Shown: one piece after another, positions 1 through 64,000 of the stretch
How the letters are laid out: every line of letters starts with the position of its first letter
Numbering within the stretch: position 1 is the first letter of the stretch
Source of the DNA: [Empedobacter] haloabium
GTDB lineage: Bacteria; Pseudomonadota; Gammaproteobacteria; Burkholderiales; Burkholderiaceae_D
Assembly (NCBI GenBank): GCA_008011715.2
Contig: CP136508.1
Location: 5,642,001-5,706,000, forward strand
Reading direction: 5' to 3'
Length of the DNA stretch: 64,000 nucleotides
Notes under the pieces: model-generated
The model's input: the letters and a program-made list of their open reading frames with translations, nothing else
What the model was told of the DNA's origin: nothing
Database searches by the model: none
Translations under genes and position numbers: made by a program

Positions 1-938
1 GCAAGATCACGGCGCGCTGGGACCCGTCCAAGCAGGTCGGCGTGCGCGGCAGCTACTCGTCCGGCTTCCGTGCGCCGGGCGTGCAGCAGGCCTTCTACAG
101 CTCCGTCTCGACCAACCTGGACGCCAAGGGCGTGCTGACCGAAACGCTGACGGCGCGCCAGAACAGCGCCGTCACGCGCGCCCTGGGCATCGCGCCGCTG
201 AAGGAAGAAACCTCGCGCAACGCCAGCGTCGGCATCGTGCTGCGGCCGATGCAGAACTTCTCGTTCACGGCCGACGTCTACCAGATCAAGATCAAGGACC
301 GCATCGTCTTCTCCAGCAATATCTCGGAGTCGATCAACGGTCCGGTGGTCGGTGCTGTCCTGAATCCGCTGAAGGTGGGCCAGGCGCAGTTCTTCACGAA
401 CGCGGTCGACACCACCACGCGCGGCCTGGACATCGTCACCGACTACAAGATGCCGCTGCCGGGCGCCACCCTGACCCTGTCCGCCCAGCTGGGCTTCAAC
501 AAGACCGAGGTGACGGGCCGTCATTCGACGTCGTCGATCCTGTCGGGCGAGGAGCTGTTCGACGCGTCGCAGGTCACGCTGATCGAGCACGGCCAGCCGC
601 GCCGCCACCACGTGCTGGCGGCCGACTACACGCGCGGCCCTTGGAACGTCAACGCCCGCGCCAACTACTACGGCGAAGTCAAGGGCCAGGGCTTCACGCC
701 AGGCTTCATCCAGACCTGGGACGCGAAGTGGATCGCCGACCTGACCCTGCGCTACAACTTCACCAAGAAGCTGAGCATCGCGGGCGGCATCAACAACCTG
801 TTCGACACCTACCCGACCGAGTGGGACAAGAAGGGCGCCGCGCCGTTCCCGCAGCTGGGCTTCACGCACTGCTGGGAAACCTGCCCGTTCGGCATCAACG
901 GCCGTTCGATGTACGTGCGCGCGGACTACGCGTTTTAA
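1..938 (+). CDS. TonB-dependent outer-membrane receptor, C-terminal part
   Basis: This is the last 311 or so residues of an outer-membrane beta-barrel receptor; the plug domain and N-terminus lie before the window. The frame is open from base 3. It begins with the strand-and-turn pattern RGSYSSGFRAPG typical of the middle of TonB-dependent receptor barrels, shows alternating polar/hydrophobic strands throughout, has the late signature LRYNFTKKLSIAGGINNLFD, and ends in the aromatic residue Phe (RADYAF) required by the barrel assembly machinery. Such receptors import siderophores, vitamin B12 or carbohydrates using TonB energy; the substrate cannot be told from this part. The stop codon lies 44 bases inside the end of the convergent MocR-type gene. 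Confidence 0.9.
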   Translation, partial: KITARWDPSKQVGVRGSYSSGFRAPGVQQAFYSSVSTNLDAKGVLTETLTARQNSAVTRALGIAPLKEETSRNASVGIVLRPMQNFSFTADVYQIKIKDRIVFSSNISESINGPVVGAVLNPLKVGQAQFFTNAVDTTTRGLDIVTDYKMPLPGATLTLSAQLGFNKTEVTGRHSTSSILSGEELFDASQVTLIEHGQPRRHHVLAADYTRGPWNVNARANYYGEVKGQGFTPGFIQTWDAKWIADLTLRYNFTKKLSIAGGINNLFDTYPTEWDKKGAAPFPQLGFTHCWETCPFGINGRSMYVRADYAF

Positions 939-2472
939 CCCCGCCGGTGACAGGCACCGATCCGAGGGCGGTAACGCCCTCGGATCGGTGCCTGTCACCA
1001 TGGGTCTTGTTTGCTTCATACGCGGCCAGATAGATCACGGCCGCCAACCGCCTCACCAGCTCCTCCATCCGCTCCGCCGGCACCTGCGCGTAGCCCAGCA
1101 TCAGCCCATTCCAGGCAGTCGTACCCTGCACCGCGTGCGTCGACAACGCATTGACGACGATGCCTTCCCGGCGCGCCCGTTCCACGATCGCCAGGTCCGA
1201 CAGCGCAGCATCGGTAAAGCGCAGCGACAGGTGCATGCCGGCCGACGCGCCATCGACCGTGGCGATGCGGCCCAGGTGCCGGTCCAGCGCCGCCACCAGC
1301 GCATCGCGCCGCTGCCGGTACAGCCGGCGCATGCGGCGCAGGTGCAGCGCGAACTGGCCACTGGTCAGGAACTCGGCCAGCGCCAGCTGCTCGGCCACGC
1401 GGCCCGCGGCGGCCGACTGCGCGCGCATCGTGGCCAGCTGCGGCGCCAGCTCGGGCGGCACCACCAGGAAGCCGATGCGCAGGCCGGGAAACATGGTCTT
1501 GCTGAACGTGCCGCAGTACAGCACCGGCGCGTCCGGCGCCAGGCCCTGCATCGCTGCCAGCGGCGGACCGTCGTGGCGGAATTCGCTGTCGTAGTCGTCC
1601 TCCACGATCAGCGCCCCGCAGGCGCGCGCGCCGTCGATCAGCGCCATGCGCCGCGCCAGCGACAGCACCGTGCCGACCGGATACTGGTGCGACGGCGTCG
1701 CATAGATCAGTTTCGGCCGGCGCGTGCGCCAGTCCTGCGGCGTCGGCGCCATGCCGTCGCCATCGACGTCGATGCCTTCGACCGCCAGCCCGGCGCCGCG
1801 GAACGCGGCCAGCGCGCCGCCATAGCCCGGGTTCTCCATCCAGACGATATCGCCCGCGTCGGCGCAGGCATGGGCGCACAGATCCAGGCTGCTCTGGCTG
1901 CCGTCGGTGATGAACACCTGCGCCGGCTCGCACACGACGCCGCGCGACGCGCGCAAATGGTCGGCGATGGCCGCGCGCAGCGCCGGCACCCCGGCCGGGT
2001 CGCTGTAGTTCAGCTGGGCCGGCGTCAGGCCGCGCCAGGCCCGGTCCAGCAGGCGGCGCCACAGCGCCAGCGGAAAGCTGGCCAGGTCCGGCACGCCCGG
2101 CACGAACGGCACGCCGTCGCTGGCATCGTTGCTGACGTGGCGCAGGTTGCGCGCCCGCCGCGACAGGCCAGCCTGCGGCACCGGCGCGGTCCTGCGCCGC
2201 CCCGGCGCGGGTGCCAGCGTGGCCACTACGGTGCCGCGCCGGTCCGGCACGACAAACCCTTCGCTGGCCAGCTGCTCATACGCATACAGCACCGTATTGC
2301 GCGCCACGCCCAGTTCCGCCGCCAGCGTGCGCGTCGCCACCAGGCGTGTGCCCGGCGCCAGCTTGCCATCGCGGATCGCCCAGCGCAGGCATTCGTGCAG
2401 CAGCCGCTGGCGCGGCCAGCTGTGGTGCCCGTGTTCCCGGTCGAAGCTTGACAACAACAGCGCGTAATCCAT
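895..2472 (-). CDS. MocR/PdxR-type transcriptional regulator (GntR winged helix + aminotransferase-like domain)
   Basis: A 525-residue protein with an N-terminal GntR winged helix (about residues 18-85, with LAAELGVARNTVLYAYEQL as recognition region) followed by a class I aminotransferase fold that binds pyridoxal phosphate as effector. The Schiff-base lysine is K325 in FSKTMFPGLRIGF. The start at 2472 (MDYALL) is chosen because GGAG stands just upstream; the frame is open 24 codons further. The C-terminal 34 or so residues are odd: residues 492-509 are encoded by the palindrome at 946-999 and the rest is antisense to the receptor tail, so the natural end probably was near residue 490. It is divergent from a PNPOx-like gene 89 bases away, the usual target arrangement for this family, so it probably controls that gene and itself in response to B6 vitamers or an amino acid. 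Confidence 0.88.
   Translation of the reverse strand: MDYALLLSSFDREHGHHSWPRQRLLHECLRWAIRDGKLAPGTRLVATRTLAAELGVARNTVLYAYEQLASEGFVVPDRRGTVVATLAPAPGRRRTAPVPQAGLSRRARNLRHVSNDASDGVPFVPGVPDLASFPLALWRRLLDRAWRGLTPAQLNYSDPAGVPALRAAIADHLRASRGVVCEPAQVFITDGSQSSLDLCAHACADAGDIVWMENPGYGGALAAFRGAGLAVEGIDVDGDGMAPTPQDWRTRRPKLIYATPSHQYPVGTVLSLARRMALIDGARACGALIVEDDYDSEFRHDGPPLAAMQGLAPDAPVLYCGTFSKTMFPGLRIGFLVVPPELAPQLATMRAQSAAAGRVAEQLALAEFLTSGQFALHLRRMRRLYRQRRDALVAALDRHLGRIATVDGASAGMHLSLRFTDAALSDLAIVERARREGIVVNALSTHAVQGTTAWNGLMLGYAQVPAERMEELVRRLAAVIYLAAYEANKTHGDRHRSEGVTALGSVPVTGGVKTRSPRARTSNGR
946..999. repeat. Perfect 25-bp inverted repeat (GGTGACAGGCACC family hairpin)
   Basis: Bases 946-970 and 975-999 are exact reverse complements with a GTAA loop. 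The outer part reads GGTGACAGGCACC. It lies between two convergent genes, directly after the receptor stop codon, where it could end transcription of the plus-strand gene, although no long T run follows. On the minus strand it is translated as part of the C-terminus of the MocR-type protein. It resembles the other palindromes of this window in position but not in sequence. Confidence 0.9.
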
Positions 2473-2561
2473 CCTGGCTCCATCGAAATGAACACCCCTG
2501 GACCTGTCGCAGGGGCCAACGCGACCATTATATTGCGCGCTCAACCAACCGAATGGAGATC

Positions 2562-3203
2562 ATGAACAAGCCTACCGCCCCCACGCCCCGCACGCAGGTG
2601 AAACGCGTCGCCGAGTATGCGTCCTACGATGCCGCCCTGCTGCACGCCATCGTCGACAGCGCCTACGTCTGCCACATCGCCTTCGGCGACGCCAACGGCA
2701 GCCACTGCATCCCGACCGCCTGCTGGCGCCTGGGCGAGTACCTGTACATCCACGGTTCGAACGGCAGCCGCATGCTCAAACGCCTGCAGGAACAGGAGTG
2801 CTGCGTGACGATCACCCACGTGGACGGCCTGGTGCTGGCGCGCTCGGCGTTCAACCACTCGATGAACTACCGCTCGGCCATGATCTACGGCCGCTTCGAA
2901 GCGGTCGACGAGGCGCACAAGCGGGTGGCGATGGAAGCGTTCATGGAGCACATCGTGCCGGGCCGGCAGGCCGAGATCCGGGCGGGCAACGACAAGGAGT
3001 ACGCCGCCACCACCGTCATGCGCATCGCGCTGGCGGAAGCGGCATGCAAGACCCGCACGGGGCCGCCGAACGACGATGCCGAGGACATGGACATGCCCGT
3101 CTGGACCGGCGTGCTGCCGCTGGTGACGACGCATGGCGCGCCGGTGGTCGAGCAAGGCTGCACGTTGCCGACGCCGGCTTACGTGGCGGCCTGGGACGCT
3201 TGA
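2562..3203 (+). CDS. Pyridoxamine 5'-phosphate oxidase-like flavin-binding protein
   Basis: A 213-residue protein of the split-barrel PNPOx-like group (COG3467 type). The N-terminal part has the strand pattern AYVCHIAFGDANGSHCIPTA, then YLYIHGSNGSRMLKRL and the barrel strand YRSAMIYGRFEAV, where such proteins bind FMN. It lacks a recognisable PNPOx C-terminal substrate domain, so it is more likely a general flavin or nucleotide-binding protein than PdxH itself. GGAG precedes the ATG at 2562 closely; an in-frame ATG at 2553 is a possible alternative. Divergent transcription from the MocR-type regulator suggests that this is the regulated gene. A palindromic repeat begins 6 bases after the stop. 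Confidence 0.85.
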   Translation: MNKPTAPTPRTQVKRVAEYASYDAALLHAIVDSAYVCHIAFGDANGSHCIPTACWRLGEYLYIHGSNGSRMLKRLQEQECCVTITHVDGLVLARSAFNHSMNYRSAMIYGRFEAVDEAHKRVAMEAFMEHIVPGRQAEIRAGNDKEYAATTVMRIALAEAACKTRTGPPNDDAEDMDMPVWTGVLPLVTTHGAPVVEQGCTLPTPAYVAAWDA

Positions 3204-3209
3204 AGCACC

Positions 3210-3303
3210 GGGGTCTGTCCCTGGACAGGGACTGACCCCGAAGTTTGCTTGCGTTAGGTCGGCGCTGAACTTCAGGGTCAGTCCCGCCAGCGGGACAGAC
3301 CCT
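3210..3303. repeat. Paired palindromic repeat, copy A (BIME-like)
   Basis: Two hairpins in opposite orientation. The first has arms GGGGTCTGTCCCT and AGGGACTGACCCC (3210-3239); the second has AGGGTCAGTCCCG and CGGGACAGACCCT (3274-3303). Each stem has one central mismatch (T.T or A.A). The spacer is bounded by GAAGTTT and GAACTTC, so the whole unit is an imperfect inverted repeat. It sits between the convergent ends of the PNPOx-like gene and the membrane protein gene ending at 3331. Confidence 0.9.
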
Positions 3304-3330
3304 AAGCGGATCCCTGTCTCCAGTGTTTTC

Positions 3331-4911
3331 TCAGCGCCGCTCGCGCCACCAAAGGCCGAGTAACGCGGCGGCGAACAGCACCGCGAACGGCCACGCAGGC
3401 AGTGTCGGTGCGCCAGCCGTGGTACCAGTATCACCCGGCAGCACGCGCGCCGCATACCGCTGCGTGGCCTCCTGCCGCAGCGCCCGCTGCCACGCCGGCC
3501 AGTCGTCGGCACCGAACACATACATGTCCGTGGCCTCCTTGCCGCTGCGCGCCGCGATCCAGCCGACCTGGCGCGGCCAGAAGGCGACGCAGGCGGCACC
3601 ACCCTGGTCGGTGCGCGCCTGCCACGCCAGCGCGGCTTGCCCATCCACCGCCACCGTGCCGCCAGGCCGCACCCCGTGCGCGCACAGCTCCGTGCGCAGG
3701 CCCGCCACCGGCAGCGGATCCGGCTTGACCCAGCCGACCGACCGCAAGCTGGCGCGGGAGGACGCGTCCAGCACCTGCTGCCACCACTGGGCCAATGCCG
3801 CCGGCGCCGTGATCGCATGGCGGTGCCAGCCAGCGACGCCCAGCCAGACGATGCGCCCCTGGCGCCAGGGCCGCTGCCACAGCCACGGCTTGCCATCCTG
3901 GTCCGCCGCCAGCACCGACCAGTCGCCGCCCGCCACCGGATGCCATGACGCCGGTGGCAGCGCCAGCACCGTGCCGGCCGCCGCGACATGGCGGGTGTCC
4001 TCCTGCTCCGTCGTCACCGGCTGCTGCGCCAGCCGTAGCGCCAGCGCTTGCTGCCACACGGCCGGCGCGCCGGCATTGCCGCCAACGACCAGCAACGGCA
4101 TGCCTTGCGCCACCTGGGCCAGCAGGGCGGCACGGGCCGTGCCGCCCTGGCTCTCGAACCAGCTGGCGTCGATGACGGCGGCGTTGGCCGGCGCCGGCAA
4201 GGCTGCGACGCCCTCGCTGCGCGTGACGGCCTTGCCCAGCACGGTCTGCCAGTCGAGCAATGCGCCGCCGTCGTGCAGCAGCTCGTTCAGCACGCGCGTA
4301 TCGAACGACGGCGCGCCGAAACGCCCCACCACGTGCAACGGCAAGGCTGGCACGACGGTCAGCGGCACCGGTCCTTCCTGCAGCGTCTTGCCGGCGTCGT
4401 CCAGCAGCCGCGCGCGCAACAGCAGGCGCTCGGCCAGCGGCGGCAGCCACCGCACCGTCAACTGGGCGCCGCCGCCACGCGCCTCATGCAGCACGGCGCC
4501 GTTCTCGGCCAGCAGTTGCAGGCGCCATGGCCCGCTGGCGGGTTGCCGGCGCACGGTCAGTGCGAACGTGCGGCCCAAGGCCAGCGTGCGCGGAAAGTTC
4601 AGCCACAGCAGGTCGCCACTGGGTGCCTGCCAGGACAGGGGCCGGAGCGGCAGGTCGCGCCACTGGGCCTCGCGCAATCCATGCCCGGACACGACGATGC
4701 GGCCCGCCTGCGCCACGTCCGCCGCGACCGTGTCGTCGGTGACCGTCACGGCATCCATGACCGGCGTCACACTGGACGGCAACGCCAGCAAACCAGCCAG
4801 CGCCAGCCCCGCCGTCGCGGCCAGCCCGGCATCGACCCAGCGACGCCGGCGCAGGTACAGCGCCGCGCTGGCAACGCCCGTCGCGGCGGCCACGATGACG
4901 ACCGGCGTCAT
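3331..4911 (-). CDS. Membrane protein of the MoxR/DUF58/BatA/DUF4175 operon, function unknown
   Basis: A 526-residue protein with two N-terminal membrane segments (about residues 2-20 and 28-47), a large extracytoplasmic region, and a last membrane segment followed by WWRERR. The soluble part includes alternating beta-alpha stretches such as AVIDASWFESQGG and MPLLVVGGNAGAP, which look like a glutamine-amidotransferase-like or von Willebrand-like fold often found in the last gene of such operons; no catalytic Cys-His-Glu triad is evident. The start is the ATG at 4911, overlapping the stop of the DUF4175 gene as ATGA, so the two are translationally coupled. It is the last gene of the ten-gene run and ends before a palindromic repeat. 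Confidence 0.75.
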   Translation of the reverse strand: MTPVVIVAAATGVASAALYLRRRRWVDAGLAATAGLALAGLLALPSSVTPVMDAVTVTDDTVAADVAQAGRIVVSGHGLREAQWRDLPLRPLSWQAPSGDLLWLNFPRTLALGRTFALTVRRQPASGPWRLQLLAENGAVLHEARGGGAQLTVRWLPPLAERLLLRARLLDDAGKTLQEGPVPLTVVPALPLHVVGRFGAPSFDTRVLNELLHDGGALLDWQTVLGKAVTRSEGVAALPAPANAAVIDASWFESQGGTARAALLAQVAQGMPLLVVGGNAGAPAVWQQALALRLAQQPVTTEQEDTRHVAAAGTVLALPPASWHPVAGGDWSVLAADQDGKPWLWQRPWRQGRIVWLGVAGWHRHAITAPAALAQWWQQVLDASSRASLRSVGWVKPDPLPVAGLRTELCAHGVRPGGTVAVDGQAALAWQARTDQGGAACVAFWPRQVGWIAARSGKEATDMYVFGADDWPAWQRALRQEATQRYAARVLPGDTGTTAGAPTLPAWPFAVLFAAALLGLWWRERR

Positions 4912-6917
4912 CGCCCTCCTCCGGCGCTGCGCCAGGCGCGGTCGAATGCGCTGTCGGCCGCGGGCTGGGCCTGCAGCACCGGCGCGGCCGGCACCGTCGC
5001 GCGCAGCCAGGCGCGCAGCGGGCCGCGGCACGGCACGCAGCCGTCCGCCACGTCCTGCACGGCACGCTGCGCCGCCAGGCGCTGCTCGTCGGCCGGCAGG
5101 CGTGCCACGGCCGCCAGCGCCTGCTTGCGCCACAGCGCCGGCAGCGCGCTCTCGCCCGATAGAGCCTGCACCAGCGCCGGCACGTCGGCCTTGCCTGGGT
5201 CGATCGCATCATCCTTGCCGCGCGCGCGCCGGTAACTGGCCGCGCCGGCGGCGTCGCCGGTCAGGCGCTTGTCCTCGCGGATCGCCGGCGGCTCGAATGC
5301 GGCGCGGTGCAGGTACACGCGTTCGGCCTGCTGCAGCTCCTTGATCGCGGCCAGCGCCTTGTACTCGGGCGGCAGCGCGCTGCCCGGCGCAATGGCGCGC
5401 AGGGCCTTTTCGGCATCCCACATGGCCGCCAGCGCGCGCCGCAGCACGGCCTTGGTCTGCGGATCGAAGATCGTCGCGTTGTCTTCCATGTCGTGGGCGT
5501 GGCCGAACTGCGCGGCCAGGTTGGTGTTGCCGTTCATCGGTTCGTGTGTCTCTTCGCCATGTTCGTCATGGCCCTCGTGCTCGTCGCCGAACAAGGTCGA
5601 TTCCTCGCCCAGGAACTGGCCGTAGCGCCGGCGCAGCTGCGCCTGGTCGGCCGCGATCCCTTCGCTGCGTTCGCGCAGCACGGCGGGCGGCAGCTTGCCG
5701 CGCATGTCCGCCACCAGCAGTTCCGTGTCGATGATGATCTGGCGCTGGCTGCGCAGGTTCTCCGGTTTCACCATGCTGGGCAGCGCGGACGAGTCCAGCG
5801 CCTGCGCTTCCGGCCCCGGCAGGCGCAGCGTGTGGGTGGGCGACTGCACCGTGTGCGGGTGTTCCGGATCGTTGTCGGTGGCGCGCACGAAGAAGTACAG
5901 CTCGTCGCCCGGTTCCATGCCCAACTCCGCCAGGGGCCAGTCCTTTTGCCAGTCGCGCCGCTTGGGGTCGCGGCCCTGCGGCAGCGGCAGCTCGCGGTCG
6001 CTGAAGCGGATGTTCTCGCCGCTGCCGCGCGCCAGGGTCAGGTGCAACGTGGCGCGGGCGATGCCGTAATCGTCCTTGGCCGCCACCGCGATCCGCACCG
6101 ATGTCGTGCCGGGTGCCAGCAGGTGCACCGCTTCGACCGGCGCGGCCACCGTCACGGTGGGCGGCTGGTCGGCCGTGACGCGGACATCGTGGCGCACCGC
6201 GCCGCTGCGCCACGACACCGCGTCCAGCGCGCGCCACGCCGCGCAGCCTGCCGCAGGCACGGGCAGCACGGTGCCGTCACCCAGCTCGACGCGGGTGGCG
6301 CCCGTGGCGCACCAGTTGACGGTGCTGTAGCGCGGTACCTGCAGGTCGCGCGGCGCCGTCTGGTAGGGTTGCGCACCCGTGTAGGCTGGCGGCGTCACTC
6401 TCAGCGTGAGCGCGGCCGTGGCAGGCGTGGCGGGCTTTGCGGACAGCGCCGCTACCGGCGGCATCGGTCGTGGTGCCGGCACAAGCCACAGGGCCGCCGC
6501 GGCCACGGCGCTCAGCGCCAGCGGCAGCCAGCTGGGCCGCGTGCGCGCGCGCGCGATGGCGTCGAACTGCGCGGGGCCGACGGCGGCCGGTAGGCGCGCG
6601 GCCAGGCGGGCGCGCTGCAACCGCGCCAGCGGCGCTGCCGGCTCCTCCGCCAGCAACCGGCTGCTGTCCTCCAGCGCCGGCACCGCATCGTCCAGCCACG
6701 TGGGCCACTGCGCGGCGGTGCGGCGGCGCCATCGGCGCGCGTCCCATGCCGCCCAGGCGCCCGCGGCACCCAGCAGCGCCAGCCCGGCCGGCCATGCCGC
6801 AGGCAACGCGGCCAGGGCCGGTGCCAGCGGCGCCAGCCACCATGGCAGGCGGCGGCGCACGACGGCGCGCCACAACGGCCGCTCGATGGCATCGCGCAGG
6901 TCAGCTTCGGCGTGCAT
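4908..6917 (-). CDS. DUF4175 family membrane protein
   Basis: A 669-residue protein with two hydrophobic N-terminal segments (residues about 24-58), a further segment near residue 130-150 (WLPLALSAVAAAALWLV), then a long extracytoplasmic region. The stretch from residue 170 has Ig-like strands (LTLRVTPPAYTGAQPY, QPPTVTVAAP, IAVAAKDDYGIARATL, ELYFFVRATDND) typical of DUF4175 proteins, followed by a helical region. A segment rich in His, Asp and Glu (about residues 442-476, with DEHEGHDEHGEETHEP and HAHDMED) could bind metal ions. It overlaps the BatA-like gene upstream by 17 bases and the next gene by 4 bases. Its role is unknown; proteins of this kind travel with MoxR and DUF58 genes. Confidence 0.8.
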   Translation of the reverse strand: MHAEADLRDAIERPLWRAVVRRRLPWWLAPLAPALAALPAAWPAGLALLGAAGAWAAWDARRWRRRTAAQWPTWLDDAVPALEDSSRLLAEEPAAPLARLQRARLAARLPAAVGPAQFDAIARARTRPSWLPLALSAVAAAALWLVPAPRPMPPVAALSAKPATPATAALTLRVTPPAYTGAQPYQTAPRDLQVPRYSTVNWCATGATRVELGDGTVLPVPAAGCAAWRALDAVSWRSGAVRHDVRVTADQPPTVTVAAPVEAVHLLAPGTTSVRIAVAAKDDYGIARATLHLTLARGSGENIRFSDRELPLPQGRDPKRRDWQKDWPLAELGMEPGDELYFFVRATDNDPEHPHTVQSPTHTLRLPGPEAQALDSSALPSMVKPENLRSQRQIIIDTELLVADMRGKLPPAVLRERSEGIAADQAQLRRRYGQFLGEESTLFGDEHEGHDEHGEETHEPMNGNTNLAAQFGHAHDMEDNATIFDPQTKAVLRRALAAMWDAEKALRAIAPGSALPPEYKALAAIKELQQAERVYLHRAAFEPPAIREDKRLTGDAAGAASYRRARGKDDAIDPGKADVPALVQALSGESALPALWRKQALAAVARLPADEQRLAAQRAVQDVADGCVPCRGPLRAWLRATVPAAPVLQAQPAADSAFDRAWRSAGGGR

Positions 6918-7899
6918 GGGCCAGTAATCTCTCGGTGAACAGCAAGCCGGCCAGCAGCCAGGGCCACCAGGCGGCGCGAGAACCGCCCGCCGGCGTCACG
7001 CCGCCAGTCGGCGCCAGCGCCAGCGCGGGCAGCGGATAAGAGGCAGGCGCCACGGCCAGCGCCTGCCAGGCATCGTACAGCGCCAGCGCCTGCGTCTCAT
7101 CCCGTGGCGGCCATGGCATGCCAGTCCATACTCGCCCTTGCGGCGTGTCGGCATAGGCCAGCGGCAAGCCGGCGGCCGGCACACGCTGGCCGGCCATCGC
7201 ACCGGCGCGCCACCAGTGTGGCGCGCGCCATGCGGGCGGTGGCGGATCGGCGCGGTCCCACACGATCAGCGCCGTGCGGGCATCCGGTGCGGCCACGAGT
7301 TCGTAGCGCGCGCCGCCGCTGCCAAATGCCTTGAACAACGCCTGCCAGCGCGCCAGCCGCTCGGCCGGCGCGGCCACGACAACCCGGTGCACGGGCGGCG
7401 GTGGCGACACGGCGGGCGCCAGCCGGAACGTGACGGCGTGGGCCAGGCGTGGCGGCCGCGCAGGCATCGGCACGGTGCCGGTACGGGCCAGTACCAGGAT
7501 GCGAGCGTCCTTGCGCCATTCGTGCTCGTCGCGGTGCAGCCTGTCCAGCGGCGGCAGCTCCGACACCAGGCGCTCGGCATGCGCCATGCCTGCCGCCGCG
7601 ACCTCGCGCTCGACCCAGTCGGCTGGCAGCCCGGGCGCCAGCAGCACCGTATCGCCGCGCCATGGGAACACGGTGACGGCCAGCCAGGCGATCAGCGCCG
7701 CCAGCAGCAACAGGCGGGCGAGCAGCAACAGGACATCCGTCCAGCGCCAGATGCGGCGCTGCTGCGGCGCGGACGACGGCAGGAACCGGGCCGTCGCCAG
7801 CAGCTCGGCCGCCGTGCGCTGGCGCTTCTGGCGGTGCCACCAGAGCGGCAGCAGCAGCGCGGGCAACGCGGCCCACCACCACGGTTGCAGGCTCGTCAT
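6901..7899 (-). CDS. BatA-like membrane protein (aerotolerance regulator N-terminal domain)
   Basis: A 332-residue protein beginning with the BatA N-terminal domain: a first membrane helix (residues about 4-20, LQPWWWAALPALLLPLWW), the cytoplasmic loop with TAAELLATARFLP, and a second helix (about 58-80). The central part is extracytoplasmic and proline-rich, and a final hydrophobic stretch (AAWWPWLLAGLLFTERLL) may anchor the C-terminus. The von Willebrand MIDAS of full-length BatA proteins is not seen. Start ATG at 7899 overlaps the DUF58 stop (ATGA) and the end overlaps the DUF4175 start, so translation is coupled on both sides. In the MoxR class of systems such proteins are thought to act with the ATPase at the membrane. 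Confidence 0.78.
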   Translation of the reverse strand: MTSLQPWWWAALPALLLPLWWHRQKRQRTAAELLATARFLPSSAPQQRRIWRWTDVLLLLARLLLLAALIAWLAVTVFPWRGDTVLLAPGLPADWVEREVAAAGMAHAERLVSELPPLDRLHRDEHEWRKDARILVLARTGTVPMPARPPRLAHAVTFRLAPAVSPPPPVHRVVVAAPAERLARWQALFKAFGSGGARYELVAAPDARTALIVWDRADPPPPAWRAPHWWRAGAMAGQRVPAAGLPLAYADTPQGRVWTGMPWPPRDETQALALYDAWQALAVAPASYPLPALALAPTGGVTPAGGSRAAWWPWLLAGLLFTERLLAHARRS

Positions 7900-8798
7900 C
7901 GCCGTGCCCCCGGCGCGGCCGGCGGGCGCAGCCAGCCGCGCAATACCGCCTCCAGCGGTTCCTCGATGCGTGCCTGCGTCAGCGCGATGTCGTGCTGGCG
8001 GCAGTGCGCCGCGACGCCGGCGAAATGGTCGAAGACGCTGTCGCGATAGGCTGCGCGATCCGTCGGCAGCAGGCGGTGCAACCCTTCGCTGCCGTTGCTT
8101 TCACGGTCGCGGTACGCGACACCGGACGGAAAACTGCCATCCACCTCGGCCTGCGTGCGCAAGGCCAGCAAGCGCACGTCATGGCGCAGGTGGCGCAGCC
8201 GCTGCAGCGCTTCGGACAGCGGCGACGGCCAGTCCAGGCAGTCGCTGGCCGCGAACACGACGGCCGGCGCGGCGGCGATGCGCAGCGCCGTCTTCATCGC
8301 GTCGGCGGCCGGCAACGCGCCGCTGGCCGCAGCGCGCGTGAATGCCGCCAGCACCCGCTGCAGTTGGCGCGGCCCGCGCGCTGCCGGCGTCACCTCGGCG
8401 CGCCCGTCCGCGCAGACGACCAGGCCGAACGCATCGCCCTGGCGCTGCGCGACGGCAGCCACGCAGGCCAGCGCCGTGCGGGCAAACCACAATTTGTCGA
8501 GGCCCGGCACCGCGTAGCTGGGTTCGGCCATCGAAGCGCTCGCGTCCAGCCACAGCCAGGCCGCGACATGGCTGTCGCGCTCCGCCTCGCGCACGTAATA
8601 CCGGTCGGCGCGCGCCAGCAGCTTCCAGTCCACGCGGCGCCACTCGTCGCCCGGCGCATAGGCACGGTATTCGGAAAACTCGACACCGGCGCCGCGCTCG
8701 CGGCCCGCATGGATGCCGTGCCCGAGCCCCGCCAGCACGTGGCGGATGACCAGGTCGAGATTGGCGGCATGGGCCAGCAGCGCGGGCGTGGGCAGCAT
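7896..8798 (-). CDS. DUF58 domain-containing protein (MoxR partner)
   Basis: A 300-residue protein with the DUF58 signature around residues 40-70 (FSEYRAYAPGDEWRRVDWKL followed by ARADRYYVRE) and a von Willebrand-like metal site LDASASM (DxSxS) at about residue 85-91. DUF58 proteins are the constant companions of MoxR ATPases and are presumed substrates or adaptors. There is no membrane segment, so it should be cytoplasmic. The ATG at 8798 follows the MoxR stop by 6 bases, and the stop overlaps the BatA-like start by 4 bases. Confidence 0.9.
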   Translation of the reverse strand: MLPTPALLAHAANLDLVIRHVLAGLGHGIHAGRERGAGVEFSEYRAYAPGDEWRRVDWKLLARADRYYVREAERDSHVAAWLWLDASASMAEPSYAVPGLDKLWFARTALACVAAVAQRQGDAFGLVVCADGRAEVTPAARGPRQLQRVLAAFTRAAASGALPAADAMKTALRIAAAPAVVFAASDCLDWPSPLSEALQRLRHLRHDVRLLALRTQAEVDGSFPSGVAYRDRESNGSEGLHRLLPTDRAAYRDSVFDHFAGVAAHCRQHDIALTQARIEEPLEAVLRGWLRPPAAPGARR

Positions 8799-8804
8799 CG
8801 AGGC

Positions 8805-9812
<1,008 letters not shown>

Positions 9813-9816
9813 GCCG

Positions 9817-10437
9817 TCAGGCTCCCAATGCGTATTGAATGATGTTGACCGCGAAGCGGGTGTTGTCCACCGCCAGCCAGCGCTTGTTGCGGAAGTCGTA
9901 GTCCCATTCGCAGCCGTAGTCCTTGTTGCTGTACAAAACGCCGATGCGGCCCTTGACCTCGATCGCCTGCAGGTACTCGTGCACCAGGTCGTCGCCCCAG
10001 CCGTTCAGCTCCATGCCCGTATTGGGCGGGCCGTCGAAGCGGAAGAAGCACGAATACAGCGGATGCGTGTTCGGAATCCTGTGCAGCGCCTTGGCGCCGA
10101 AGATGCGCGCCATCTCGGCCTCGAACGACTTGGCGAACAGCCCGTCGATATCGTGGTTGCAGTCGTCCACGAACACGAAGCCGCCACCCTTCACGTAGCG
10201 CTCGAAGTTGTTCCGTTCCGCCGCCGTGAACTGCACCAGCTTGTGGCCGGCCAGGTAGCAGAACGGCGCCTCCAGCATCTTCGGGTCGGACAGCGCGACG
10301 ATGCGCTCCACCGTATCGACCTTCAGCGTGGTGTATTCGACCAGGGAGTGCAGCACGTTGCTCGGCATGCGGATGTCGACATCCCAGTCGCCCGACTCGT
10401 AGGTCAGGCGCGTGAAGTAGAAATCGTAGGCCGGCAC
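9817..10437 (-). CDS. DUF4159 domain-containing protein
   Basis: A 206-residue protein made up of one DUF4159 domain. Recognisable stretches are YDFYFTRLTYESGDWDVD at the start, FCYLAGHKLVQFTAAERNN and YVKGGGFVFVDDCNH in the middle, and NGWGDDLVHEYLQ near the end; the fold resembles a class I glutamine amidotransferase without its catalytic cysteine. No signal peptide or membrane helix is seen. The start codon is GTG at 10437, supported by a GAGGAA element that overlaps the stop codon of the preceding PmbA gene, so it is translationally coupled to it. DUF4159 proteins are commonly encoded beside MoxR and DUF58, but the reaction or binding role is unknown. Confidence 0.85.
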   Translation of the reverse strand: MPAYDFYFTRLTYESGDWDVDIRMPSNVLHSLVEYTTLKVDTVERIVALSDPKMLEAPFCYLAGHKLVQFTAAERNNFERYVKGGGFVFVDDCNHDIDGLFAKSFEAEMARIFGAKALHRIPNTHPLYSCFFRFDGPPNTGMELNGWGDDLVHEYLQAIEVKGRIGVLYSNKDYGCEWDYDFRNKRWLAVDNTRFAVNIIQYALGA

Positions 10438-10447
10438 GTGCTGTTCC

Positions 10448-11785
10448 TCAGACAGCGTCCGACAGCGACGTGAAGTTGAAGTCGCGCACCCGCATCGCCG
10501 GGATCATCATGCGGAAGCGCGAGCCGGCGTCGCCGATCAGCATCGGCTTGCCCAGCTCGTCGATATTGTTCAACATGACGACGGGACTCTCGTTGAAGCG
10601 GAAATTCTTGATCGGGTGCTTGATCTGGCCATTCTCGATGTAGAAGGTGCCATCGCGCGTCAGCCCCGTCAGGAGGACCGACTGCGGATCGACCATGCGG
10701 ATATACCAGGTGCGCGTGACGAGGATGCCCTTCCTGGTCTCGGCGATCAGCTGCTCGGTCGACTTGCTGCCGCCGGCCATGATGATGTTGCCATGGTCGG
10801 CGCTGGCAGGCTTGCCCGTCTTCTGCGCCCAGTAGCGGTCGTAGTCGAGCGAGGCGACCTGGCCATTCCTGATAAGGTCCGTCTTCTGGCGCGCCAGCAT
10901 CGACTGCTGCTCCCACGGCAGCACGGGCGCGTTGGCGTCCCACGGATCGGCCCACACATTGACCTTCTCGTCGAACAGGCGCTCGCCCAGCCGGTTGCCG
11001 CCGCCCTTCTTGGCCAGGAAGCTGCGGCCTTCATCGGCCTGGCGCGCATCGAAGGCGGTAAACATGAAGTTGAGCAGGTCGGACGATGCCGACGGTTCCA
11101 GCACCACCGTGTAGCGGCCCGGCTCCAGCGCCTTCGCTTCCACCGAGCGCAGCGCCTTCTCGATCGCGATCTCGGACGCGGCGCGCGCGTCGAACTGCTT
11201 CGGGTCGTAGGCGGCGCGGTTGACCCAGCCGGAACCGCGGCCGTCTTCCGTGCGCGTCGTGACCGTGAAATTCAGGCTGGCCAGCTCCTGGTAGCCGAAC
11301 ACGCCGTTGGAATTGGCGATGCATTCGAAGCCCGTGCTGTCCGAGAAGAAACCGGCGGCGACGAGGCCCTTCTTGCGGGCCGCGTCGATGCTCTGGAAGG
11401 CGACTTCGGCGCGGTACTCCGGCGTAAATTCGCTGGCGTTCGGGTTGAAGGTGGCCGATGGCCGGAACGCCTGCTTGGCGATGGCCGGCATGAATTCCGG
11501 GTTTTCCGGCGCCAGGCGTGCCGTTTCCTCGGCGCGGCGCACGGCCTTCTCGAGCGACTTGTCGTCGAATTCGTTGACCTGCGCCGTGCCCTGCCGCTTG
11601 CCGTAGGCCACCGCCACCGTCAGCTGCGTGTCCTCCACCAGCCCCGCCGTCGAGACGCTGTTGCGCGCGTAGCGCACATTGCCCTTGCGCGATCCGGAGA
11701 GCGTCACGCGGCATTCGTCCGCCTTCGTCAACGCCATCACCTTGTCCGTGATGCGCTTGGCGCTGTCCTGGTCCAGTAGTTTCAT
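10448..11785 (-). CDS. TldD/PmbA family protein, PmbA (TldE)-like, copy 2
   Basis: A 445-residue PmbA-type subunit. It has the N-terminal RYARNSVSTAGLVEDTQLTV and RRAEETARLAPENPEF patterns and the C-terminal TWYIRMVDPQSVLLTGLTRD and FRFNESPVVMLNNIDELG, ending in RDFNFTSLSDAV, as in TldD/PmbA proteases. There is no HExxxH motif, as expected for the non-catalytic partner in TldD-TldE heterodimers. No signal peptide is present, while the partner TldD gene 14 bases upstream encodes a Tat signal, so the subunit either stays inside or rides along as a folded complex. The ATG at 11785 is preceded by GGAAGG. It is closely similar along its whole length to the copy at 13561-14898. Confidence 0.88.
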   Translation of the reverse strand: MKLLDQDSAKRITDKVMALTKADECRVTLSGSRKGNVRYARNSVSTAGLVEDTQLTVAVAYGKRQGTAQVNEFDDKSLEKAVRRAEETARLAPENPEFMPAIAKQAFRPSATFNPNASEFTPEYRAEVAFQSIDAARKKGLVAAGFFSDSTGFECIANSNGVFGYQELASLNFTVTTRTEDGRGSGWVNRAAYDPKQFDARAASEIAIEKALRSVEAKALEPGRYTVVLEPSASSDLLNFMFTAFDARQADEGRSFLAKKGGGNRLGERLFDEKVNVWADPWDANAPVLPWEQQSMLARQKTDLIRNGQVASLDYDRYWAQKTGKPASADHGNIIMAGGSKSTEQLIAETRKGILVTRTWYIRMVDPQSVLLTGLTRDGTFYIENGQIKHPIKNFRFNESPVVMLNNIDELGKPMLIGDAGSRFRMMIPAMRVRDFNFTSLSDAV

Positions 11786-11799
11786 GCTTATCCTTCCAG

Positions 11800-13437
11800 T
11801 CAAGCGATCTTGCGTGCGGTGTTGATGACGTTGATGCCGTTGAAGCGGGTCGTGCTGGACCCGTGCGACACGGCGCTGATCTGGCTCGGCTGGCCCTTGC
11901 CGTCGAAGAAGGAACCGCCCATGCGCCAGTCCCGTTCGTCGCACATGGCCGTGCAGGCGTTCCAGAATTCCTGCGTGTTGGCCTGGTAGGCCACGTCGCC
12001 CAGCTGCTGGGTGATCTTGCCATCCTTGATCTCGTAGAACAGCTGGCCACCGAACTGGAAGTTGTAGCGCTGCTGGTCGATCGAATACGAGCCGCGGCCC
12101 AGGATGTAGATGCCCTTCTTGACGTCCTTGACCAGTTCGTCCGGCGTGAGTTTTTTACGCCCCGCCTGCAGCGACACGTTCGGCATGCGCTGGAACTGCA
12201 CGCTGCTCCAGCTGTCGGCGAACGAGCAGCCATGCGATTGATGCTCGCCGATGATGTGGGCCTGGTCGCGCGTGGCCTGGTAGTTCACCAGCACGCCATC
12301 CTTGATGATGTCCCAGCGCTTGCCCGGCACGCCTTCGTCGTCATAGCCGACCGCGCCCAGTGAACCCGGCGTGGTGCGGTCCGCCACGAAATTGACGATG
12401 TCGGAACCGTACTTGAATTTCTTCGACTGCCACTTGTCCAGCGTGGCGAAGCTGGTGCCGGCGTAGTTGGCCTCGTAGCCCAGCACGCGGTCCAGCTCCG
12501 TGGCGTGGCCGACCGATTCGTGGATCGTCAGGAACAGGTGCTCGGGCGACAGCACCAGGTCGTACTTGCCCGGCTCGACGCTCTTCGCGGTCAGCTTCTC
12601 GCGCGCCTGGCGTCCGGCCGCTTTCGCATCCTCGACGATGTCGTAGGCGCCGTGGTACAGCGTGGTCACGCCGCCGGCGGCGCGTACCTTGTGGCGCGGC
12701 TGCGCGTCGAAGAACTCGTAACCCATGCCGGCCGGCGACGACAGCCCGTCGCGCGTGCGGAACTTGCCGCTGGCCTTGTCCACCGCCGTCGCCGTGAACG
12801 GCGACCACAGGCGGTGGATGTCCTGGTCGATGTAGGAGCCGTCGGTGGAGGCGAAGTACTTCTGCTGGTTCACCTGGAACAGCATGGACGTCATGAAGGT
12901 GGCGCCGGTCGCCAGCGCCGCCTTGTTGGCGGCGATCAGCATCTCGGCCTTGTCCTTGACGGGCACGGTGCGCCAGTCCTTCGTGAACGGAGTCGCCCAC
13001 GCCACTTCGCCCACGCCCTTGACCGGGGCGAGGCGCACCGGTTCGCTCTGCAGGCGCGCGTTGGCGCGGGCGATCGCCACCGCCTGGCGCGCCGCTTCCG
13101 CCACCGCGTCGGCCGTCATCACGTTGGTGGCGACGAAGCCATAGGCGCCGTTGGCCAGCACGCGCACGCCCACGCCGGACGATTCGGTATTGACGATGTT
13201 CTCGACGTTGGTGTCGCGCGTCGTGATGAACTGGTTCAGGTAGCGCCCGATGCGCACGTCGCAATACGACGCGCCGGCCTTGGTGGCGGCGTTCAGCGCG
13301 GCATCGGCCAGCGCTTTCTTGAACTGGATGGCCATGGGATTGACCAGCTCTTCGGCCGCGATGGCGTTGCCGAAGACCGGCACCAGCAGTGTGCCGCCGG
13401 CGGCGGCGCTGACTTTCAGGAAGGTACGACGTTCCAC
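11800..13437 (-). CDS. TldD/PmbA family metalloprotease, TldD-like with Tat signal, copy 2
   Basis: A 545-residue TldD-type protease. The metal-binding motif is HESVGH (H306, E307, H310) followed by ATELDRVLGYEANYAGTSF, matching the HExxxH site of TldD. The N-terminus MERRTFLKVSAAAGG is a textbook twin-arginine signal, with a hydrophobic stretch and a cleavage region near GNAIAAEE, which cytoplasmic E. coli TldD lacks; this predicts export of the folded protein. The start is GTG at 13437 with AAGGAG 5 bases upstream. TldD with TldE degrades CcdA and trims microcin B17 in E. coli; the substrate here is unknown. The copy at 14913-16550 is nearly the same in sequence over the C-terminal half. 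Confidence 0.88.
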   Translation of the reverse strand: MERRTFLKVSAAAGGTLLVPVFGNAIAAEELVNPMAIQFKKALADAALNAATKAGASYCDVRIGRYLNQFITTRDTNVENIVNTESSGVGVRVLANGAYGFVATNVMTADAVAEAARQAVAIARANARLQSEPVRLAPVKGVGEVAWATPFTKDWRTVPVKDKAEMLIAANKAALATGATFMTSMLFQVNQQKYFASTDGSYIDQDIHRLWSPFTATAVDKASGKFRTRDGLSSPAGMGYEFFDAQPRHKVRAAGGVTTLYHGAYDIVEDAKAAGRQAREKLTAKSVEPGKYDLVLSPEHLFLTIHESVGHATELDRVLGYEANYAGTSFATLDKWQSKKFKYGSDIVNFVADRTTPGSLGAVGYDDEGVPGKRWDIIKDGVLVNYQATRDQAHIIGEHQSHGCSFADSWSSVQFQRMPNVSLQAGRKKLTPDELVKDVKKGIYILGRGSYSIDQQRYNFQFGGQLFYEIKDGKITQQLGDVAYQANTQEFWNACTAMCDERDWRMGGSFFDGKGQPSQISAVSHGSSTTRFNGINVINTARKIA

Positions 13438-13459
13438 TTCTGCTCCTTGGGGACTGCTT

Positions 13460-13541
13460 GGGGACTGTCCCCGCAGGGGGACTGTCCCCGAATTTTTGCG
13501 ATACTCGACTTCGGGGTCAGTCCCCGTTGGGGACAGACCCC
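13460..13541. repeat. Paired palindromic repeat, copy B, at the tldD/pmbA duplication junction
   Basis: First hairpin: two self-palindromic units GGGGACTGTCCCC at 13460-13472 and 13477-13489. Second hairpin: GGGGTCAGTCCCC (13513-13525) and GGGGACAGACCCC (13529-13541). The short spacer ends in GACTTCG. It occupies the 123-base space between the stop of the first PmbA gene and the start of the second TldD gene, exactly where the two tandem gene pairs meet. A hairpin here may reduce read-through into the second pair. Confidence 0.9.
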
Positions 13542-13560
13542 AGGCCTCCGGTGCCGCGGG

Positions 13561-14898
13561 TTACACCGCGTCCGACAACGACGTAAAGTTGAAGTCCCGC
13601 ACCCGCATCGCCGGAATCAGCAGCTGCAGCGGCGTTTCGTCGCCGGCCAGGATCTCCGGCCGTCCCAGCTCGTCGATATTGTTCAGCATCGTGACCGGGC
13701 TTTCGTTGAAGCGGAAGTTCTTGATCGGGTGCTTGATCTTGCCGTTTTCGATGTAGAACGTGCCGTCGCGCGTCAGGCCCGTCAGCAGCACCGATTGCGG
13801 ATCGACCATGCGGATGTACCAGGTGCGCGTGACCAGCACACCCTTCTTCGTGTTGGCGATCAGCTCCGCGGTGGACTTGCTGCCGCCGGCCATGACGATA
13901 TTGCCCGGCTGGCCCACGGCGCGCGCCCCCTGCTTCTTGGCCCAGAACGGCGAGTACTGCAGCGCGGCGATCTTGCCGCCCTTGATCAGGTCCATCTTCT
14001 CGCGCGGCAGCATGGTCTGGCTGTCCCACGGCAGCACCGGCACGTCCGGATGCCATGGGTCGGCCCAGACGTTGACCTGCTCGTCGAACAGCTTGTCGCC
14101 CAGGCGGTTGCCGCCGCCCTTCCTGGCCAGGAAGCTGCGGCCTTCGTCCGCGCTGCGCGCGTCGAACGCGCCGAACATGTAGGCCAGCAGGTCGGCCGTC
14201 GCCGCGGGTTCCAGGATCACCGTGTAGCGGCCCGGTTCCAGCGCCTTGGCTTCGACCGAGCGCAGCGCCTTCTCGATGGCGACATCGGCCGCTTCACGCG
14301 CGTCGAACTTGCTCACGTCGCTGGCGTCGCGCCGCACCCAGCCCGAGCCGCGGCCGTCCTCCGTGCGCACCGTGCAGGTGAAGTCGACGCTGGTGCGCTG
14401 CTGGTGGCCGAACACGCCGCGCGAGTTGGCGATCGCCTGGAACGCGCTTTCGTCGGTGAAGAAGCCGGCGGCGACCAGCTTGTTCTTGCGGCAGGCCTCG
14501 ATGCTGTAGGCCGCCACCTGGGCGCGGAACTCCGGATCGATGGCGTCGGTCTTGTCACTGAACGTGGCGGAAGCCTTGAACGCGGCGCCGGACGGCGTCG
14601 GCATGAACTCGGGGTTTTCCGGCGCCAGGCGCGCCAGGTCCTCGGCACGGCGTACCGCCTTTTCCAGCGACTTGTCGTCGAATTCATTGATCATCGCGGT
14701 GCCCTGCTGCTTGCCGAAGGCGACCGACACGGCCAGGCTGGTGTTTTCCACCAGGCCGGCGGTGGAGACGGCATTGCGGGCATAGCGGATATTGCCGGTG
14801 CGGCCGCCGTCGATGGTGACCGTGCACTCGTCGGCCTTCGACAACGACAACACCTTGTCGGTGATGCGCTTGGTGTCTTCCTGGTTCAACTTCTTCAT
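13561..14898 (-). CDS. TldD/PmbA family protein, PmbA (TldE)-like, copy 1
   Basis: A 445-residue PmbA-type subunit, paralogous to the copy at 10448-11785 and of identical length. Signature stretches include RYARNAVSTAGLVENTSLAV, RRAEDLARLAPENPEF, SVEAKALEPGRYTVILEP and the shared C-terminus RDFNFTSLSDAV. It has no HExxxH motif and no signal sequence. The ATG at 14898 follows the stop of the first TldD gene by 14 bases and has GAGAGGACAGG upstream. The pair is therefore organised just like the second pair. Differences between the copies cluster around residues 60-140 and 310-350, which may reflect different partners or substrates. Confidence 0.88.
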   Translation of the reverse strand: MKKLNQEDTKRITDKVLSLSKADECTVTIDGGRTGNIRYARNAVSTAGLVENTSLAVSVAFGKQQGTAMINEFDDKSLEKAVRRAEDLARLAPENPEFMPTPSGAAFKASATFSDKTDAIDPEFRAQVAAYSIEACRKNKLVAAGFFTDESAFQAIANSRGVFGHQQRTSVDFTCTVRTEDGRGSGWVRRDASDVSKFDAREAADVAIEKALRSVEAKALEPGRYTVILEPAATADLLAYMFGAFDARSADEGRSFLARKGGGNRLGDKLFDEQVNVWADPWHPDVPVLPWDSQTMLPREKMDLIKGGKIAALQYSPFWAKKQGARAVGQPGNIVMAGGSKSTAELIANTKKGVLVTRTWYIRMVDPQSVLLTGLTRDGTFYIENGKIKHPIKNFRFNESPVTMLNNIDELGRPEILAGDETPLQLLIPAMRVRDFNFTSLSDAV

Positions 14899-14912
14899 CT
14901 GCCTGTCCTCTC

Positions 14913-16550
14913 TCAGCCGATCTTGCGGGCGGTATTGATCACGTTGATGCCGTTGAAGCGCGTCGTCGCGGCGCCGTGCGAGACGATGCTGACCTGGCTC
15001 GGCTGGCCCTTGCCATCGAAGAAGGAACCGCCCATGCGCCAGTCACGCTCGTCGCACAGCGCCGTGCAGGCGTTCCAGAACTCCTGCGTGTTGGCCTGGT
15101 AGGCCACGTCTTCCAGCGGCTGGGTGATCTTGCCGTCCTTGATTTCGTAGTACAGCTGGCCACCGAACTGGAAGTTGTAGCGCTGCTGGTCGATCGAGAA
15201 CGAACCGTCGCCGACGATATAGATGCCCTTCTTGACGTCCTTGATCATCTGGTCGGGAGTCAGTGGTTTCTTGCCCGCCTGGAGCGACACGTTCGGCATG
15301 CGCTGGAACTGCACGCTGCTCCAGCTGTCGGCGTACGAGCAACCGTGCGATTGATTCTCGCCGATGATGTGGGCCTGGTCGCGCGTGGCCTGGTAGTTCA
15401 CCAGCACGCCGTCCTTGATGATGTCCCAGCGCTTGCACTTGACGCCCTCGTCGTCGTAACCGACGGCGCCCAGCGAGCCCGGCGTGGTCTTGTCGGCCAC
15501 GATGTTGACCAGGTCCGAGCCGTACTTGAATTTCTTCGACTGCCATTTGTCCAGCGTGGCGAAGCTGGTGCCGGCGTAGTTGGCCTCGTAGCCCAGCACG
15601 CGGTCCAGCTCGGTCGGGTGGCCGACCGACTCGTGGATCGTCAGCCACAGGTGTTCGGGCGAGAGCACCAGGTCGTATTTGCCCGGCTGGACGGATTTGG
15701 CCGTCAGCTTCTGCTTCGCCTGCTTGCCGGCCGCGCGCGCGTCCTCCACCAGGTCGTAGGAATTGCGGTACAGGGTCGTGACGCCGCCGGCGGCCAGGAA
15801 CTTGTCCTCCTTGCGGCCGTCCAGGTACTCGTAGCCCATGCCGACCGGCGTGGACAGGCCGGAACGGGAGCGGAACTTGCCGCTCTTCTTGTCCACGGCC
15901 GTGGCGAAGAACGGCACCCACAGGCGGTGCAGGTCCTGGTCGATATACGAGCCGTCGGTCGAGGCGAAGTATTTTTGCTGGTTGACCTGGAACAGCAGCG
16001 ACTGCATGAACGAGGCGCCGCCTTCCATGCCGGCCTTGTTCCCGGCGATCAGCAGCTCGGCCTTTTCCTTGATCGGCACCAGGCGCCAGTCCTTCTTGAA
16101 CGGCGTGGCCCAGGCCACCTCGCCGACGCCCGGCGTTGGTGCGAGCTGCACCGGTTCGGCCTGCAGCTTCGCGTTGGCGCGGGCGATGGCGACAGCCTGG
16201 CGCGCGGCGCCGGCCACGCCGTCCGGCGTCATGTCGTTGGTGGCGGCGAAGCCGTAGGCACCGTTGGCGATGACGCGTACGCCGACACCGGCCGATTCGG
16301 TGTTCGTGACATTCTCGATATTCAGGTCGCGCGTCGTGATGAACTGGTTCAGGTAGCGGCCCACGCGCACGTCGCAATAGCTGGCGCCCGCCTGCGTGGC
16401 CGCCTGCAGCGCCGTATCGGCCAGCATCTTCTTGAATCTGGTGTCCACGGGTTTGACCAGGTCCTCGGCCGCGATGGCGCGGCCGAAGGGCGGCAGCAGC
16501 AGGGAGCCGAGCGCGGCGCCGCCAAGATTGAGAAATGCACGTCGTTCCAT
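14913..16550 (-). CDS. TldD/PmbA family metalloprotease, TldD-like with Tat signal, copy 1
   Basis: A 545-residue TldD-type metalloprotease with HESVGH at residues 306-311, the same numbering as copy 2. The N-terminus MERRAFLNLGGAALG carries twin arginines, a hydrophobic core and the cleavage-like end GRAIAAED, predicting Tat export. The C-terminal half (for example QSHGCSYADSWSSVQFQRMP and RWDIIKDGVLVNYQATRDQ) is almost identical to copy 2. The ATG at 16550 has GGAGACTTT upstream; the frame extends further upstream but without sensible sequence. It is the first gene of the minus-strand run and is divergent from the methyltransferase-fold gene, so the operon promoter should lie in 16551-16824. 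Confidence 0.88.
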   Translation of the reverse strand: MERRAFLNLGGAALGSLLLPPFGRAIAAEDLVKPVDTRFKKMLADTALQAATQAGASYCDVRVGRYLNQFITTRDLNIENVTNTESAGVGVRVIANGAYGFAATNDMTPDGVAGAARQAVAIARANAKLQAEPVQLAPTPGVGEVAWATPFKKDWRLVPIKEKAELLIAGNKAGMEGGASFMQSLLFQVNQQKYFASTDGSYIDQDLHRLWVPFFATAVDKKSGKFRSRSGLSTPVGMGYEYLDGRKEDKFLAAGGVTTLYRNSYDLVEDARAAGKQAKQKLTAKSVQPGKYDLVLSPEHLWLTIHESVGHPTELDRVLGYEANYAGTSFATLDKWQSKKFKYGSDLVNIVADKTTPGSLGAVGYDDEGVKCKRWDIIKDGVLVNYQATRDQAHIIGENQSHGCSYADSWSSVQFQRMPNVSLQAGKKPLTPDQMIKDVKKGIYIVGDGSFSIDQQRYNFQFGGQLYYEIKDGKITQPLEDVAYQANTQEFWNACTALCDERDWRMGGSFFDGKGQPSQVSIVSHGAATTRFNGINVINTARKIG

Positions 16551-16714
16551 AAAGTCTCCAGGTGAGTAAAACAGAGCGCATGATTGACCGGCAACCTTAC
16601 CAGCAAACCAACGCGTCGGACATGCAAACTTCATGCCATTTTGAAAGTGTTGTGTCGGTGCCAAACCCTCCTGCGCGGCCTCATCGACGGGGGCGTCCGC
16701 CCGGTGTCCACGCC

Positions 16715-16741
16715 GTGTCCGCGGTCGTCCGGTGCGGACAC
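16715..16741. promoter_or_regulatory. Inverted repeat GTGTCCGC-N11-GCGGACAC in divergent promoter region
   Basis: An 8-bp perfect inverted repeat with an 11-base centre lies in the 274-base space between the divergent TldD gene (start 16550) and the methyltransferase-fold gene (start 16825). Its size and place fit a dimeric repressor operator serving either promoter, but no matching regulator is encoded nearby. It could also be a chance GC-rich hairpin. Confidence 0.3.
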
Positions 16742-16824
16742 TTGACCGTGCCGGCTTATTGACTGATGATCAACTTGGGCGGCCAGGGTGCCGCCGCACC
16801 CGACCATTCCACAGGAGACCACGC

Positions 16825-17637
16825 ATGAAACGATTCCTCGCCGCCGCCTTGCTGGCCGCGGCCAGCAGCGCCCCCGCCTATGCCGCCGACGACGCGGCCC
16901 TGAAGGCCGCCATCGCCAGCAGCTCCCGCACCCCGGACAACGTCAAGCGCGACGTCTACCGCCACCCCTACGAGACGCTGACCTTCTTCGGCATCAAGCC
17001 GGACATGACGGTGGTCGAGCTGTCGCCCGGCGCCGGCTGGTACACGGAGATCCTGGCGCCCTACCTGCGCGACAAGGGCAAGCTGATCGCCGCGGGCGCC
17101 ACGCCGGAATCGAAGAGCCCGAATACGGCCAGGGCGGGCGAGAACTTCAAGAAGCGGCTCGATGCCAATCCCGCCGTCTTCGGCAAGGTGCAAATGGGTG
17201 CATTCGAACCGGGTGCGCGCGTGTTCACCTACGCGGCGCCCGGCAGCGTGGACATGGTGCTGACGTTCCGTAACCTGCACAACTGGATGGAGCCCGGCGA
17301 CGAGAAGATGAAGGCGCTGCTGGCCAGCGTGCACACCGCGCTGAAGCCGGGCGGCGTGTTCGGCGTCGTCGAGCACCGCCTGCCGGCCGCGAAGAAGCAG
17401 GATGCGACGGCCTCGTCGGGCTATCTGCACGAGGCCTATGTGATCAAGACGATCGAGAGTGCCGGCTTCAAGCTGGCCGAGAAATCCGAGATCAACGCCA
17501 ATCCGAAGGACACGGCCGACCACAAGGAAGGCGTGTGGGCACTGCCGCCGACCTACGCCAACAAGGACGTGGATCGCGCCAAGTATGCGGCGATCGGCGA
17601 GAGCGACCGGATGACGCTCAAGTTCATCAAGAAGTAA
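16825..17637 (+). CDS. Class I methyltransferase-fold protein with signal peptide
   Basis: A 270-residue protein. Residues 1-20 form a signal peptide (MKRFLAAALLAAASSAPAYA, cut before ADDA). The mature part starts with a helical region and then a Rossmann-like methyltransferase domain: motif I is VVELSPGAGWYTE (E65 to E75), later strands are DMVLTFRNLHNWM and GGVFGVVEH. The GxG loop is kept, so binding of S-adenosylmethionine or a relative is possible, yet an exported enzyme would have no obvious supply of it. AGGAG stands 7 bases before the ATG. It is a single gene followed by a strong terminator. Other members of this group are annotated simply as methyltransferases; the true activity is unknown. 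Confidence 0.82.
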   Translation: MKRFLAAALLAAASSAPAYAADDAALKAAIASSSRTPDNVKRDVYRHPYETLTFFGIKPDMTVVELSPGAGWYTEILAPYLRDKGKLIAAGATPESKSPNTARAGENFKKRLDANPAVFGKVQMGAFEPGARVFTYAAPGSVDMVLTFRNLHNWMEPGDEKMKALLASVHTALKPGGVFGVVEHRLPAAKKQDATASSGYLHEAYVIKTIESAGFKLAEKSEINANPKDTADHKEGVWALPPTYANKDVDRAKYAAIGESDRMTLKFIKK

Positions 17638-17652
17638 CGGCGCGGGCCAAAC

Positions 17653-17690
17653 AAAAAGGCCACCGGAACGAACGTTCCGGCGGCCTTTTT
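17653..17690. terminator. Bidirectional intrinsic terminator
   Basis: Stem AAAAAGGCCACCGGAACG (17653-17670) pairs with CGTTCCGGCGGCCTTTTT (17673-17690) with one mismatch. T runs lie on both strands, so it can end the methyltransferase-fold transcript and also the small minus-strand gene that ends at 17707. Confidence 0.9.
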
Positions 17691-17706
17691 AACGAATGGG
17701 GTCGCC

Positions 17707-17805
17707 TCAGCGGCGCTGGAGCAGGCTCATCAGGCTGCAAAATGCGACGAAACCGGCGACCATGGAGCCGCACACGACGACAATCGACACAACCAGCTCG
17801 TTCAT
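17707..17805 (-). CDS. Candidate 32-residue single-pass membrane peptide
   Basis: A small open frame starting with ATG at 17805 and stopping just before the bidirectional terminator. The product is MNELVVSIVVVCGSMV followed by AGFVAFCSLMSLLQRR: a hydrophobic helix of about 22 residues with two cysteines and a positively charged end, the usual look of bacterial small membrane proteins. The ribosome site is weak (GAAAG about 11 bases upstream). Its placement right against a terminator and the lack of any other gene in this 311-base space support it, but there is no family to compare with. Confidence 0.4.
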   Translation of the reverse strand: MNELVVSIVVVCGSMVAGFVAFCSLMSLLQRR

Positions 17806-17948
17806 GCGGTGACAACTTTCATCTTATGACAAGAACGCGATTATGCTGCATTTGCACATGAAAGGGGTTCACTGAAACGCCCTGTTACATCTGTTTTTGC
17901 TGGTTTTTCCTCCAAAGCTGGCAGGTTTGACAGGGCGGCAACCCTTGC

Positions 17949-19574
17949 TTACTTTGCCGCGGCCTTCGCCTTCACCGGCGTGAACGCCAGGTCGTGGAAG
18001 TCGTAGCTGAAGTCCGTCTCGGTGGAGATGGCCGCCATCTTCATGCGCTCGATCGAGCCGTCCGGGTTCAGCGCGAACGTCACGTAGGCGTCGGCATTGA
18101 AGTTGCGCTCCTTCCAGCGCACGATGAAGGTGTCGTGCTGGTAGTGCTCCATCTCGCCCGTCAGGTCCGGCGTGCGCGTGAACGAGAAGATCTGCTTCTT
18201 GCCCTCGTGGCGGATGATGGCGCTGCCGTACCATGGATCGCTGTACTCGCCGTCGTAGGCGGTACGCGGCAGCGAAGGTTTCGAGCCTGCCGCGCGCGCC
18301 GCCGTCGCCTTGGCCTGGCGCGCCAGTTCGTCGCGGTGGTTCTGCTGCTGCTGCGCCGCGTAGATGCCGATCCAGTCGGTCGGCGTCACGCCCAGGTAAT
18401 GGTCGATGATGCGCCAGCCCAGCGCCGCCATCGAGGCGCCGTTCTCGGCGTTGGTGAAGATGGCCACGCCCAGTTTCTCGTCCGGCAGCATCATCACGCG
18501 CGAATAAAAGCCCTGCAGCGCGCCGCCGTGCATGACGAGCTTGCGGCCACGGTAGTCGCGCACGTAGAAGCCCAGGCCGTACGAATTGAAGTTGGCGCGC
18601 GTGGCCGCCAGCGGCGGTTTCGGCTCCACGATCTTGACGGGCGTCTGCGGCGTCCACAGCTCGCGCGCCTGCGCCGCGCTGAACAGGCGCGTCTCGCCCG
18701 CCGTGCCGCCGGCCAGCAGCGCGTTCATCCACTTGGCAAAGTCCTCCGCGTTGGTGTTGATGCCAACCGCGCCGATCGCGTTCTCGACCGGCATCGGCTT
18801 GACGACGCTGATGCGGTCGTCGATGCGGCTGTGCGGCGCGGCGTGGTCGGGCGACCGCCACATCGCCGCCACGCTGGTGGTCGTACCGGTCATGCCCAGC
18901 GGGCCCAGGATGCGCGCCTGCATCGCCTCGCCCCAGCTCTTGCCCGTCTTCTGCGCGATGATGCGGCCGGCCACGATGTACAGCAGGTTGTCGTAGGCAT
19001 AGCTGGCGCGGAAGCTGGTGGCCGGCTTCACGTAGCGCAGCCGGTGGATGATCTCGTCGGTGCTGAACGTCGTCGTCGGCCACCACAGCAGGTCACCCGC
19101 GCCCAGGCCCAGGCCGCTGCGGTGCACCAGCAGGTCGCGCACCGTCATCTCCTGCGTCACGTAGGGGTCGTACATGCGGAACTCCGGCAGGTGCTTCGTG
19201 ACCGGGTCGTCCCAGGCCAGCTTGCCCTCGTCGACCAGCTGCGCCAGCGCCGCGGCCGTGAAGGCCTTCGAGTTCGAGGCGATCTCGAACAGCGTCTTGC
19301 CCGTCACGGGCGCCGGATCGCCCAGCTTGCGCACGCCGAAGCCCTTGGCGGCCACCACCCGGCCATCCTTGACAATGGCGATCGCCATGCCGGGCACGTC
19401 GAATGCCTTCAGCATCGCATTGGCGTCGCGCTCCAGTTCGAACGGTGCCGCTGGCGCGTTGGTGACGACGGCGCCGCTGGTGTCGGCCGCGAGCACGGGA
19501 ATGTGCGACACGGCCGCGCCGCAGGCGGCCAGCAGGATGGCCGCGATAAAGGGTCTTTTCAGATGCATGGGCAT
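17949..19574 (-). CDS. Serine hydrolase of the class C beta-lactamase/esterase family
   Basis: A 541-residue secreted protein with a signal peptide (hydrophobic core IAAILLAACGAAV; cut near VLAADT). The catalytic motifs of the family are present: SxxK as SNSK at about residue 97-100, the tyrosine motif YDN in YAYDNLLYIVAG near residue 192, and HGG in MHGGALQGFYSRV near residue 349 in place of KTG. The last 100 residues form the extra C-terminal domain of unknown role seen in many long members. ATG at 19574 has AGGA upstream; a second ATG 6 bases on is possible. It starts 10 bases after the stop of the M1 peptidase gene, so the two form an operon, perhaps for peptide breakdown in the periplasm. 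Confidence 0.88.
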   Translation of the reverse strand: MPMHLKRPFIAAILLAACGAAVSHIPVLAADTSGAVVTNAPAAPFELERDANAMLKAFDVPGMAIAIVKDGRVVAAKGFGVRKLGDPAPVTGKTLFEIASNSKAFTAAALAQLVDEGKLAWDDPVTKHLPEFRMYDPYVTQEMTVRDLLVHRSGLGLGAGDLLWWPTTTFSTDEIIHRLRYVKPATSFRASYAYDNLLYIVAGRIIAQKTGKSWGEAMQARILGPLGMTGTTTSVAAMWRSPDHAAPHSRIDDRISVVKPMPVENAIGAVGINTNAEDFAKWMNALLAGGTAGETRLFSAAQARELWTPQTPVKIVEPKPPLAATRANFNSYGLGFYVRDYRGRKLVMHGGALQGFYSRVMMLPDEKLGVAIFTNAENGASMAALGWRIIDHYLGVTPTDWIGIYAAQQQQNHRDELARQAKATAARAAGSKPSLPRTAYDGEYSDPWYGSAIIRHEGKKQIFSFTRTPDLTGEMEHYQHDTFIVRWKERNFNADAYVTFALNPDGSIERMKMAAISTETDFSYDFHDLAFTPVKAKAAAK

Positions 19575-19584
19575 GACTTTCCTG

Positions 19585-21438
19585 TCATTTCTTCAGCAGC
19601 TTCGTCACGGAAGCCTGGGTCTCGGGATGGTAGCGCGGCCGCGCCTTGGCGAATACGTCGCGCGCCCAGGCGGCCTGGCTCGGGTTCTTCAACAAGGCGC
19701 TGTACAGCGGCACCACGAACTTCTGCCGGCCCACGCTCATCAGGAAAGCGTTCAGCGGCTGGCGCACGTCGTAGTTGGCGTGCACGGCGGCCAGGTAGAA
19801 GCGGTAGGCGATCTCGTTGTTGCGGCTCGTGCGCAGGCCGAACGTCTGATCCAGCTCGCGCAGCTGGGCGGCATTGGCCTTGTTGTCGATATCGTTCAGG
19901 AAGTGCATCCATTCCATCGCCGTCCAGCTGCGCGCCGTCAGGTCGGCGGTGGCCTGCTCGCCCTTCAGCCAGGCGTCTCGCTGGGCATCGACGGCCACGA
20001 AGCGCTGCGACACCACGCGCTTGGCACTGGCCGGGATGCCGGCGCCGTACAGCCACTCGTCCAGTTCCGCCTGCGTCATGATTTCCGGATGCTTGTCCAG
20101 CAGGTTGGCGCGCAGGTAGGCCAGGAACTGCTCGGTCGTGACGGACTGGAACGCGTGCTGGTCGAACCAGCCGCGCAGGAACGGGTCGAACACCTCGCGG
20201 CCGGCGCGCTGCTCCAGCGTGCGCAGGAACCAGGCACCCTTCGGATAGGCCAGGCCTTCGTCCGTGTAGGTGTCCGGATTGACGTCCGGGTCGCGCGTCA
20301 GCAGCGCCTGCTTGGCGACGGGGATCTCCTTCAGCGAAGCGATGGCCTCTTCCTGCTCGACCTGCAGGTTCATGTCCGCCACTTCGCTGCCGTACAGGCT
20401 TTCGATGACGCGCGTCGTCACGTAGGTGGTGAAGCCTTCGTTGAGCCACCAGTGCTTCCACGACGCGTTGGTGACCAGGTTGCCGGACCAGGAGTGCGCC
20501 AGTTCATGGGCGATCAGGTCGTTCAGGCTGCGGTCGCCGGCAATCATCGTCGGCGTCAGGAACGTCATGCGCGGGTTTTCCATGCCACCGATCGGGAACG
20601 ACGGCGGCGCCACCAGCATGTCGTAACGGCCCCACCGGTACGAGCCGTACAGCGATTCGGCGGCGGCGATCATCTTCTCCGTATCGGCCAGCTCGAACGC
20701 GGCCGCCTCGATGCGGCCCGGCTCCGCGTACACCGCCGAACGCGGTCCCAGGTTGCGCACCTGCAGTTCGCCGATGGCGATCGCCAGCAGGTAGGAGGGA
20801 ATCGGCTGCGGCATGCGGAAGGTCCAGCCGCCCTTGCCGCTGCCCTGCTGGTCGTTTTCCGCGCTCATGACGACGCGCATGCCGTTCGGCGCGGCCACGC
20901 GCGCCGTATAGGTGAAGCGCACGGCCGGCGTATCCTGCACCGGCACCCACGAGCGGGCATCGATCGGTTGCGACTGGCTGAACATGAACGGGCGCTTGCC
21001 GGACAGCGTCTGCGCCGGCGTCAGCCACTGCAGCGCGTTGGCGCTGGGCGCCGTGTGGTAATAGATGCGTACCTTGTTCGGCTGGTCCTGCAGCGAGATG
21101 CGCAGGGCCTGGCCCTTCTTCGGATCGGCTTTGTCCAGCATGTACGACGCGGGGCGCCAGCCGCCCGAAGGCGTCTGCACCTGCACCCGCGCGATGCTCA
21201 GCTGGCGCGTGTCCAGCACCAGGGTGCGGGCGTTCTTGTCCAGCCAGTTCAGGGTCAGTTCGGCATAGCCGGCCAGCGTCTTGCGGCCGAAATCGGCCTT
21301 CAGGTCCAGGTGCAGCGCGGTGGTGCGCACTTCGTTGTAGCGGGCATAGCTCAGGGGATCGGCAAACGCGGAGACGGGGCCGAGCAGCGCCAGCATGATG
21401 GCGGCGCCGGCCGCGCGCAGTGTGAAGGGTGTTCGCAT
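19585..21438 (-). CDS. M1 family metallopeptidase (aminopeptidase N / LTA4 hydrolase-like)
   Basis: A 617-residue secreted zinc aminopeptidase. Residues 1-26 are a signal peptide ending in GPVSAFA. The exopeptidase motif is GGMEN at about residue 283, and the zinc site is HELAHSWSGN at about residue 310 with the third ligand in WWLNEGFTTY 18 residues on. The C-terminal helical domain has the size of the leukotriene A4 hydrolase type rather than the longer aminopeptidase N type. The ATG at 21438 is followed 10 bases after its stop by the serine hydrolase gene. Both products should act in the periplasm on peptides. Confidence 0.92.
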   Translation of the reverse strand: MRTPFTLRAAGAAIMLALLGPVSAFADPLSYARYNEVRTTALHLDLKADFGRKTLAGYAELTLNWLDKNARTLVLDTRQLSIARVQVQTPSGGWRPASYMLDKADPKKGQALRISLQDQPNKVRIYYHTAPSANALQWLTPAQTLSGKRPFMFSQSQPIDARSWVPVQDTPAVRFTYTARVAAPNGMRVVMSAENDQQGSGKGGWTFRMPQPIPSYLLAIAIGELQVRNLGPRSAVYAEPGRIEAAAFELADTEKMIAAAESLYGSYRWGRYDMLVAPPSFPIGGMENPRMTFLTPTMIAGDRSLNDLIAHELAHSWSGNLVTNASWKHWWLNEGFTTYVTTRVIESLYGSEVADMNLQVEQEEAIASLKEIPVAKQALLTRDPDVNPDTYTDEGLAYPKGAWFLRTLEQRAGREVFDPFLRGWFDQHAFQSVTTEQFLAYLRANLLDKHPEIMTQAELDEWLYGAGIPASAKRVVSQRFVAVDAQRDAWLKGEQATADLTARSWTAMEWMHFLNDIDNKANAAQLRELDQTFGLRTSRNNEIAYRFYLAAVHANYDVRQPLNAFLMSVGRQKFVVPLYSALLKNPSQAAWARDVFAKARPRYHPETQASVTKLLKK

Positions 21439-21549
21439 GAAGTCTCTTTCCTATTGACGTGGGCCGGCCCCGGGTCGCGGGCGGCGCGCTGAGAATAGCA
21501 TAGAAGCGACATTTTCCAGTGCCGCCGGGCTGGCTCTGCTATCATGTGC

Positions 21550-21735
21550 GCGTTCTTGGGGAGTAGCCTCCTTCCGCCCGCGCGCGAGAAGAACCTGCGT
21601 CAACATGATCGGTCCGTCCGGGCCGTGGTGCAGGTGGCCGAAAGGCTTGGCGAGACCAATGATCCACGGGCGGCCGCTTGCGGGCCGGGGCTGCCCATGG
21701 GTCCTTGGTAAACGTCCGGCCCTAGTCATTTAGCC
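21550..21735 (+). ncRNA. yybP-ykoY manganese riboswitch
   Basis: The 303-base space before the Gdt1-type gene holds the class signature: GGGGAGTAGCC at 21558-21568, then TGCGTCAACATGATCGG (about 21597-21613), which matches the conserved loop segment of known mntP and TMEM165-type leaders, and a GC-rich 3' hairpin close to the start codon. The two loops meet around Mn2+. Its place directly in front of a manganese exporter gene agrees fully. The exact ends are estimated. Confidence 0.88.
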
Positions 21736-21741
21736 ACCTAC

Positions 21742-22317
21742 ATGGAAGCCTTCCTCGTCTCCACCGGTATCGTCGCCCTTGCTGAAATCGGCGACAAGAC
21801 CCAGCTGCTCGCCTTTGTCCTCGCCACGCAGTTCCGCCGCCCGCTGCCCATCGTCTTCGGCATCTTCGTCGCGACCGTCGTCAACCACTTCTTCGCCGCC
21901 GCCGTGGGCAGCTGGATCACCAACGTGCTGGGACCGGACGTGCTGCGCTGGGTGCTGGGCCTGGGCTTCCTGGCCATGGCCGCCTGGATCATGGTGCCGG
22001 ACGAGATCGACGAGAACGAGCCGCACACCAGCCGCTACGGCGTGTTCGCCGCCACCGTGATCGCGTTCTTCCTGGCCGAGATGGGCGACAAGACGCAGAT
22101 CGCGACCGTGGCGCTGGCCGCGCGCTTCGAGCAGATCGTGCCCGTCGTGGTGGGCACCACCCTGGGCATGATGCTGGCGAACGTGCCGGCCGTGTACATC
22201 GGCAAGCGGGCCGCCACCGCTGTCAATTTGAAGCTGGTGCATGGCATTGCGGCCGTGATCTTCGTCGCGCTGGGGGTGGCGACGTTGATGGGGGTTGGGC
22301 AGGCTGTCGGCTTGTGA
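21742..22317 (+). CDS. TMEM165/Gdt1 family manganese exporter
   Basis: A 191-residue membrane protein with six helices in two repeats. Each repeat carries the family motif E-x-G-D-K-T: ALAEIGDKTQLLAF near residue 14 and FLAEMGDKTQIATV near residue 115. These acidic motifs bind Mn2+ or Ca2+ in exchange for protons. The preceding yybP-ykoY riboswitch points to manganese export as the job, switched on when the cytoplasmic level is high. It is a single gene; a palindromic repeat follows 6 bases after the stop. Confidence 0.93.
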   Translation: MEAFLVSTGIVALAEIGDKTQLLAFVLATQFRRPLPIVFGIFVATVVNHFFAAAVGSWITNVLGPDVLRWVLGLGFLAMAAWIMVPDEIDENEPHTSRYGVFAATVIAFFLAEMGDKTQIATVALAARFEQIVPVVVGTTLGMMLANVPAVYIGKRAATAVNLKLVHGIAAVIFVALGVATLMGVGQAVGL

Positions 22318-22323
22318 GGGGTT

Positions 22324-22414
22324 GGGGTCTGACCCTGCGGGTCTGACCCCGAAGTTTGCATGCCTTCTGGTACCTTGAGTAAACTTCGGGGTCAGGCCCG
22401 AAGGGACAGACCCC
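22324..22414. repeat. Paired palindromic repeat, copy C
   Basis: First hairpin GGGGTCTGACCC / GGGTCTGACCCC (22324-22350), second hairpin GGGGTCAGGCCC / GGGACAGACCCC (22388-22414). The spacer starts GAAGTTT and ends AACTTCG, as in copy A. It fills the space between the convergent ends of the manganese exporter gene and the glucan synthase gene (stop at 22421). Confidence 0.9.
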
Positions 22415-22420
22415 GATGCT

Positions 22421-25400
22421 TCATGCGGCGCTGATTCGCAGCTCCACCGCATGTTCCTTGCCATCGTCCACCAGAGCGATAACGCCGTCGGCAATGAAGT
22501 CGCCGTCCACCACGACCGCCGTGGCGCCGCGCGTCACGCGGACCAGGTAGCGGCTGCTGCCGTAGCGGTAGCTCAAGGTAAAACCGTCCCAGTCGGCCGG
22601 CAGGCGCGGCGCGACGACGAGACGATCGCCCGTGCGCCGCACACCCAGCAGCGACTCCAGGATCAGCCGGTACATCCAGCCGGACGATCCCGTGTACCAG
22701 CTCCAGCCGCCGCGGCCCACGTGCGGTTCGACCGCGTAGATGTCCGCCGTCACCACGTAGGGCTCCACCTTGTAGGTCGCCACGTTGTCGCCATTGCTGG
22801 CGTGTTGCACCGGATTGATCAGGCGCATCAGCTCCCACGCCTTGTCCGTGTCGCCCAGCTGGGCGAAGGCCATCACCGTCCACACGGCGGCGTGGGTGTA
22901 CTGGCCGCCGTTCTCGCGCACGCCCGGCACGTAGCCGCGGATGTAGCCGGGATTCAGGTCGGCCTTGTCGAACGGCGGGTCGAGCAGCTGGATCAGGCCG
23001 AAGTCGCGCCGCACCAGGCGCGCGTCCACCTGCGCCATCGCCTGGCGGGAACGCTCGGGATCGGCCGCGCCGGACAGGATGCCCCAGCTCTGCGAGATCG
23101 AGTCGATCTGGCATTCGGGATTCTCGTGCGATCCCAGCGGCGTGCCGTCGTCGAAATAGGCGCGGCGATACCATTCGCCATCCCATGCGTGCTGTTCGAC
23201 GTTGGCGGCCAGCTTGTCCGCTTCGGCGCGGCATTCGACCGCGAAGGCCGCGTCGCCGCGCCCTTCCGCCAGCGGCGCGAAGCGGCGCAGCACCTCGATC
23301 AGGAACCAGGCCAGCCACACGCTCTCGCCCTTGCCTTCCGCGCCCACCCTGTCCATGCCGTCGTTCCAGTCGCACGAACCGATCAGCGGCAGGCCGTGCG
23401 CGCCGAACTTCAGGCCGTTGCGGATCGCCCGCACGCAGTGCTCGTACAAGTCGCCCGCCTGCGCCGAGCGGGCCGGCAGGTCGTAGTACGAATCCTCTTC
23501 CGGCTTGACGGGGCGCCCTTCCAGGTAGTGCGCCTGTTCGTCCAGCACGGCCGCGTCGCCCGTCACCTCGACGTAGCGGCTGGTCGCCAGCGGCAGCCAC
23601 AGGTAGTCGTCCGAGCAGTGCGTGCGCACGCCGCGGTCGGCCGGTGGGTGCCACCAGTGCTGCACGTCGCCCTCGACGAACTGGTGCGCGGCGCACAGCA
23701 ACAGGTGCTCGCGCAGCAGTTGCGGCTCGGTGTGCACCATCGCCATCGCATCCTGCAGCTGGTCGCGGAAGCCGAACGCGCCGCCGGACTGGTAGTAGCC
23801 GCTGCGCGCCCACAGCCGACAAGCGATGGTCTGGTACATCAGCCAGCCGTTGGCGATGACGTCCAGCGCGGGATCGGGCGTAGCCACCTGCACCGCCGAC
23901 AAGGTGCGATCCCAGTGCGCCCGCACGGCGTCGAGCGCCTCCTGCGCGGCGGCGGCGCCGCCATGCTTCTGCACCATGGTCGTGGCGTCCGCGTTGCGGC
24001 GGCCGCCCAGGCCCAGCACGAAGACGATCTCGCGTTCCTGGCCCGGTAGCAGCTCGAACGGCACCTGGATGGCCGCACAGCTGTCCAGCCCCGTGCCGAC
24101 CTTGCCGGACAGGCGCTGGCGCCCCAGCGCGGCCGGATTGGCCAGGCTGCCGTTGCGGCCGATGAATTCCGTGCGGTCGGCCGTCACCGTGCGGTTTGGC
24201 GCGTCCGCGTTGAAGAAGGCCACGCGGCCGGAGAACTCCGTGTTGTAGGCGTTGCGGGCGAACAGCGCGCCGCTGACGGGATCGACCTCGGTGACGACGT
24301 GCATGCCGGACTTCGAGCGCATCTCGCCCAGCACCCACTCGACGTAGCCGGTGGCCGACAGGCGGCGCGGCACCGGCGAATCGTTGCGCACCCGGATCAC
24401 CGTGTAACGCACCGGCGCGTCATGCGCCACGTACGTCGTCAGGCGCGACGTGATGGCGGCCTCGGTATGCTCGAACGTGCTGTAGCCGAAGCCATGGCGC
24501 GTGACGTAGTCGCCGGCGCCGCGCGCGGGTAGCGGCGTGGGCGACCAGAAGTGGCCGCTGGCTTCGTCGCGCAGGTAGAACGCTTCGCCGCTGGCGTCGC
24601 TGATCGGATCGTTGTGCCATGGCGTCAGCCGGAATTCGTGCGCATTCTCGTGCCAGGTATAGGCCTGGCCGCTTTCGGAAATGACGCTGCCGAATTGCGG
24701 ATTGGCCAGCACGTTCGACCACGGCGCCGGCGTGCGCCGGTTCGGTCCCGTGACGATCACGTATTCGCGCCCGTCCGGCGTGAAGCCGCCGATGCCATTG
24801 TGAAGAATCAGGTCGTGCGGCACGAGCGTCACGGGTCCCGCATCGTCGTACTCGCCCGAGCTGTCGGCCAGCAGCGGCGGCATGCGCAGCGGTGCCGGAC
24901 CGCTGCGCTTGACCTGCTCGACCAGCGAGCCGCGGCCATCGCCGACGATGACGCGCGCCACCGTCTGCAGCAGTATGCGGTCTTCGGGCGAGATCTGCTC
25001 GAGCGGACGCACGAAGATGCCACCGGGGCGGTCGATCGACTGCGCCTCGATGCCGGAAGCGATCAGGCCCATGATCTGGTCGTGCAGCGCCTGGCGGTAG
25101 CCGGACGTGTCCTCGTACCAGATCACCAGGTCCACCGTCAGTCCCTTCAGGCGCCAGTAGGCGTGTGCCTGTACCATCTGCCGGGCCAATTCGATATTGG
25201 CCGAGTCCTTCACCTGCAGCAGCACGATCGGCAGGTCGCCCGAGATCGCGTACGGCCACAGGCCGGACTGGCCGCGCTGGTTGCGGATCAGCACCGCCGG
25301 CTCGGCGCGCAGCGTGGCGTTCGGGTAGATCACGTGATTGGCCAGGCGGCTGTACAGCTGGCCGTCCGCCTCGCTGGCGTTGAGCTGGCGCAGCACCACC

Positions 25401-28400
25401 TGGCTGTGCGTCCAGGCCAGCTCGAACACGCGGTCGGCCATGTGGCGGTCCTGGTACTTGTCGATCAGGTATTGGGCCGCCTCGCGCGTATCGGCCATGC
25501 CGGTCGCCAGGTCGACGGTGGCAACCTGGTCGGGCTGCAGCACGATCTGGTAGCGGATCGCGACGACCGGATCGAGCACCGAGCCGTGGCCGCCGGCCAG
25601 CGGTCCCGGTTCGAGCAGCGCGCGCGGCGCCTGCACCGAGTTGCCTCGACCGATGAAGTGGGCGCGGTCCGTCTCGTACGACACCTCGACCACCTTGGCG
25701 TCGTGCACCGTCATCAGGTGCAGCAGGAATGGCGCGTGTTCGCCCTTGCTGCGGGGGCGGCGCGTACACAGGATCGCGCTTTCGTCCGGCACGATCTCCG
25801 TCTGCACGAACAGCTTGGAGAACGCCGGATGGGCCGCATCGGCCGCCGCCGGCGCGATCACCACCTCGGCGAAGCTGGTCAGCTCGATGGTGCGCTGGCG
25901 CTCGGACTTGTTGGTGATGCGAATGCGGCGCATCTCGATATCGTCCTCGGGCGAGACGACGATTTCCGTGTACAGGTCGATCCCGTGGTCGCTGCGGCGC
26001 ACCTCGGCGCGGCCTTCCGAGAAGATCACCTCGTAGCGCTCGGGCTCGGCCAGCGTGGGCTGGTAAGTGGCCGACCAGAACTGGCCGCTGGCGACGTCGC
26101 GCACGTAGCAGAAGTTGCCCCAGTTGTCGCGCGTGCTGTCCTCGCGCCAGCGCGTCACCATCAAGTCTTTCCAGCGGCTCGAGCTGCCGCCGGCGGCCGT
26201 CACCATCACGTGATAGCGGCCGTTCGACAGCAATTGCGTCTCCGGCACGGCCGTATCGGGCCGCGTCAGGATGCGCATCGGGCTGGCCTGTTCCTGCGCG
26301 GCCGCCTCGCGCAGCACCGGCGCCTGCTCGGCGCTGCTGGCGTAGAATGCGCCCACGCGCGGGCTGCGCTCCTGCAGCATGAGCAAGGCCGATTGCAGCA
26401 TCGGGTCGGACTCGAAGCGGCGCTGCATCGGCCGGTCGTGCAGCAGGTAGGACAGCGACAGCAGCCCCATGCCCTGGTGGTGCACCATGAACGACTTGAC
26501 GATGACGAAGGCCTGGCCACGCGGCAGCCGCGCCGGCGTGTAGTCGACCGCCTCGTAGAAACCGTAGCGTCCCATGAAGCCCAGCTCCGCCATCCGCGCC
26601 AGGTTGGCGCAAGCCGCCTCCGGCTCCACCATCAGGCCCATCATCGTGGCGTACGGCGCGATCACCAGGTCGTCCGCCAGGCCGCGCTTCATGCCGGTGC
26701 CGGGCACGCCGAAGGCACGGTACTGGTAGTTCATCGCCGCGTCCACCGTGGTGTAGCCGGATTCGGAAATCCCCCACGGCACGTTGCGCTGGCGGCCGTA
26801 TTCGATCTGCGCCGCGACCACGGAGCGATAGGTCTGGTCCAGCAGCGTGTGCGGATAGGTCGGCATCACCAGCAGCGGCATCAGGTACTCGAACATCGAG
26901 CCGCTCCATGACAGCAGCACCGGCTGGCCGTGCACGATGGCGAGCTGCCGGCCCAGCGCGAACCAGTGCTCCTGCGGCAGCTGGCCCTGGGCGATGGCGA
27001 CGAAGCTCGCCAGGCGCGCCTCGGAGGCCAGCAAATCGTAATAGCTGCCGTCCAGCCGCCGTTCGCTGACGTTGTAGCCGATCGCCAGCAGCTTGGTGGT
27101 GCGGTTGAACAGGAAGCTGTAGTCCAGCTGGGCGAACTCGCGCGCCTGCGCCGCCAGCGACTGCAGGGTCGCCAGCCGCTCGCGCGCCGCCGCCGCGCCC
27201 TGCTCGACCAGCACGGAAAGGTGCTGGCGCCGCTCGCGCTCCTCCGGCGCCAGGTCCGTCAGCGCGGCGCCGGGCAGCGGATAGCCGGCCAGCTCGCGCA
27301 GGGTCGGGATGCGCAGCAGGCTGGCGTCGAACACGCTGCCCGCCTCGGCGCCCGTCCATGGCGCCAGCAGGTTCACTTCGTCGAGCGCGGCGTGGCATTG
27401 CGCGGCCAGCGCCGCGGCCCACTGGCCGACGCTGCCCTCGGCCGTGGCGCTGCCGGCCAGGAAAGCGTCCGCCGCCGCCACCGCCTCGGTCACCCACTTG
27501 CGCAGCTCGACCAGGTTGGACGGATAGCGCGGCGGCGTGGGCGCCAGCGTTTCGCGCAGCGCCGCCAGCTGTTCCGGTGGGAGGCCGGCGCTTGCCGCCT
27601 CGTCGGCCAGGATGCGGTACGTCGTCGCCAGCCCGTCGGCCAGTTGTGGCCCCAGGATCGGTTGGTCGGCCAGGCCGAGCAGGCCGGCCTGCAGGGTCAG
27701 CAGGTGGCCGGCCAGGTTGCCGCTGTCGACGGTGGAGATATACATCGGCTGCAGCGGCTTGGTGGTCTGCGTGTCGTACCAATTATAGAAATGGCCCTGG
27801 TAACGTTCCATCGTGCCCATCGTGCGCAGCGTGTTGGCGGTGCGGCCGATCAGCTGCTGCACCGTCACGTAGCCGAAATCGTACGCGGTCAGGTTGGCCA
27901 GCAGCGCCATGCCGATATTGGTGGGCGAGGTGCGGTGCGCGATGACGGTGCTGGGGTGCTCCTGCACGTTGTCGGGCGGCAGCCAGTGGTCCTCGGGGCC
28001 GACGAAGGTATCGAACCAGGCCCACGTCTTGCGCGCCAGAGCGTGCAGGAAGTCGTGCTGCTCGGAAGACAACTGTGCCTGCAGCGGCTCGATCGGGCGG
28101 CTGATCCACCATGCGACCAGCGGCGCCACGAACCAGGCGACCAGGAAGATCGTGGCGGCTTCGAAGGCCTGGATGCGCGTCATCGCCAGCGCCGCGCCGG
28201 CCACCAGCGCCAGTGCGGGCGAGATCCACATGGTGCGCCAGGACGCGGCCAGGCCGCCGTTGGAGCGCGCCAGCGCCGATGCCCGCCACTCCAGCAAATG
28301 GCGGCGCGAGATCGCCATGCGCCAGATGGTGCGCGCGATGGCGTCCAGGCTGAACCAGGCCTCGTACGGCAGGAACACCAGCATCAGGATGCCATGGGCG

Positions 28401-31030
28401 AAGTGCAGGCCGCTGCGGCGCAGGGAGTTCGGCACGTGCTGGCGCCACAGGGTATCCGGCGCCTTGTGCGCCAGGTCGTACAGCGCGGCGGCCAGCGCCG
28501 GCACGAAGATGATGGCCAGCACGACGCCGGTCCAGAACCACGGGTGCGGCAGCGCCGCGAACGCCAGCAGCAGCGCCAGGGTCAGCACCGGCGCGACCAG
28601 GCTGCGGCGCAGGTTGTCGAACAGCTTCCAGCGCGACAGCGCGGACAGCGGGTTGCGCTCGCGCGCGCCCGTGCCGGTGCGCACGCGGCCGGCCAGCCAG
28701 CCGGCCAGCTGCCAGTCGCCGCGGATCCAGCGCTGCCGGCGCGTCACGTCGTCGCGGTAGCGCTGCGGGTATTGCTCGTACAGCTGCGCGTCCGACAGCA
28801 GGCCGGCGCGCAGGTAGCAGCCTTCCAGCAGGTCGTGGCTGAGGATGCGGTTTTCCGGGAAGCGCTCGCCCAGCACCTGCTCGAACACGTCCACGTCGTA
28901 GATGCCCTTGCCGATGAAGGAGCCTTCCGCGAACACGTCCTGGTAGACGTCGGACACGGTGCGGGTGTAAGGGTCGATGCCCGGCTCGCCGCCGCACAGT
29001 TTTTCGTACAACGAGGCGTTGGCACTGGGCAGGCTGACGGACACGCGCGGCTGCAGGATGCCGTAGCCCTCGACGACGCGGTTGCGGCGCGGGTCGATGC
29101 GCGGCAGGTTCAGGGAATGGCGCATGGTGGCGACGAACTGGCGCGCCGAGTCGCGCGCCAGCTGCGTATCGGAATCGAGCGTGATGACGTATTTGATCGT
29201 GTGCAGCTGCGACGTGTCGCCGACGACCAGCATGAAGCGCTCGCGCGCGCCGCCGCGCAGGAAGCGGTTCAATTCGCCCAGCTTGCCGCGCTTGCGCTCG
29301 TAGCCGATCCAGGCGGCCTCGCCCTCGTTGTAGGTGCGGTGCCGGTGCAGCAGCAGGAATGGGCCGCCGTCGCCTTCGTCATACTTTCGGTTGAGGTCCT
29401 CGATATGGTGGCGGGCCCGCTCCAGCAGCGCGGCGTCGGTGGGCAGCGTTTCGCTCGGCGCATCGTTGAAGTCGGACAGCAGGCAGAAACGCAGGTTCGG
29501 ATCGCGGTTGGCCAGGAAGCGCACCTCCAGCTGCTCGCACAGCTCGTCGATGTTGGCCGCGCTGTACAGCAGCGACGGCACCACGACCAGCGCGCGCGCA
29601 TCGGACGGGATGCCTTCCTTGAAGTCCAGCCGCGGCAGCGGGTTGGGCCGCACCAGCAAGGTGGCGACCCAGTTCACCAGGGCCAGCGCCAGCTGGCTGC
29701 TGCCCAAGAGGCCCAGCACCGCCAGCACGACCAGGGCCCAGCCCTGCACGCCGTCGCGCACCGCGCGTTCCAGCATCAGCGCCGTCAGCACGACGGACAG
29801 CACCGCGGTGCCGCCCAGGTAGGAGGCCAGTGGCGCGGCCCGCAACGTCTGGCGCAGCGCCTGGCCGGGCGTGCGGCGCATGCCGGCCTGCCGCTCCAGC
29901 AGCATCACGCCCTTGCCGATCAGGTAGAAGCCGACGTGCGCGTGGCGGGCATCGTCGCTGTTCGTGTGCGCGCGTGCCAGCTCGATCGCCTGCTGCGCCA
30001 CCTCCGCCTCGGACAGCTTGCTGCGCCGGGCGATCTTCTCGATCACGTGGCGGTACTGGTCGCGCGTGACGAAATCCATGGTGCCGTACACGCTGGCCGG
30101 ATCGGTGCGCAGGATGTGCTCGACCTTGCTCATCGTCTCGACGAACTCCTGCCAGTCCATCGTGCCCAGGAAGCGCAGGCTGCCGATGCTGTTGGCGATC
30201 GAGACCTGCTCGGCGGCCTGCTGGCCGATCTCGGCCTGGATCTGCTGCTCGATGGTCTGGCCGGCGTCGGCCAGGCGGTACGTGACCCAGGTCAGCGCCA
30301 AGGTCAGCGCCGGGCTCTGGCCCTGCAGGCGGCGCGACAGCTCGGCCACGAAGGCGCTGGTGATGGGCGGGTTGGAGCGGGCCATGTCCGCCACCACCAG
30401 GATCAGGCCACTGGGGTTCTTGTCGGCCACGTCGACCATCTGGTCGGCCCAGCTGTTGGCCAGGTCGCGCTGGTAGCGGTTTTCCGCCACGCGCGCAGCC
30501 GCGCGGCGCAGGTTCTCCAGCAGCGCCAGGCGCAGCATGATGGGGATGGCCCACAGCTCGCCCAGGGTCAGCGGCGCCACTTCCTGGTAGGCCTCGACGA
30601 AGCGGCACAGGCTTTCCGGGTCGACGCGGCCGTCGCCATGGGCGATCACTTCCAGCGCCAGCCGGTAGACACGCGGGGTGTCGGCTTCCAGCGCCAGGCG
30701 CGGCAGCTCGCGGCTGTAGTTCTTCGGCAGGTGCCGCCGCGCGATGCGGACCTGCTCCTCGATCAGGTAGTAGTTATCCAGCAGCCATTCGGAGGCCGGG
30801 GTGACCTGGCGGCCCTCGCGCACGGCCGTCGTCAGGTCCTCGATGGTCTTGCGCAACACGGCCGCGTTGGCCGTCAGCCGGGCCAGCAGGCGGTCCGGGC
30901 CGCCCTTCCCGCTGAGCTGGTGCGACATGGCCAACGCGCGGCCGTGATTGGCCATCTGCTGCGCGCTGAACAGTTCCGCGCGCAGCGGCAGGTCATCTTC
31001 GGCGGGGGTCTCGGGCGGCGTCTGGGTCAC
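22421..31030 (-). CDS. ndvB: Cyclic beta-1,2-glucan synthase (NdvB/ChvB/Cgs family)
   Basis: A 2,869-residue membrane enzyme, the size of rhizobial and Brucella cyclic glucan synthases. In order: a soluble N-terminal part, membrane helices near residues 400-460, a family 84 glycosyltransferase domain (LDSDTQ at about 618, HDLLEGCYLRAG at about 732, TRRQRWIRGDW at about 764), four more helices at about 805-960, a glycoamylase-like domain (MKRGLADDLVIAPYATMMG near 1448), and two GH94-type regions with the phosphorylase motif CDWNDGMD near 2552. The N-terminal half makes and closes the chain and the phosphorylase part sets its length. The start is GTG at 31030 with GAGG upstream. Cyclic glucans fill the periplasm and help with osmotic adaptation and host contact. 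It is a single gene ending at a palindromic repeat. Confidence 0.93.
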   Translation of the reverse strand: MTQTPPETPAEDDLPLRAELFSAQQMANHGRALAMSHQLSGKGGPDRLLARLTANAAVLRKTIEDLTTAVREGRQVTPASEWLLDNYYLIEEQVRIARRHLPKNYSRELPRLALEADTPRVYRLALEVIAHGDGRVDPESLCRFVEAYQEVAPLTLGELWAIPIMLRLALLENLRRAAARVAENRYQRDLANSWADQMVDVADKNPSGLILVVADMARSNPPITSAFVAELSRRLQGQSPALTLALTWVTYRLADAGQTIEQQIQAEIGQQAAEQVSIANSIGSLRFLGTMDWQEFVETMSKVEHILRTDPASVYGTMDFVTRDQYRHVIEKIARRSKLSEAEVAQQAIELARAHTNSDDARHAHVGFYLIGKGVMLLERQAGMRRTPGQALRQTLRAAPLASYLGGTAVLSVVLTALMLERAVRDGVQGWALVVLAVLGLLGSSQLALALVNWVATLLVRPNPLPRLDFKEGIPSDARALVVVPSLLYSAANIDELCEQLEVRFLANRDPNLRFCLLSDFNDAPSETLPTDAALLERARHHIEDLNRKYDEGDGGPFLLLHRHRTYNEGEAAWIGYERKRGKLGELNRFLRGGARERFMLVVGDTSQLHTIKYVITLDSDTQLARDSARQFVATMRHSLNLPRIDPRRNRVVEGYGILQPRVSVSLPSANASLYEKLCGGEPGIDPYTRTVSDVYQDVFAEGSFIGKGIYDVDVFEQVLGERFPENRILSHDLLEGCYLRAGLLSDAQLYEQYPQRYRDDVTRRQRWIRGDWQLAGWLAGRVRTGTGARERNPLSALSRWKLFDNLRRSLVAPVLTLALLLAFAALPHPWFWTGVVLAIIFVPALAAALYDLAHKAPDTLWRQHVPNSLRRSGLHFAHGILMLVFLPYEAWFSLDAIARTIWRMAISRRHLLEWRASALARSNGGLAASWRTMWISPALALVAGAALAMTRIQAFEAATIFLVAWFVAPLVAWWISRPIEPLQAQLSSEQHDFLHALARKTWAWFDTFVGPEDHWLPPDNVQEHPSTVIAHRTSPTNIGMALLANLTAYDFGYVTVQQLIGRTANTLRTMGTMERYQGHFYNWYDTQTTKPLQPMYISTVDSGNLAGHLLTLQAGLLGLADQPILGPQLADGLATTYRILADEAASAGLPPEQLAALRETLAPTPPRYPSNLVELRKWVTEAVAAADAFLAGSATAEGSVGQWAAALAAQCHAALDEVNLLAPWTGAEAGSVFDASLLRIPTLRELAGYPLPGAALTDLAPEERERRQHLSVLVEQGAAAARERLATLQSLAAQAREFAQLDYSFLFNRTTKLLAIGYNVSERRLDGSYYDLLASEARLASFVAIAQGQLPQEHWFALGRQLAIVHGQPVLLSWSGSMFEYLMPLLVMPTYPHTLLDQTYRSVVAAQIEYGRQRNVPWGISESGYTTVDAAMNYQYRAFGVPGTGMKRGLADDLVIAPYATMMGLMVEPEAACANLARMAELGFMGRYGFYEAVDYTPARLPRGQAFVIVKSFMVHHQGMGLLSLSYLLHDRPMQRRFESDPMLQSALLMLQERSPRVGAFYASSAEQAPVLREAAAQEQASPMRILTRPDTAVPETQLLSNGRYHVMVTAAGGSSSRWKDLMVTRWREDSTRDNWGNFCYVRDVASGQFWSATYQPTLAEPERYEVIFSEGRAEVRRSDHGIDLYTEIVVSPEDDIEMRRIRITNKSERQRTIELTSFAEVVIAPAAADAAHPAFSKLFVQTEIVPDESAILCTRRPRSKGEHAPFLLHLMTVHDAKVVEVSYETDRAHFIGRGNSVQAPRALLEPGPLAGGHGSVLDPVVAIRYQIVLQPDQVATVDLATGMADTREAAQYLIDKYQDRHMADRVFELAWTHSQVVLRQLNASEADGQLYSRLANHVIYPNATLRAEPAVLIRNQRGQSGLWPYAISGDLPIVLLQVKDSANIELARQMVQAHAYWRLKGLTVDLVIWYEDTSGYRQALHDQIMGLIASGIEAQSIDRPGGIFVRPLEQISPEDRILLQTVARVIVGDGRGSLVEQVKRSGPAPLRMPPLLADSSGEYDDAGPVTLVPHDLILHNGIGGFTPDGREYVIVTGPNRRTPAPWSNVLANPQFGSVISESGQAYTWHENAHEFRLTPWHNDPISDASGEAFYLRDEASGHFWSPTPLPARGAGDYVTRHGFGYSTFEHTEAAITSRLTTYVAHDAPVRYTVIRVRNDSPVPRRLSATGYVEWVLGEMRSKSGMHVVTEVDPVSGALFARNAYNTEFSGRVAFFNADAPNRTVTADRTEFIGRNGSLANPAALGRQRLSGKVGTGLDSCAAIQVPFELLPGQEREIVFVLGLGGRRNADATTMVQKHGGAAAAQEALDAVRAHWDRTLSAVQVATPDPALDVIANGWLMYQTIACRLWARSGYYQSGGAFGFRDQLQDAMAMVHTEPQLLREHLLLCAAHQFVEGDVQHWWHPPADRGVRTHCSDDYLWLPLATSRYVEVTGDAAVLDEQAHYLEGRPVKPEEDSYYDLPARSAQAGDLYEHCVRAIRNGLKFGAHGLPLIGSCDWNDGMDRVGAEGKGESVWLAWFLIEVLRRFAPLAEGRGDAAFAVECRAEADKLAANVEQHAWDGEWYRRAYFDDGTPLGSHENPECQIDSISQSWGILSGAADPERSRQAMAQVDARLVRRDFGLIQLLDPPFDKADLNPGYIRGYVPGVRENGGQYTHAAVWTVMAFAQLGDTDKAWELMRLINPVQHASNGDNVATYKVEPYVVTADIYAVEPHVGRGGWSWYTGSSGWMYRLILESLLGVRRTGDRLVVAPRLPADWDGFTLSYRYGSSRYLVRVTRGATAVVVDGDFIADGVIALVDDGKEHAVELRISAA

Positions 31031-31150
31031 TGTGGCCTCGCTGGTGCGACTGAAAGTATGTTCCAGCCGATGTTAGGCGGGCGCAGGCGAAGCCACTGTA
31101 CGCCAGCGTACATATAGCCAAGAAGAAATGCAAAAGATGCAACCCAGCAC

Positions 31151-31528
31151 TTACCGGGTCGGCAGCCAGCGCGGCTTGGTGTCCGTAAACAGCTCTCGCT
31201 CGACCGGGCCGTCGTACGCCGGCTCCAACGTGCCCAGCGTGACCGCGATGCGTTGCGGCGCCTGCGTGCTGCGCCAATATAAGGTCGAGCCGCACACGCG
31301 GCAGAAGCCGCGCCGCCCGTGGTCGGACGAGGCATATTCGGTGACGAGGTCCTGGCCCTGGTCGAAGACGAAGCCGGCGCTGTCGACGTTGGCGTAGGTG
31401 CCGGCCCCGGCGCCATGCTGCTTCTGGCACATGGTGCAGTAGCAGTGGCTGCTGTGATGGACGGGGCCCGCGGCCCGGTAGACGATGCCGCCGCACAGGC
31501 AGCTGCCGTGGAGTTGCTGCTCGCTCAT
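31151..31528 (-). CDS. GFA family protein (glutathione-dependent formaldehyde-activating-like)
   Basis: A 125-residue zinc protein of the GFA fold. The cysteine pattern is complete: SCLCGG near residue 10, CYCTMCQKQHG near residue 30 and FCRVCGSTLYW near residue 75. The family is named after Gfa, but most members have unknown substrates. The ATG at 31528 has AAGGAG upstream. It is flanked by the glucan synthase gene, in the same direction, and by two short palindromes on its promoter side, so it is probably transcribed alone. A second GFA protein is encoded at 43749-44147. Confidence 0.88.
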   Translation of the reverse strand: MSEQQLHGSCLCGGIVYRAAGPVHHSSHCYCTMCQKQHGAGAGTYANVDSAGFVFDQGQDLVTEYASSDHGRRGFCRVCGSTLYWRSTQAPQRIAVTLGTLEPAYDGPVERELFTDTKPRWLPTR

Positions 31529-31546
31529 GCCGTCTCCTTCAGAATC

Positions 31547-31606
31547 GTCCGGGACAGTCCCGGACTTTCGGCCATGGTGCCAGAAAAACGGTGACAGTCA
31601 CCGTTT
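31547..31606. repeat. Two short palindromes upstream of the GFA gene
   Basis: GTCCGGGAC-A-GTCCCGGAC at 31547-31565, and AAACGGTGA-CAG-TCACCGTTT at 31586-31606. Both are perfect and have a central odd base or short loop, as do the other palindromes of the window. They lie between the GFA start and the terminator of the cysteine desulfurase gene and may be degenerate members of the repeat family or operator sites. Confidence 0.7.
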
Positions 31607-31632
31607 AAAAAAAGGCGGCCACGCAGGCCGCC
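31607..31632 (-). terminator. Intrinsic terminator of the cysteine desulfurase-rhodanese gene
   Basis: On the minus strand the stem GGCGGCC / GGCCGCC (31614-31620 with 31626-31632) is followed by seven T (31607-31613). It stands 28 bases after the stop codon at 31661. Confidence 0.85.
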
Positions 31633-31660
31633 CGAAAGGCAAAACCAACTACGAGGATGC

Positions 31661-33610
31661 TTATGCGGCCAGCGCGACACCGCCGGCCAAGTGGTAGGCC
31701 TGGCGGTAGCCATGGCGGCGCAGGCACTCGGCCGCGCGGGCGCTGCGGTTGCCGCTGCGGCAGACGAATACCAGCGGTGCGTTGTCGGCGCGGCCCAGCC
31801 AGGCGGGCAGGTGCGCGGCGAGACGGCTCAGCGGAACGCTGACGGCCGGCAGGCCGGGGACACCGCCGGCCGCGTGCTCGTAGGCCTCGCGCACGTCCAC
31901 CAGCAGCGCATCCGGATGGGCGCGCAGCAGCGCGTCGAGCGCCTGCCCATCCAGATGCATGTCCGCTGTCGCGGATGCGGTCTGGCCAGCCAGCGCCACG
32001 CGCAAGCTGGTACAGCACGCACTTTGCTCTTCGAAACCGGGGCACAGCAGCGTTTCCGGCGGCAGCAGTGCCGCCAGCGCGGCCGGTTCGGCGCCGCCGG
32101 CAAAGGCGTGCGACGGCGTGCCGTCGGCGCTGTCCAGCACGTAGCACAGGCTGGCCGGGCCCAGCGCCATGCGGCGCAGCCGGCGCGCGCCCAGCACCAG
32201 CACGTCGCCCTCGACCGGCCACGAGGCGCCGTCGCGGGTGGACAGGCGCGCTACTAGCCGGAAGCCGTGGCCGCCCAGCAGCGCATCGACCCGCGCCGTC
32301 AACGCCGCCTGCGGATCGATCAGCACGCAGGCGCGGCTGGCAGCGTCGCATACCAGCCAGGTATGCGCGCCGGCGGCCGTCAGTTGCAGCGGGCCATCCA
32401 GCGCCGCCGTGCCGGCCATGCCTTCCGCCAGCAGGCCGGCCAGGCGCAGCGCGTCGCCGCAGCGCACGATGCGCTCGCACGCGGCCGCGATGGCCGCGGC
32501 ATCGGTGGCGGGGCCGAACGACAGCCGCACCGCGCTGCTGCTGCGCCATGCCGGCAGGCCCATCGCCTCCAGCACATAGCTGGGCGCGGCCTTGGCGGCG
32601 GAACAGGCGCTGCCGGCGGAGACGCGGATGCCGGCCGCGTCGAACACGTCCAGCAGCTCCTTGCTGGACAGGCCCGGCACGGAAAAATTGATGGTCGTCG
32701 GCAGCGCCTGCTCGAGCGGCGCGTTGAAGACGATGCCGGGCAGCGCCTGGCGCAGGGTGGTCACGACCTGGTCGCGCAGCGCGGCCAGCTCGGTTGGAGT
32801 GCGGAAGGTGCCGCCCTCTTCCAGCGCGGCCAACACGGCGCCCAGCGCGGCGATGCCGGCCATGTTTTCCGTGCCGGAGCGCTGCGCGCCTTCCTGGCCG
32901 CCGCCCATCATCAGCGGCGTGAACGGCGCGCCGGCGCGCACGTACAGCATGCCGATGCCTTTCGGCGCATACAGCTTGTGGCCGGAGAACGGCGCGTAGT
33001 CGATCCGGGTCGACGCGAGGCGCAGCGGCAGCTTGCCCAGGGCCTGGACGCAATCGACCATCCACAGCGCCGGGCTGCCGTCGAGGGCCGCGGCAATGCC
33101 GTCCAGGTCCGAGATGACGCCCGTTTCGTTATTGGCCGCCATCGTGCAGACGAACGCCGCCTCCGGCGCGACGGCGCGCAGGCCCGCCAGGTCGTGGCGG
33201 CCATCGCTGCCGACCGGCAGTTTATGCAGGGTCAGGTCCAGCCCCAGCAGGCGATTCCAGTGCGCCAGGCTTTCCGGCACGGCCTTGTGTTCGGTCGCTC
33301 CATACACCAACAGCGACCCTGTGGCCAGCCCGGCCGCGCGCCGCTCGCGGATGGCGCACAGCGCGGACAGCACGGCCGTCTGGATGCCTTCGGTGGCGCC
33401 GCTGTTGAATATCAGGCGGCCGCTGTCGGCGCCCAGCACGCGGCGGGCACGCGTGCGCACGTCGTCCAGCAGCGCCTTGGCTTTCAGCCCGGTCGCGTGG
33501 CTGCTGCTGGGATTGCCGTAACAGCGCTCCATGGCCTGCACGGCCGCACGCAACGCCGCCGGCAGCACGGCGGTGGTGGCATTGCCATCCAGATAGATTT
33601 CAGTCGTCAT
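31661..33610 (-). CDS. Cysteine desulfurase fused to a C-terminal rhodanese domain, with a degenerate middle domain
   Basis: A 649-residue fusion. Residues 1-385 are a NifS/IscS-type desulfurase: pyridoxal phosphate lysine K212 in SGHKLYAPKG, histidine region ATEHKA, and persulfide cysteine C336 in GSACSAA. Residues about 405-530 look like a worn-down metallo-beta-lactamase domain (HTWLVCDAASRACVLIDPQ at its start) without the THxHxDH metal motif. Residues about 540-649 are a rhodanese with active cysteine C617 in VCRSGNRSA. This layout would let sulfur pass from C336 to C617 within one chain. The gene is divergent from an Lrp/AsnC regulator 100 bases away and ends at an intrinsic terminator. 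Typical cysteine desulfurases have about 400 residues, so the fusion is unusual. Confidence 0.88.
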   Translation of the reverse strand: MTTEIYLDGNATTAVLPAALRAAVQAMERCYGNPSSSHATGLKAKALLDDVRTRARRVLGADSGRLIFNSGATEGIQTAVLSALCAIRERRAAGLATGSLLVYGATEHKAVPESLAHWNRLLGLDLTLHKLPVGSDGRHDLAGLRAVAPEAAFVCTMAANNETGVISDLDGIAAALDGSPALWMVDCVQALGKLPLRLASTRIDYAPFSGHKLYAPKGIGMLYVRAGAPFTPLMMGGGQEGAQRSGTENMAGIAALGAVLAALEEGGTFRTPTELAALRDQVVTTLRQALPGIVFNAPLEQALPTTINFSVPGLSSKELLDVFDAAGIRVSAGSACSAAKAAPSYVLEAMGLPAWRSSSAVRLSFGPATDAAAIAAACERIVRCGDALRLAGLLAEGMAGTAALDGPLQLTAAGAHTWLVCDAASRACVLIDPQAALTARVDALLGGHGFRLVARLSTRDGASWPVEGDVLVLGARRLRRMALGPASLCYVLDSADGTPSHAFAGGAEPAALAALLPPETLLCPGFEEQSACCTSLRVALAGQTASATADMHLDGQALDALLRAHPDALLVDVREAYEHAAGGVPGLPAVSVPLSRLAAHLPAWLGRADNAPLVFVCRSGNRSARAAECLRRHGYRQAYHLAGGVALAA

Positions 33611-33636
33611 CCGGGTAGCTTAAGTGTTAATCGCGA

Positions 33637-33648
33637 AGAATCCGTTCT
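33637..33648. promoter_or_regulatory. Small inverted repeat AGAA-TCCG-TTCT in the divergent Lrp region
   Basis: This site lies in the AT-richer 100-base space shared by the cysteine desulfurase and Lrp genes. The flanking AAGTGTTAATCG and TTCTAAAATG make it a possible Lrp binding region. The match to any consensus is weak. Confidence 0.25.
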
Positions 33649-33710
33649 AAAATGCCTGCTTGGAGCGCCATAAACAGCATATACATTCTTCTTAAATGGG
33701 GATTTTTAGC

Positions 33711-34196
33711 ATGAACCATCTCGACAAGTTCGACTACGCGATCCTTGGCGCCCTCCAGGTGGACGGTACGCTGTCCGTCGCCGAGCTGGCCGAGCGGGTC
33801 GGACTGAGCAGCACGCCCTGCTGGAAGCGGCTGAAACGGCTGGAGGAAGACGGCTACCTGGACAGCCGTGTGGCCATCGTCAACCGCCACAAGACGGGCC
33901 TGCCCGTGACCGTCTTCGTCAGCGTGCGCACCAGCCAGCACGACGAAAAATGGCTGCAGCGCTTTGCCGCCGCCGTCATCGCGCTGCCGGAGGTGCTGGA
34001 ATTCCACCGCATGAGCGGCGACGTCGATTACCTGTTGAAGGTGGTGACGACCGATATCGCCGGCTACGACCGCTTCTACAAGAAACTGATCCGCACCGCC
34101 AACCTGACCGGGGTGTCGTCCGCCTTCTCGATGGAGCAGATCAAATACACCACGGCCCTGCCGCTCGAGCTCGTCTCCCACGGCAGCATGGGGTAG
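33711..34196 (+). CDS. Lrp/AsnC family transcriptional regulator
   Basis: A 161-residue feast/famine regulator. The N-terminal helix-turn-helix covers residues about 5-60 (FDYAILGALQVDGTLSVAEL and VGLSSTPCWKRLKRLEEDGY), and the C-terminal effector domain follows (VTVFVSVRTSQHDEKW and VLEFHRMSGDVDYLLKVV). The ATG at 33711 is chosen because GGGGA lies 8 bases upstream; an ATG at 33696 is less likely. It is divergent from the cysteine desulfurase-rhodanese gene, the usual set-up for a local regulator, and Lrp-type proteins that sense cysteine are known (DecR/CyuR), so control by cysteine is a reasonable inference. Confidence 0.92.
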   Translation: MNHLDKFDYAILGALQVDGTLSVAELAERVGLSSTPCWKRLKRLEEDGYLDSRVAIVNRHKTGLPVTVFVSVRTSQHDEKWLQRFAAAVIALPEVLEFHRMSGDVDYLLKVVTTDIAGYDRFYKKLIRTANLTGVSSAFSMEQIKYTTALPLELVSHGSMG

Positions 34197-34233
34197 CCCT
34201 GCAGCAACGGCTCAGCCGTGGGATAATGGAAAG

Positions 34234-35421
34234 ATGCCTCTTAAATCTTTCTTTACCGCATTCATCCCGGCGGCAGGGACGGCCAGCGCGGCCGAACGAT
34301 TACGCGCCTGTGGCGGCGCACTGCTGGGTTTGTTGATCACCGGCCTGTCCGCCCACCTGCTGCTGGGAGAGGACGCCATCTGGCTGGTCGCGCCGATGGG
34401 CGCCTCGTCCGTTCTACTGTTCTGCCTGCCGGCCAGTCCGCTGGCACAGCCCTGGTCCGTGGTAGGCGGCAACGTCATCTCGGCGCTGGTCGGCGCCGCC
34501 TGCGTGCGCTGGCTGGGCCATGCGTTGCCGCTGCCCGCGCTGGCCGCGCTGGCGACGGCCCTGGCGATCGGCGCCATGTTCAGCCTGCGCTGCCTGCATC
34601 CGCCCGGGGGTGCCGCCGCGTTGACGTCCGTCATCGGCGGCCCGGCCGTCCATGCGGCCGGCTTCGGTTTCGCGTTCGGTCCGGTCCTGCTCGATTCTTT
34701 GCTGCTGGTGGCAGCCGCGATCATGTACAACAACCTGACCGGTCGGCGGTATCCCCACAGCCAGGTGCTCGCGCATCCGAATCCCCACGCGACCAAAGAC
34801 GCGGTTCCGACCGTGCGCCTGGGCTTCCGGCCGGAGGACCTGGATGCCGTGCTGAAGCGCTATGGCCAGGTGCTGGACATCAGCCGCGACGACCTGGAAG
34901 CGCTGTTCCTGCAGACCGAGCTGCGCGCCTACCAACGCCGTTTCGGCGTGATCAGCTGCGGCGACATCATGTCGAAGGACGTCATCACGGCCGAGTTCGG
35001 CACCAGTTTGGTGACGGCCTGGCGCGAGATGCGCGGCCACCATATCGCGGCCGTGCCGGTGCTCAATCCGGCGCGGCGGGTGATCGGCATCGTCACGCAG
35101 GGGGATTTCCTGCGCCATAGCGGCCTGGACGATTACCGCTCGATGCGCGAACGGCTGGTCGAATTCCTGCGGCCCAGCGGCAAGTCCCATTCGGAAAAGG
35201 CGGAAGTGGTGGGCCAGATCATGACGGCACGGCCCAAGGTCGCGCGCCTGGATACCCCGATCGTCGACCTGGTGCCGCTGATGGCCGATGCCGGCCTGCA
35301 CCATATCCCGGTCGTCGACGACGAGGAGCGCTTTGCCGGCATCGTCACCCAGTCGGACGTGGTGGCGGCCCTGTACGAACACCGCCTTGCCGAGGCCGAA
35401 CCGGCCGCCGTGCCGGCCTAA
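34234..35421 (+). CDS. HPP family membrane protein with two CBS domains
   Basis: A 395-residue protein. Residues 1-165 form the HPP domain: four to five membrane helices with the name motif CLHPPGGAAAL near residue 127, plus LVAPMGASSVLLF. Residues about 240-390 hold a pair of CBS domains (DIMSKDVITAEFGTSLVTAW; QIMTARPKVARLDTPIVDLV), which normally bind adenosine nucleotides and gate the attached protein. Some HPP proteins transport nitrite; whether this one does is not known. ATG at 34234 has GGAAAG upstream. It stands alone, 37 bases after the Lrp gene and possibly co-transcribed with it. Confidence 0.9.
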   Translation: MPLKSFFTAFIPAAGTASAAERLRACGGALLGLLITGLSAHLLLGEDAIWLVAPMGASSVLLFCLPASPLAQPWSVVGGNVISALVGAACVRWLGHALPLPALAALATALAIGAMFSLRCLHPPGGAAALTSVIGGPAVHAAGFGFAFGPVLLDSLLLVAAAIMYNNLTGRRYPHSQVLAHPNPHATKDAVPTVRLGFRPEDLDAVLKRYGQVLDISRDDLEALFLQTELRAYQRRFGVISCGDIMSKDVITAEFGTSLVTAWREMRGHHIAAVPVLNPARRVIGIVTQGDFLRHSGLDDYRSMRERLVEFLRPSGKSHSEKAEVVGQIMTARPKVARLDTPIVDLVPLMADAGLHHIPVVDDEERFAGIVTQSDVVAALYEHRLAEAEPAAVPA

Positions 35422-35427
35422 GCAGCC

Positions 35428-35640
35428 TTACGAAAAGACTTCCGCCTGTGCCGGGCGGCGGAACAGCCCCAGCCCGACCAGCAAGCCGGCCACGGCCAGC
35501 ATGGCCCAGCCGGCCGGTTGCGGCGCCGGCCGGGGCGGTACGCGACGGGCGACAGAGGTGTTTTCCGGCTTGGCGACGGGTGCCGCGGCGGCGGGCAGCG
35601 CCAGGGTGGCGGCCAGCATCAGGGCAGTCAACTGCTTCAT
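35428..35640 (-). CDS. Short exported protein with PEP-CTERM-like C-terminal anchor
   Basis: A 70-residue protein with three parts: a signal peptide (MKQLTALMLAATLALPAAAA), a proline-rich linker (residues 21-42), and a C-terminal unit PAPQPAGWAMLAVAGLLVG followed by LGLFRRPAQ. The latter resembles a PEP-CTERM sorting signal (Pro-Glu-Pro, hydrophobic helix, Arg-rich end), here with PQP instead of PEP. Such signals are processed by exosortase in Massilia-type genomes. Almost no mature domain remains between the two signals. ATG at 35640 has AGGA upstream. It is convergent with the HPP-CBS gene and divergent from the DUF885 gene. Confidence 0.7.
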   Translation of the reverse strand: MKQLTALMLAATLALPAAAAPVAKPENTSVARRVPPRPAPQPAGWAMLAVAGLLVGLGLFRRPAQAEVFS

Positions 35641-35832
35641 CGAATTCCTGTTCTTGTTCTTGATCGGTTGCAAAAAGTTCCTTGCAGCATGATAGCGATG
35701 TTTCAACCGCAACAACACAGTTGAGACAAACCATTACAAATTGACATACCGTCGAGACAACTTCTTTGCCGCCGGGTGCTTATCGCTTATGCTGTCGCGT
35801 TTGTTTTCAACTCATTAATAAACGGAATTCGC

Positions 35833-37650
35833 ATGAAATCTCTCCGCGTCACCCTGTGCGCCGCCGCGCTGCTGCTGGCATTTGGCCCCGTCCAGGCCGC
35901 CGCCCCTGCCCCGGCCAAGGGCAAGGTGTCGGCCGCCGTCGCCGATGCGGCCGGCAAGCGCTTCCTGCAACTGGCCGACGAGTACTACGACGCCATCGCA
36001 CGCTTCGAGCCGGTGGGCGCGACCGAAAACGGCGACAACCGTTTCGACGACCAGATCGGCATGGCCATCGCGCCTGCCGAGCGGGCCCGTCAGTACGAGC
36101 GCTACCGTCAGTACCAGAAGCGCCTGAACGCCATCGACCGCCGCGCGCTGGTGCGCAGCGACCAGATCAACTACGACGTGCTGGCGTTCGAGCTGAAGAC
36201 CCTGCTGTCGCTGGAGCCCTATCCGAGCCACCTGCTGCCGATCAGCCAGATGGACAGCATGCCGATCACCTTGGCGAACTTCGCCGGTGGCGAGGCGTCG
36301 CAACCGCTGACCACCGTCAAGCAATACGAGGCCTACCTGAATCGCCTGACGCAATTGCCGGCGTGGATCGACCAGGCCATCGTCAACATGAAGGAGGGCA
36401 TGCGCACGGGCGTCACGCAGCCGAAGGCGATCATGGTGTCCGCCCTGCCGCAGTTCCAGAAGCTGGTCAGCGCCACGCCCGAGCAGAGCATCTACTACAC
36501 GCCGATCAAGAAGATACCGCCCAGCTTCGGCGCCGCCGACAAGGCGCGCCTGACGGCCGCGTACCGCGCCACGATCGGCACCAAGCTGATGCCGGCGCTG
36601 GCACGCCTGGCCACCTTCCTCGAGCAGCAATACGTGCCGGCCTGCCGCACGTCGACGGGCCTGGCGGACGTCCCGAACGGCCCGGCCTGGTACAAGGCGC
36701 GCGTGGCCGACTCGACCACGACCAACCTGACGCCGGAGCAGATCCATGCGATCGGACTGAAGGAAGTGGCGCGCATCCAGGGCGAGTTCGCCCGGCTGGG
36801 CCCGAAGCTGGGTTACGACGGCCCTGCGGCCGGCCTGCCGGTCTGGGTCTCGCAGCAGCCGCGCTTCTTCCCGTTCAAGACGGAAGAGCAGGTGCAGGCT
36901 GAGTATCACAAGCTGAACGACTTGCTGGACACCAAGCTGCCGTCGATGTTCACCCTGCTGCCGAAGGCCAAGCTGGACCTGCGCCTGGAGCCGGAACTGA
37001 GCCGCGACACGGCCTCGGACCATTACACGGCGCCGGCGGCCGATGGCTCGCGCCCGGGCGTGTTCTGGTCGGTCGTGACGGACCCGAAGAAATACGGCAG
37101 CACGGGCATGACGACCTTGTTCCTGCATGAAGGCAAGCCGGGTCACCACTTCCATATCGCGCTGATGCAGGAACTGGGCCTGCCGAACTTCCGCAAGTTC
37201 GGCGGCAACACGGCCTTTACCGAAGGCTGGGCGCTGTACGCCGAAACGCTGGGGCGCGAGATGGGCCTGTTCGAAGATCCGGCGCAGTACTTCGGCCACC
37301 TGAACGACGAGCTGCTGCGCGCTACCCGCCTGGTCGTCGACACGGGCATGCACGCCAAAGGCTGGACGCGCGAACAGACCATCCAGTACATGAAGGACAC
37401 GCTGGGCTACGATGCCGTCGCGAAAAGCGAAACCGAGCGCTACATGGCCTGGCCGGGCCAGGCGCTGGCGTACAAGATCGGCGCGTTGAAGATCATGGAA
37501 CTGCGCCAGCGCGCGCAGGCGGAACTGGGCGACAAGTTCAGCCTGCCGGCCTTCCACGAGCAGGTGCTGGGCGACGGCACCCTGCCGCTGAGCTTGCTGG
37601 AAGCGAAGATCGACCACTGGATCGCGCAGCAGAAGGTGGCCGGCCGATAA
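35833..37650 (+). CDS. DUF885 family secreted metallopeptidase-like protein
   Basis: A 605-residue protein with a signal peptide (residues 1-22, cut near GPVQAAA). DUF885 proteins resemble M32 and M3 peptidases. The zinc motif is LHEGKPGHHFHIAL (HExxPGHH at about residue 432), and TEGWALYAE follows near residue 463 with the third ligand glutamate. The N-terminal helical half covers residues 40-330. The ATG at 35833 is the first codon that starts the signal peptide; frame open upstream is ignored. Such enzymes are thought to be periplasmic carboxypeptidases or oligopeptidases. It is a single gene and one of five peptidase-like types in the window. Confidence 0.88.
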   Translation: MKSLRVTLCAAALLLAFGPVQAAAPAPAKGKVSAAVADAAGKRFLQLADEYYDAIARFEPVGATENGDNRFDDQIGMAIAPAERARQYERYRQYQKRLNAIDRRALVRSDQINYDVLAFELKTLLSLEPYPSHLLPISQMDSMPITLANFAGGEASQPLTTVKQYEAYLNRLTQLPAWIDQAIVNMKEGMRTGVTQPKAIMVSALPQFQKLVSATPEQSIYYTPIKKIPPSFGAADKARLTAAYRATIGTKLMPALARLATFLEQQYVPACRTSTGLADVPNGPAWYKARVADSTTTNLTPEQIHAIGLKEVARIQGEFARLGPKLGYDGPAAGLPVWVSQQPRFFPFKTEEQVQAEYHKLNDLLDTKLPSMFTLLPKAKLDLRLEPELSRDTASDHYTAPAADGSRPGVFWSVVTDPKKYGSTGMTTLFLHEGKPGHHFHIALMQELGLPNFRKFGGNTAFTEGWALYAETLGREMGLFEDPAQYFGHLNDELLRATRLVVDTGMHAKGWTREQTIQYMKDTLGYDAVAKSETERYMAWPGQALAYKIGALKIMELRQRAQAELGDKFSLPAFHEQVLGDGTLPLSLLEAKIDHWIAQQKVAGR

Positions 37651-37665
37651 GGCGGCCCTGGGCGG

Positions 37666-38100
37666 CTACAGATAGACGCCGCCCAAGCCCACCAGCAGGG
37701 TTGCCGCGCCCAGCGACAGCAAGGCCAGCAGCAGCCAGCCGGCAATGCCGCCCAGCAGTGCTGGCGCCCAGCGACGGCGGCGATAATCGCCGCCGGTGGT
37801 CATCCACACGTAACGGCAATGCTCGCGGGCAGGAAACCCACACCATGCAACCGTCAGGGCGGCGCCGGCCAGCCAGGGCAGGTGCCGCGCATACAGCTCG
37901 AACAACGCGGCCGCCACGCCCGACAGCAGGATCGTCGCAATGACGAGCCAGCTCCAGCGGCGCGCCACGACGGCCTTGTCGGGCCGCCCCAACGCGTGCC
38001 AGTTCGCGGCATGCAACCATGCCCCGAACGCCGGCGAAAACAACAGGCTCCAGCCGGCGGCCGCCCACGGGTTCCACAATTTGCACCTGTCCTGCTTCAT
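37666..38100 (-). CDS. Small integral membrane protein, function unknown
   Basis: A 144-residue protein with about four membrane helices: WAAAGWSLLFSPAFGAWL (residues 12-29), WLVIATILLSGVAAALF, LPWLAGAALTVAWCGF and the C-terminal GIAGWLLLALLSLGAATLLV. The opening pattern LWNPWAAAGWSLLFSPAFGA, then NWHALGRP, is shared by a family of uncharacterised bacterial membrane proteins I have seen but cannot name. GGAGG lies 5 bases before the ATG at 38100. It is convergent with the DUF885 gene, 15 bases apart, and follows the thioesterase-like gene. Confidence 0.75.
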   Translation of the reverse strand: MKQDRCKLWNPWAAAGWSLLFSPAFGAWLHAANWHALGRPDKAVVARRWSWLVIATILLSGVAAALFELYARHLPWLAGAALTVAWCGFPAREHCRYVWMTTGGDYRRRRWAPALLGGIAGWLLLALLSLGAATLLVGLGGVYL

Positions 38101-38171
38101 GGTACCTCCGAAGTGGAGTAATCTTCAGTGTACCCTGCAAGCCAAGGATGGCATTGCCCATGAGCAAGCTC

Positions 38172-38630
38172 TTACTTGGACAGCGCATAGCGCTTGATGC
38201 GTTTGATGACCAGTTCCGGCAACGCGGTGATCTGCTTGCTGTGGTTGGCGAACACGATTTGCTGGCGCCCGATCGAGACCGGCGCGCCGTTGGCGTAGAA
38301 GCGGAATTCCAGCCAGAAGGAGCAACGTTTGACGTCGTAGGCATTCACCTCGCAGGTGATCTCCTGGAACGGGAAGGTTTCGGCCAGGTAGTCCTGCTGG
38401 GCATGCTTGGTGATGAACACGCCTTCCTGTTGCAGCATGTCGCGCGAGATGCATTCGTAGAACCATTTTTCGCGGCAGATGCCTTGCCACTCGAAGTAGC
38501 GGGCGAAGTAGGTATTGCCATAGGCATTCGAATCTTTCAGGTAGATCGACAACTGGTGGTGGAACGTCAATTCGGCGCTATTGCATACGTCATTGCTTGC
38601 ATCGTTCGCTACGTTGGCGTGCATGAACAT
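38172..38630 (-). CDS. Acyl-CoA thioesterase of the hotdog fold, enediyne-type
   Basis: A 152-residue hotdog-fold protein. The segment LKDSNAYGNTYFARYFEWQG then ICREKWFYE is the hallmark of enediyne-type 4HBT thioesterases (compare DynE7 and similar enzymes, with a GNVYFAxYxxWQG motif followed by CRE). The rest fits one hotdog domain, with AYDVKRCSFWLEFRFY as a late strand. Enediyne-type thioesterases release polyene chains from a polyketide synthase, but no such synthase is present in the window, so it must act on another acyl-CoA or acyl carrier chain. GGGAG precedes the ATG at 38630. Base composition is somewhat AT-richer than its neighbours. Confidence 0.75.
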   Translation of the reverse strand: MFMHANVANDASNDVCNSAELTFHHQLSIYLKDSNAYGNTYFARYFEWQGICREKWFYECISRDMLQQEGVFITKHAQQDYLAETFPFQEITCEVNAYDVKRCSFWLEFRFYANGAPVSIGRQQIVFANHSKQITALPELVIKRIKRYALSK

Positions 38631-38846
38631 GAATTGCTCCCTAGGATTAGTGGCCGTCCGGCTCTAGTGTCCGGTGGCGTGCGGCATCAGTTGCCGAACA
38701 CCTTTACTTTTTGCCTGAATGCATGGAGCACTTTTGATTTAACGCAACTCCGCATTGATTAGGGCCAACTTAGCCAGGACATCGCCACATTCCGTTGTTA
38801 AGATCGCTTGCCTGCTTCGGTTTCGTTACTCTGGCGAGAGGACCGC

Positions 38847-40271
38847 ATGTATTCCATTCTGCCGGGCCTGGTGTCGTTGCTCTTCATTGGCTACGGCGTC
38901 TATGTGCTCAATTCACGTGGTGTCAACCGTGTCAGCATGACCTTCTTCCTGGTCTGCTTCACGACCTTCTTCTGGCAGGCCGCCTGGGCGGTGCTGTTCC
39001 AGGTCGACGATCCCGTCCTGGCCCTGAACATCGCCCGGCTGGGCTACCTGCCCATCCTGTTCCTGCCCACCACCTTGTATCACTTCATCACGGAACTGAC
39101 GGGTCACCGCAGCGAGAAGCCGCTGGTGCACGGCAGCTATGCGCTGGCGGGCGCGCTGGCCGTGATGATCGCCACGACCGACTGGTTCATCGCCGGCATG
39201 CACACGTATTTCTTCGGCCACTACCCGCAGGCCGGCTGGCTGCATCCGCTGCACCTGGTGCAGACCGTCGTGGTCGTCACGCGCGGCCTGTACCTGCTGT
39301 ACCGCCGCCAGCAGGTCGCCCTCTCGACGGAAAAGGCGCGGCTGCGCTACTGCCTCGTCAGCATCCTCATCTATTTCGGCGCCGCGGTGGACTACCTGTG
39401 CAACTACGGCGTGGAGCTCTACCCGCCGGGCGTGATCTTCATCGCCACCAGCCTGGGGCTGATCGCGCAGGCCATGGTGCGGCACAACCTGCTGGCCGAC
39501 CCCATCGCCACGGCCGCCAGCATCGCCCATGAAGTGCGCACGCCGCTGGCCACGATCCGCAGCCAGTCGCGGGTGCTGGCGCGCAGCCTGCCCGAGCTGA
39601 TCGCCGGGTACAAGCGCTCGCAAGCGCCTGGCTTGAATGCGCAGCAACTGGAATACCTGGGCGAGATCGCCCAGCACATCGAGGCGGAAGTGTCGCGTTC
39701 GAATTTCATCGTGGACATGCTGCTGGCCTCCGCCCGCGCCGGCTCGCTGCAGCGTGACGGTTTCGCCATCCATTCCGTCAAGCGCTGCGTGGACGAGGCC
39801 ATCGCCTGCTATCCGTTCTCGGAACGGGAACGCGAGCGCGTCAGCGTATCGATCCGCGACGACTTCCGCTTCTTCGGCTCGGACACCCTGCTGGTCTATG
39901 TGCTGTACAACCTGCTGAAGAACGCACTGCAGGCGTTGAAGGGGGCCGGCCGCGGTACCGTGCTGATCGAGTGCCATGCGGGCGCCAGCCAGAACCTGCT
40001 GGTCGTCACCGACACCGGCCTGGGCATCGCCGCCGACGTGCTGCCGCACGTGTTCGATCCGTTCTATACGACCCGCCATTCCGGCGGCGGCACGGGCATG
40101 GGGCTGGCGTTCTGCCACAAGGTGATCACGGCCTTTGGCGGCACCATCGGCTGCGAATCGGAAAAAGGGTCATTTACCCGCTTTACCGTCGGCTTTCCGA
40201 CGCACTTGCCATCGCGGGCCGCCGACGAGCCGGTCCCCGACCATTATCCGATGCCCCATCAGGCGAAATGA
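38847..40271 (+). CDS. Sensor histidine kinase with N-terminal 7TM region
   Basis: A 474-residue membrane histidine kinase. Residues 1-210 hold about seven helices of the 7TM kinase sensor type (SLLFIGYGVYVLNSRGVNRV; LPTTLYHFITELTGHRSEKP). The phosphorylated histidine is H228 in SIAHEVRTPLATI; the dimerisation helices continue with SLPELIAGY. The ATPase domain has the N box NLLKNALQAL, the G1 box DTGLGIA and the G2 box GGGTGMGLAF. No response regulator gene lies beside it, so it is an orphan. The ATG at 38847 has GAGAGGA upstream. Its stop is 2 bases from the stop of the convergent winged-helix gene. Confidence 0.9.
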   Translation: MYSILPGLVSLLFIGYGVYVLNSRGVNRVSMTFFLVCFTTFFWQAAWAVLFQVDDPVLALNIARLGYLPILFLPTTLYHFITELTGHRSEKPLVHGSYALAGALAVMIATTDWFIAGMHTYFFGHYPQAGWLHPLHLVQTVVVVTRGLYLLYRRQQVALSTEKARLRYCLVSILIYFGAAVDYLCNYGVELYPPGVIFIATSLGLIAQAMVRHNLLADPIATAASIAHEVRTPLATIRSQSRVLARSLPELIAGYKRSQAPGLNAQQLEYLGEIAQHIEAEVSRSNFIVDMLLASARAGSLQRDGFAIHSVKRCVDEAIACYPFSERERERVSVSIRDDFRFFGSDTLLVYVLYNLLKNALQALKGAGRGTVLIECHAGASQNLLVVTDTGLGIAADVLPHVFDPFYTTRHSGGGTGMGLAFCHKVITAFGGTIGCESEKGSFTRFTVGFPTHLPSRAADEPVPDHYPMPHQAK

Positions 40272-40273
40272 AT

Positions 40274-40888
40274 TCAGGAGGGCGATTCCTCGGCCGCGCC
40301 GCGGACCACATCGTCCAGGTCTGTTTCATCGCCCAGCACGAATATCTTCCGTTCGCTCAACACGTTCAGGATAAAACCCTGCTGCTCGCGCAGGCGCCGA
40401 TGGAAATCGGGCAGCGAATACAGGTTCGGATTGATCTTGCGGCGCAGCAACCGCTCCGCCACGGGCAGGCGGCTCAGCAATTCTCCATACGTCGTATTCT
40501 CGCCGATCAGCAATAGCTCGATCGCATCGGCCGAGGCTTCCTGTTCCTTCGCCGTTTTTCCATACACGAACGCCACATTCAGCGATTTGCGCATCGGTGC
40601 CAGCGCGGAATTGAGGACGCTGACCAGGCCGAAGGTTTTCTTGACGATGCTGGTCAATTCCTCATACACGACGTTTTGTTTATTCGGGCGGAACTGGCGC
40701 ACGTTGCCGATGCGTTCCGACACGATCAGGCCTGCCTCATGCAAACGCTTTAACTCGCGCTGCGCGGAAGCGCTGCCCAATCCGGTCAGGCGCATGATCT
40801 CGTTGAGGTGAAAACCCTCGTTGACACGCACAAACAGCAAGCCCAGCAGTTTTTGCTGGGCGGGAGTAAACAAGGCTGAGGCAATCAT
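40274..40888 (-). CDS. Winged-helix regulator fused to a nucleotidyltransferase-like domain
   Basis: A 204-residue protein. Residues 1-85 are a winged helix (FHLNEIMRLTGLGSASAQREL, then LKRLHEAGLIVSERIGN). Residues about 90-150 follow the layout of a MNT/HEPN-type minimal nucleotidyltransferase, but the motif is altered: FVYGKTAKEQEASADAIELL stands where active enzymes have GSxAxGxxxxSDIDL, so the catalytic Ser and Asp pair are changed and activity is doubtful. The ATG at 40888 is preferred over a TTG 6 bases upstream. It is divergent from the M16 peptidase gene. Similar fusions are annotated as regulators; the role is unknown. Confidence 0.78.
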   Translation of the reverse strand: MIASALFTPAQQKLLGLLFVRVNEGFHLNEIMRLTGLGSASAQRELKRLHEAGLIVSERIGNVRQFRPNKQNVVYEELTSIVKKTFGLVSVLNSALAPMRKSLNVAFVYGKTAKEQEASADAIELLLIGENTTYGELLSRLPVAERLLRRKINPNLYSLPDFHRRLREQQGFILNVLSERKIFVLGDETDLDDVVRGAAEESPS

Positions 40889-40983
40889 GGCCAAATACTA
40901 GCATGAAGGCGCTGGAAGCTGGCACGATCCAAGGCCGCGTACGCGCGTTACAATAACTGATTGCTATCTTTTCCAGGTGACCC

Positions 40984-43746
40984 ATGCAGCGTACGCTTGC
41001 ACTGCTCCTCTCCCTCGGCCTCGGCGCAACCGTTCCGCTGACCAGCGCGGCACCGGCCAAGACACCCGCCGTGTCGCAGCCGGCTGTGTCCTTCGACCGC
41101 AAGGCATATTCGATCCCGCATCAAAAATTCGTGCTGCAAAATGGACTGACCCTGATCGTGCATGAGGACCACAGCGTGCCGTTGGTGGGCGTCAATATCT
41201 GGTATCACGTGGGATCGCGTAACGAAAAGCGTGGAAAGACCGGGTTCGCGCATTTGTTCGAGCATTTTTTCTTCAACGGCTCGGAAAACCATCCGCATGG
41301 TTTCCGCGAGGCGATGGACGACTTGGGCGCCAATAACCGCAATGGCACCACCAATACCGACCGTACCAATTTCTATGAGGACGTGCCGACATCGGCGCTG
41401 GAGCGCACGCTGTACCTGGAAGCGGACCGCATGGGGTTCCTGGGCAATTATATTTCCAAGGAGATGCTGGAACGGGAGCGGGGCGTGGTGCAGAACGAAA
41501 AGCGCCAAGGCGAAAACCAGCCTTATGGCCGCGTGCACCTGGAAAAGTCGGCCAAGATGTATCCGTATTCCCATCCCTATTCCTGGCCGGTGATCGGCAG
41601 CATGGACGACCTGAACGCGGCTTCGCTGGACGATATCCGCGAGTGGTACCGCAGCTATTACGGCCCGAATAACGCGGTGATTTCGCTGGCCGGCGACATT
41701 ACGCCGGAACAGGCACTGGCGCTCGTGAAGAAATACTTCGAGCCGATCCCGCCCGGGCCGCCGCTGCCGCGCATGGCCAGCTGGATTCCGCAACTGGACC
41801 GCAACCTGCGCGACGAGATGGAAGACCAGGTGCCGCAGGTGCGCATCTACCGCAGCTATCACCTGCCCGGCTGGCGCGATGCGGACATGACGCGCCTGGG
41901 CCTGCTGTCCGACGTGCTGGCCAACTCGAAAAGCGCGCGCCTGAACCGGCGCCTGATCGACGACAAACGCCTGGCCACCGCCGTGGCAGCAGGCGTGGAT
42001 GCCAGCGAACTGTCCAGCACGTTCGACATCGTTGTCACCGTGCGCCCCGGTGTCGATCCGGCCGAGGCCGAACGGGAACTCGACGCCGTGCTCGATCAAT
42101 TGCTCGACCAGGGGCCGACCGCGGCCGAGGTGGCGCGGGTACGCACGATGACGCTGGCCAATTTTGCCCGCGGCATCGAGCGCCTGGGCAGCCGCGCCGA
42201 CGTGCTGGCCGAAAGCATGACCTATGGCGGCAGCCCGGATGCCTACCTGCGGCAGCTGGACATCGTCGGCAGCGCCAAGCCGGCCGAGCTGAAGGCCGCC
42301 GGCACGAAATGGCTGCGCGCACATCATTACACAATGACGGTCAAGCCATTTGCCAAGCTGGCCGCGGCCAGCAGCACGCTCGACCGCAAGGTGCTGCCGG
42401 CGCTGGGCGAGGCGCCCGACGTCAAGTTCCCGGCCATGCAGCACGCCACCCTGGCCAATGGCCTGAAAGTCATTCTGCTGGAGCGGCATGGTGCACCGAT
42501 CGTCAACGTGGCGCTGGCCGTGGATGCCGGCGCGGCGGCCGATACGCCGGCACAGGCCGGGCTGGCCTCGCTGACCCTGGAGCTGCTGGACAAGGGCACC
42601 AGCAAGCGCGACGCCTACCAGATGTCGGACGCGCTGGAAGCGCAGGGCGCGCGGCTGAGCACCGGCACGAGTGCCGACCTGTCGCTGGTGAAGCTGCAGG
42701 CCACGTCCGCCAACCTGGCACCGTCGCTGGCGCTGCTGGCCGAAGCGGCGCTGCGCCCGGCCTTCCCGCAGGATCAGTTCGCGCTGTCCCAGCAACGCCG
42801 CCTGGCCCAGATCGCGCAGGAAAAGGCGCAGCCAAGCGCGCTCGCGCAGCGCGTGCTGCCGGGCCTGCTGTACGGCCCCGCCAACGGCTACGGCCGGCCA
42901 TCGTCCGGTTATGAGGACGCGGTGCGCCAGCTGACCCGCGCCGACCTCGTCAAGTGGCACGGCGACTGGTTCAAGCCGGGCAGCAGCACCGTCATCGTCA
43001 CTGGCGACACGACGATGGAAAAAGTGAAACCGATGCTGGAAGCGGCATTCGGCAACTGGCAGGCCGGCCGCGCGCCCGCCAAGGCGACGGCAGCCGCCAC
43101 GCCGGCGCCGCGCAGGATCTACCTGCTCGACAAGCCGGACGCGCCGCAGTCGACGATCGTCGCCGCCCACCTGGCACTGCCGCAAGGCCAGCCGGAAGAC
43201 CTGGCGATGGAACCGGTGATGCAGAACTTCGGCGGCATGGCCACGTCGCGCCTGAACCGCAACCTGCGCCTGGACAAGCACTGGAGCTACGGTACCAGTG
43301 GCCGCCTCACCAACGTGCGCGGCCAGCGCAGCTTTGTCGTGCTGGCGCCCGTCCAGACGGACAAGACCACGGAAGCGATGGCGGAAGTGCAAAAGGAAAT
43401 CCGCGCCATCGCCGGCGCACGGCCGATCCAGGGCGGGGAATTCACGAGCATCATGCGCAACATGACGTCGCGCCTGGCCGGCCGTTTCGAGTCGATCAAC
43501 GCACTGGAAGCGGCCGCGCTGGAGACCGTCAACCTGGGCCTGCCGGACGATTATTGGACCCGCTACGCCAGCAACGTGCGCGCGCTGACGCCACCGCAAC
43601 TGGCCGCCGCAGCCGGCAAGTTCATCCGGCCCGACGACCTGGTCTGGGTCGTCATCGGCGACCTGCGCAAGATCGAGCCGCGCATCCGCGCGCTGGGCTG
43701 GGGCGACGTGACGGTGCTGGACAGCGACGGCCAGCCGGTGCGCTGA
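40984..43746 (+). CDS. M16 family zinc metallopeptidase (pitrilysin/processing peptidase type)
   Basis: A 920-residue secreted peptidase made of two M16 halves. Residues 1-22 or so are a signal peptide (LALLLSLGLGATVPL). The first half carries the inverted zinc motif HLFEH (H90, E93, H94) in GFAHLFEHFFFNGSENH, with the downstream glutamate in LEADRMGFL or ERGVVQNEKR. The second half (from about residue 480, NGLKVILLERHGAPIV) lacks HxxEH, as usual for the partner domain. Such enzymes cleave short peptides in the periplasm. It is followed 2 bases later by a GFA gene, so the two should be co-transcribed. Confidence 0.92.
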   Translation: MQRTLALLLSLGLGATVPLTSAAPAKTPAVSQPAVSFDRKAYSIPHQKFVLQNGLTLIVHEDHSVPLVGVNIWYHVGSRNEKRGKTGFAHLFEHFFFNGSENHPHGFREAMDDLGANNRNGTTNTDRTNFYEDVPTSALERTLYLEADRMGFLGNYISKEMLERERGVVQNEKRQGENQPYGRVHLEKSAKMYPYSHPYSWPVIGSMDDLNAASLDDIREWYRSYYGPNNAVISLAGDITPEQALALVKKYFEPIPPGPPLPRMASWIPQLDRNLRDEMEDQVPQVRIYRSYHLPGWRDADMTRLGLLSDVLANSKSARLNRRLIDDKRLATAVAAGVDASELSSTFDIVVTVRPGVDPAEAERELDAVLDQLLDQGPTAAEVARVRTMTLANFARGIERLGSRADVLAESMTYGGSPDAYLRQLDIVGSAKPAELKAAGTKWLRAHHYTMTVKPFAKLAAASSTLDRKVLPALGEAPDVKFPAMQHATLANGLKVILLERHGAPIVNVALAVDAGAAADTPAQAGLASLTLELLDKGTSKRDAYQMSDALEAQGARLSTGTSADLSLVKLQATSANLAPSLALLAEAALRPAFPQDQFALSQQRRLAQIAQEKAQPSALAQRVLPGLLYGPANGYGRPSSGYEDAVRQLTRADLVKWHGDWFKPGSSTVIVTGDTTMEKVKPMLEAAFGNWQAGRAPAKATAAATPAPRRIYLLDKPDAPQSTIVAAHLALPQGQPEDLAMEPVMQNFGGMATSRLNRNLRLDKHWSYGTSGRLTNVRGQRSFVVLAPVQTDKTTEAMAEVQKEIRAIAGARPIQGGEFTSIMRNMTSRLAGRFESINALEAAALETVNLGLPDDYWTRYASNVRALTPPQLAAAAGKFIRPDDLVWVVIGDLRKIEPRIRALGWGDVTVLDSDGQPVR

Positions 43747-43748
43747 CG

Positions 43749-44147
43749 ATGACGACCTATCACGGCAGTTGTCACTGCGGCGCCGTCCGCTTCGAGGCCG
43801 ACTTCGAGCTGGCCGACGGCACTGTGCGGTGCAACTGTTCCATCTGCAGCAAATCGCGCTGGTGGGGCGCAATGATCCCGCCGTCGCAGTTTCGCTTGCT
43901 GGCAGGTGAAGGCGCGCTGACGCAGTACACGTTCGGCGCGCATCTGCAGCGGCACCAGTTCTGCCGACATTGCGGCGTGCGGATGTGCGAGTTCGGCACG
44001 TCGCCGCTGCGGGGCGAGTTCGTCGCGCTCAACGTCATGACGCTCGACGGCGTGCCGGACGAGGTATTGGCGGCAGTGCCGATCCGGTATCTCGATGGGC
44101 GGGATGAGCGGTGGCTGGAGTCGCCGGCGGTCACTGCGCACCTGTAG
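43749..44147 (+). CDS. GFA family protein
   Basis: A 132-residue zinc-binding protein of the GFA fold. The cysteine clusters are SCHCGAVRFEAD near residue 7, RCNCSICSKSRWWG near residue 28, and FCRHCGVRMCEFG near residue 73. The ATG at 43749 lies just behind the stop of the M16 peptidase gene, so translation is likely coupled. It differs clearly from the GFA protein at 31151-31528. A hairpin of the palindromic family followed by a T-rich stretch comes 13 bases after its stop. The substrate is not known. Confidence 0.88.
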   Translation: MTTYHGSCHCGAVRFEADFELADGTVRCNCSICSKSRWWGAMIPPSQFRLLAGEGALTQYTFGAHLQRHQFCRHCGVRMCEFGTSPLRGEFVALNVMTLDGVPDEVLAAVPIRYLDGRDERWLESPAVTAHL

Positions 44148-44159
44148 CGTGTCAGGCTT

Positions 44160-44186
44160 GGGGTCTGTCCCTTCGGGACTGACCCC
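44160..44186. repeat. Single palindromic repeat, copy D (likely terminator)
   Basis: Arms GGGGTCTGTCCC and GGGACTGACCCC with a TTC loop. It is followed on the plus strand by GGTTTTTAT, so it can end the M16-GFA transcript. It forms the left border of the radical SAM cassette, with copy E as the right border. Confidence 0.88.
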
Positions 44187-44302
44187 GGTTTTTATCCGCG
44201 CAAGCAGCCCAGCTAAGGCTATTCGCTAGTTCTCAGCTATAAATCCCACAACAATTCCCCCTGCGGCGTACTGACAACAGCCACACTTTAGTTCTCCGAT
44301 GT

Positions 44303-44316
44303 TTGAGAAAAATCAA
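44303..44316. promoter_or_regulatory. FNR/Anr-type binding site upstream of the radical SAM cassette
   Basis: TTGAG-AAAA-ATCAA matches the FNR consensus TTGAT-N4-ATCAA in nine of ten fixed positions. It lies 83 bases before the ATG at 44393 in an AT-richer stretch. A class II FNR promoter would place its -10 box at about 44338-44343, where TAGCCT (three of six consensus bases) stands, and the start of transcription near 44351. This predicts expression under low oxygen, suitable for an oxygen-sensitive radical SAM enzyme. Confidence 0.5.
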
Positions 44317-44392
44317 AGGTGCGCCAAAAACCCAGCCTAGCCTGAAAGAGCGAGCTGCGCATCCGCGCGGCCGCGTACCTACTGGGGGACAT

Positions 44393-44782
44393 ATGGAAGA
44401 GACCAAAAACCGCGGGTCGGAGAAATTACTGGCGGCCTGGAAGGGGCGCGCACTGACCGACGAGTCAGTGCGCGAAATAGCCGATGCGCTGGCGCAGTCG
44501 GCCGGCACGGTGGAGCGCGCCGCCATCGTCGGCGGCGCCGATGGCAACGGCGCACGCGTCAGCCTCAGCTACAGCGGGGACGACACGCCCATCTGCGGCA
44601 ACGACATCGCGTTCTGGGTGAAGTGGCACCTGCGCCATGGCGGCACGCCACGGCCGCCCCGCATCATCATCGACGGGATTCCCTTCCCGGACATCATCCG
44701 GATGGAGCTGGACTTCGGCAACGTCCAGCCGATCGAAGGCCCGCGCGAGCTGCCCGTCGCCGGGCTGAACATCGGTGTTTAA
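44393..44782 (+). CDS. Unrecognised 129-residue protein paired with a radical SAM enzyme
   Basis: I do not recognise a family. The ATG at 44393 is preceded by GGGGGAC. The protein has a helical, charged N-terminal third (SEKLLAAWKGRALTDESVRE then IADALAQSAG), a beta-rich middle (VSLSYSGDD), a single cysteine C68, an aromatic stretch FWVKWHL and a strand-rich end (IIIDGIPFPDIIRMELDFGN), closing with RELPVAGLNIGV. No signal peptide or membrane helix is seen. Its stop codon overlaps the start of the radical SAM gene by 8 bases, so both are made together. It could be the substrate of the enzyme, as in radical SAM peptide maturation, or an accessory subunit; its length and lack of a Cys-rich or repetitive core argue for caution about the precursor idea. 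Confidence 0.7.
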   Translation: MEETKNRGSEKLLAAWKGRALTDESVREIADALAQSAGTVERAAIVGGADGNGARVSLSYSGDDTPICGNDIAFWVKWHLRHGGTPRPPRIIIDGIPFPDIIRMELDFGNVQPIEGPRELPVAGLNIGV

Positions 44783-45818
44783 CGACAATCCCACCGGCGG
44801 CATGCCGGTGTTGCAGCTCCACCCTTCACGGCGCTGCAACCTTGCATGCCGGCATTGCTACTCGTCGTCGGGGCCGGATATCCGGCAGGAACTGCCGATC
44901 GCCATGCTGGCGGCCTGCCTCGACGACGCGTACGCAGCGGGCTACCGTCAGCTCGCCGTATCCGGCGGCGAGCCGCTCATGTATGGCGAGCTCCACGCGC
45001 TGCTGTCGCATGCGCGCGAACTCGGCATGACCACCACGATGACGACGAACGGCATGCTGGCGACCGCCCGCCGCTGGTCGCCGCTCGCGCCGCTGGTCGA
45101 TTTCCTGGCCGTCTCCATCGACGGCCTGCCGGCGGAGCACGACGCGATCCGCGGCCAGGCCGGGGCATTCGACAAAACGGTGCGGCATCTCGACGTGATC
45201 CGCGCATCGGGCACGGCGTTCGGCTTCATCTTCACCCTGACGCAGCACAACGTCGACAGTCTGGAGTTCGTCGTCCGCCTCGCCGCGCAGACAGGCGCCC
45301 GCGCCGTCCAGGTACATCCGCTGACGATGGATGGCCGTGCTACCGCCATGTTGCCACAGGCTCGTCCAGATGGATTGGAACTCATCGTCGCGCTGGTCGA
45401 GGCCGCGCGGCTGGGCGCTGCGCTTGGTGTTGCGGTGCACGTCGATGCGGTCACTGTGGAGCAGTTGATGCGGTACAGGTCGAGGTTCGTGCCGGCCCTG
45501 CCGGTAACTTCGCTTACACAGATAGCGCCGATCCTGGTGGTTCAGGCGGACGGCATGGTCGTGCCGCTGACGCATGGCATCGCTGGGCGTTTTATGCTGG
45601 GTTCGCTCGGTACCGCGCGGCTGGCGTTGCTGGCTGAGCGTTGGTTGGAGAGCCAGCGGCCCGACGAGCTGGCGCAGCTGTGCCGTCGGACGTGGGAAGA
45701 TCTGACGGCATGCGAGACGGCGCCTGCTGCGCTCTATTGGTATGAGGAAGTGGCCGTGGCCAGCCGGGCGTTGATTGCCGAGCTGCCGCGCTGGACGCTG
45801 GGGTCTGTCCCTGCATAG
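44775..45818 (+). CDS. Radical SAM protein with degenerate SPASM-like C-terminus
   Basis: A 347-residue radical SAM enzyme. The iron-sulfur motif CxxxCxxC is C21, C25, C28 in RRCNLACRHCYSSS, and the SAM-binding motif SGGEP is at residues 63-67. The barrel runs to about residue 225. After it, VQADGMVVPLTHGIAGR then FMLGSL (residues 257-278) follows the SPASM pattern, but the cysteine normally after Pro is Leu265; only C303 and C313 remain, so a full auxiliary cluster is unlikely. The start is GTG at 44775, overlapping the upstream gene by 8 bases. The last residues LGSVPA and the stop TAG come from palindromic repeat copy E. Maturases of this kind modify peptides; the partner protein is the natural candidate. 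Confidence 0.88.
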   Translation: MFNDNPTGGMPVLQLHPSRRCNLACRHCYSSSGPDIRQELPIAMLAACLDDAYAAGYRQLAVSGGEPLMYGELHALLSHARELGMTTTMTTNGMLATARRWSPLAPLVDFLAVSIDGLPAEHDAIRGQAGAFDKTVRHLDVIRASGTAFGFIFTLTQHNVDSLEFVVRLAAQTGARAVQVHPLTMDGRATAMLPQARPDGLELIVALVEAARLGAALGVAVHVDAVTVEQLMRYRSRFVPALPVTSLTQIAPILVVQADGMVVPLTHGIAGRFMLGSLGTARLALLAERWLESQRPDELAQLCRRTWEDLTACETAPAALYWYEEVAVASRALIAELPRWTLGSVPA

Positions 45819-45892
45819 GGACTGACCCCGAATCTTGGTCGAGCCGTCGCCTGCCGATTAACTTCGGGGTCAGTCCCGCAGGGACAGACCCC
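45800..45892. repeat. Paired palindromic repeat, copy E, overlapping the radical SAM gene end
   Basis: First hairpin GGGGTCTGTCCC / GGGACTGACCCC (45800-45829) holds the stop codon TAG (45816-45818) of the radical SAM gene in its loop. Second hairpin GGGGTCAGTCCC / GGGACAGACCCC is at 45866-45892. The spacer starts CGAATCTT and ends AACTTCG. It separates the radical SAM gene from the convergent rpoC. Confidence 0.92.
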
Positions 45893-45918
45893 AACTGCAG
45901 ACGCGCTGCGGACGAAAA

Positions 45919-45944
45919 AAAACGGCACCCAAAGGTGCCGTTTT
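45919..45944 (-). terminator. Intrinsic terminator of the rpoBC operon
   Basis: Stem AAAACGGCACC (45919-45929) with GGTGCCGTTTT (45934-45944), loop of four. Read on the minus strand it ends in a run of eight T (45917-45924 region). It lies 24 bases after the rpoC stop. Confidence 0.93.
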
Positions 45945-45967
45945 CATTTACATCAGAGAGAAGAAGC

Positions 45968-50209
<4,242 letters not shown>

Positions 50210-50299
50210 GTATCACTCCAGGTAGTGATGAATTCTTCAGTTTTTTCGCGGCTCTTTGCCAGCGAGTCGTGCAGGCTTTTCACCCAGAGGCAGAAACCT

Positions 50300-50326
50300 G
50301 GGGTCAGACCCGGCGGGTCTGACCCC
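50300..50326. repeat. Single palindromic repeat, copy F, in the rpoB-rpoC spacer
   Basis: Perfect arms GGGGTCAGACCC (50300-50311) and GGGTCTGACCCC (50315-50326) with a three-base loop. It lies between two co-transcribed core genes, 31 bases after the rpoB position facing rpoC is counted from 50357, and no T run follows, so it should form an RNA hairpin in the rpoBC message without ending it. Confidence 0.88.
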
Positions 50327-50357
50327 GGCATTTGCCGTTGGGTTCGGCAATTGCCGT

Positions 50358-54467
<4,110 letters not shown>

Positions 54468-54645
54468 GGACACTCCGTGAGTGACAGGAAAGGATAGAAA
54501 ATTCAGGTTTCAGCTTGTATGCTTGACAGCACGCGACTGCATGTCACACAGGCGAAACCTCAAGGCACTACCTTTTCAGGCCAGGACGACAAAAAACGGC
54601 AAGAACAGGGGCAAAAATACAACAAATACGACAGAGACGACAAAG

Positions 54646-54697
54646 GAGCCAAAGCCGGATCTCCTCCCTTCCGGAAGGAAATCCGCAGCTTTGGCTC
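54646..54697 (-). other. Long hairpin in the rplL-rpoB spacer (attenuator or RNase III site)
   Basis: GAGCCAAAGC (54646-54655) pairs with GCTTTGGCTC (54688-54697), continuing with CGGAT and ATCCG after a CA bulge, around a loop that itself contains CTTCCGGAAGG. The stem of about 15 pairs lies between rplL and rpoB, where E. coli has a partial attenuator and an RNase III cutting site. No T run follows on the minus strand. The rest of the 265-base spacer is A-rich and holds no gene. Confidence 0.6.
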
Positions 54698-54732
54698 AGG
54701 CGCTAAAGGATACCGGCGCCGGTAATACTAAA

Positions 54733-55107
54733 TTACTTCAGGTCGGCCTTGGCGCCAGCTTCTTCCAGCTTCTTCTTAGCGGCTTCAGCGTCGGCTTTCG
54801 ACAGGGCTTCCTTCACGGTCTTCGGTGCGCCGTCGACCAGGTCTTTGGCTTCTTTCAGGCCCAGACCGGTGATTTCACGCACGGCCTTGATGACGCCGAC
54901 TTTGTTCGCGCCGACTTCGGACAGGACCAGGTTGAATTCGGTCTGCTCTTCAGCAGCAGCAGCGGCGCCGCCGCCAGCAGCTGCAGGAGCTGCCATTGCA
55001 GCTGCCGACACGCCGAACTTCTCTTCGAAAGCCTTGACCAGGTCGTTCAGGTCCATCACGGACATTTCGGACACTGCGTTCAGGATATCGTCTTTGCTAA
55101 TTGCCAT
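54733..55107 (-). CDS. rplL: 50S ribosomal protein L7/L12
   Basis: A 124-residue acidic stalk protein. It has the N-terminal dimer domain ([20 protein letters not shown]), an alanine-rich hinge (residues about 37-52) and the C-terminal factor-binding domain with [20 protein letters not shown]. It recruits translation factors such as EF-Tu and EF-G to the ribosome. It follows rplJ after 61 bases, and L10 and L7/L12 are made from the same message, whose leader is bound by the L10-L12 complex. Confidence 0.99.
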
Positions 55108-55168
55108 TTGAAACTCCTAATTGATTTGTATGCTACAGAATTGATTACTTGACGAGAACGTGCGGCAA

Positions 55169-55699
55169 TTACGCTGCAGCGGTTTCTTCGGCTGCTGGAG
55201 CAGCTTCCGAACCTTCGCTCTTCTTGGCGGCCAGTGCGGCCAGACCACGTGCAAAGCCCGATACCGGTGCCAGCATGACGCCCAACAGCTGCGAGATGAG
55301 GACTTCACGGCTTGGAATGCTCGCCAGTGCAGTCACGCCAGCCACGTCGAGCTGCTTGCCTGCATAGTTACCTGCCTTGATGACCAGCTTGTCGTTGGTT
55401 TTGGCGAAGTCGTTGATGACTTTCGCTGCTGCCACGGCGTCGTCCGAGATCGAGTAGATCAGCGGACCGGTCATTGCATCGGCCAGGTTGGCGAACTGCG
55501 TGCCTTCCACAGAGCGACGAGCCAGCGTGTTCTTCAGAACACGCAGGTACACGCCCTGGGCACGCGCGGTTGCACGGAGTTTCGTCAAGTGAGCAACCTG
55601 GATGCCACGGTACTCAGCCACGACGATCGTTTGCGCAGTTGCTACTTTTGCGGAAACCTCTTCGACGACGGCCTTTTTGTCATTCAGATTAAGACCCAC
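55169..55699 (-). CDS. rplJ: 50S ribosomal protein L10
   Basis: A 176-residue stalk base protein starting [20 protein letters not shown]. The start codon is GTG at 55699, with AAAGGAG 7 bases upstream and at the place expected from other L10 proteins; a TTG two codons earlier is unlikely. The middle carries [20 protein letters not shown] and [11 protein letters not shown], and the C-terminal helix binds L7/L12 dimers. Excess L10-L12 complex normally represses translation by binding the leader upstream. Confidence 0.98.
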
Positions 55700-55705
55700 G
55701 GTCAA

Positions 55706-55960
55706 TCTCCTTTAAGGACACAGGAAAAGCTCCTGCATCGGTTTCGAACAACGGCGTCCGAGGTTAGGAGTCCAATGGACTGCAAAACTGGTTCGGGTAC
55801 ACCATCTGCGTTGGGCGCCGGCTTGCGCCGACAATTAACCGGAAACCTGCCTGCTGCTTCCAGCCCAACGGTCTTTGATTGCCTGGCAGGCACTTGCGCA
55901 CCTGCCAGCCCAAAGATGTGCCCGGCTAGTGTTCCGCCGGGGCTTGATTCTGTTGTTGCC
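55706..55960 (-). ncRNA. L10 leader (cis-regulatory RNA before rplJ)
   Basis: The spacer between rplA and rplJ holds no gene. A strong hairpin at 55883-55908 pairs CTGGCAGGTGC with GTGCCTGCCAG on the minus strand through two G.U pairs that would be A.C mismatches on the plus strand, so the functional RNA is the minus-strand one. This fits the L10 leader that binds the L10-L12 complex. The ends are approximate. Confidence 0.6.
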
Positions 55961-55962
55961 TC

Positions 55963-55987
55963 AAAAATGGGGACAGACCCCATTTTT
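55963..55987. terminator. Palindromic repeat, copy G, forming a terminator after rplA
   Basis: AAAAATGGGG (55963-55972) and CCCCATTTTT (55978-55987) around ACAGA. The core TGGGGACAGACCCCA is that of the dispersed repeat family, extended here by A and T runs. Read on the minus strand it begins 8 bases after the rplA stop and ends in five T, so it should stop much of the rplKA transcript before rplJ. Confidence 0.8.
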
Positions 55988-55995
55988 CGGACAAC

Positions 55996-56691
55996 TTACG
56001 CTGCCAGGGTAGCCTGGTCGACGCGCACGCCGGCGCCCATCGTCGAGGACAGCGAGACCTTGCGCAGGTACACGCCCTTCGAGGAGGCTGGCTTGGCCTT
56101 GTTCAGGGCTTCGATCAGAGCGACCAGGTTGGTCTTCAGATCGGCGTCGCTGAACGACTTGCGGCCGATGGTGGCGTGGATGATACCGGCCTTGTCGGTA
56201 CGGTACTGCACCTGGCCTGCCTTGGCGTTCTTGACGGCGGTGGCGACGTCAGGCGTCACGGTGCCGACTTTCGGGTTCGGCATCAGGCCGCGTGGGCCCA
56301 GGATCTGGCCCAGGGTACCGACGATACGCATCGTGTCTGGCGAGGCGATGACGATGTCGAACGGCATGTCGCCGGCCTTCACGCGTTCTGCCAGGTCTTC
56401 CATGCCGACCACGTCCGCGCCAGCTGCCTTGGCGGCTTCAGCCTTGTCGCCGGAAGCGAACACGGCCACGCGAACGGTCTTGCCGGTGCCTGCTGGCAGC
56501 ACGACGGAGCCGCGAACGACCTGGTCCGACTTCTTCGGATCCACGCCCAGCTGGACGGAGACGTCGATCGATTCATTGAACTTGGCGGTAGCCAGTTCCT
56601 TGATCAGGGCGACGGCGTTGTCGAACGGGTACACTTTGGTACGGTCTACTTTAGCCTTGATGGCTTGTGCGCGCTTGGACAGTTTTGCCAT
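55996..56691 (-). CDS. rplA: 50S ribosomal protein L1
   Basis: A 231-residue L1 stalk protein ([19 protein letters not shown] at the start; the L1 signature [20 protein letters not shown] near residue 150). It binds 23S rRNA near the E site and helps release tRNA; it usually also represses its own operon. The ATG at 56691 follows the rplK stop by 2 bases, so the pair is translationally coupled. A palindrome-derived terminator follows. Confidence 0.99.
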
Positions 56692-56693
56692 GA

Positions 56694-57125
56694 TCAGATA
56701 CCCTCAACGGTGATGCCCATCGAACGCGCGGAACCGGCGATGGTGCGCACAGCGGCTTCCAGGTCGGCAGCGGTCAGGTCCGGGGTCTTCAGTTTTGCAA
56801 TTTCTTCCGCTTGAGCGCGGGTCAGCGTGCCAACCTTGTCGGTATGTGGCTTCGGCGAACCTTTTTGCACGCCCGAGTGCTTCTTGATCAGGAACGTTGC
56901 CGGCGGGGTCTTCATCACGAAGGTGAAGGACTTGTCCGCGAAAGCGGTGATCACCACAGGGATCGGCATGCCTGGTTCCATACCTTGGGTCTGCGCGTTG
57001 AACGCCTTGCAGAATTCCATGATGTTCAGACCGCGCTGACCCAGCGCTGGGCCGATCGGAGGGGATGGGTTTGCCTTACCAGCTGGCACTTGCAGCTTGA
57101 TAAAGCCAATGATTTTCTTTGCCAT
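56694..57125 (-). CDS. rplK: 50S ribosomal protein L11
   Basis: A 143-residue protein with the expected start [40 protein letters not shown] and the C-terminal rRNA-binding domain ending [10 protein letters not shown]. It forms the GTPase-associated centre and is needed for RelA activation. ATG at 57125 has AGGAAAG upstream. It is followed directly by rplA and lies 105 bases after nusG. Confidence 0.99.
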
Positions 57126-57230
57126 GATGGCTTTCCTATCGTTGGATTTGAGTGGTAGCGCCCCGCCGGTACAGCATGGCAGGGCTCCTCGTGCGGATTT
57201 TCCAGAAAACCGGAACGCTCCGTGAAGCGC

Positions 57231-57857
57231 TTAAACCTTTTCGACTTGACCGAACTCGAGTTCGACGGGAGTCGCGCGGCCGAAGATGGTGACCGAGACG
57301 CGCACTTTGGACTTTTCGTAGTTGACTTCTTCCACGTTGCCGTTGAAGTCGGTGAACGGGCCATCCTTGATGCGGACTTGCTCGCCCACTTCGTACAGCA
57401 CTTTCGGCCGTGGCTTTTCCACGCCTTCCTGCATCTGCGTCATGATCTTTTCGATCTCGCGGGCAGGAATCGGGGTCGGCTTGTTCGACTTGCCGCCGAT
57501 GAAGCCGGTGACCTTGGCGGTGTTTTTCACCAGGTGCCAGGTCTCGTCCGTCATTTCCATCTCGACCAGGACGTAGCCTGGGAAGAAACGACGTTCGGTA
57601 ACGGACTTCTGGCCGTTCTTCACTTCCACGACTTCTTCGGTCGGGACGAGAATCTGGCCGAACTGATCTTGCATGCCGGCGCGCTCGACGCGCTCCATCA
57701 GCGCACGCTGCACGCTTTTCTCCATGCCGGAATAAGCATGCACAACGTACCAGCGCTTGTTGCTGACTGGCACGCTGAGCGGAGCGCCGGACTCTTGCGC
57801 CGGCGCGTCGCCCGGTACGGGCTCGCCGGATACGTCGTCTTGCACGTTTTCGCTCAT
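57231..57857 (-). CDS. nusG: Transcription termination/antitermination protein NusG
   Basis: A 208-residue NusG. A variable N-terminal extension of about 27 residues ([20 protein letters not shown]) precedes the NGN domain ([20 protein letters not shown], and [12 protein letters not shown]) and the KOW domain ([20 protein letters not shown]). It couples RNA polymerase to Rho and the ribosome. The ATG at 57857 overlaps the secE stop by one base. The N-terminal extension is longer than in E. coli (181 residues), as in many betaproteobacteria. Confidence 0.98.
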
Positions 57858-58240
57858 TATTTTTTCCAACCCAGGATTACGTCGTACAACAGGAATTCCA
57901 ACAGCTTGTCTGTGCCCCACAGGAACACTGCCATCACCAGCACAAAGCCGAACACCAGCATCGTGATCTGGGTTGCTTCTTTACGCGTCGGCCAGACGAC
58001 TTTCTTGGTTTCGCGAACGGATTCCTTCGCGAAATTGAGGAAATCACGGCCGGAGGCGGAGGTGTAAGCAATGCCGACGGAAATAAGCAAACCAACCACA
58101 AGCGCAGCTGCCCGCACCAGGGTTGGTTGACCTGCCAGAACAAAGAATCCGGCTACGCCTGCAATCGCTGCAACCACCGCCAACACGACCTTGAGCTTAT
58201 CGCCGGACGTGCTAACGGTTTGCACGGATTGATTAGACAT
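57857..58240 (-). CDS. secE: Preprotein translocase subunit SecE
   Basis: A 127-residue protein of the long, three-helix type as in E. coli: helices at about residues 16-36, 42-60 and 95-115, with the conserved cytoplasmic amphipathic segment [20 protein letters not shown]. It clamps SecY in the SecYEG channel. It lies between tRNA-Trp and nusG, the standard order, and is coupled to nusG by a one-base overlap. Confidence 0.98.
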
Positions 58241-58276
58241 TCGTTTTTACTTTCGGTGCCCTGCACCAGAATTCGG

Positions 58277-58352
58277 TGGCAGGGGCGGAGGGCATCGAAC
58301 CCCCAACCTTCGGTTTTGGAGACCGACGCTCTGCCAATTGAGCTACGCCCCT
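58277..58352 (-). tRNA. tRNA-Trp (anticodon CCA)
   Basis: A 76-base tRNA. Acceptor AGGGGCG pairs with CGCCCCT; the anticodon loop is CTCCAAA with CCA; the T arm is GGGGGTTCGATGCCCTC; discriminator G and the 3' CCA are encoded. It lies between tuf and secE as in many betaproteobacteria. Confidence 0.98.
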
Positions 58353-58441
58353 ACGTAAAACACTACAGTGGAATCCGTTATTGTAGCACCCAACCGGGGT
58401 TGGGCGCTAGTACTGCTTGGCAGGATTCCGGTTTCGGGCGA

Positions 58442-59632
<1,191 letters not shown>

Positions 59633-59712
59633 TTTAGACTCCTAACAATTTTAAGATATTGCTGGGCACGCGCCCGACTGTCAGATGATGTGTATTACGA
59701 TACTGCGAATTC

Positions 59713-59787
<75 letters not shown>

Positions 59788-59829
59788 TTTTGTACAACTA
59801 GCGATATTGACTATCGACTGCAACAAAAC

Positions 59830-59903
59830 TGGAGCGGGTGAAGGGAATCGAACCCTCGTCTTAAGCTTGGAAGGCTTCAGCTCTACCATTGAGCTACACC
59901 CGC
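59830..59903 (-). tRNA. tRNA-Gly (anticodon TCC)
   Basis: A 74-base tRNA with acceptor GCGGGTG / CACCCGC, anticodon loop CTTCCAAG, T arm GAGGGTTCGATTCCCTT and encoded CCA. It lies between tRNA-Tyr and tRNA-Thr. Confidence 0.98.
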
Positions 59904-59949
59904 GAGGTTCCGTTTCACTACACTATCACTCAGTTTCCTTGCAAAAACT

Positions 59950-60035
59950 TGGTGGAGGGGACTGGATTCGAACCAGTGTACTCATAAGAGGGCAGATTTA
60001 CAGTCTGCTGCCTTTAACCACTCGGCCACCCCTCC
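59950..60035 (-). tRNA. tRNA-Tyr (anticodon GTA)
   Basis: An 86-base class II tRNA with a long variable arm. Acceptor GGAGGGG / CCCCTCC, anticodon loop CTGTAAA with GTA, T arm ACTGGTTCGAATCCAGT and encoded CCA. It is the first gene of the tRNA-tuf-secE-nusG run. Confidence 0.98.
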
Positions 60036-60049
60036 GCGAGGAACCGCAG

Positions 60050-60078
60050 AGTATGAAGCATAAAATCAAAACTGTCAA
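60050..60078 (-). promoter_or_regulatory. Sigma-70 promoter of the tRNA-Tyr/Gly/Thr-tuf operon
   Basis: On the minus strand a perfect -35 box TTGACA (60073-60078), exactly 17 bases of spacer and a -10 box CATACT (60050-60055, four of six). A GC-rich discriminator (CTGCGG) follows, as in stringently controlled stable-RNA promoters. The first tRNA base is at 60035, so the 5' leader is very short. Confidence 0.8.
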
Positions 60079-60345
60079 CGCTTTAACACAAACATCTTCG
60101 TGTCTCGCAGCTAACTGTCTGCTTCGGGGCGAGATTGTAGCGGCTCCCCCTGCACAATTGCAAGGGTTGTTTTTGCGAGATCATCAAAAATCTGGCAAAC
60201 CCTGATTCCATGCGGGTTGTAGCCCAATAAAAATCTTTCCTCCACCCCTTTCGTTGCCTGCATTGCTATAGAATCGCCCCGGCGCCGCGCGGCTGGCGTC
60301 CTTGTTTGCGCCTCCCCGCATGCCGTTTCTCGCCTGGAGTCTCGA
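60079..60345. other. Intergenic region between the tRNA operon and the c-di-GMP gene
   Basis: No gene, tRNA or repeat of the palindromic family is seen here. It should hold the promoter of the gene starting at 60346; no convincing -35/-10 pair with normal spacing could be chosen. A ribosome site CTGGAG at 60334-60339 belongs to that gene. Confidence 0.6.
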
Positions 60346-63300
60346 TTGAACACCCGACTGCGCAGCTGGCCCAGCCTGCTGCTGGCCAACCTGTTACTGG
60401 CGGCCGCGTACGCCGCGACCGGCCGCGCCGGCATGCAACTGGCGCTCGCGCCAGGGTTTGCGACACCGCTGTTCCTGCCTGCCGGCATTGCGCTGGCCGC
60501 CCTCGTCAGCGGCGGCGCCCGCCTGCTGCCCGGCGTTGCCCTCGGCACCGCCGTCATGAGTTTGATCACGCTGCCGCTGGTCCAGCCCGACCTGGCCCTG
60601 CCCGCCCGGCTGGGCGCCGCCGCGCTCGCGGCCGGCACCGCGTCGCTGCAGGCTTACATCGCCATGCATGCCTTCCTGCGCTGGATCGATCCCGGCATCG
60701 ACTCCGGGCGCGACGTGCTGCGCTTCCTGCTGCTGGCCCCGGTGCTTGCGCTGACGAGCAGCACCCTGTCGCTGTGCGGCCTGGCGTTGCTGGGCGTGCT
60801 GCCGGGCGGCGACCTGGGGCCGAACTGGCTGGCCTGGTGGGTCGGCGATACGCTGGGCATGCTGCTGGCGGCCCCCCTGGTCTGGATCCTGTGCGGCCGG
60901 CCGCGCCGCCTGTGGCGCCGGCGCCGCTGGCTGGTCGGCCTGCCGCTGCTGGTGCTGACCGCCATGTTCGTGACGATCTTCGTCAACGTGCGCAGCTGGG
61001 AGTGGAACCAGCAGATGCAGACGGTGCAGCTGAAGGCGCAGCAGGCCAGCGACCTGCTGCAGGCCAAGCTGTCCGAACACGAGCGCTTCCTGTTCGCCAT
61101 GTCCAGCGCCATCAATGGCCATGGGCTGGCGATGAAGGGCAAGGATTTCCAGCGCGTGGCGCAAGGCTATCTGGCACGCCATCCGGAAATGCTGTCGATG
61201 AGCTGGCTGCGCCCGGTGGCGGCGGACGAGCGCGACGCTTTCGAACGCTGGGGCCGCGAGCATGTCGATCCTGGCTTCGCCATCCGCGCGCCGGACGAGA
61301 ACGGCGTCATGCAGCCGGTCGGCGCGCGCCCCGAATACATGGTGGCCACCTTCATCGAGCCGCGCGGCAACCGCATCTACCTGGGGCTGGACATGCTGGC
61401 CGAGCCGTCGCGCGCCGCCGCCGTGCGGCGCGCCCTGCAAAGCGACGAGCCGACCGCCAGTGCGCCGCTGCAGCTGATCCGCAAGGACCTGAAGCCCGGC
61501 GTGGTGCTGCTGCAGGCCGTGCGGCCGCCGGACGGCGGCGACGCGGTCGGCATGCTCCTGATGTCGGTGCAGCTGGAGAGCTACCTGGCCAGCGTGCTGC
61601 AGCAGGTTGGCTTCCCGCACCTGGTCGCCAGCATCGACGACGTGGCCACGGGCACCCGACTGGCCATGGCCGACGATGCCGGCGCGCCCCACCCGGCCGG
61701 CACGCTGCGCCAGACCATCCACTTCGGCGGGCGCGACTACCTGCTGACCTTGACGCCGACGGCCGCCTATGTGGCCAGCCAGCGCGGCTGGCAGAGCTGG
61801 TCCGTGCTGGCGGCCGGCCTGCTGCTGACAGGTCTGCTGGGCGGCTTGCTGCTGCTGTCCAGCGGCGAGCGGGCGCAAATCCAGGCCCGCGTGGAGGAAA
61901 GCACGGCGCGCCTGCAGGAGCGCGAGGCGCGTCTCCAGGCCATCCTGGACAAGGCGGCCGACGCCATCCTGACGATCGACGGCACCGGCATGCTGGTCTC
62001 GGCCAACGGCGCGGCCGGCCGGCTGTTCGGCTACGCGCCCGAACAAATGGCCGGTCTGCCGCTGGTGCAGCTGCTGCCGGCCACGCACGGCGAGGCGCCG
62101 GCCGCCCTGCTGCGCCGCATCGCCGCCGGCGCCAGCCAGTCGTACGAGGCGACCGGCTGGCGCCGCGAAGGGGTGTCGTTCCCGCTGGCCGTTTCCGTCA
62201 GCGAGGTGGAGCTGCCGGGCGAGCACCTGTTCGTGGCGATCCTGCACGACCTGACGGAGCAGCAGCGCGCCCAGGAACGCATCTACCGCCTGGCCCACCA
62301 CGACCCGCTGACGGGCCTGGACAACCGCCTGTCGCTGAACCTGCGGCTGGACCAGCTGCTGGCGCGCACCCGGCGCGAAGGCGGCAGCGCGGCCGTGATG
62401 TTCCTCGACCTGGACCACTTCAAGAAGATCAACGACACCCACGGCCACCAGACCGGCGACCAGCTGCTGATCGCCGTGGCGGGCCGCCTGCGCGAGCTGC
62501 TGCGCGACGTCGACACCATCGCCCGCCTGGGCGGCGACGAATTCATCGTGCTGACCTCCGGCACCGTCACGCCGGACATCGTCAGCCACCTGGCCAGCCG
62601 TATCGTCGAGGTGCTGGCGCGGCCGTACCAGTTGCAGGGCCTGACGGTGCACAGCGGCGCCAGCGTGGGCGTGGCCATGTTCCCGTCCGACGGCGACGAC
62701 AGCAGCACCCTGCTGCGCCACGCCGACACGGCGATGTACGCGGCCAAGAGCTGCGGCCGCGGCAATTTCCAGTTCTTCTCGGCCGAGATGAACGCCGCCA
62801 CGCACGAGCGCCTGCTGCTGGAAAACCGCCTGTGGCAGGCGCTCGAGCAGGACGAGTTCGAGCTGTTCCTGCAGGCCCAGATCGACCTGCGCAGCGGCGC
62901 CGTGATCGGCGCCGAAGCGCTGCTGCGCTGGCACCATCCGGAGCTGGGCATGGTGGGACCGGACCGCTTCATTCCGATCGCCGAGGAGTCCGGCCTGATC
63001 CTGCCGCTGGGCGACTGGGCGCTGCGCCGCGCCGTGCAGCTGCTGGACCGCTGGCGCGGCCTGGGCCTGGGCCACCTGCGCCTGGCCGTCAACCTGTCCG
63101 CGCGCCAGTGCCACGGCACCGGCCTGCTGCCGCTGCTGGACCGCCTGCTGCGCGAGACCGGCATCGATCCGGCGTTGCTGGAGCTGGAGATCACGGAAAC
63201 GGCCGCGATGCAGGACCCGGAACGCAGCCGCGAGCTGCTGCAGCAGCTGCGCGCGCGCGGCATCAAGGTCGCCATCGACGATTTCGGCACCGGTTACTCG

Positions 63301-63582
63301 TCGCTGTCGTACCTGAAGCTGTTCGAACTGGACCGGATCAAGATCGACCGCGGCTTCGTCAAGGACATCGAGACCGACCCGGACGACGCGGCCATCGTCT
63401 CGGCCACGATCGGGCTGGCCCACGCGCTGGGGCTGGAGGTGATCGCGGAAGGCGTCGAGACGCAGGCGCAGGCCGACTTCCTGCGCGGCAAGCGCTGCGA
63501 CGAGGCGCAGGGGTATCTGTTTGCGCGGCCGGTTACCGTGGCTGAGTTCGAGATGCTGGCCAGCGCCGCCGAAACTGTGTGA
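60346..63582 (+). CDS. MASE1-CHASE-PAS-GGDEF-EAL c-di-GMP turnover protein
   Basis: A 1,078-residue membrane protein. In order: a MASE1-like region of about eight helices (residues 5-210), an extracytoplasmic CHASE-type sensor (about 220-480), a further helix (about 487-507), a PAS domain (about 530-640), GGDEF (active motif LGGDEF at residue 729, with the inhibitory I-site RDVD five residues before it) and EAL (AEALLRWHHP at residue 856, ELEITETA and IDDFGTGYSSLSYLK). Both catalytic motifs are intact, so it may make and break c-di-GMP. The start is TTG at 60346, supported by GGAG 8 bases upstream and by the first helix beginning there. It ends at palindromic repeat copy H, opposite an HD-GYP gene. 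Confidence 0.93.
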   Translation: MNTRLRSWPSLLLANLLLAAAYAATGRAGMQLALAPGFATPLFLPAGIALAALVSGGARLLPGVALGTAVMSLITLPLVQPDLALPARLGAAALAAGTASLQAYIAMHAFLRWIDPGIDSGRDVLRFLLLAPVLALTSSTLSLCGLALLGVLPGGDLGPNWLAWWVGDTLGMLLAAPLVWILCGRPRRLWRRRRWLVGLPLLVLTAMFVTIFVNVRSWEWNQQMQTVQLKAQQASDLLQAKLSEHERFLFAMSSAINGHGLAMKGKDFQRVAQGYLARHPEMLSMSWLRPVAADERDAFERWGREHVDPGFAIRAPDENGVMQPVGARPEYMVATFIEPRGNRIYLGLDMLAEPSRAAAVRRALQSDEPTASAPLQLIRKDLKPGVVLLQAVRPPDGGDAVGMLLMSVQLESYLASVLQQVGFPHLVASIDDVATGTRLAMADDAGAPHPAGTLRQTIHFGGRDYLLTLTPTAAYVASQRGWQSWSVLAAGLLLTGLLGGLLLLSSGERAQIQARVEESTARLQEREARLQAILDKAADAILTIDGTGMLVSANGAAGRLFGYAPEQMAGLPLVQLLPATHGEAPAALLRRIAAGASQSYEATGWRREGVSFPLAVSVSEVELPGEHLFVAILHDLTEQQRAQERIYRLAHHDPLTGLDNRLSLNLRLDQLLARTRREGGSAAVMFLDLDHFKKINDTHGHQTGDQLLIAVAGRLRELLRDVDTIARLGGDEFIVLTSGTVTPDIVSHLASRIVEVLARPYQLQGLTVHSGASVGVAMFPSDGDDSSTLLRHADTAMYAAKSCGRGNFQFFSAEMNAATHERLLLENRLWQALEQDEFELFLQAQIDLRSGAVIGAEALLRWHHPELGMVGPDRFIPIAEESGLILPLGDWALRRAVQLLDRWRGLGLGHLRLAVNLSARQCHGTGLLPLLDRLLRETGIDPALLELEITETAAMQDPERSRELLQQLRARGIKVAIDDFGTGYSSLSYLKLFELDRIKIDRGFVKDIETDPDDAAIVSATIGLAHALGLEVIAEGVETQAQADFLRGKRCDEAQGYLFARPVTVAEFEMLASAAETV

Positions 63583-63587
63583 TGTCT

Positions 63588-63681
63588 GGGGTCTGTCCCT
63601 GCGGGACTGACCCCGGTTTTATTCGCCGGCTCATGTGTCGCGATGAAAACCGGGGTCAGTCCCCATCCGGGGACAGACCCC
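63588..63681. repeat. Paired palindromic repeat, copy H
   Basis: First hairpin GGGGTCTGTCCC / GGGACTGACCCC (63588-63614), second GGGGTCAGTCCCC / GGGGACAGACCCC (63652-63681). The spacer starts CGGTTTT and ends AAAACCG, so it is also inverted. It lies between the convergent ends of the GGDEF-EAL and HD-GYP genes. Confidence 0.92.
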
Positions 63682-63686
63682 AACCC

Positions 63687-64000
63687 TCAAGCGCTGACGA
63701 TGTCCTCCAGCGCGGCCACCACCTCCGGATCGAACTGCGTGCCGCTGCGCTCGCGGATGTACTGCAGCGCCGCCGCCTGCGGCCATGCTTCGTTGTAGGT
63801 CCGCTCGTGCATCAGCGAATCGTACACGTCCACCACCGCGACGATGCGGGCGGACAGCGGAATGGCGTTGCCGCGCAGGCCGTTCGGATAGCCGCTGCCG
63901 TCGAAATGCTCGTGGTGCGCGCCGGCGATCTCGGCGCCGTAGGTCAGGTAGCTGACGCCGTCGACCATGCCGGCCGCCCGCTCCAGCACCTTCTGCCCGA
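63687..64000 (-). CDS. HD-GYP domain protein, C-terminal part
   Basis: The last 104 or so residues of an HD-GYP phosphodiesterase; the rest lies beyond the window. The signature HHEHFDGSGYPNGLRGNAIP, then ARIVAVVDVYDSLMHERTYN, and the end SGTQFDPEVVAALEDIV are those of c-di-GMP degrading HD-GYP domains, often found on response regulators. It faces the GGDEF-EAL gene across a palindromic repeat. The frame is open through base 64000. Confidence 0.92.
   Translation of the reverse strand, partial: GQKVLERAAGMVDGVSYLTYGAEIAGAHHEHFDGSGYPNGLRGNAIPLSARIVAVVDVYDSLMHERTYNEAWPQAAALQYIRERSGTQFDPEVVAALEDIVSA

Follow-up and report, generated by a model that had tools for sequence, protein, structure and literature searches.

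The window analysed here, a stretch of 64,000 nucleotides from [Empedobacter] haloabium, carries on its forward strand a small partner gene encoding 129 amino acids (44393..44782; body 1-109 and tail 110-129, delimited from the open frame, the alignment of relatives and a structural model) and the gene of a radical SAM enzyme of 347 amino acids that starts with GTG (44775..45818; delimited from the open frame, Pfam/NCBIfam searches and alignments). As the original prediction had it, the enzyme gene begins inside the end of the small gene, with an 8-base overlap of GTGTTTAA (44775..44782, forward strand). The open frame over the small gene runs from an upstream TTG start at 44303; the conserved gene start is the ATG at 44393, which is preceded by GGGGGACAT and at which, or within a few residues of which, the alignments of small-protein relatives begin. 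Among 11 loci of the window's own type (type 1) that we compared, the GTG stands at the same 8-base offset in 7, i.e., the window, G028 and G744 (all of one genus) and, as a candidate start, three loci of the Roseateles group and one of Undibacterium. At the remaining 4 loci, the nearest candidate enzyme starts lie 1 to 5 bases past the small-gene stop (all 11-locus counts omit locus L030, where the pair is identical to that of L029).

The pair is preceded on the same strand by open frames that we take to encode an M16-like peptidase (40984..43746) and a GFA-like protein (43749..44147), and is followed on the reverse strand by what is presumably rpoC (45968..50209). The peptidase gene is 94% identical in G744 and 90% identical in G028 over the part compared. 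All three genomes of the window's genus that have the pair (G000, G744, and G028) carry it beyond the peptidase/GFA unit, directly after the two genes in G000 and G744 and with two transposase-like frames between GFA and the pair in G028; the gene downstream of the pair in G744 is not rpoC. In a comparison of insertion sites that covered 10 of 30 loci, GFA adjoins rpoC at a distance of less than 200 bases in G046 with no pair between them, in agreement with the earlier claim that the pair was inserted between the peptidase/GFA unit and rpoC. Two further genomes, G787 (with peptidase and GFA) and G548 (with GFA only), have around 1 kb from GFA to rpoC with no match to the pair. G038, with peptidase and GFA and neither the pair nor rpoC within around 1.5 kb, is neutral on insertion, as are three more distant GFA copies (L057-L059) with no match to peptidase, pair, or rpoC. 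In G787, the stretch between GFA and rpoC contains a further match to rpoC, which is partial and falls at its 3' end (L053:2536-2807).

Palindromic repeats flank the pair as had been noticed, with one copy upstream (44160..44186), one that takes in the end of the enzyme gene (45800..45829), and a third found by the same repeat scan between the enzyme gene and rpoC (45866..45892). The last five codons of the enzyme (GSVPA) and its stop lie inside the second copy (45800-45818), and the same GSVPA end is present in G028 and different in G744. However, their initial reading as borders of a cassette was not sustained. Half-sites of the form GGGGTCTGTCCC occur 20 times in the window (up to 1 mismatch) against 0.33 expected, and the full palindrome GGGGTCTGTCCC-n-GGGACTGACCCC has 159 exact copies (72 + 87) in the 6.48-Mb chromosome, compared with 0 + 0 for a control pattern. 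Several of the chromosomal copies form pairs of opposite orientation about 30-110 bases apart. The palindromes thus constitute a genome-wide repeat and are no mark of the cassette.

The enzyme belongs to the radical SAM superfamily (PF04055; 67.4 bits against a Pfam cut-off of 29.5), and the residues by which it had been recognised, C21, C25, and C28 in a CxxxCxxC arrangement and S63-G64-G65-E66-P67, are indeed present and invariant in 9/9 and 15/15 alignment rows. These three are the only conserved cysteines in both the 9-row alignment and the 15-row alignment, the latter of which includes both types of enzyme discussed below. There are no conserved C-terminal auxiliary-cluster cysteines in these alignments and no SPASM match in Pfam at E<=1; a SPASM/twitch radical SAM enzyme was rejected on the lack of conservation of such cysteines. 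None of the best 25 of 77 matching NCBIfam models reaches its cut-off, so that the label "maturase" given to the enzyme at first was an assumption that we do not retain. The best models include NirJ, NirJ1/2, and AhbC/D. Candidate assignments to NirJ (TIGR04051; 112.6 bits against a cut-off of 515.45), to the splicease PlpX (TIGR04103, which we take to be linked to IPR026482; 58.3 against 725), and to prokaryotic viperins (NF038283; 66.8 against 180) were all rejected, and a PADLOC pVip match of 76 bits spans residues 13-140 only.

The small protein matches no Pfam, NCBIfam, PHROG, or PADLOC family at cut-off or at E<=0.04 and has no match of note among PDB sequences, in line with its description as unrecognised in the original prediction. 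Weak helix-turn-helix matches stay below cut-off (best E 0.047-0.092; 13.1 bits against a gathering score of 27.4). Across 11 loci, its invariant residues fall into two blocks at positions 7-29 (14/23) and 60-109 (27/50), separated by a stretch with 3/30 invariant and followed by a tail (110-129) with 0/20. Conservation is dense at positions 60-84, where 15 of 25 positions are invariant and include one cysteine, two tryptophans, and two histidines (the segment with G62, D63, D64, P66, C68, G69, N70, D71, W75, W78, H79, H82, G83, and G84). Structure prediction gives a model of the type HHEEHEE (pLDDT 68) with predicted elements H8-16, H23-34, E39-46, E53-61, H62-82, E90-94, and E101-109. Change is faster in the tail than in the body, with 6/20 and 2/109 differences, respectively, between the window and G028, and a pattern of constant N-terminus and variable C-terminus as suspected earlier is present. 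As to the idea that this tail is a core, none of the 11 tails contains cysteine or tyrosine, a single one contains tryptophan, and only leucine and glutamine are present in all 11, a composition poorly suited to a core peptide. Several of them have GG at the end, and none of the 11 shows an evident target motif. In each of the three genomes matched by small-protein searches, there is one copy of the gene.

Both genes lie side by side in all 12 distinct type-1 loci, with the enzyme gene always second and either adjacent to the small gene or overlapping it, so that the coupling put forward originally bears up under a search from either side. With the small protein as query in a GTDB contig collection, the enzyme is directly downstream in 7/7 loci (Roseateles, Mitsuaria, and Pelomonas records, three Undibacterium records, and a short MAG contig labelled Chlorobiaceae). 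With an enzyme profile as query in 392 genomes of the family, the small gene is directly upstream of 8/8 type-1 orthologues (E<1e-170). Three of these eight were taken as the same Undibacterium records as loci of the contig collection, hence 12 distinct loci, and the enzyme search scored only the top 5 candidates of each genome at E<=1e-40, limits that weaker types could escape. Neither a type-1 enzyme without the small gene nor a small gene without the enzyme was found in the collections searched; a small protein widespread on its own or a lack of co-occurrence, the outcomes named beforehand as speaking against the idea, did not turn up. The pairing is not due to chance.

The pair is patchy in its distribution. 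The small protein is found in 2/100 relatives (the window's own genome and G028), in 2/399 genomes of the order (its own and G386, an Undibacterium record), and in 1/369 genomes of the class (its own), and it has no match in plasmid or phage records. In viral contigs, the enzyme has 28 radical SAM matches of 23-35% identity with no relative of the small protein. Partial matches to the type-1 enzyme occur in 29 plasmid records at less than 60% identity, and those of the 20 listed records that carry annotation are TIGR04347 or NirJ proteins, whose matches extend over about half of the query. In a sample of the phylum, the enzyme search at E<=1e-40 returned 11/249 genomes, namely, its own and 10 with NirJ-like matches that cover only around residues 7-206. 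At the contig labelled Chlorobiaceae (L012), the pair is 52-57% identical to that of the window and groups with the Undibacterium rows in the enzyme tree (80/96); either this pair was transferred or the contig was misbinned.

A second, related group of enzymes (type 2) was found in 7/392 genomes of the family at E 1e-53 to 1e-62 and is 33-38% identical to type 1 (BLAST); one genome, G028, carries both types. A small gene of 103-105 codons lies directly upstream of the type-2 enzyme in 7/7 cases and overlaps it in 6 of them. When its product was the sole query, the same 7 genomes of 373 were found and no others, and neither the type-2 small protein nor its enzyme has a plasmid match. In the enzyme tree, which has long branches and contains three groups, type 2 is separated from the other rows by a branch, as are the NirJ-like rows; type 1 is not resolved as a clade in this tree. 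The model of the type-2 small protein is again of the type HHEEHEE, with its elements at almost the same positions as in type 1 (pLDDT 80; predicted elements H4-15, H21-36, E41-47, E54-62, H63-74, E79-85, and E94-102). At the level of sequence, the two small families bear little resemblance and align at an hhalign E of 0.0015 with a probability of 17% over 23 columns at the last hairpin, where both have "G-I-P-x-x-D-x-x-R". Several of the best structural rows are common to both models (5hl8, 2rjz, 5n7l, 6ghu, and 6mrs), and their best structural neighbours overlap in PulL-type proteins, XcpY, and PilO, though these common neighbours may reflect merely a common arrangement of elements. By eye, the residues that are invariant at positions 60-84 of the type-1 small protein are not retained in type 2, a difference more easily reconciled with a common binding fold than with a single common site of modification.

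Downstream of the type-2 pair of G028, the same strand carries genes for a PF12902 ferritin-like protein, a LodA quinoprotein (PF17990 with 152 bits and PF18417 with 69 bits), and a possibly LodB-like FAD oxidoreductase (L045:3417-8662). This downstream LodA group was not seen in G548 (L046). Both of these type-2 loci have an upstream gene in common whose product of around 430 amino acids looks exported.

No third gene that is common across host groups was found near the pair when open frames of at least 25 codons were compared at E<=1e-4 over a maximum of 6 kb to either side (less at shorter loci), a comparison that very short diverged frames could escape. The sole exception is 3 matches among 1373 open frames, all of them to one regulator-like frame at one locus. 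The same comparison, with the same proviso for very short diverged frames, found no precursor with an XYG motif near the pair. At one locus in an Undibacterium MAG, a protein with a C-terminus rich in cysteine, serine, and glycine is encoded upstream of the pair (L011:2027-2521); no such protein was noticed at the other loci inspected. Between G743 and G719 (both of genus g47, as is G386), whose genomes otherwise diverge, a 2608-base segment is 100% identical (L029:5638-8245, and L030) and contains the pair, an open frame of 98 codons, and part of a gene that we take to be AhpD-like. The flanks of this segment are out of register, and the 12-kb stretches around it, which share two other longer segments, are 77% and 84% alike there. 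Judged from these alignments, the pair in G743 and G719 has moved by recent horizontal transfer, unless the identity is an assembly artefact.

Substitution patterns indicate that the pair is under purifying selection. Across the five closest comparisons (the window, G028, and G744 with each other; L006 with L007; L006 with L008), the small gene has a dN/dS of 0.07-0.12, compared with 0.15-0.25 in the enzyme. Of 12 comparisons, two gave no ratio (L029-L030, which are identical, and window-L012, where dS is saturated), and the ratio is lower in the small gene than in the enzyme in 8 of the 10 usable ones and higher in 2 (L009-L011 and window-L006), with dS being high where the loci compared are more distant. 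In these comparisons, arbitrary in-frame positions served as starts of the enzyme rows for L006-L008, L010, and L011, and two additional codons were included in the small rows of L029 and L030.

Among the literature matches listed, none describes this pair in its title or abstract, in agreement with the earlier statement that no such system was known. The closest working analogue is the spliceotide splicease PlpX/PlpY, where, as here, a radical SAM enzyme is accompanied by a small protein (PMC11002830, PMC10533398, and PMC12710340); both are encoded in the same cluster and form the complex PlpXY (PMC10533398 and PMC11002830). PlpX falls into IPR026482 (PMC11002830), is of a SPASM-containing subclass that acts on precursors with an XYG motif, and is encoded in a cluster with other genes, while PlpY is described as a truncated RRE (PMC11002830) yet excluded from the RREs elsewhere as too small (PMC12710340). 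By contrast, the enzyme described here has no conserved auxiliary cysteines, no precursor was found nearby in the comparison above, and its score with TIGR04103 is 58.3 against 725. An RRE would likewise be small and encoded next to a radical SAM enzyme, with a plausible role in presenting the substrate. However, the RRE element order is βββ-ααα (PMC12710340), and an assignment of our small protein as RRE- or PqqD-like was rejected because the predicted order is ααββαββ in both types (pLDDT 68 and 80).

The radical SAM enzyme QhpD has SPASM clusters and acts on the small subunit QhpC, which is rich in thioether-forming cysteines, whereas the small protein studied here, though also coupled to a radical SAM enzyme, has one invariant cysteine. 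The heme d1 enzyme NirJ (TIGR04051) and AhbC/AhbD are among the best-scoring models of our enzyme over residues 12-190, but the 10 NirJ-like rows of the phylum sample have 8-11 cysteines and a SPASM-type tail, compared with only three conserved cysteines in our enzyme. These rows also lie on the opposite side of a tree branch with 100/100 support, and a readable upstream frame was present in 8/10 of them, which by eye looks Lrp- or decarboxylase-like.

What could such a pair do? The explanation that we favour, at a confidence slightly short of even, is that it forms a self-contained two-subunit radical SAM system in which the small protein is a dedicated accessory subunit of the enzyme. The small protein, with an N-terminal helix and a predicted domain of helix-strand-strand-helix-strand-strand, would be made first, and the gene overlap would couple its translation to that of the enzyme, which keeps only the cysteines that would hold the SAM-binding 4Fe-4S cluster. 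It would then bind the enzyme and either present the substrate or complete the active site, as PlpY does for PlpX. The substrate would be encoded elsewhere than near the pair and, since the pair moves without other conserved genes, is probably something that all hosts have, such as a metabolite, a nucleotide, or a conserved protein. A subunit that touches its own enzyme is suggested by the pairing, seen in both enzyme groups, together with gene overlap and a shared predicted fold of diverged sequence. Of the two roles in the original prediction, substrate or binding subunit, a dedicated companion is upheld, with a binding subunit seeming the better fit. Alternatively, and in our view less likely though a serious competitor, the small protein is itself the substrate: A residue in its folded invariant segment would be modified, and the modified protein would be the working product, e.g., a tiny enzyme or the carrier of a protein-derived cofactor. 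A module of two genes, near which no further conserved one was found, would suit such a product, as would the 15/25 invariant positions at 60-84 with their cysteine, tryptophans, and histidines and the lower dN/dS of the small gene in 8/10 usable comparisons. Yet the type-2 partners keep the predicted fold and, by eye, not this segment, and the enzyme conserves no auxiliary cysteines. Protein-modifying radical SAM enzymes often retain auxiliary clusters.

A RiPP precursor, in which residues 1-109 would form the leader and the 20-27 residues at the C-terminus a core that is modified and released, seems unlikely and receives only a small share of our confidence. The tail does have no invariant position in 20, changes faster than the body, and ends in GG at several loci, but the lack of cysteine and tyrosine, the presence of only leucine and glutamine in 11/11 tails, and the absence of an evident target motif speak against it, as do the single copy in each of the three genomes matched and the finding of no peptidase, transporter, or other RiPP gene conserved near the pair. 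In its features, the small protein resembles a dedicated enzyme partner more than a modified, exported peptide. We consider it similarly improbable that there is no complex at all, be it that two independent functions are coupled or that a regulator accompanies a metabolic radical SAM enzyme related to NirJ/AhbD. The weak helix-turn-helix matches in the N-terminal helices (best E 0.047-0.092, below cut-off) and the place of NirJ, NirJ1/2, and AhbC/D among the best models of the enzyme would be in keeping with it; however, the helix-turn-helix score is 13.1 bits against a gathering score of 27.4, and pairing with diverged partners in two enzyme groups is hard to explain without contact. An accessory subunit is therefore favoured over a folded substrate, a RiPP precursor, and the absence of a complex, based on the two-group pairing, the overlap, the predicted fold, and the lack of a conserved neighbour in the regions compared.

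Somewhat more tentatively than for the window's own pair, we propose that an accessory subunit of this kind could define a class in which single-cluster radical SAM subunits each have their own small subunit of the ααββαββ type, divergent in sequence between enzyme groups, and travel as a bare module because their substrate is ubiquitous among host cells. New chemistry has already emerged from radical SAM enzymes that have small companions, one example being the excision of tyramine by PlpXY. The pair described here is minimal, conserved, and mobile, the type-2 group with its own partner offers a natural comparison, and the type-2 member beside a gene for a LodA-type quinoprotein provides a lead to function.
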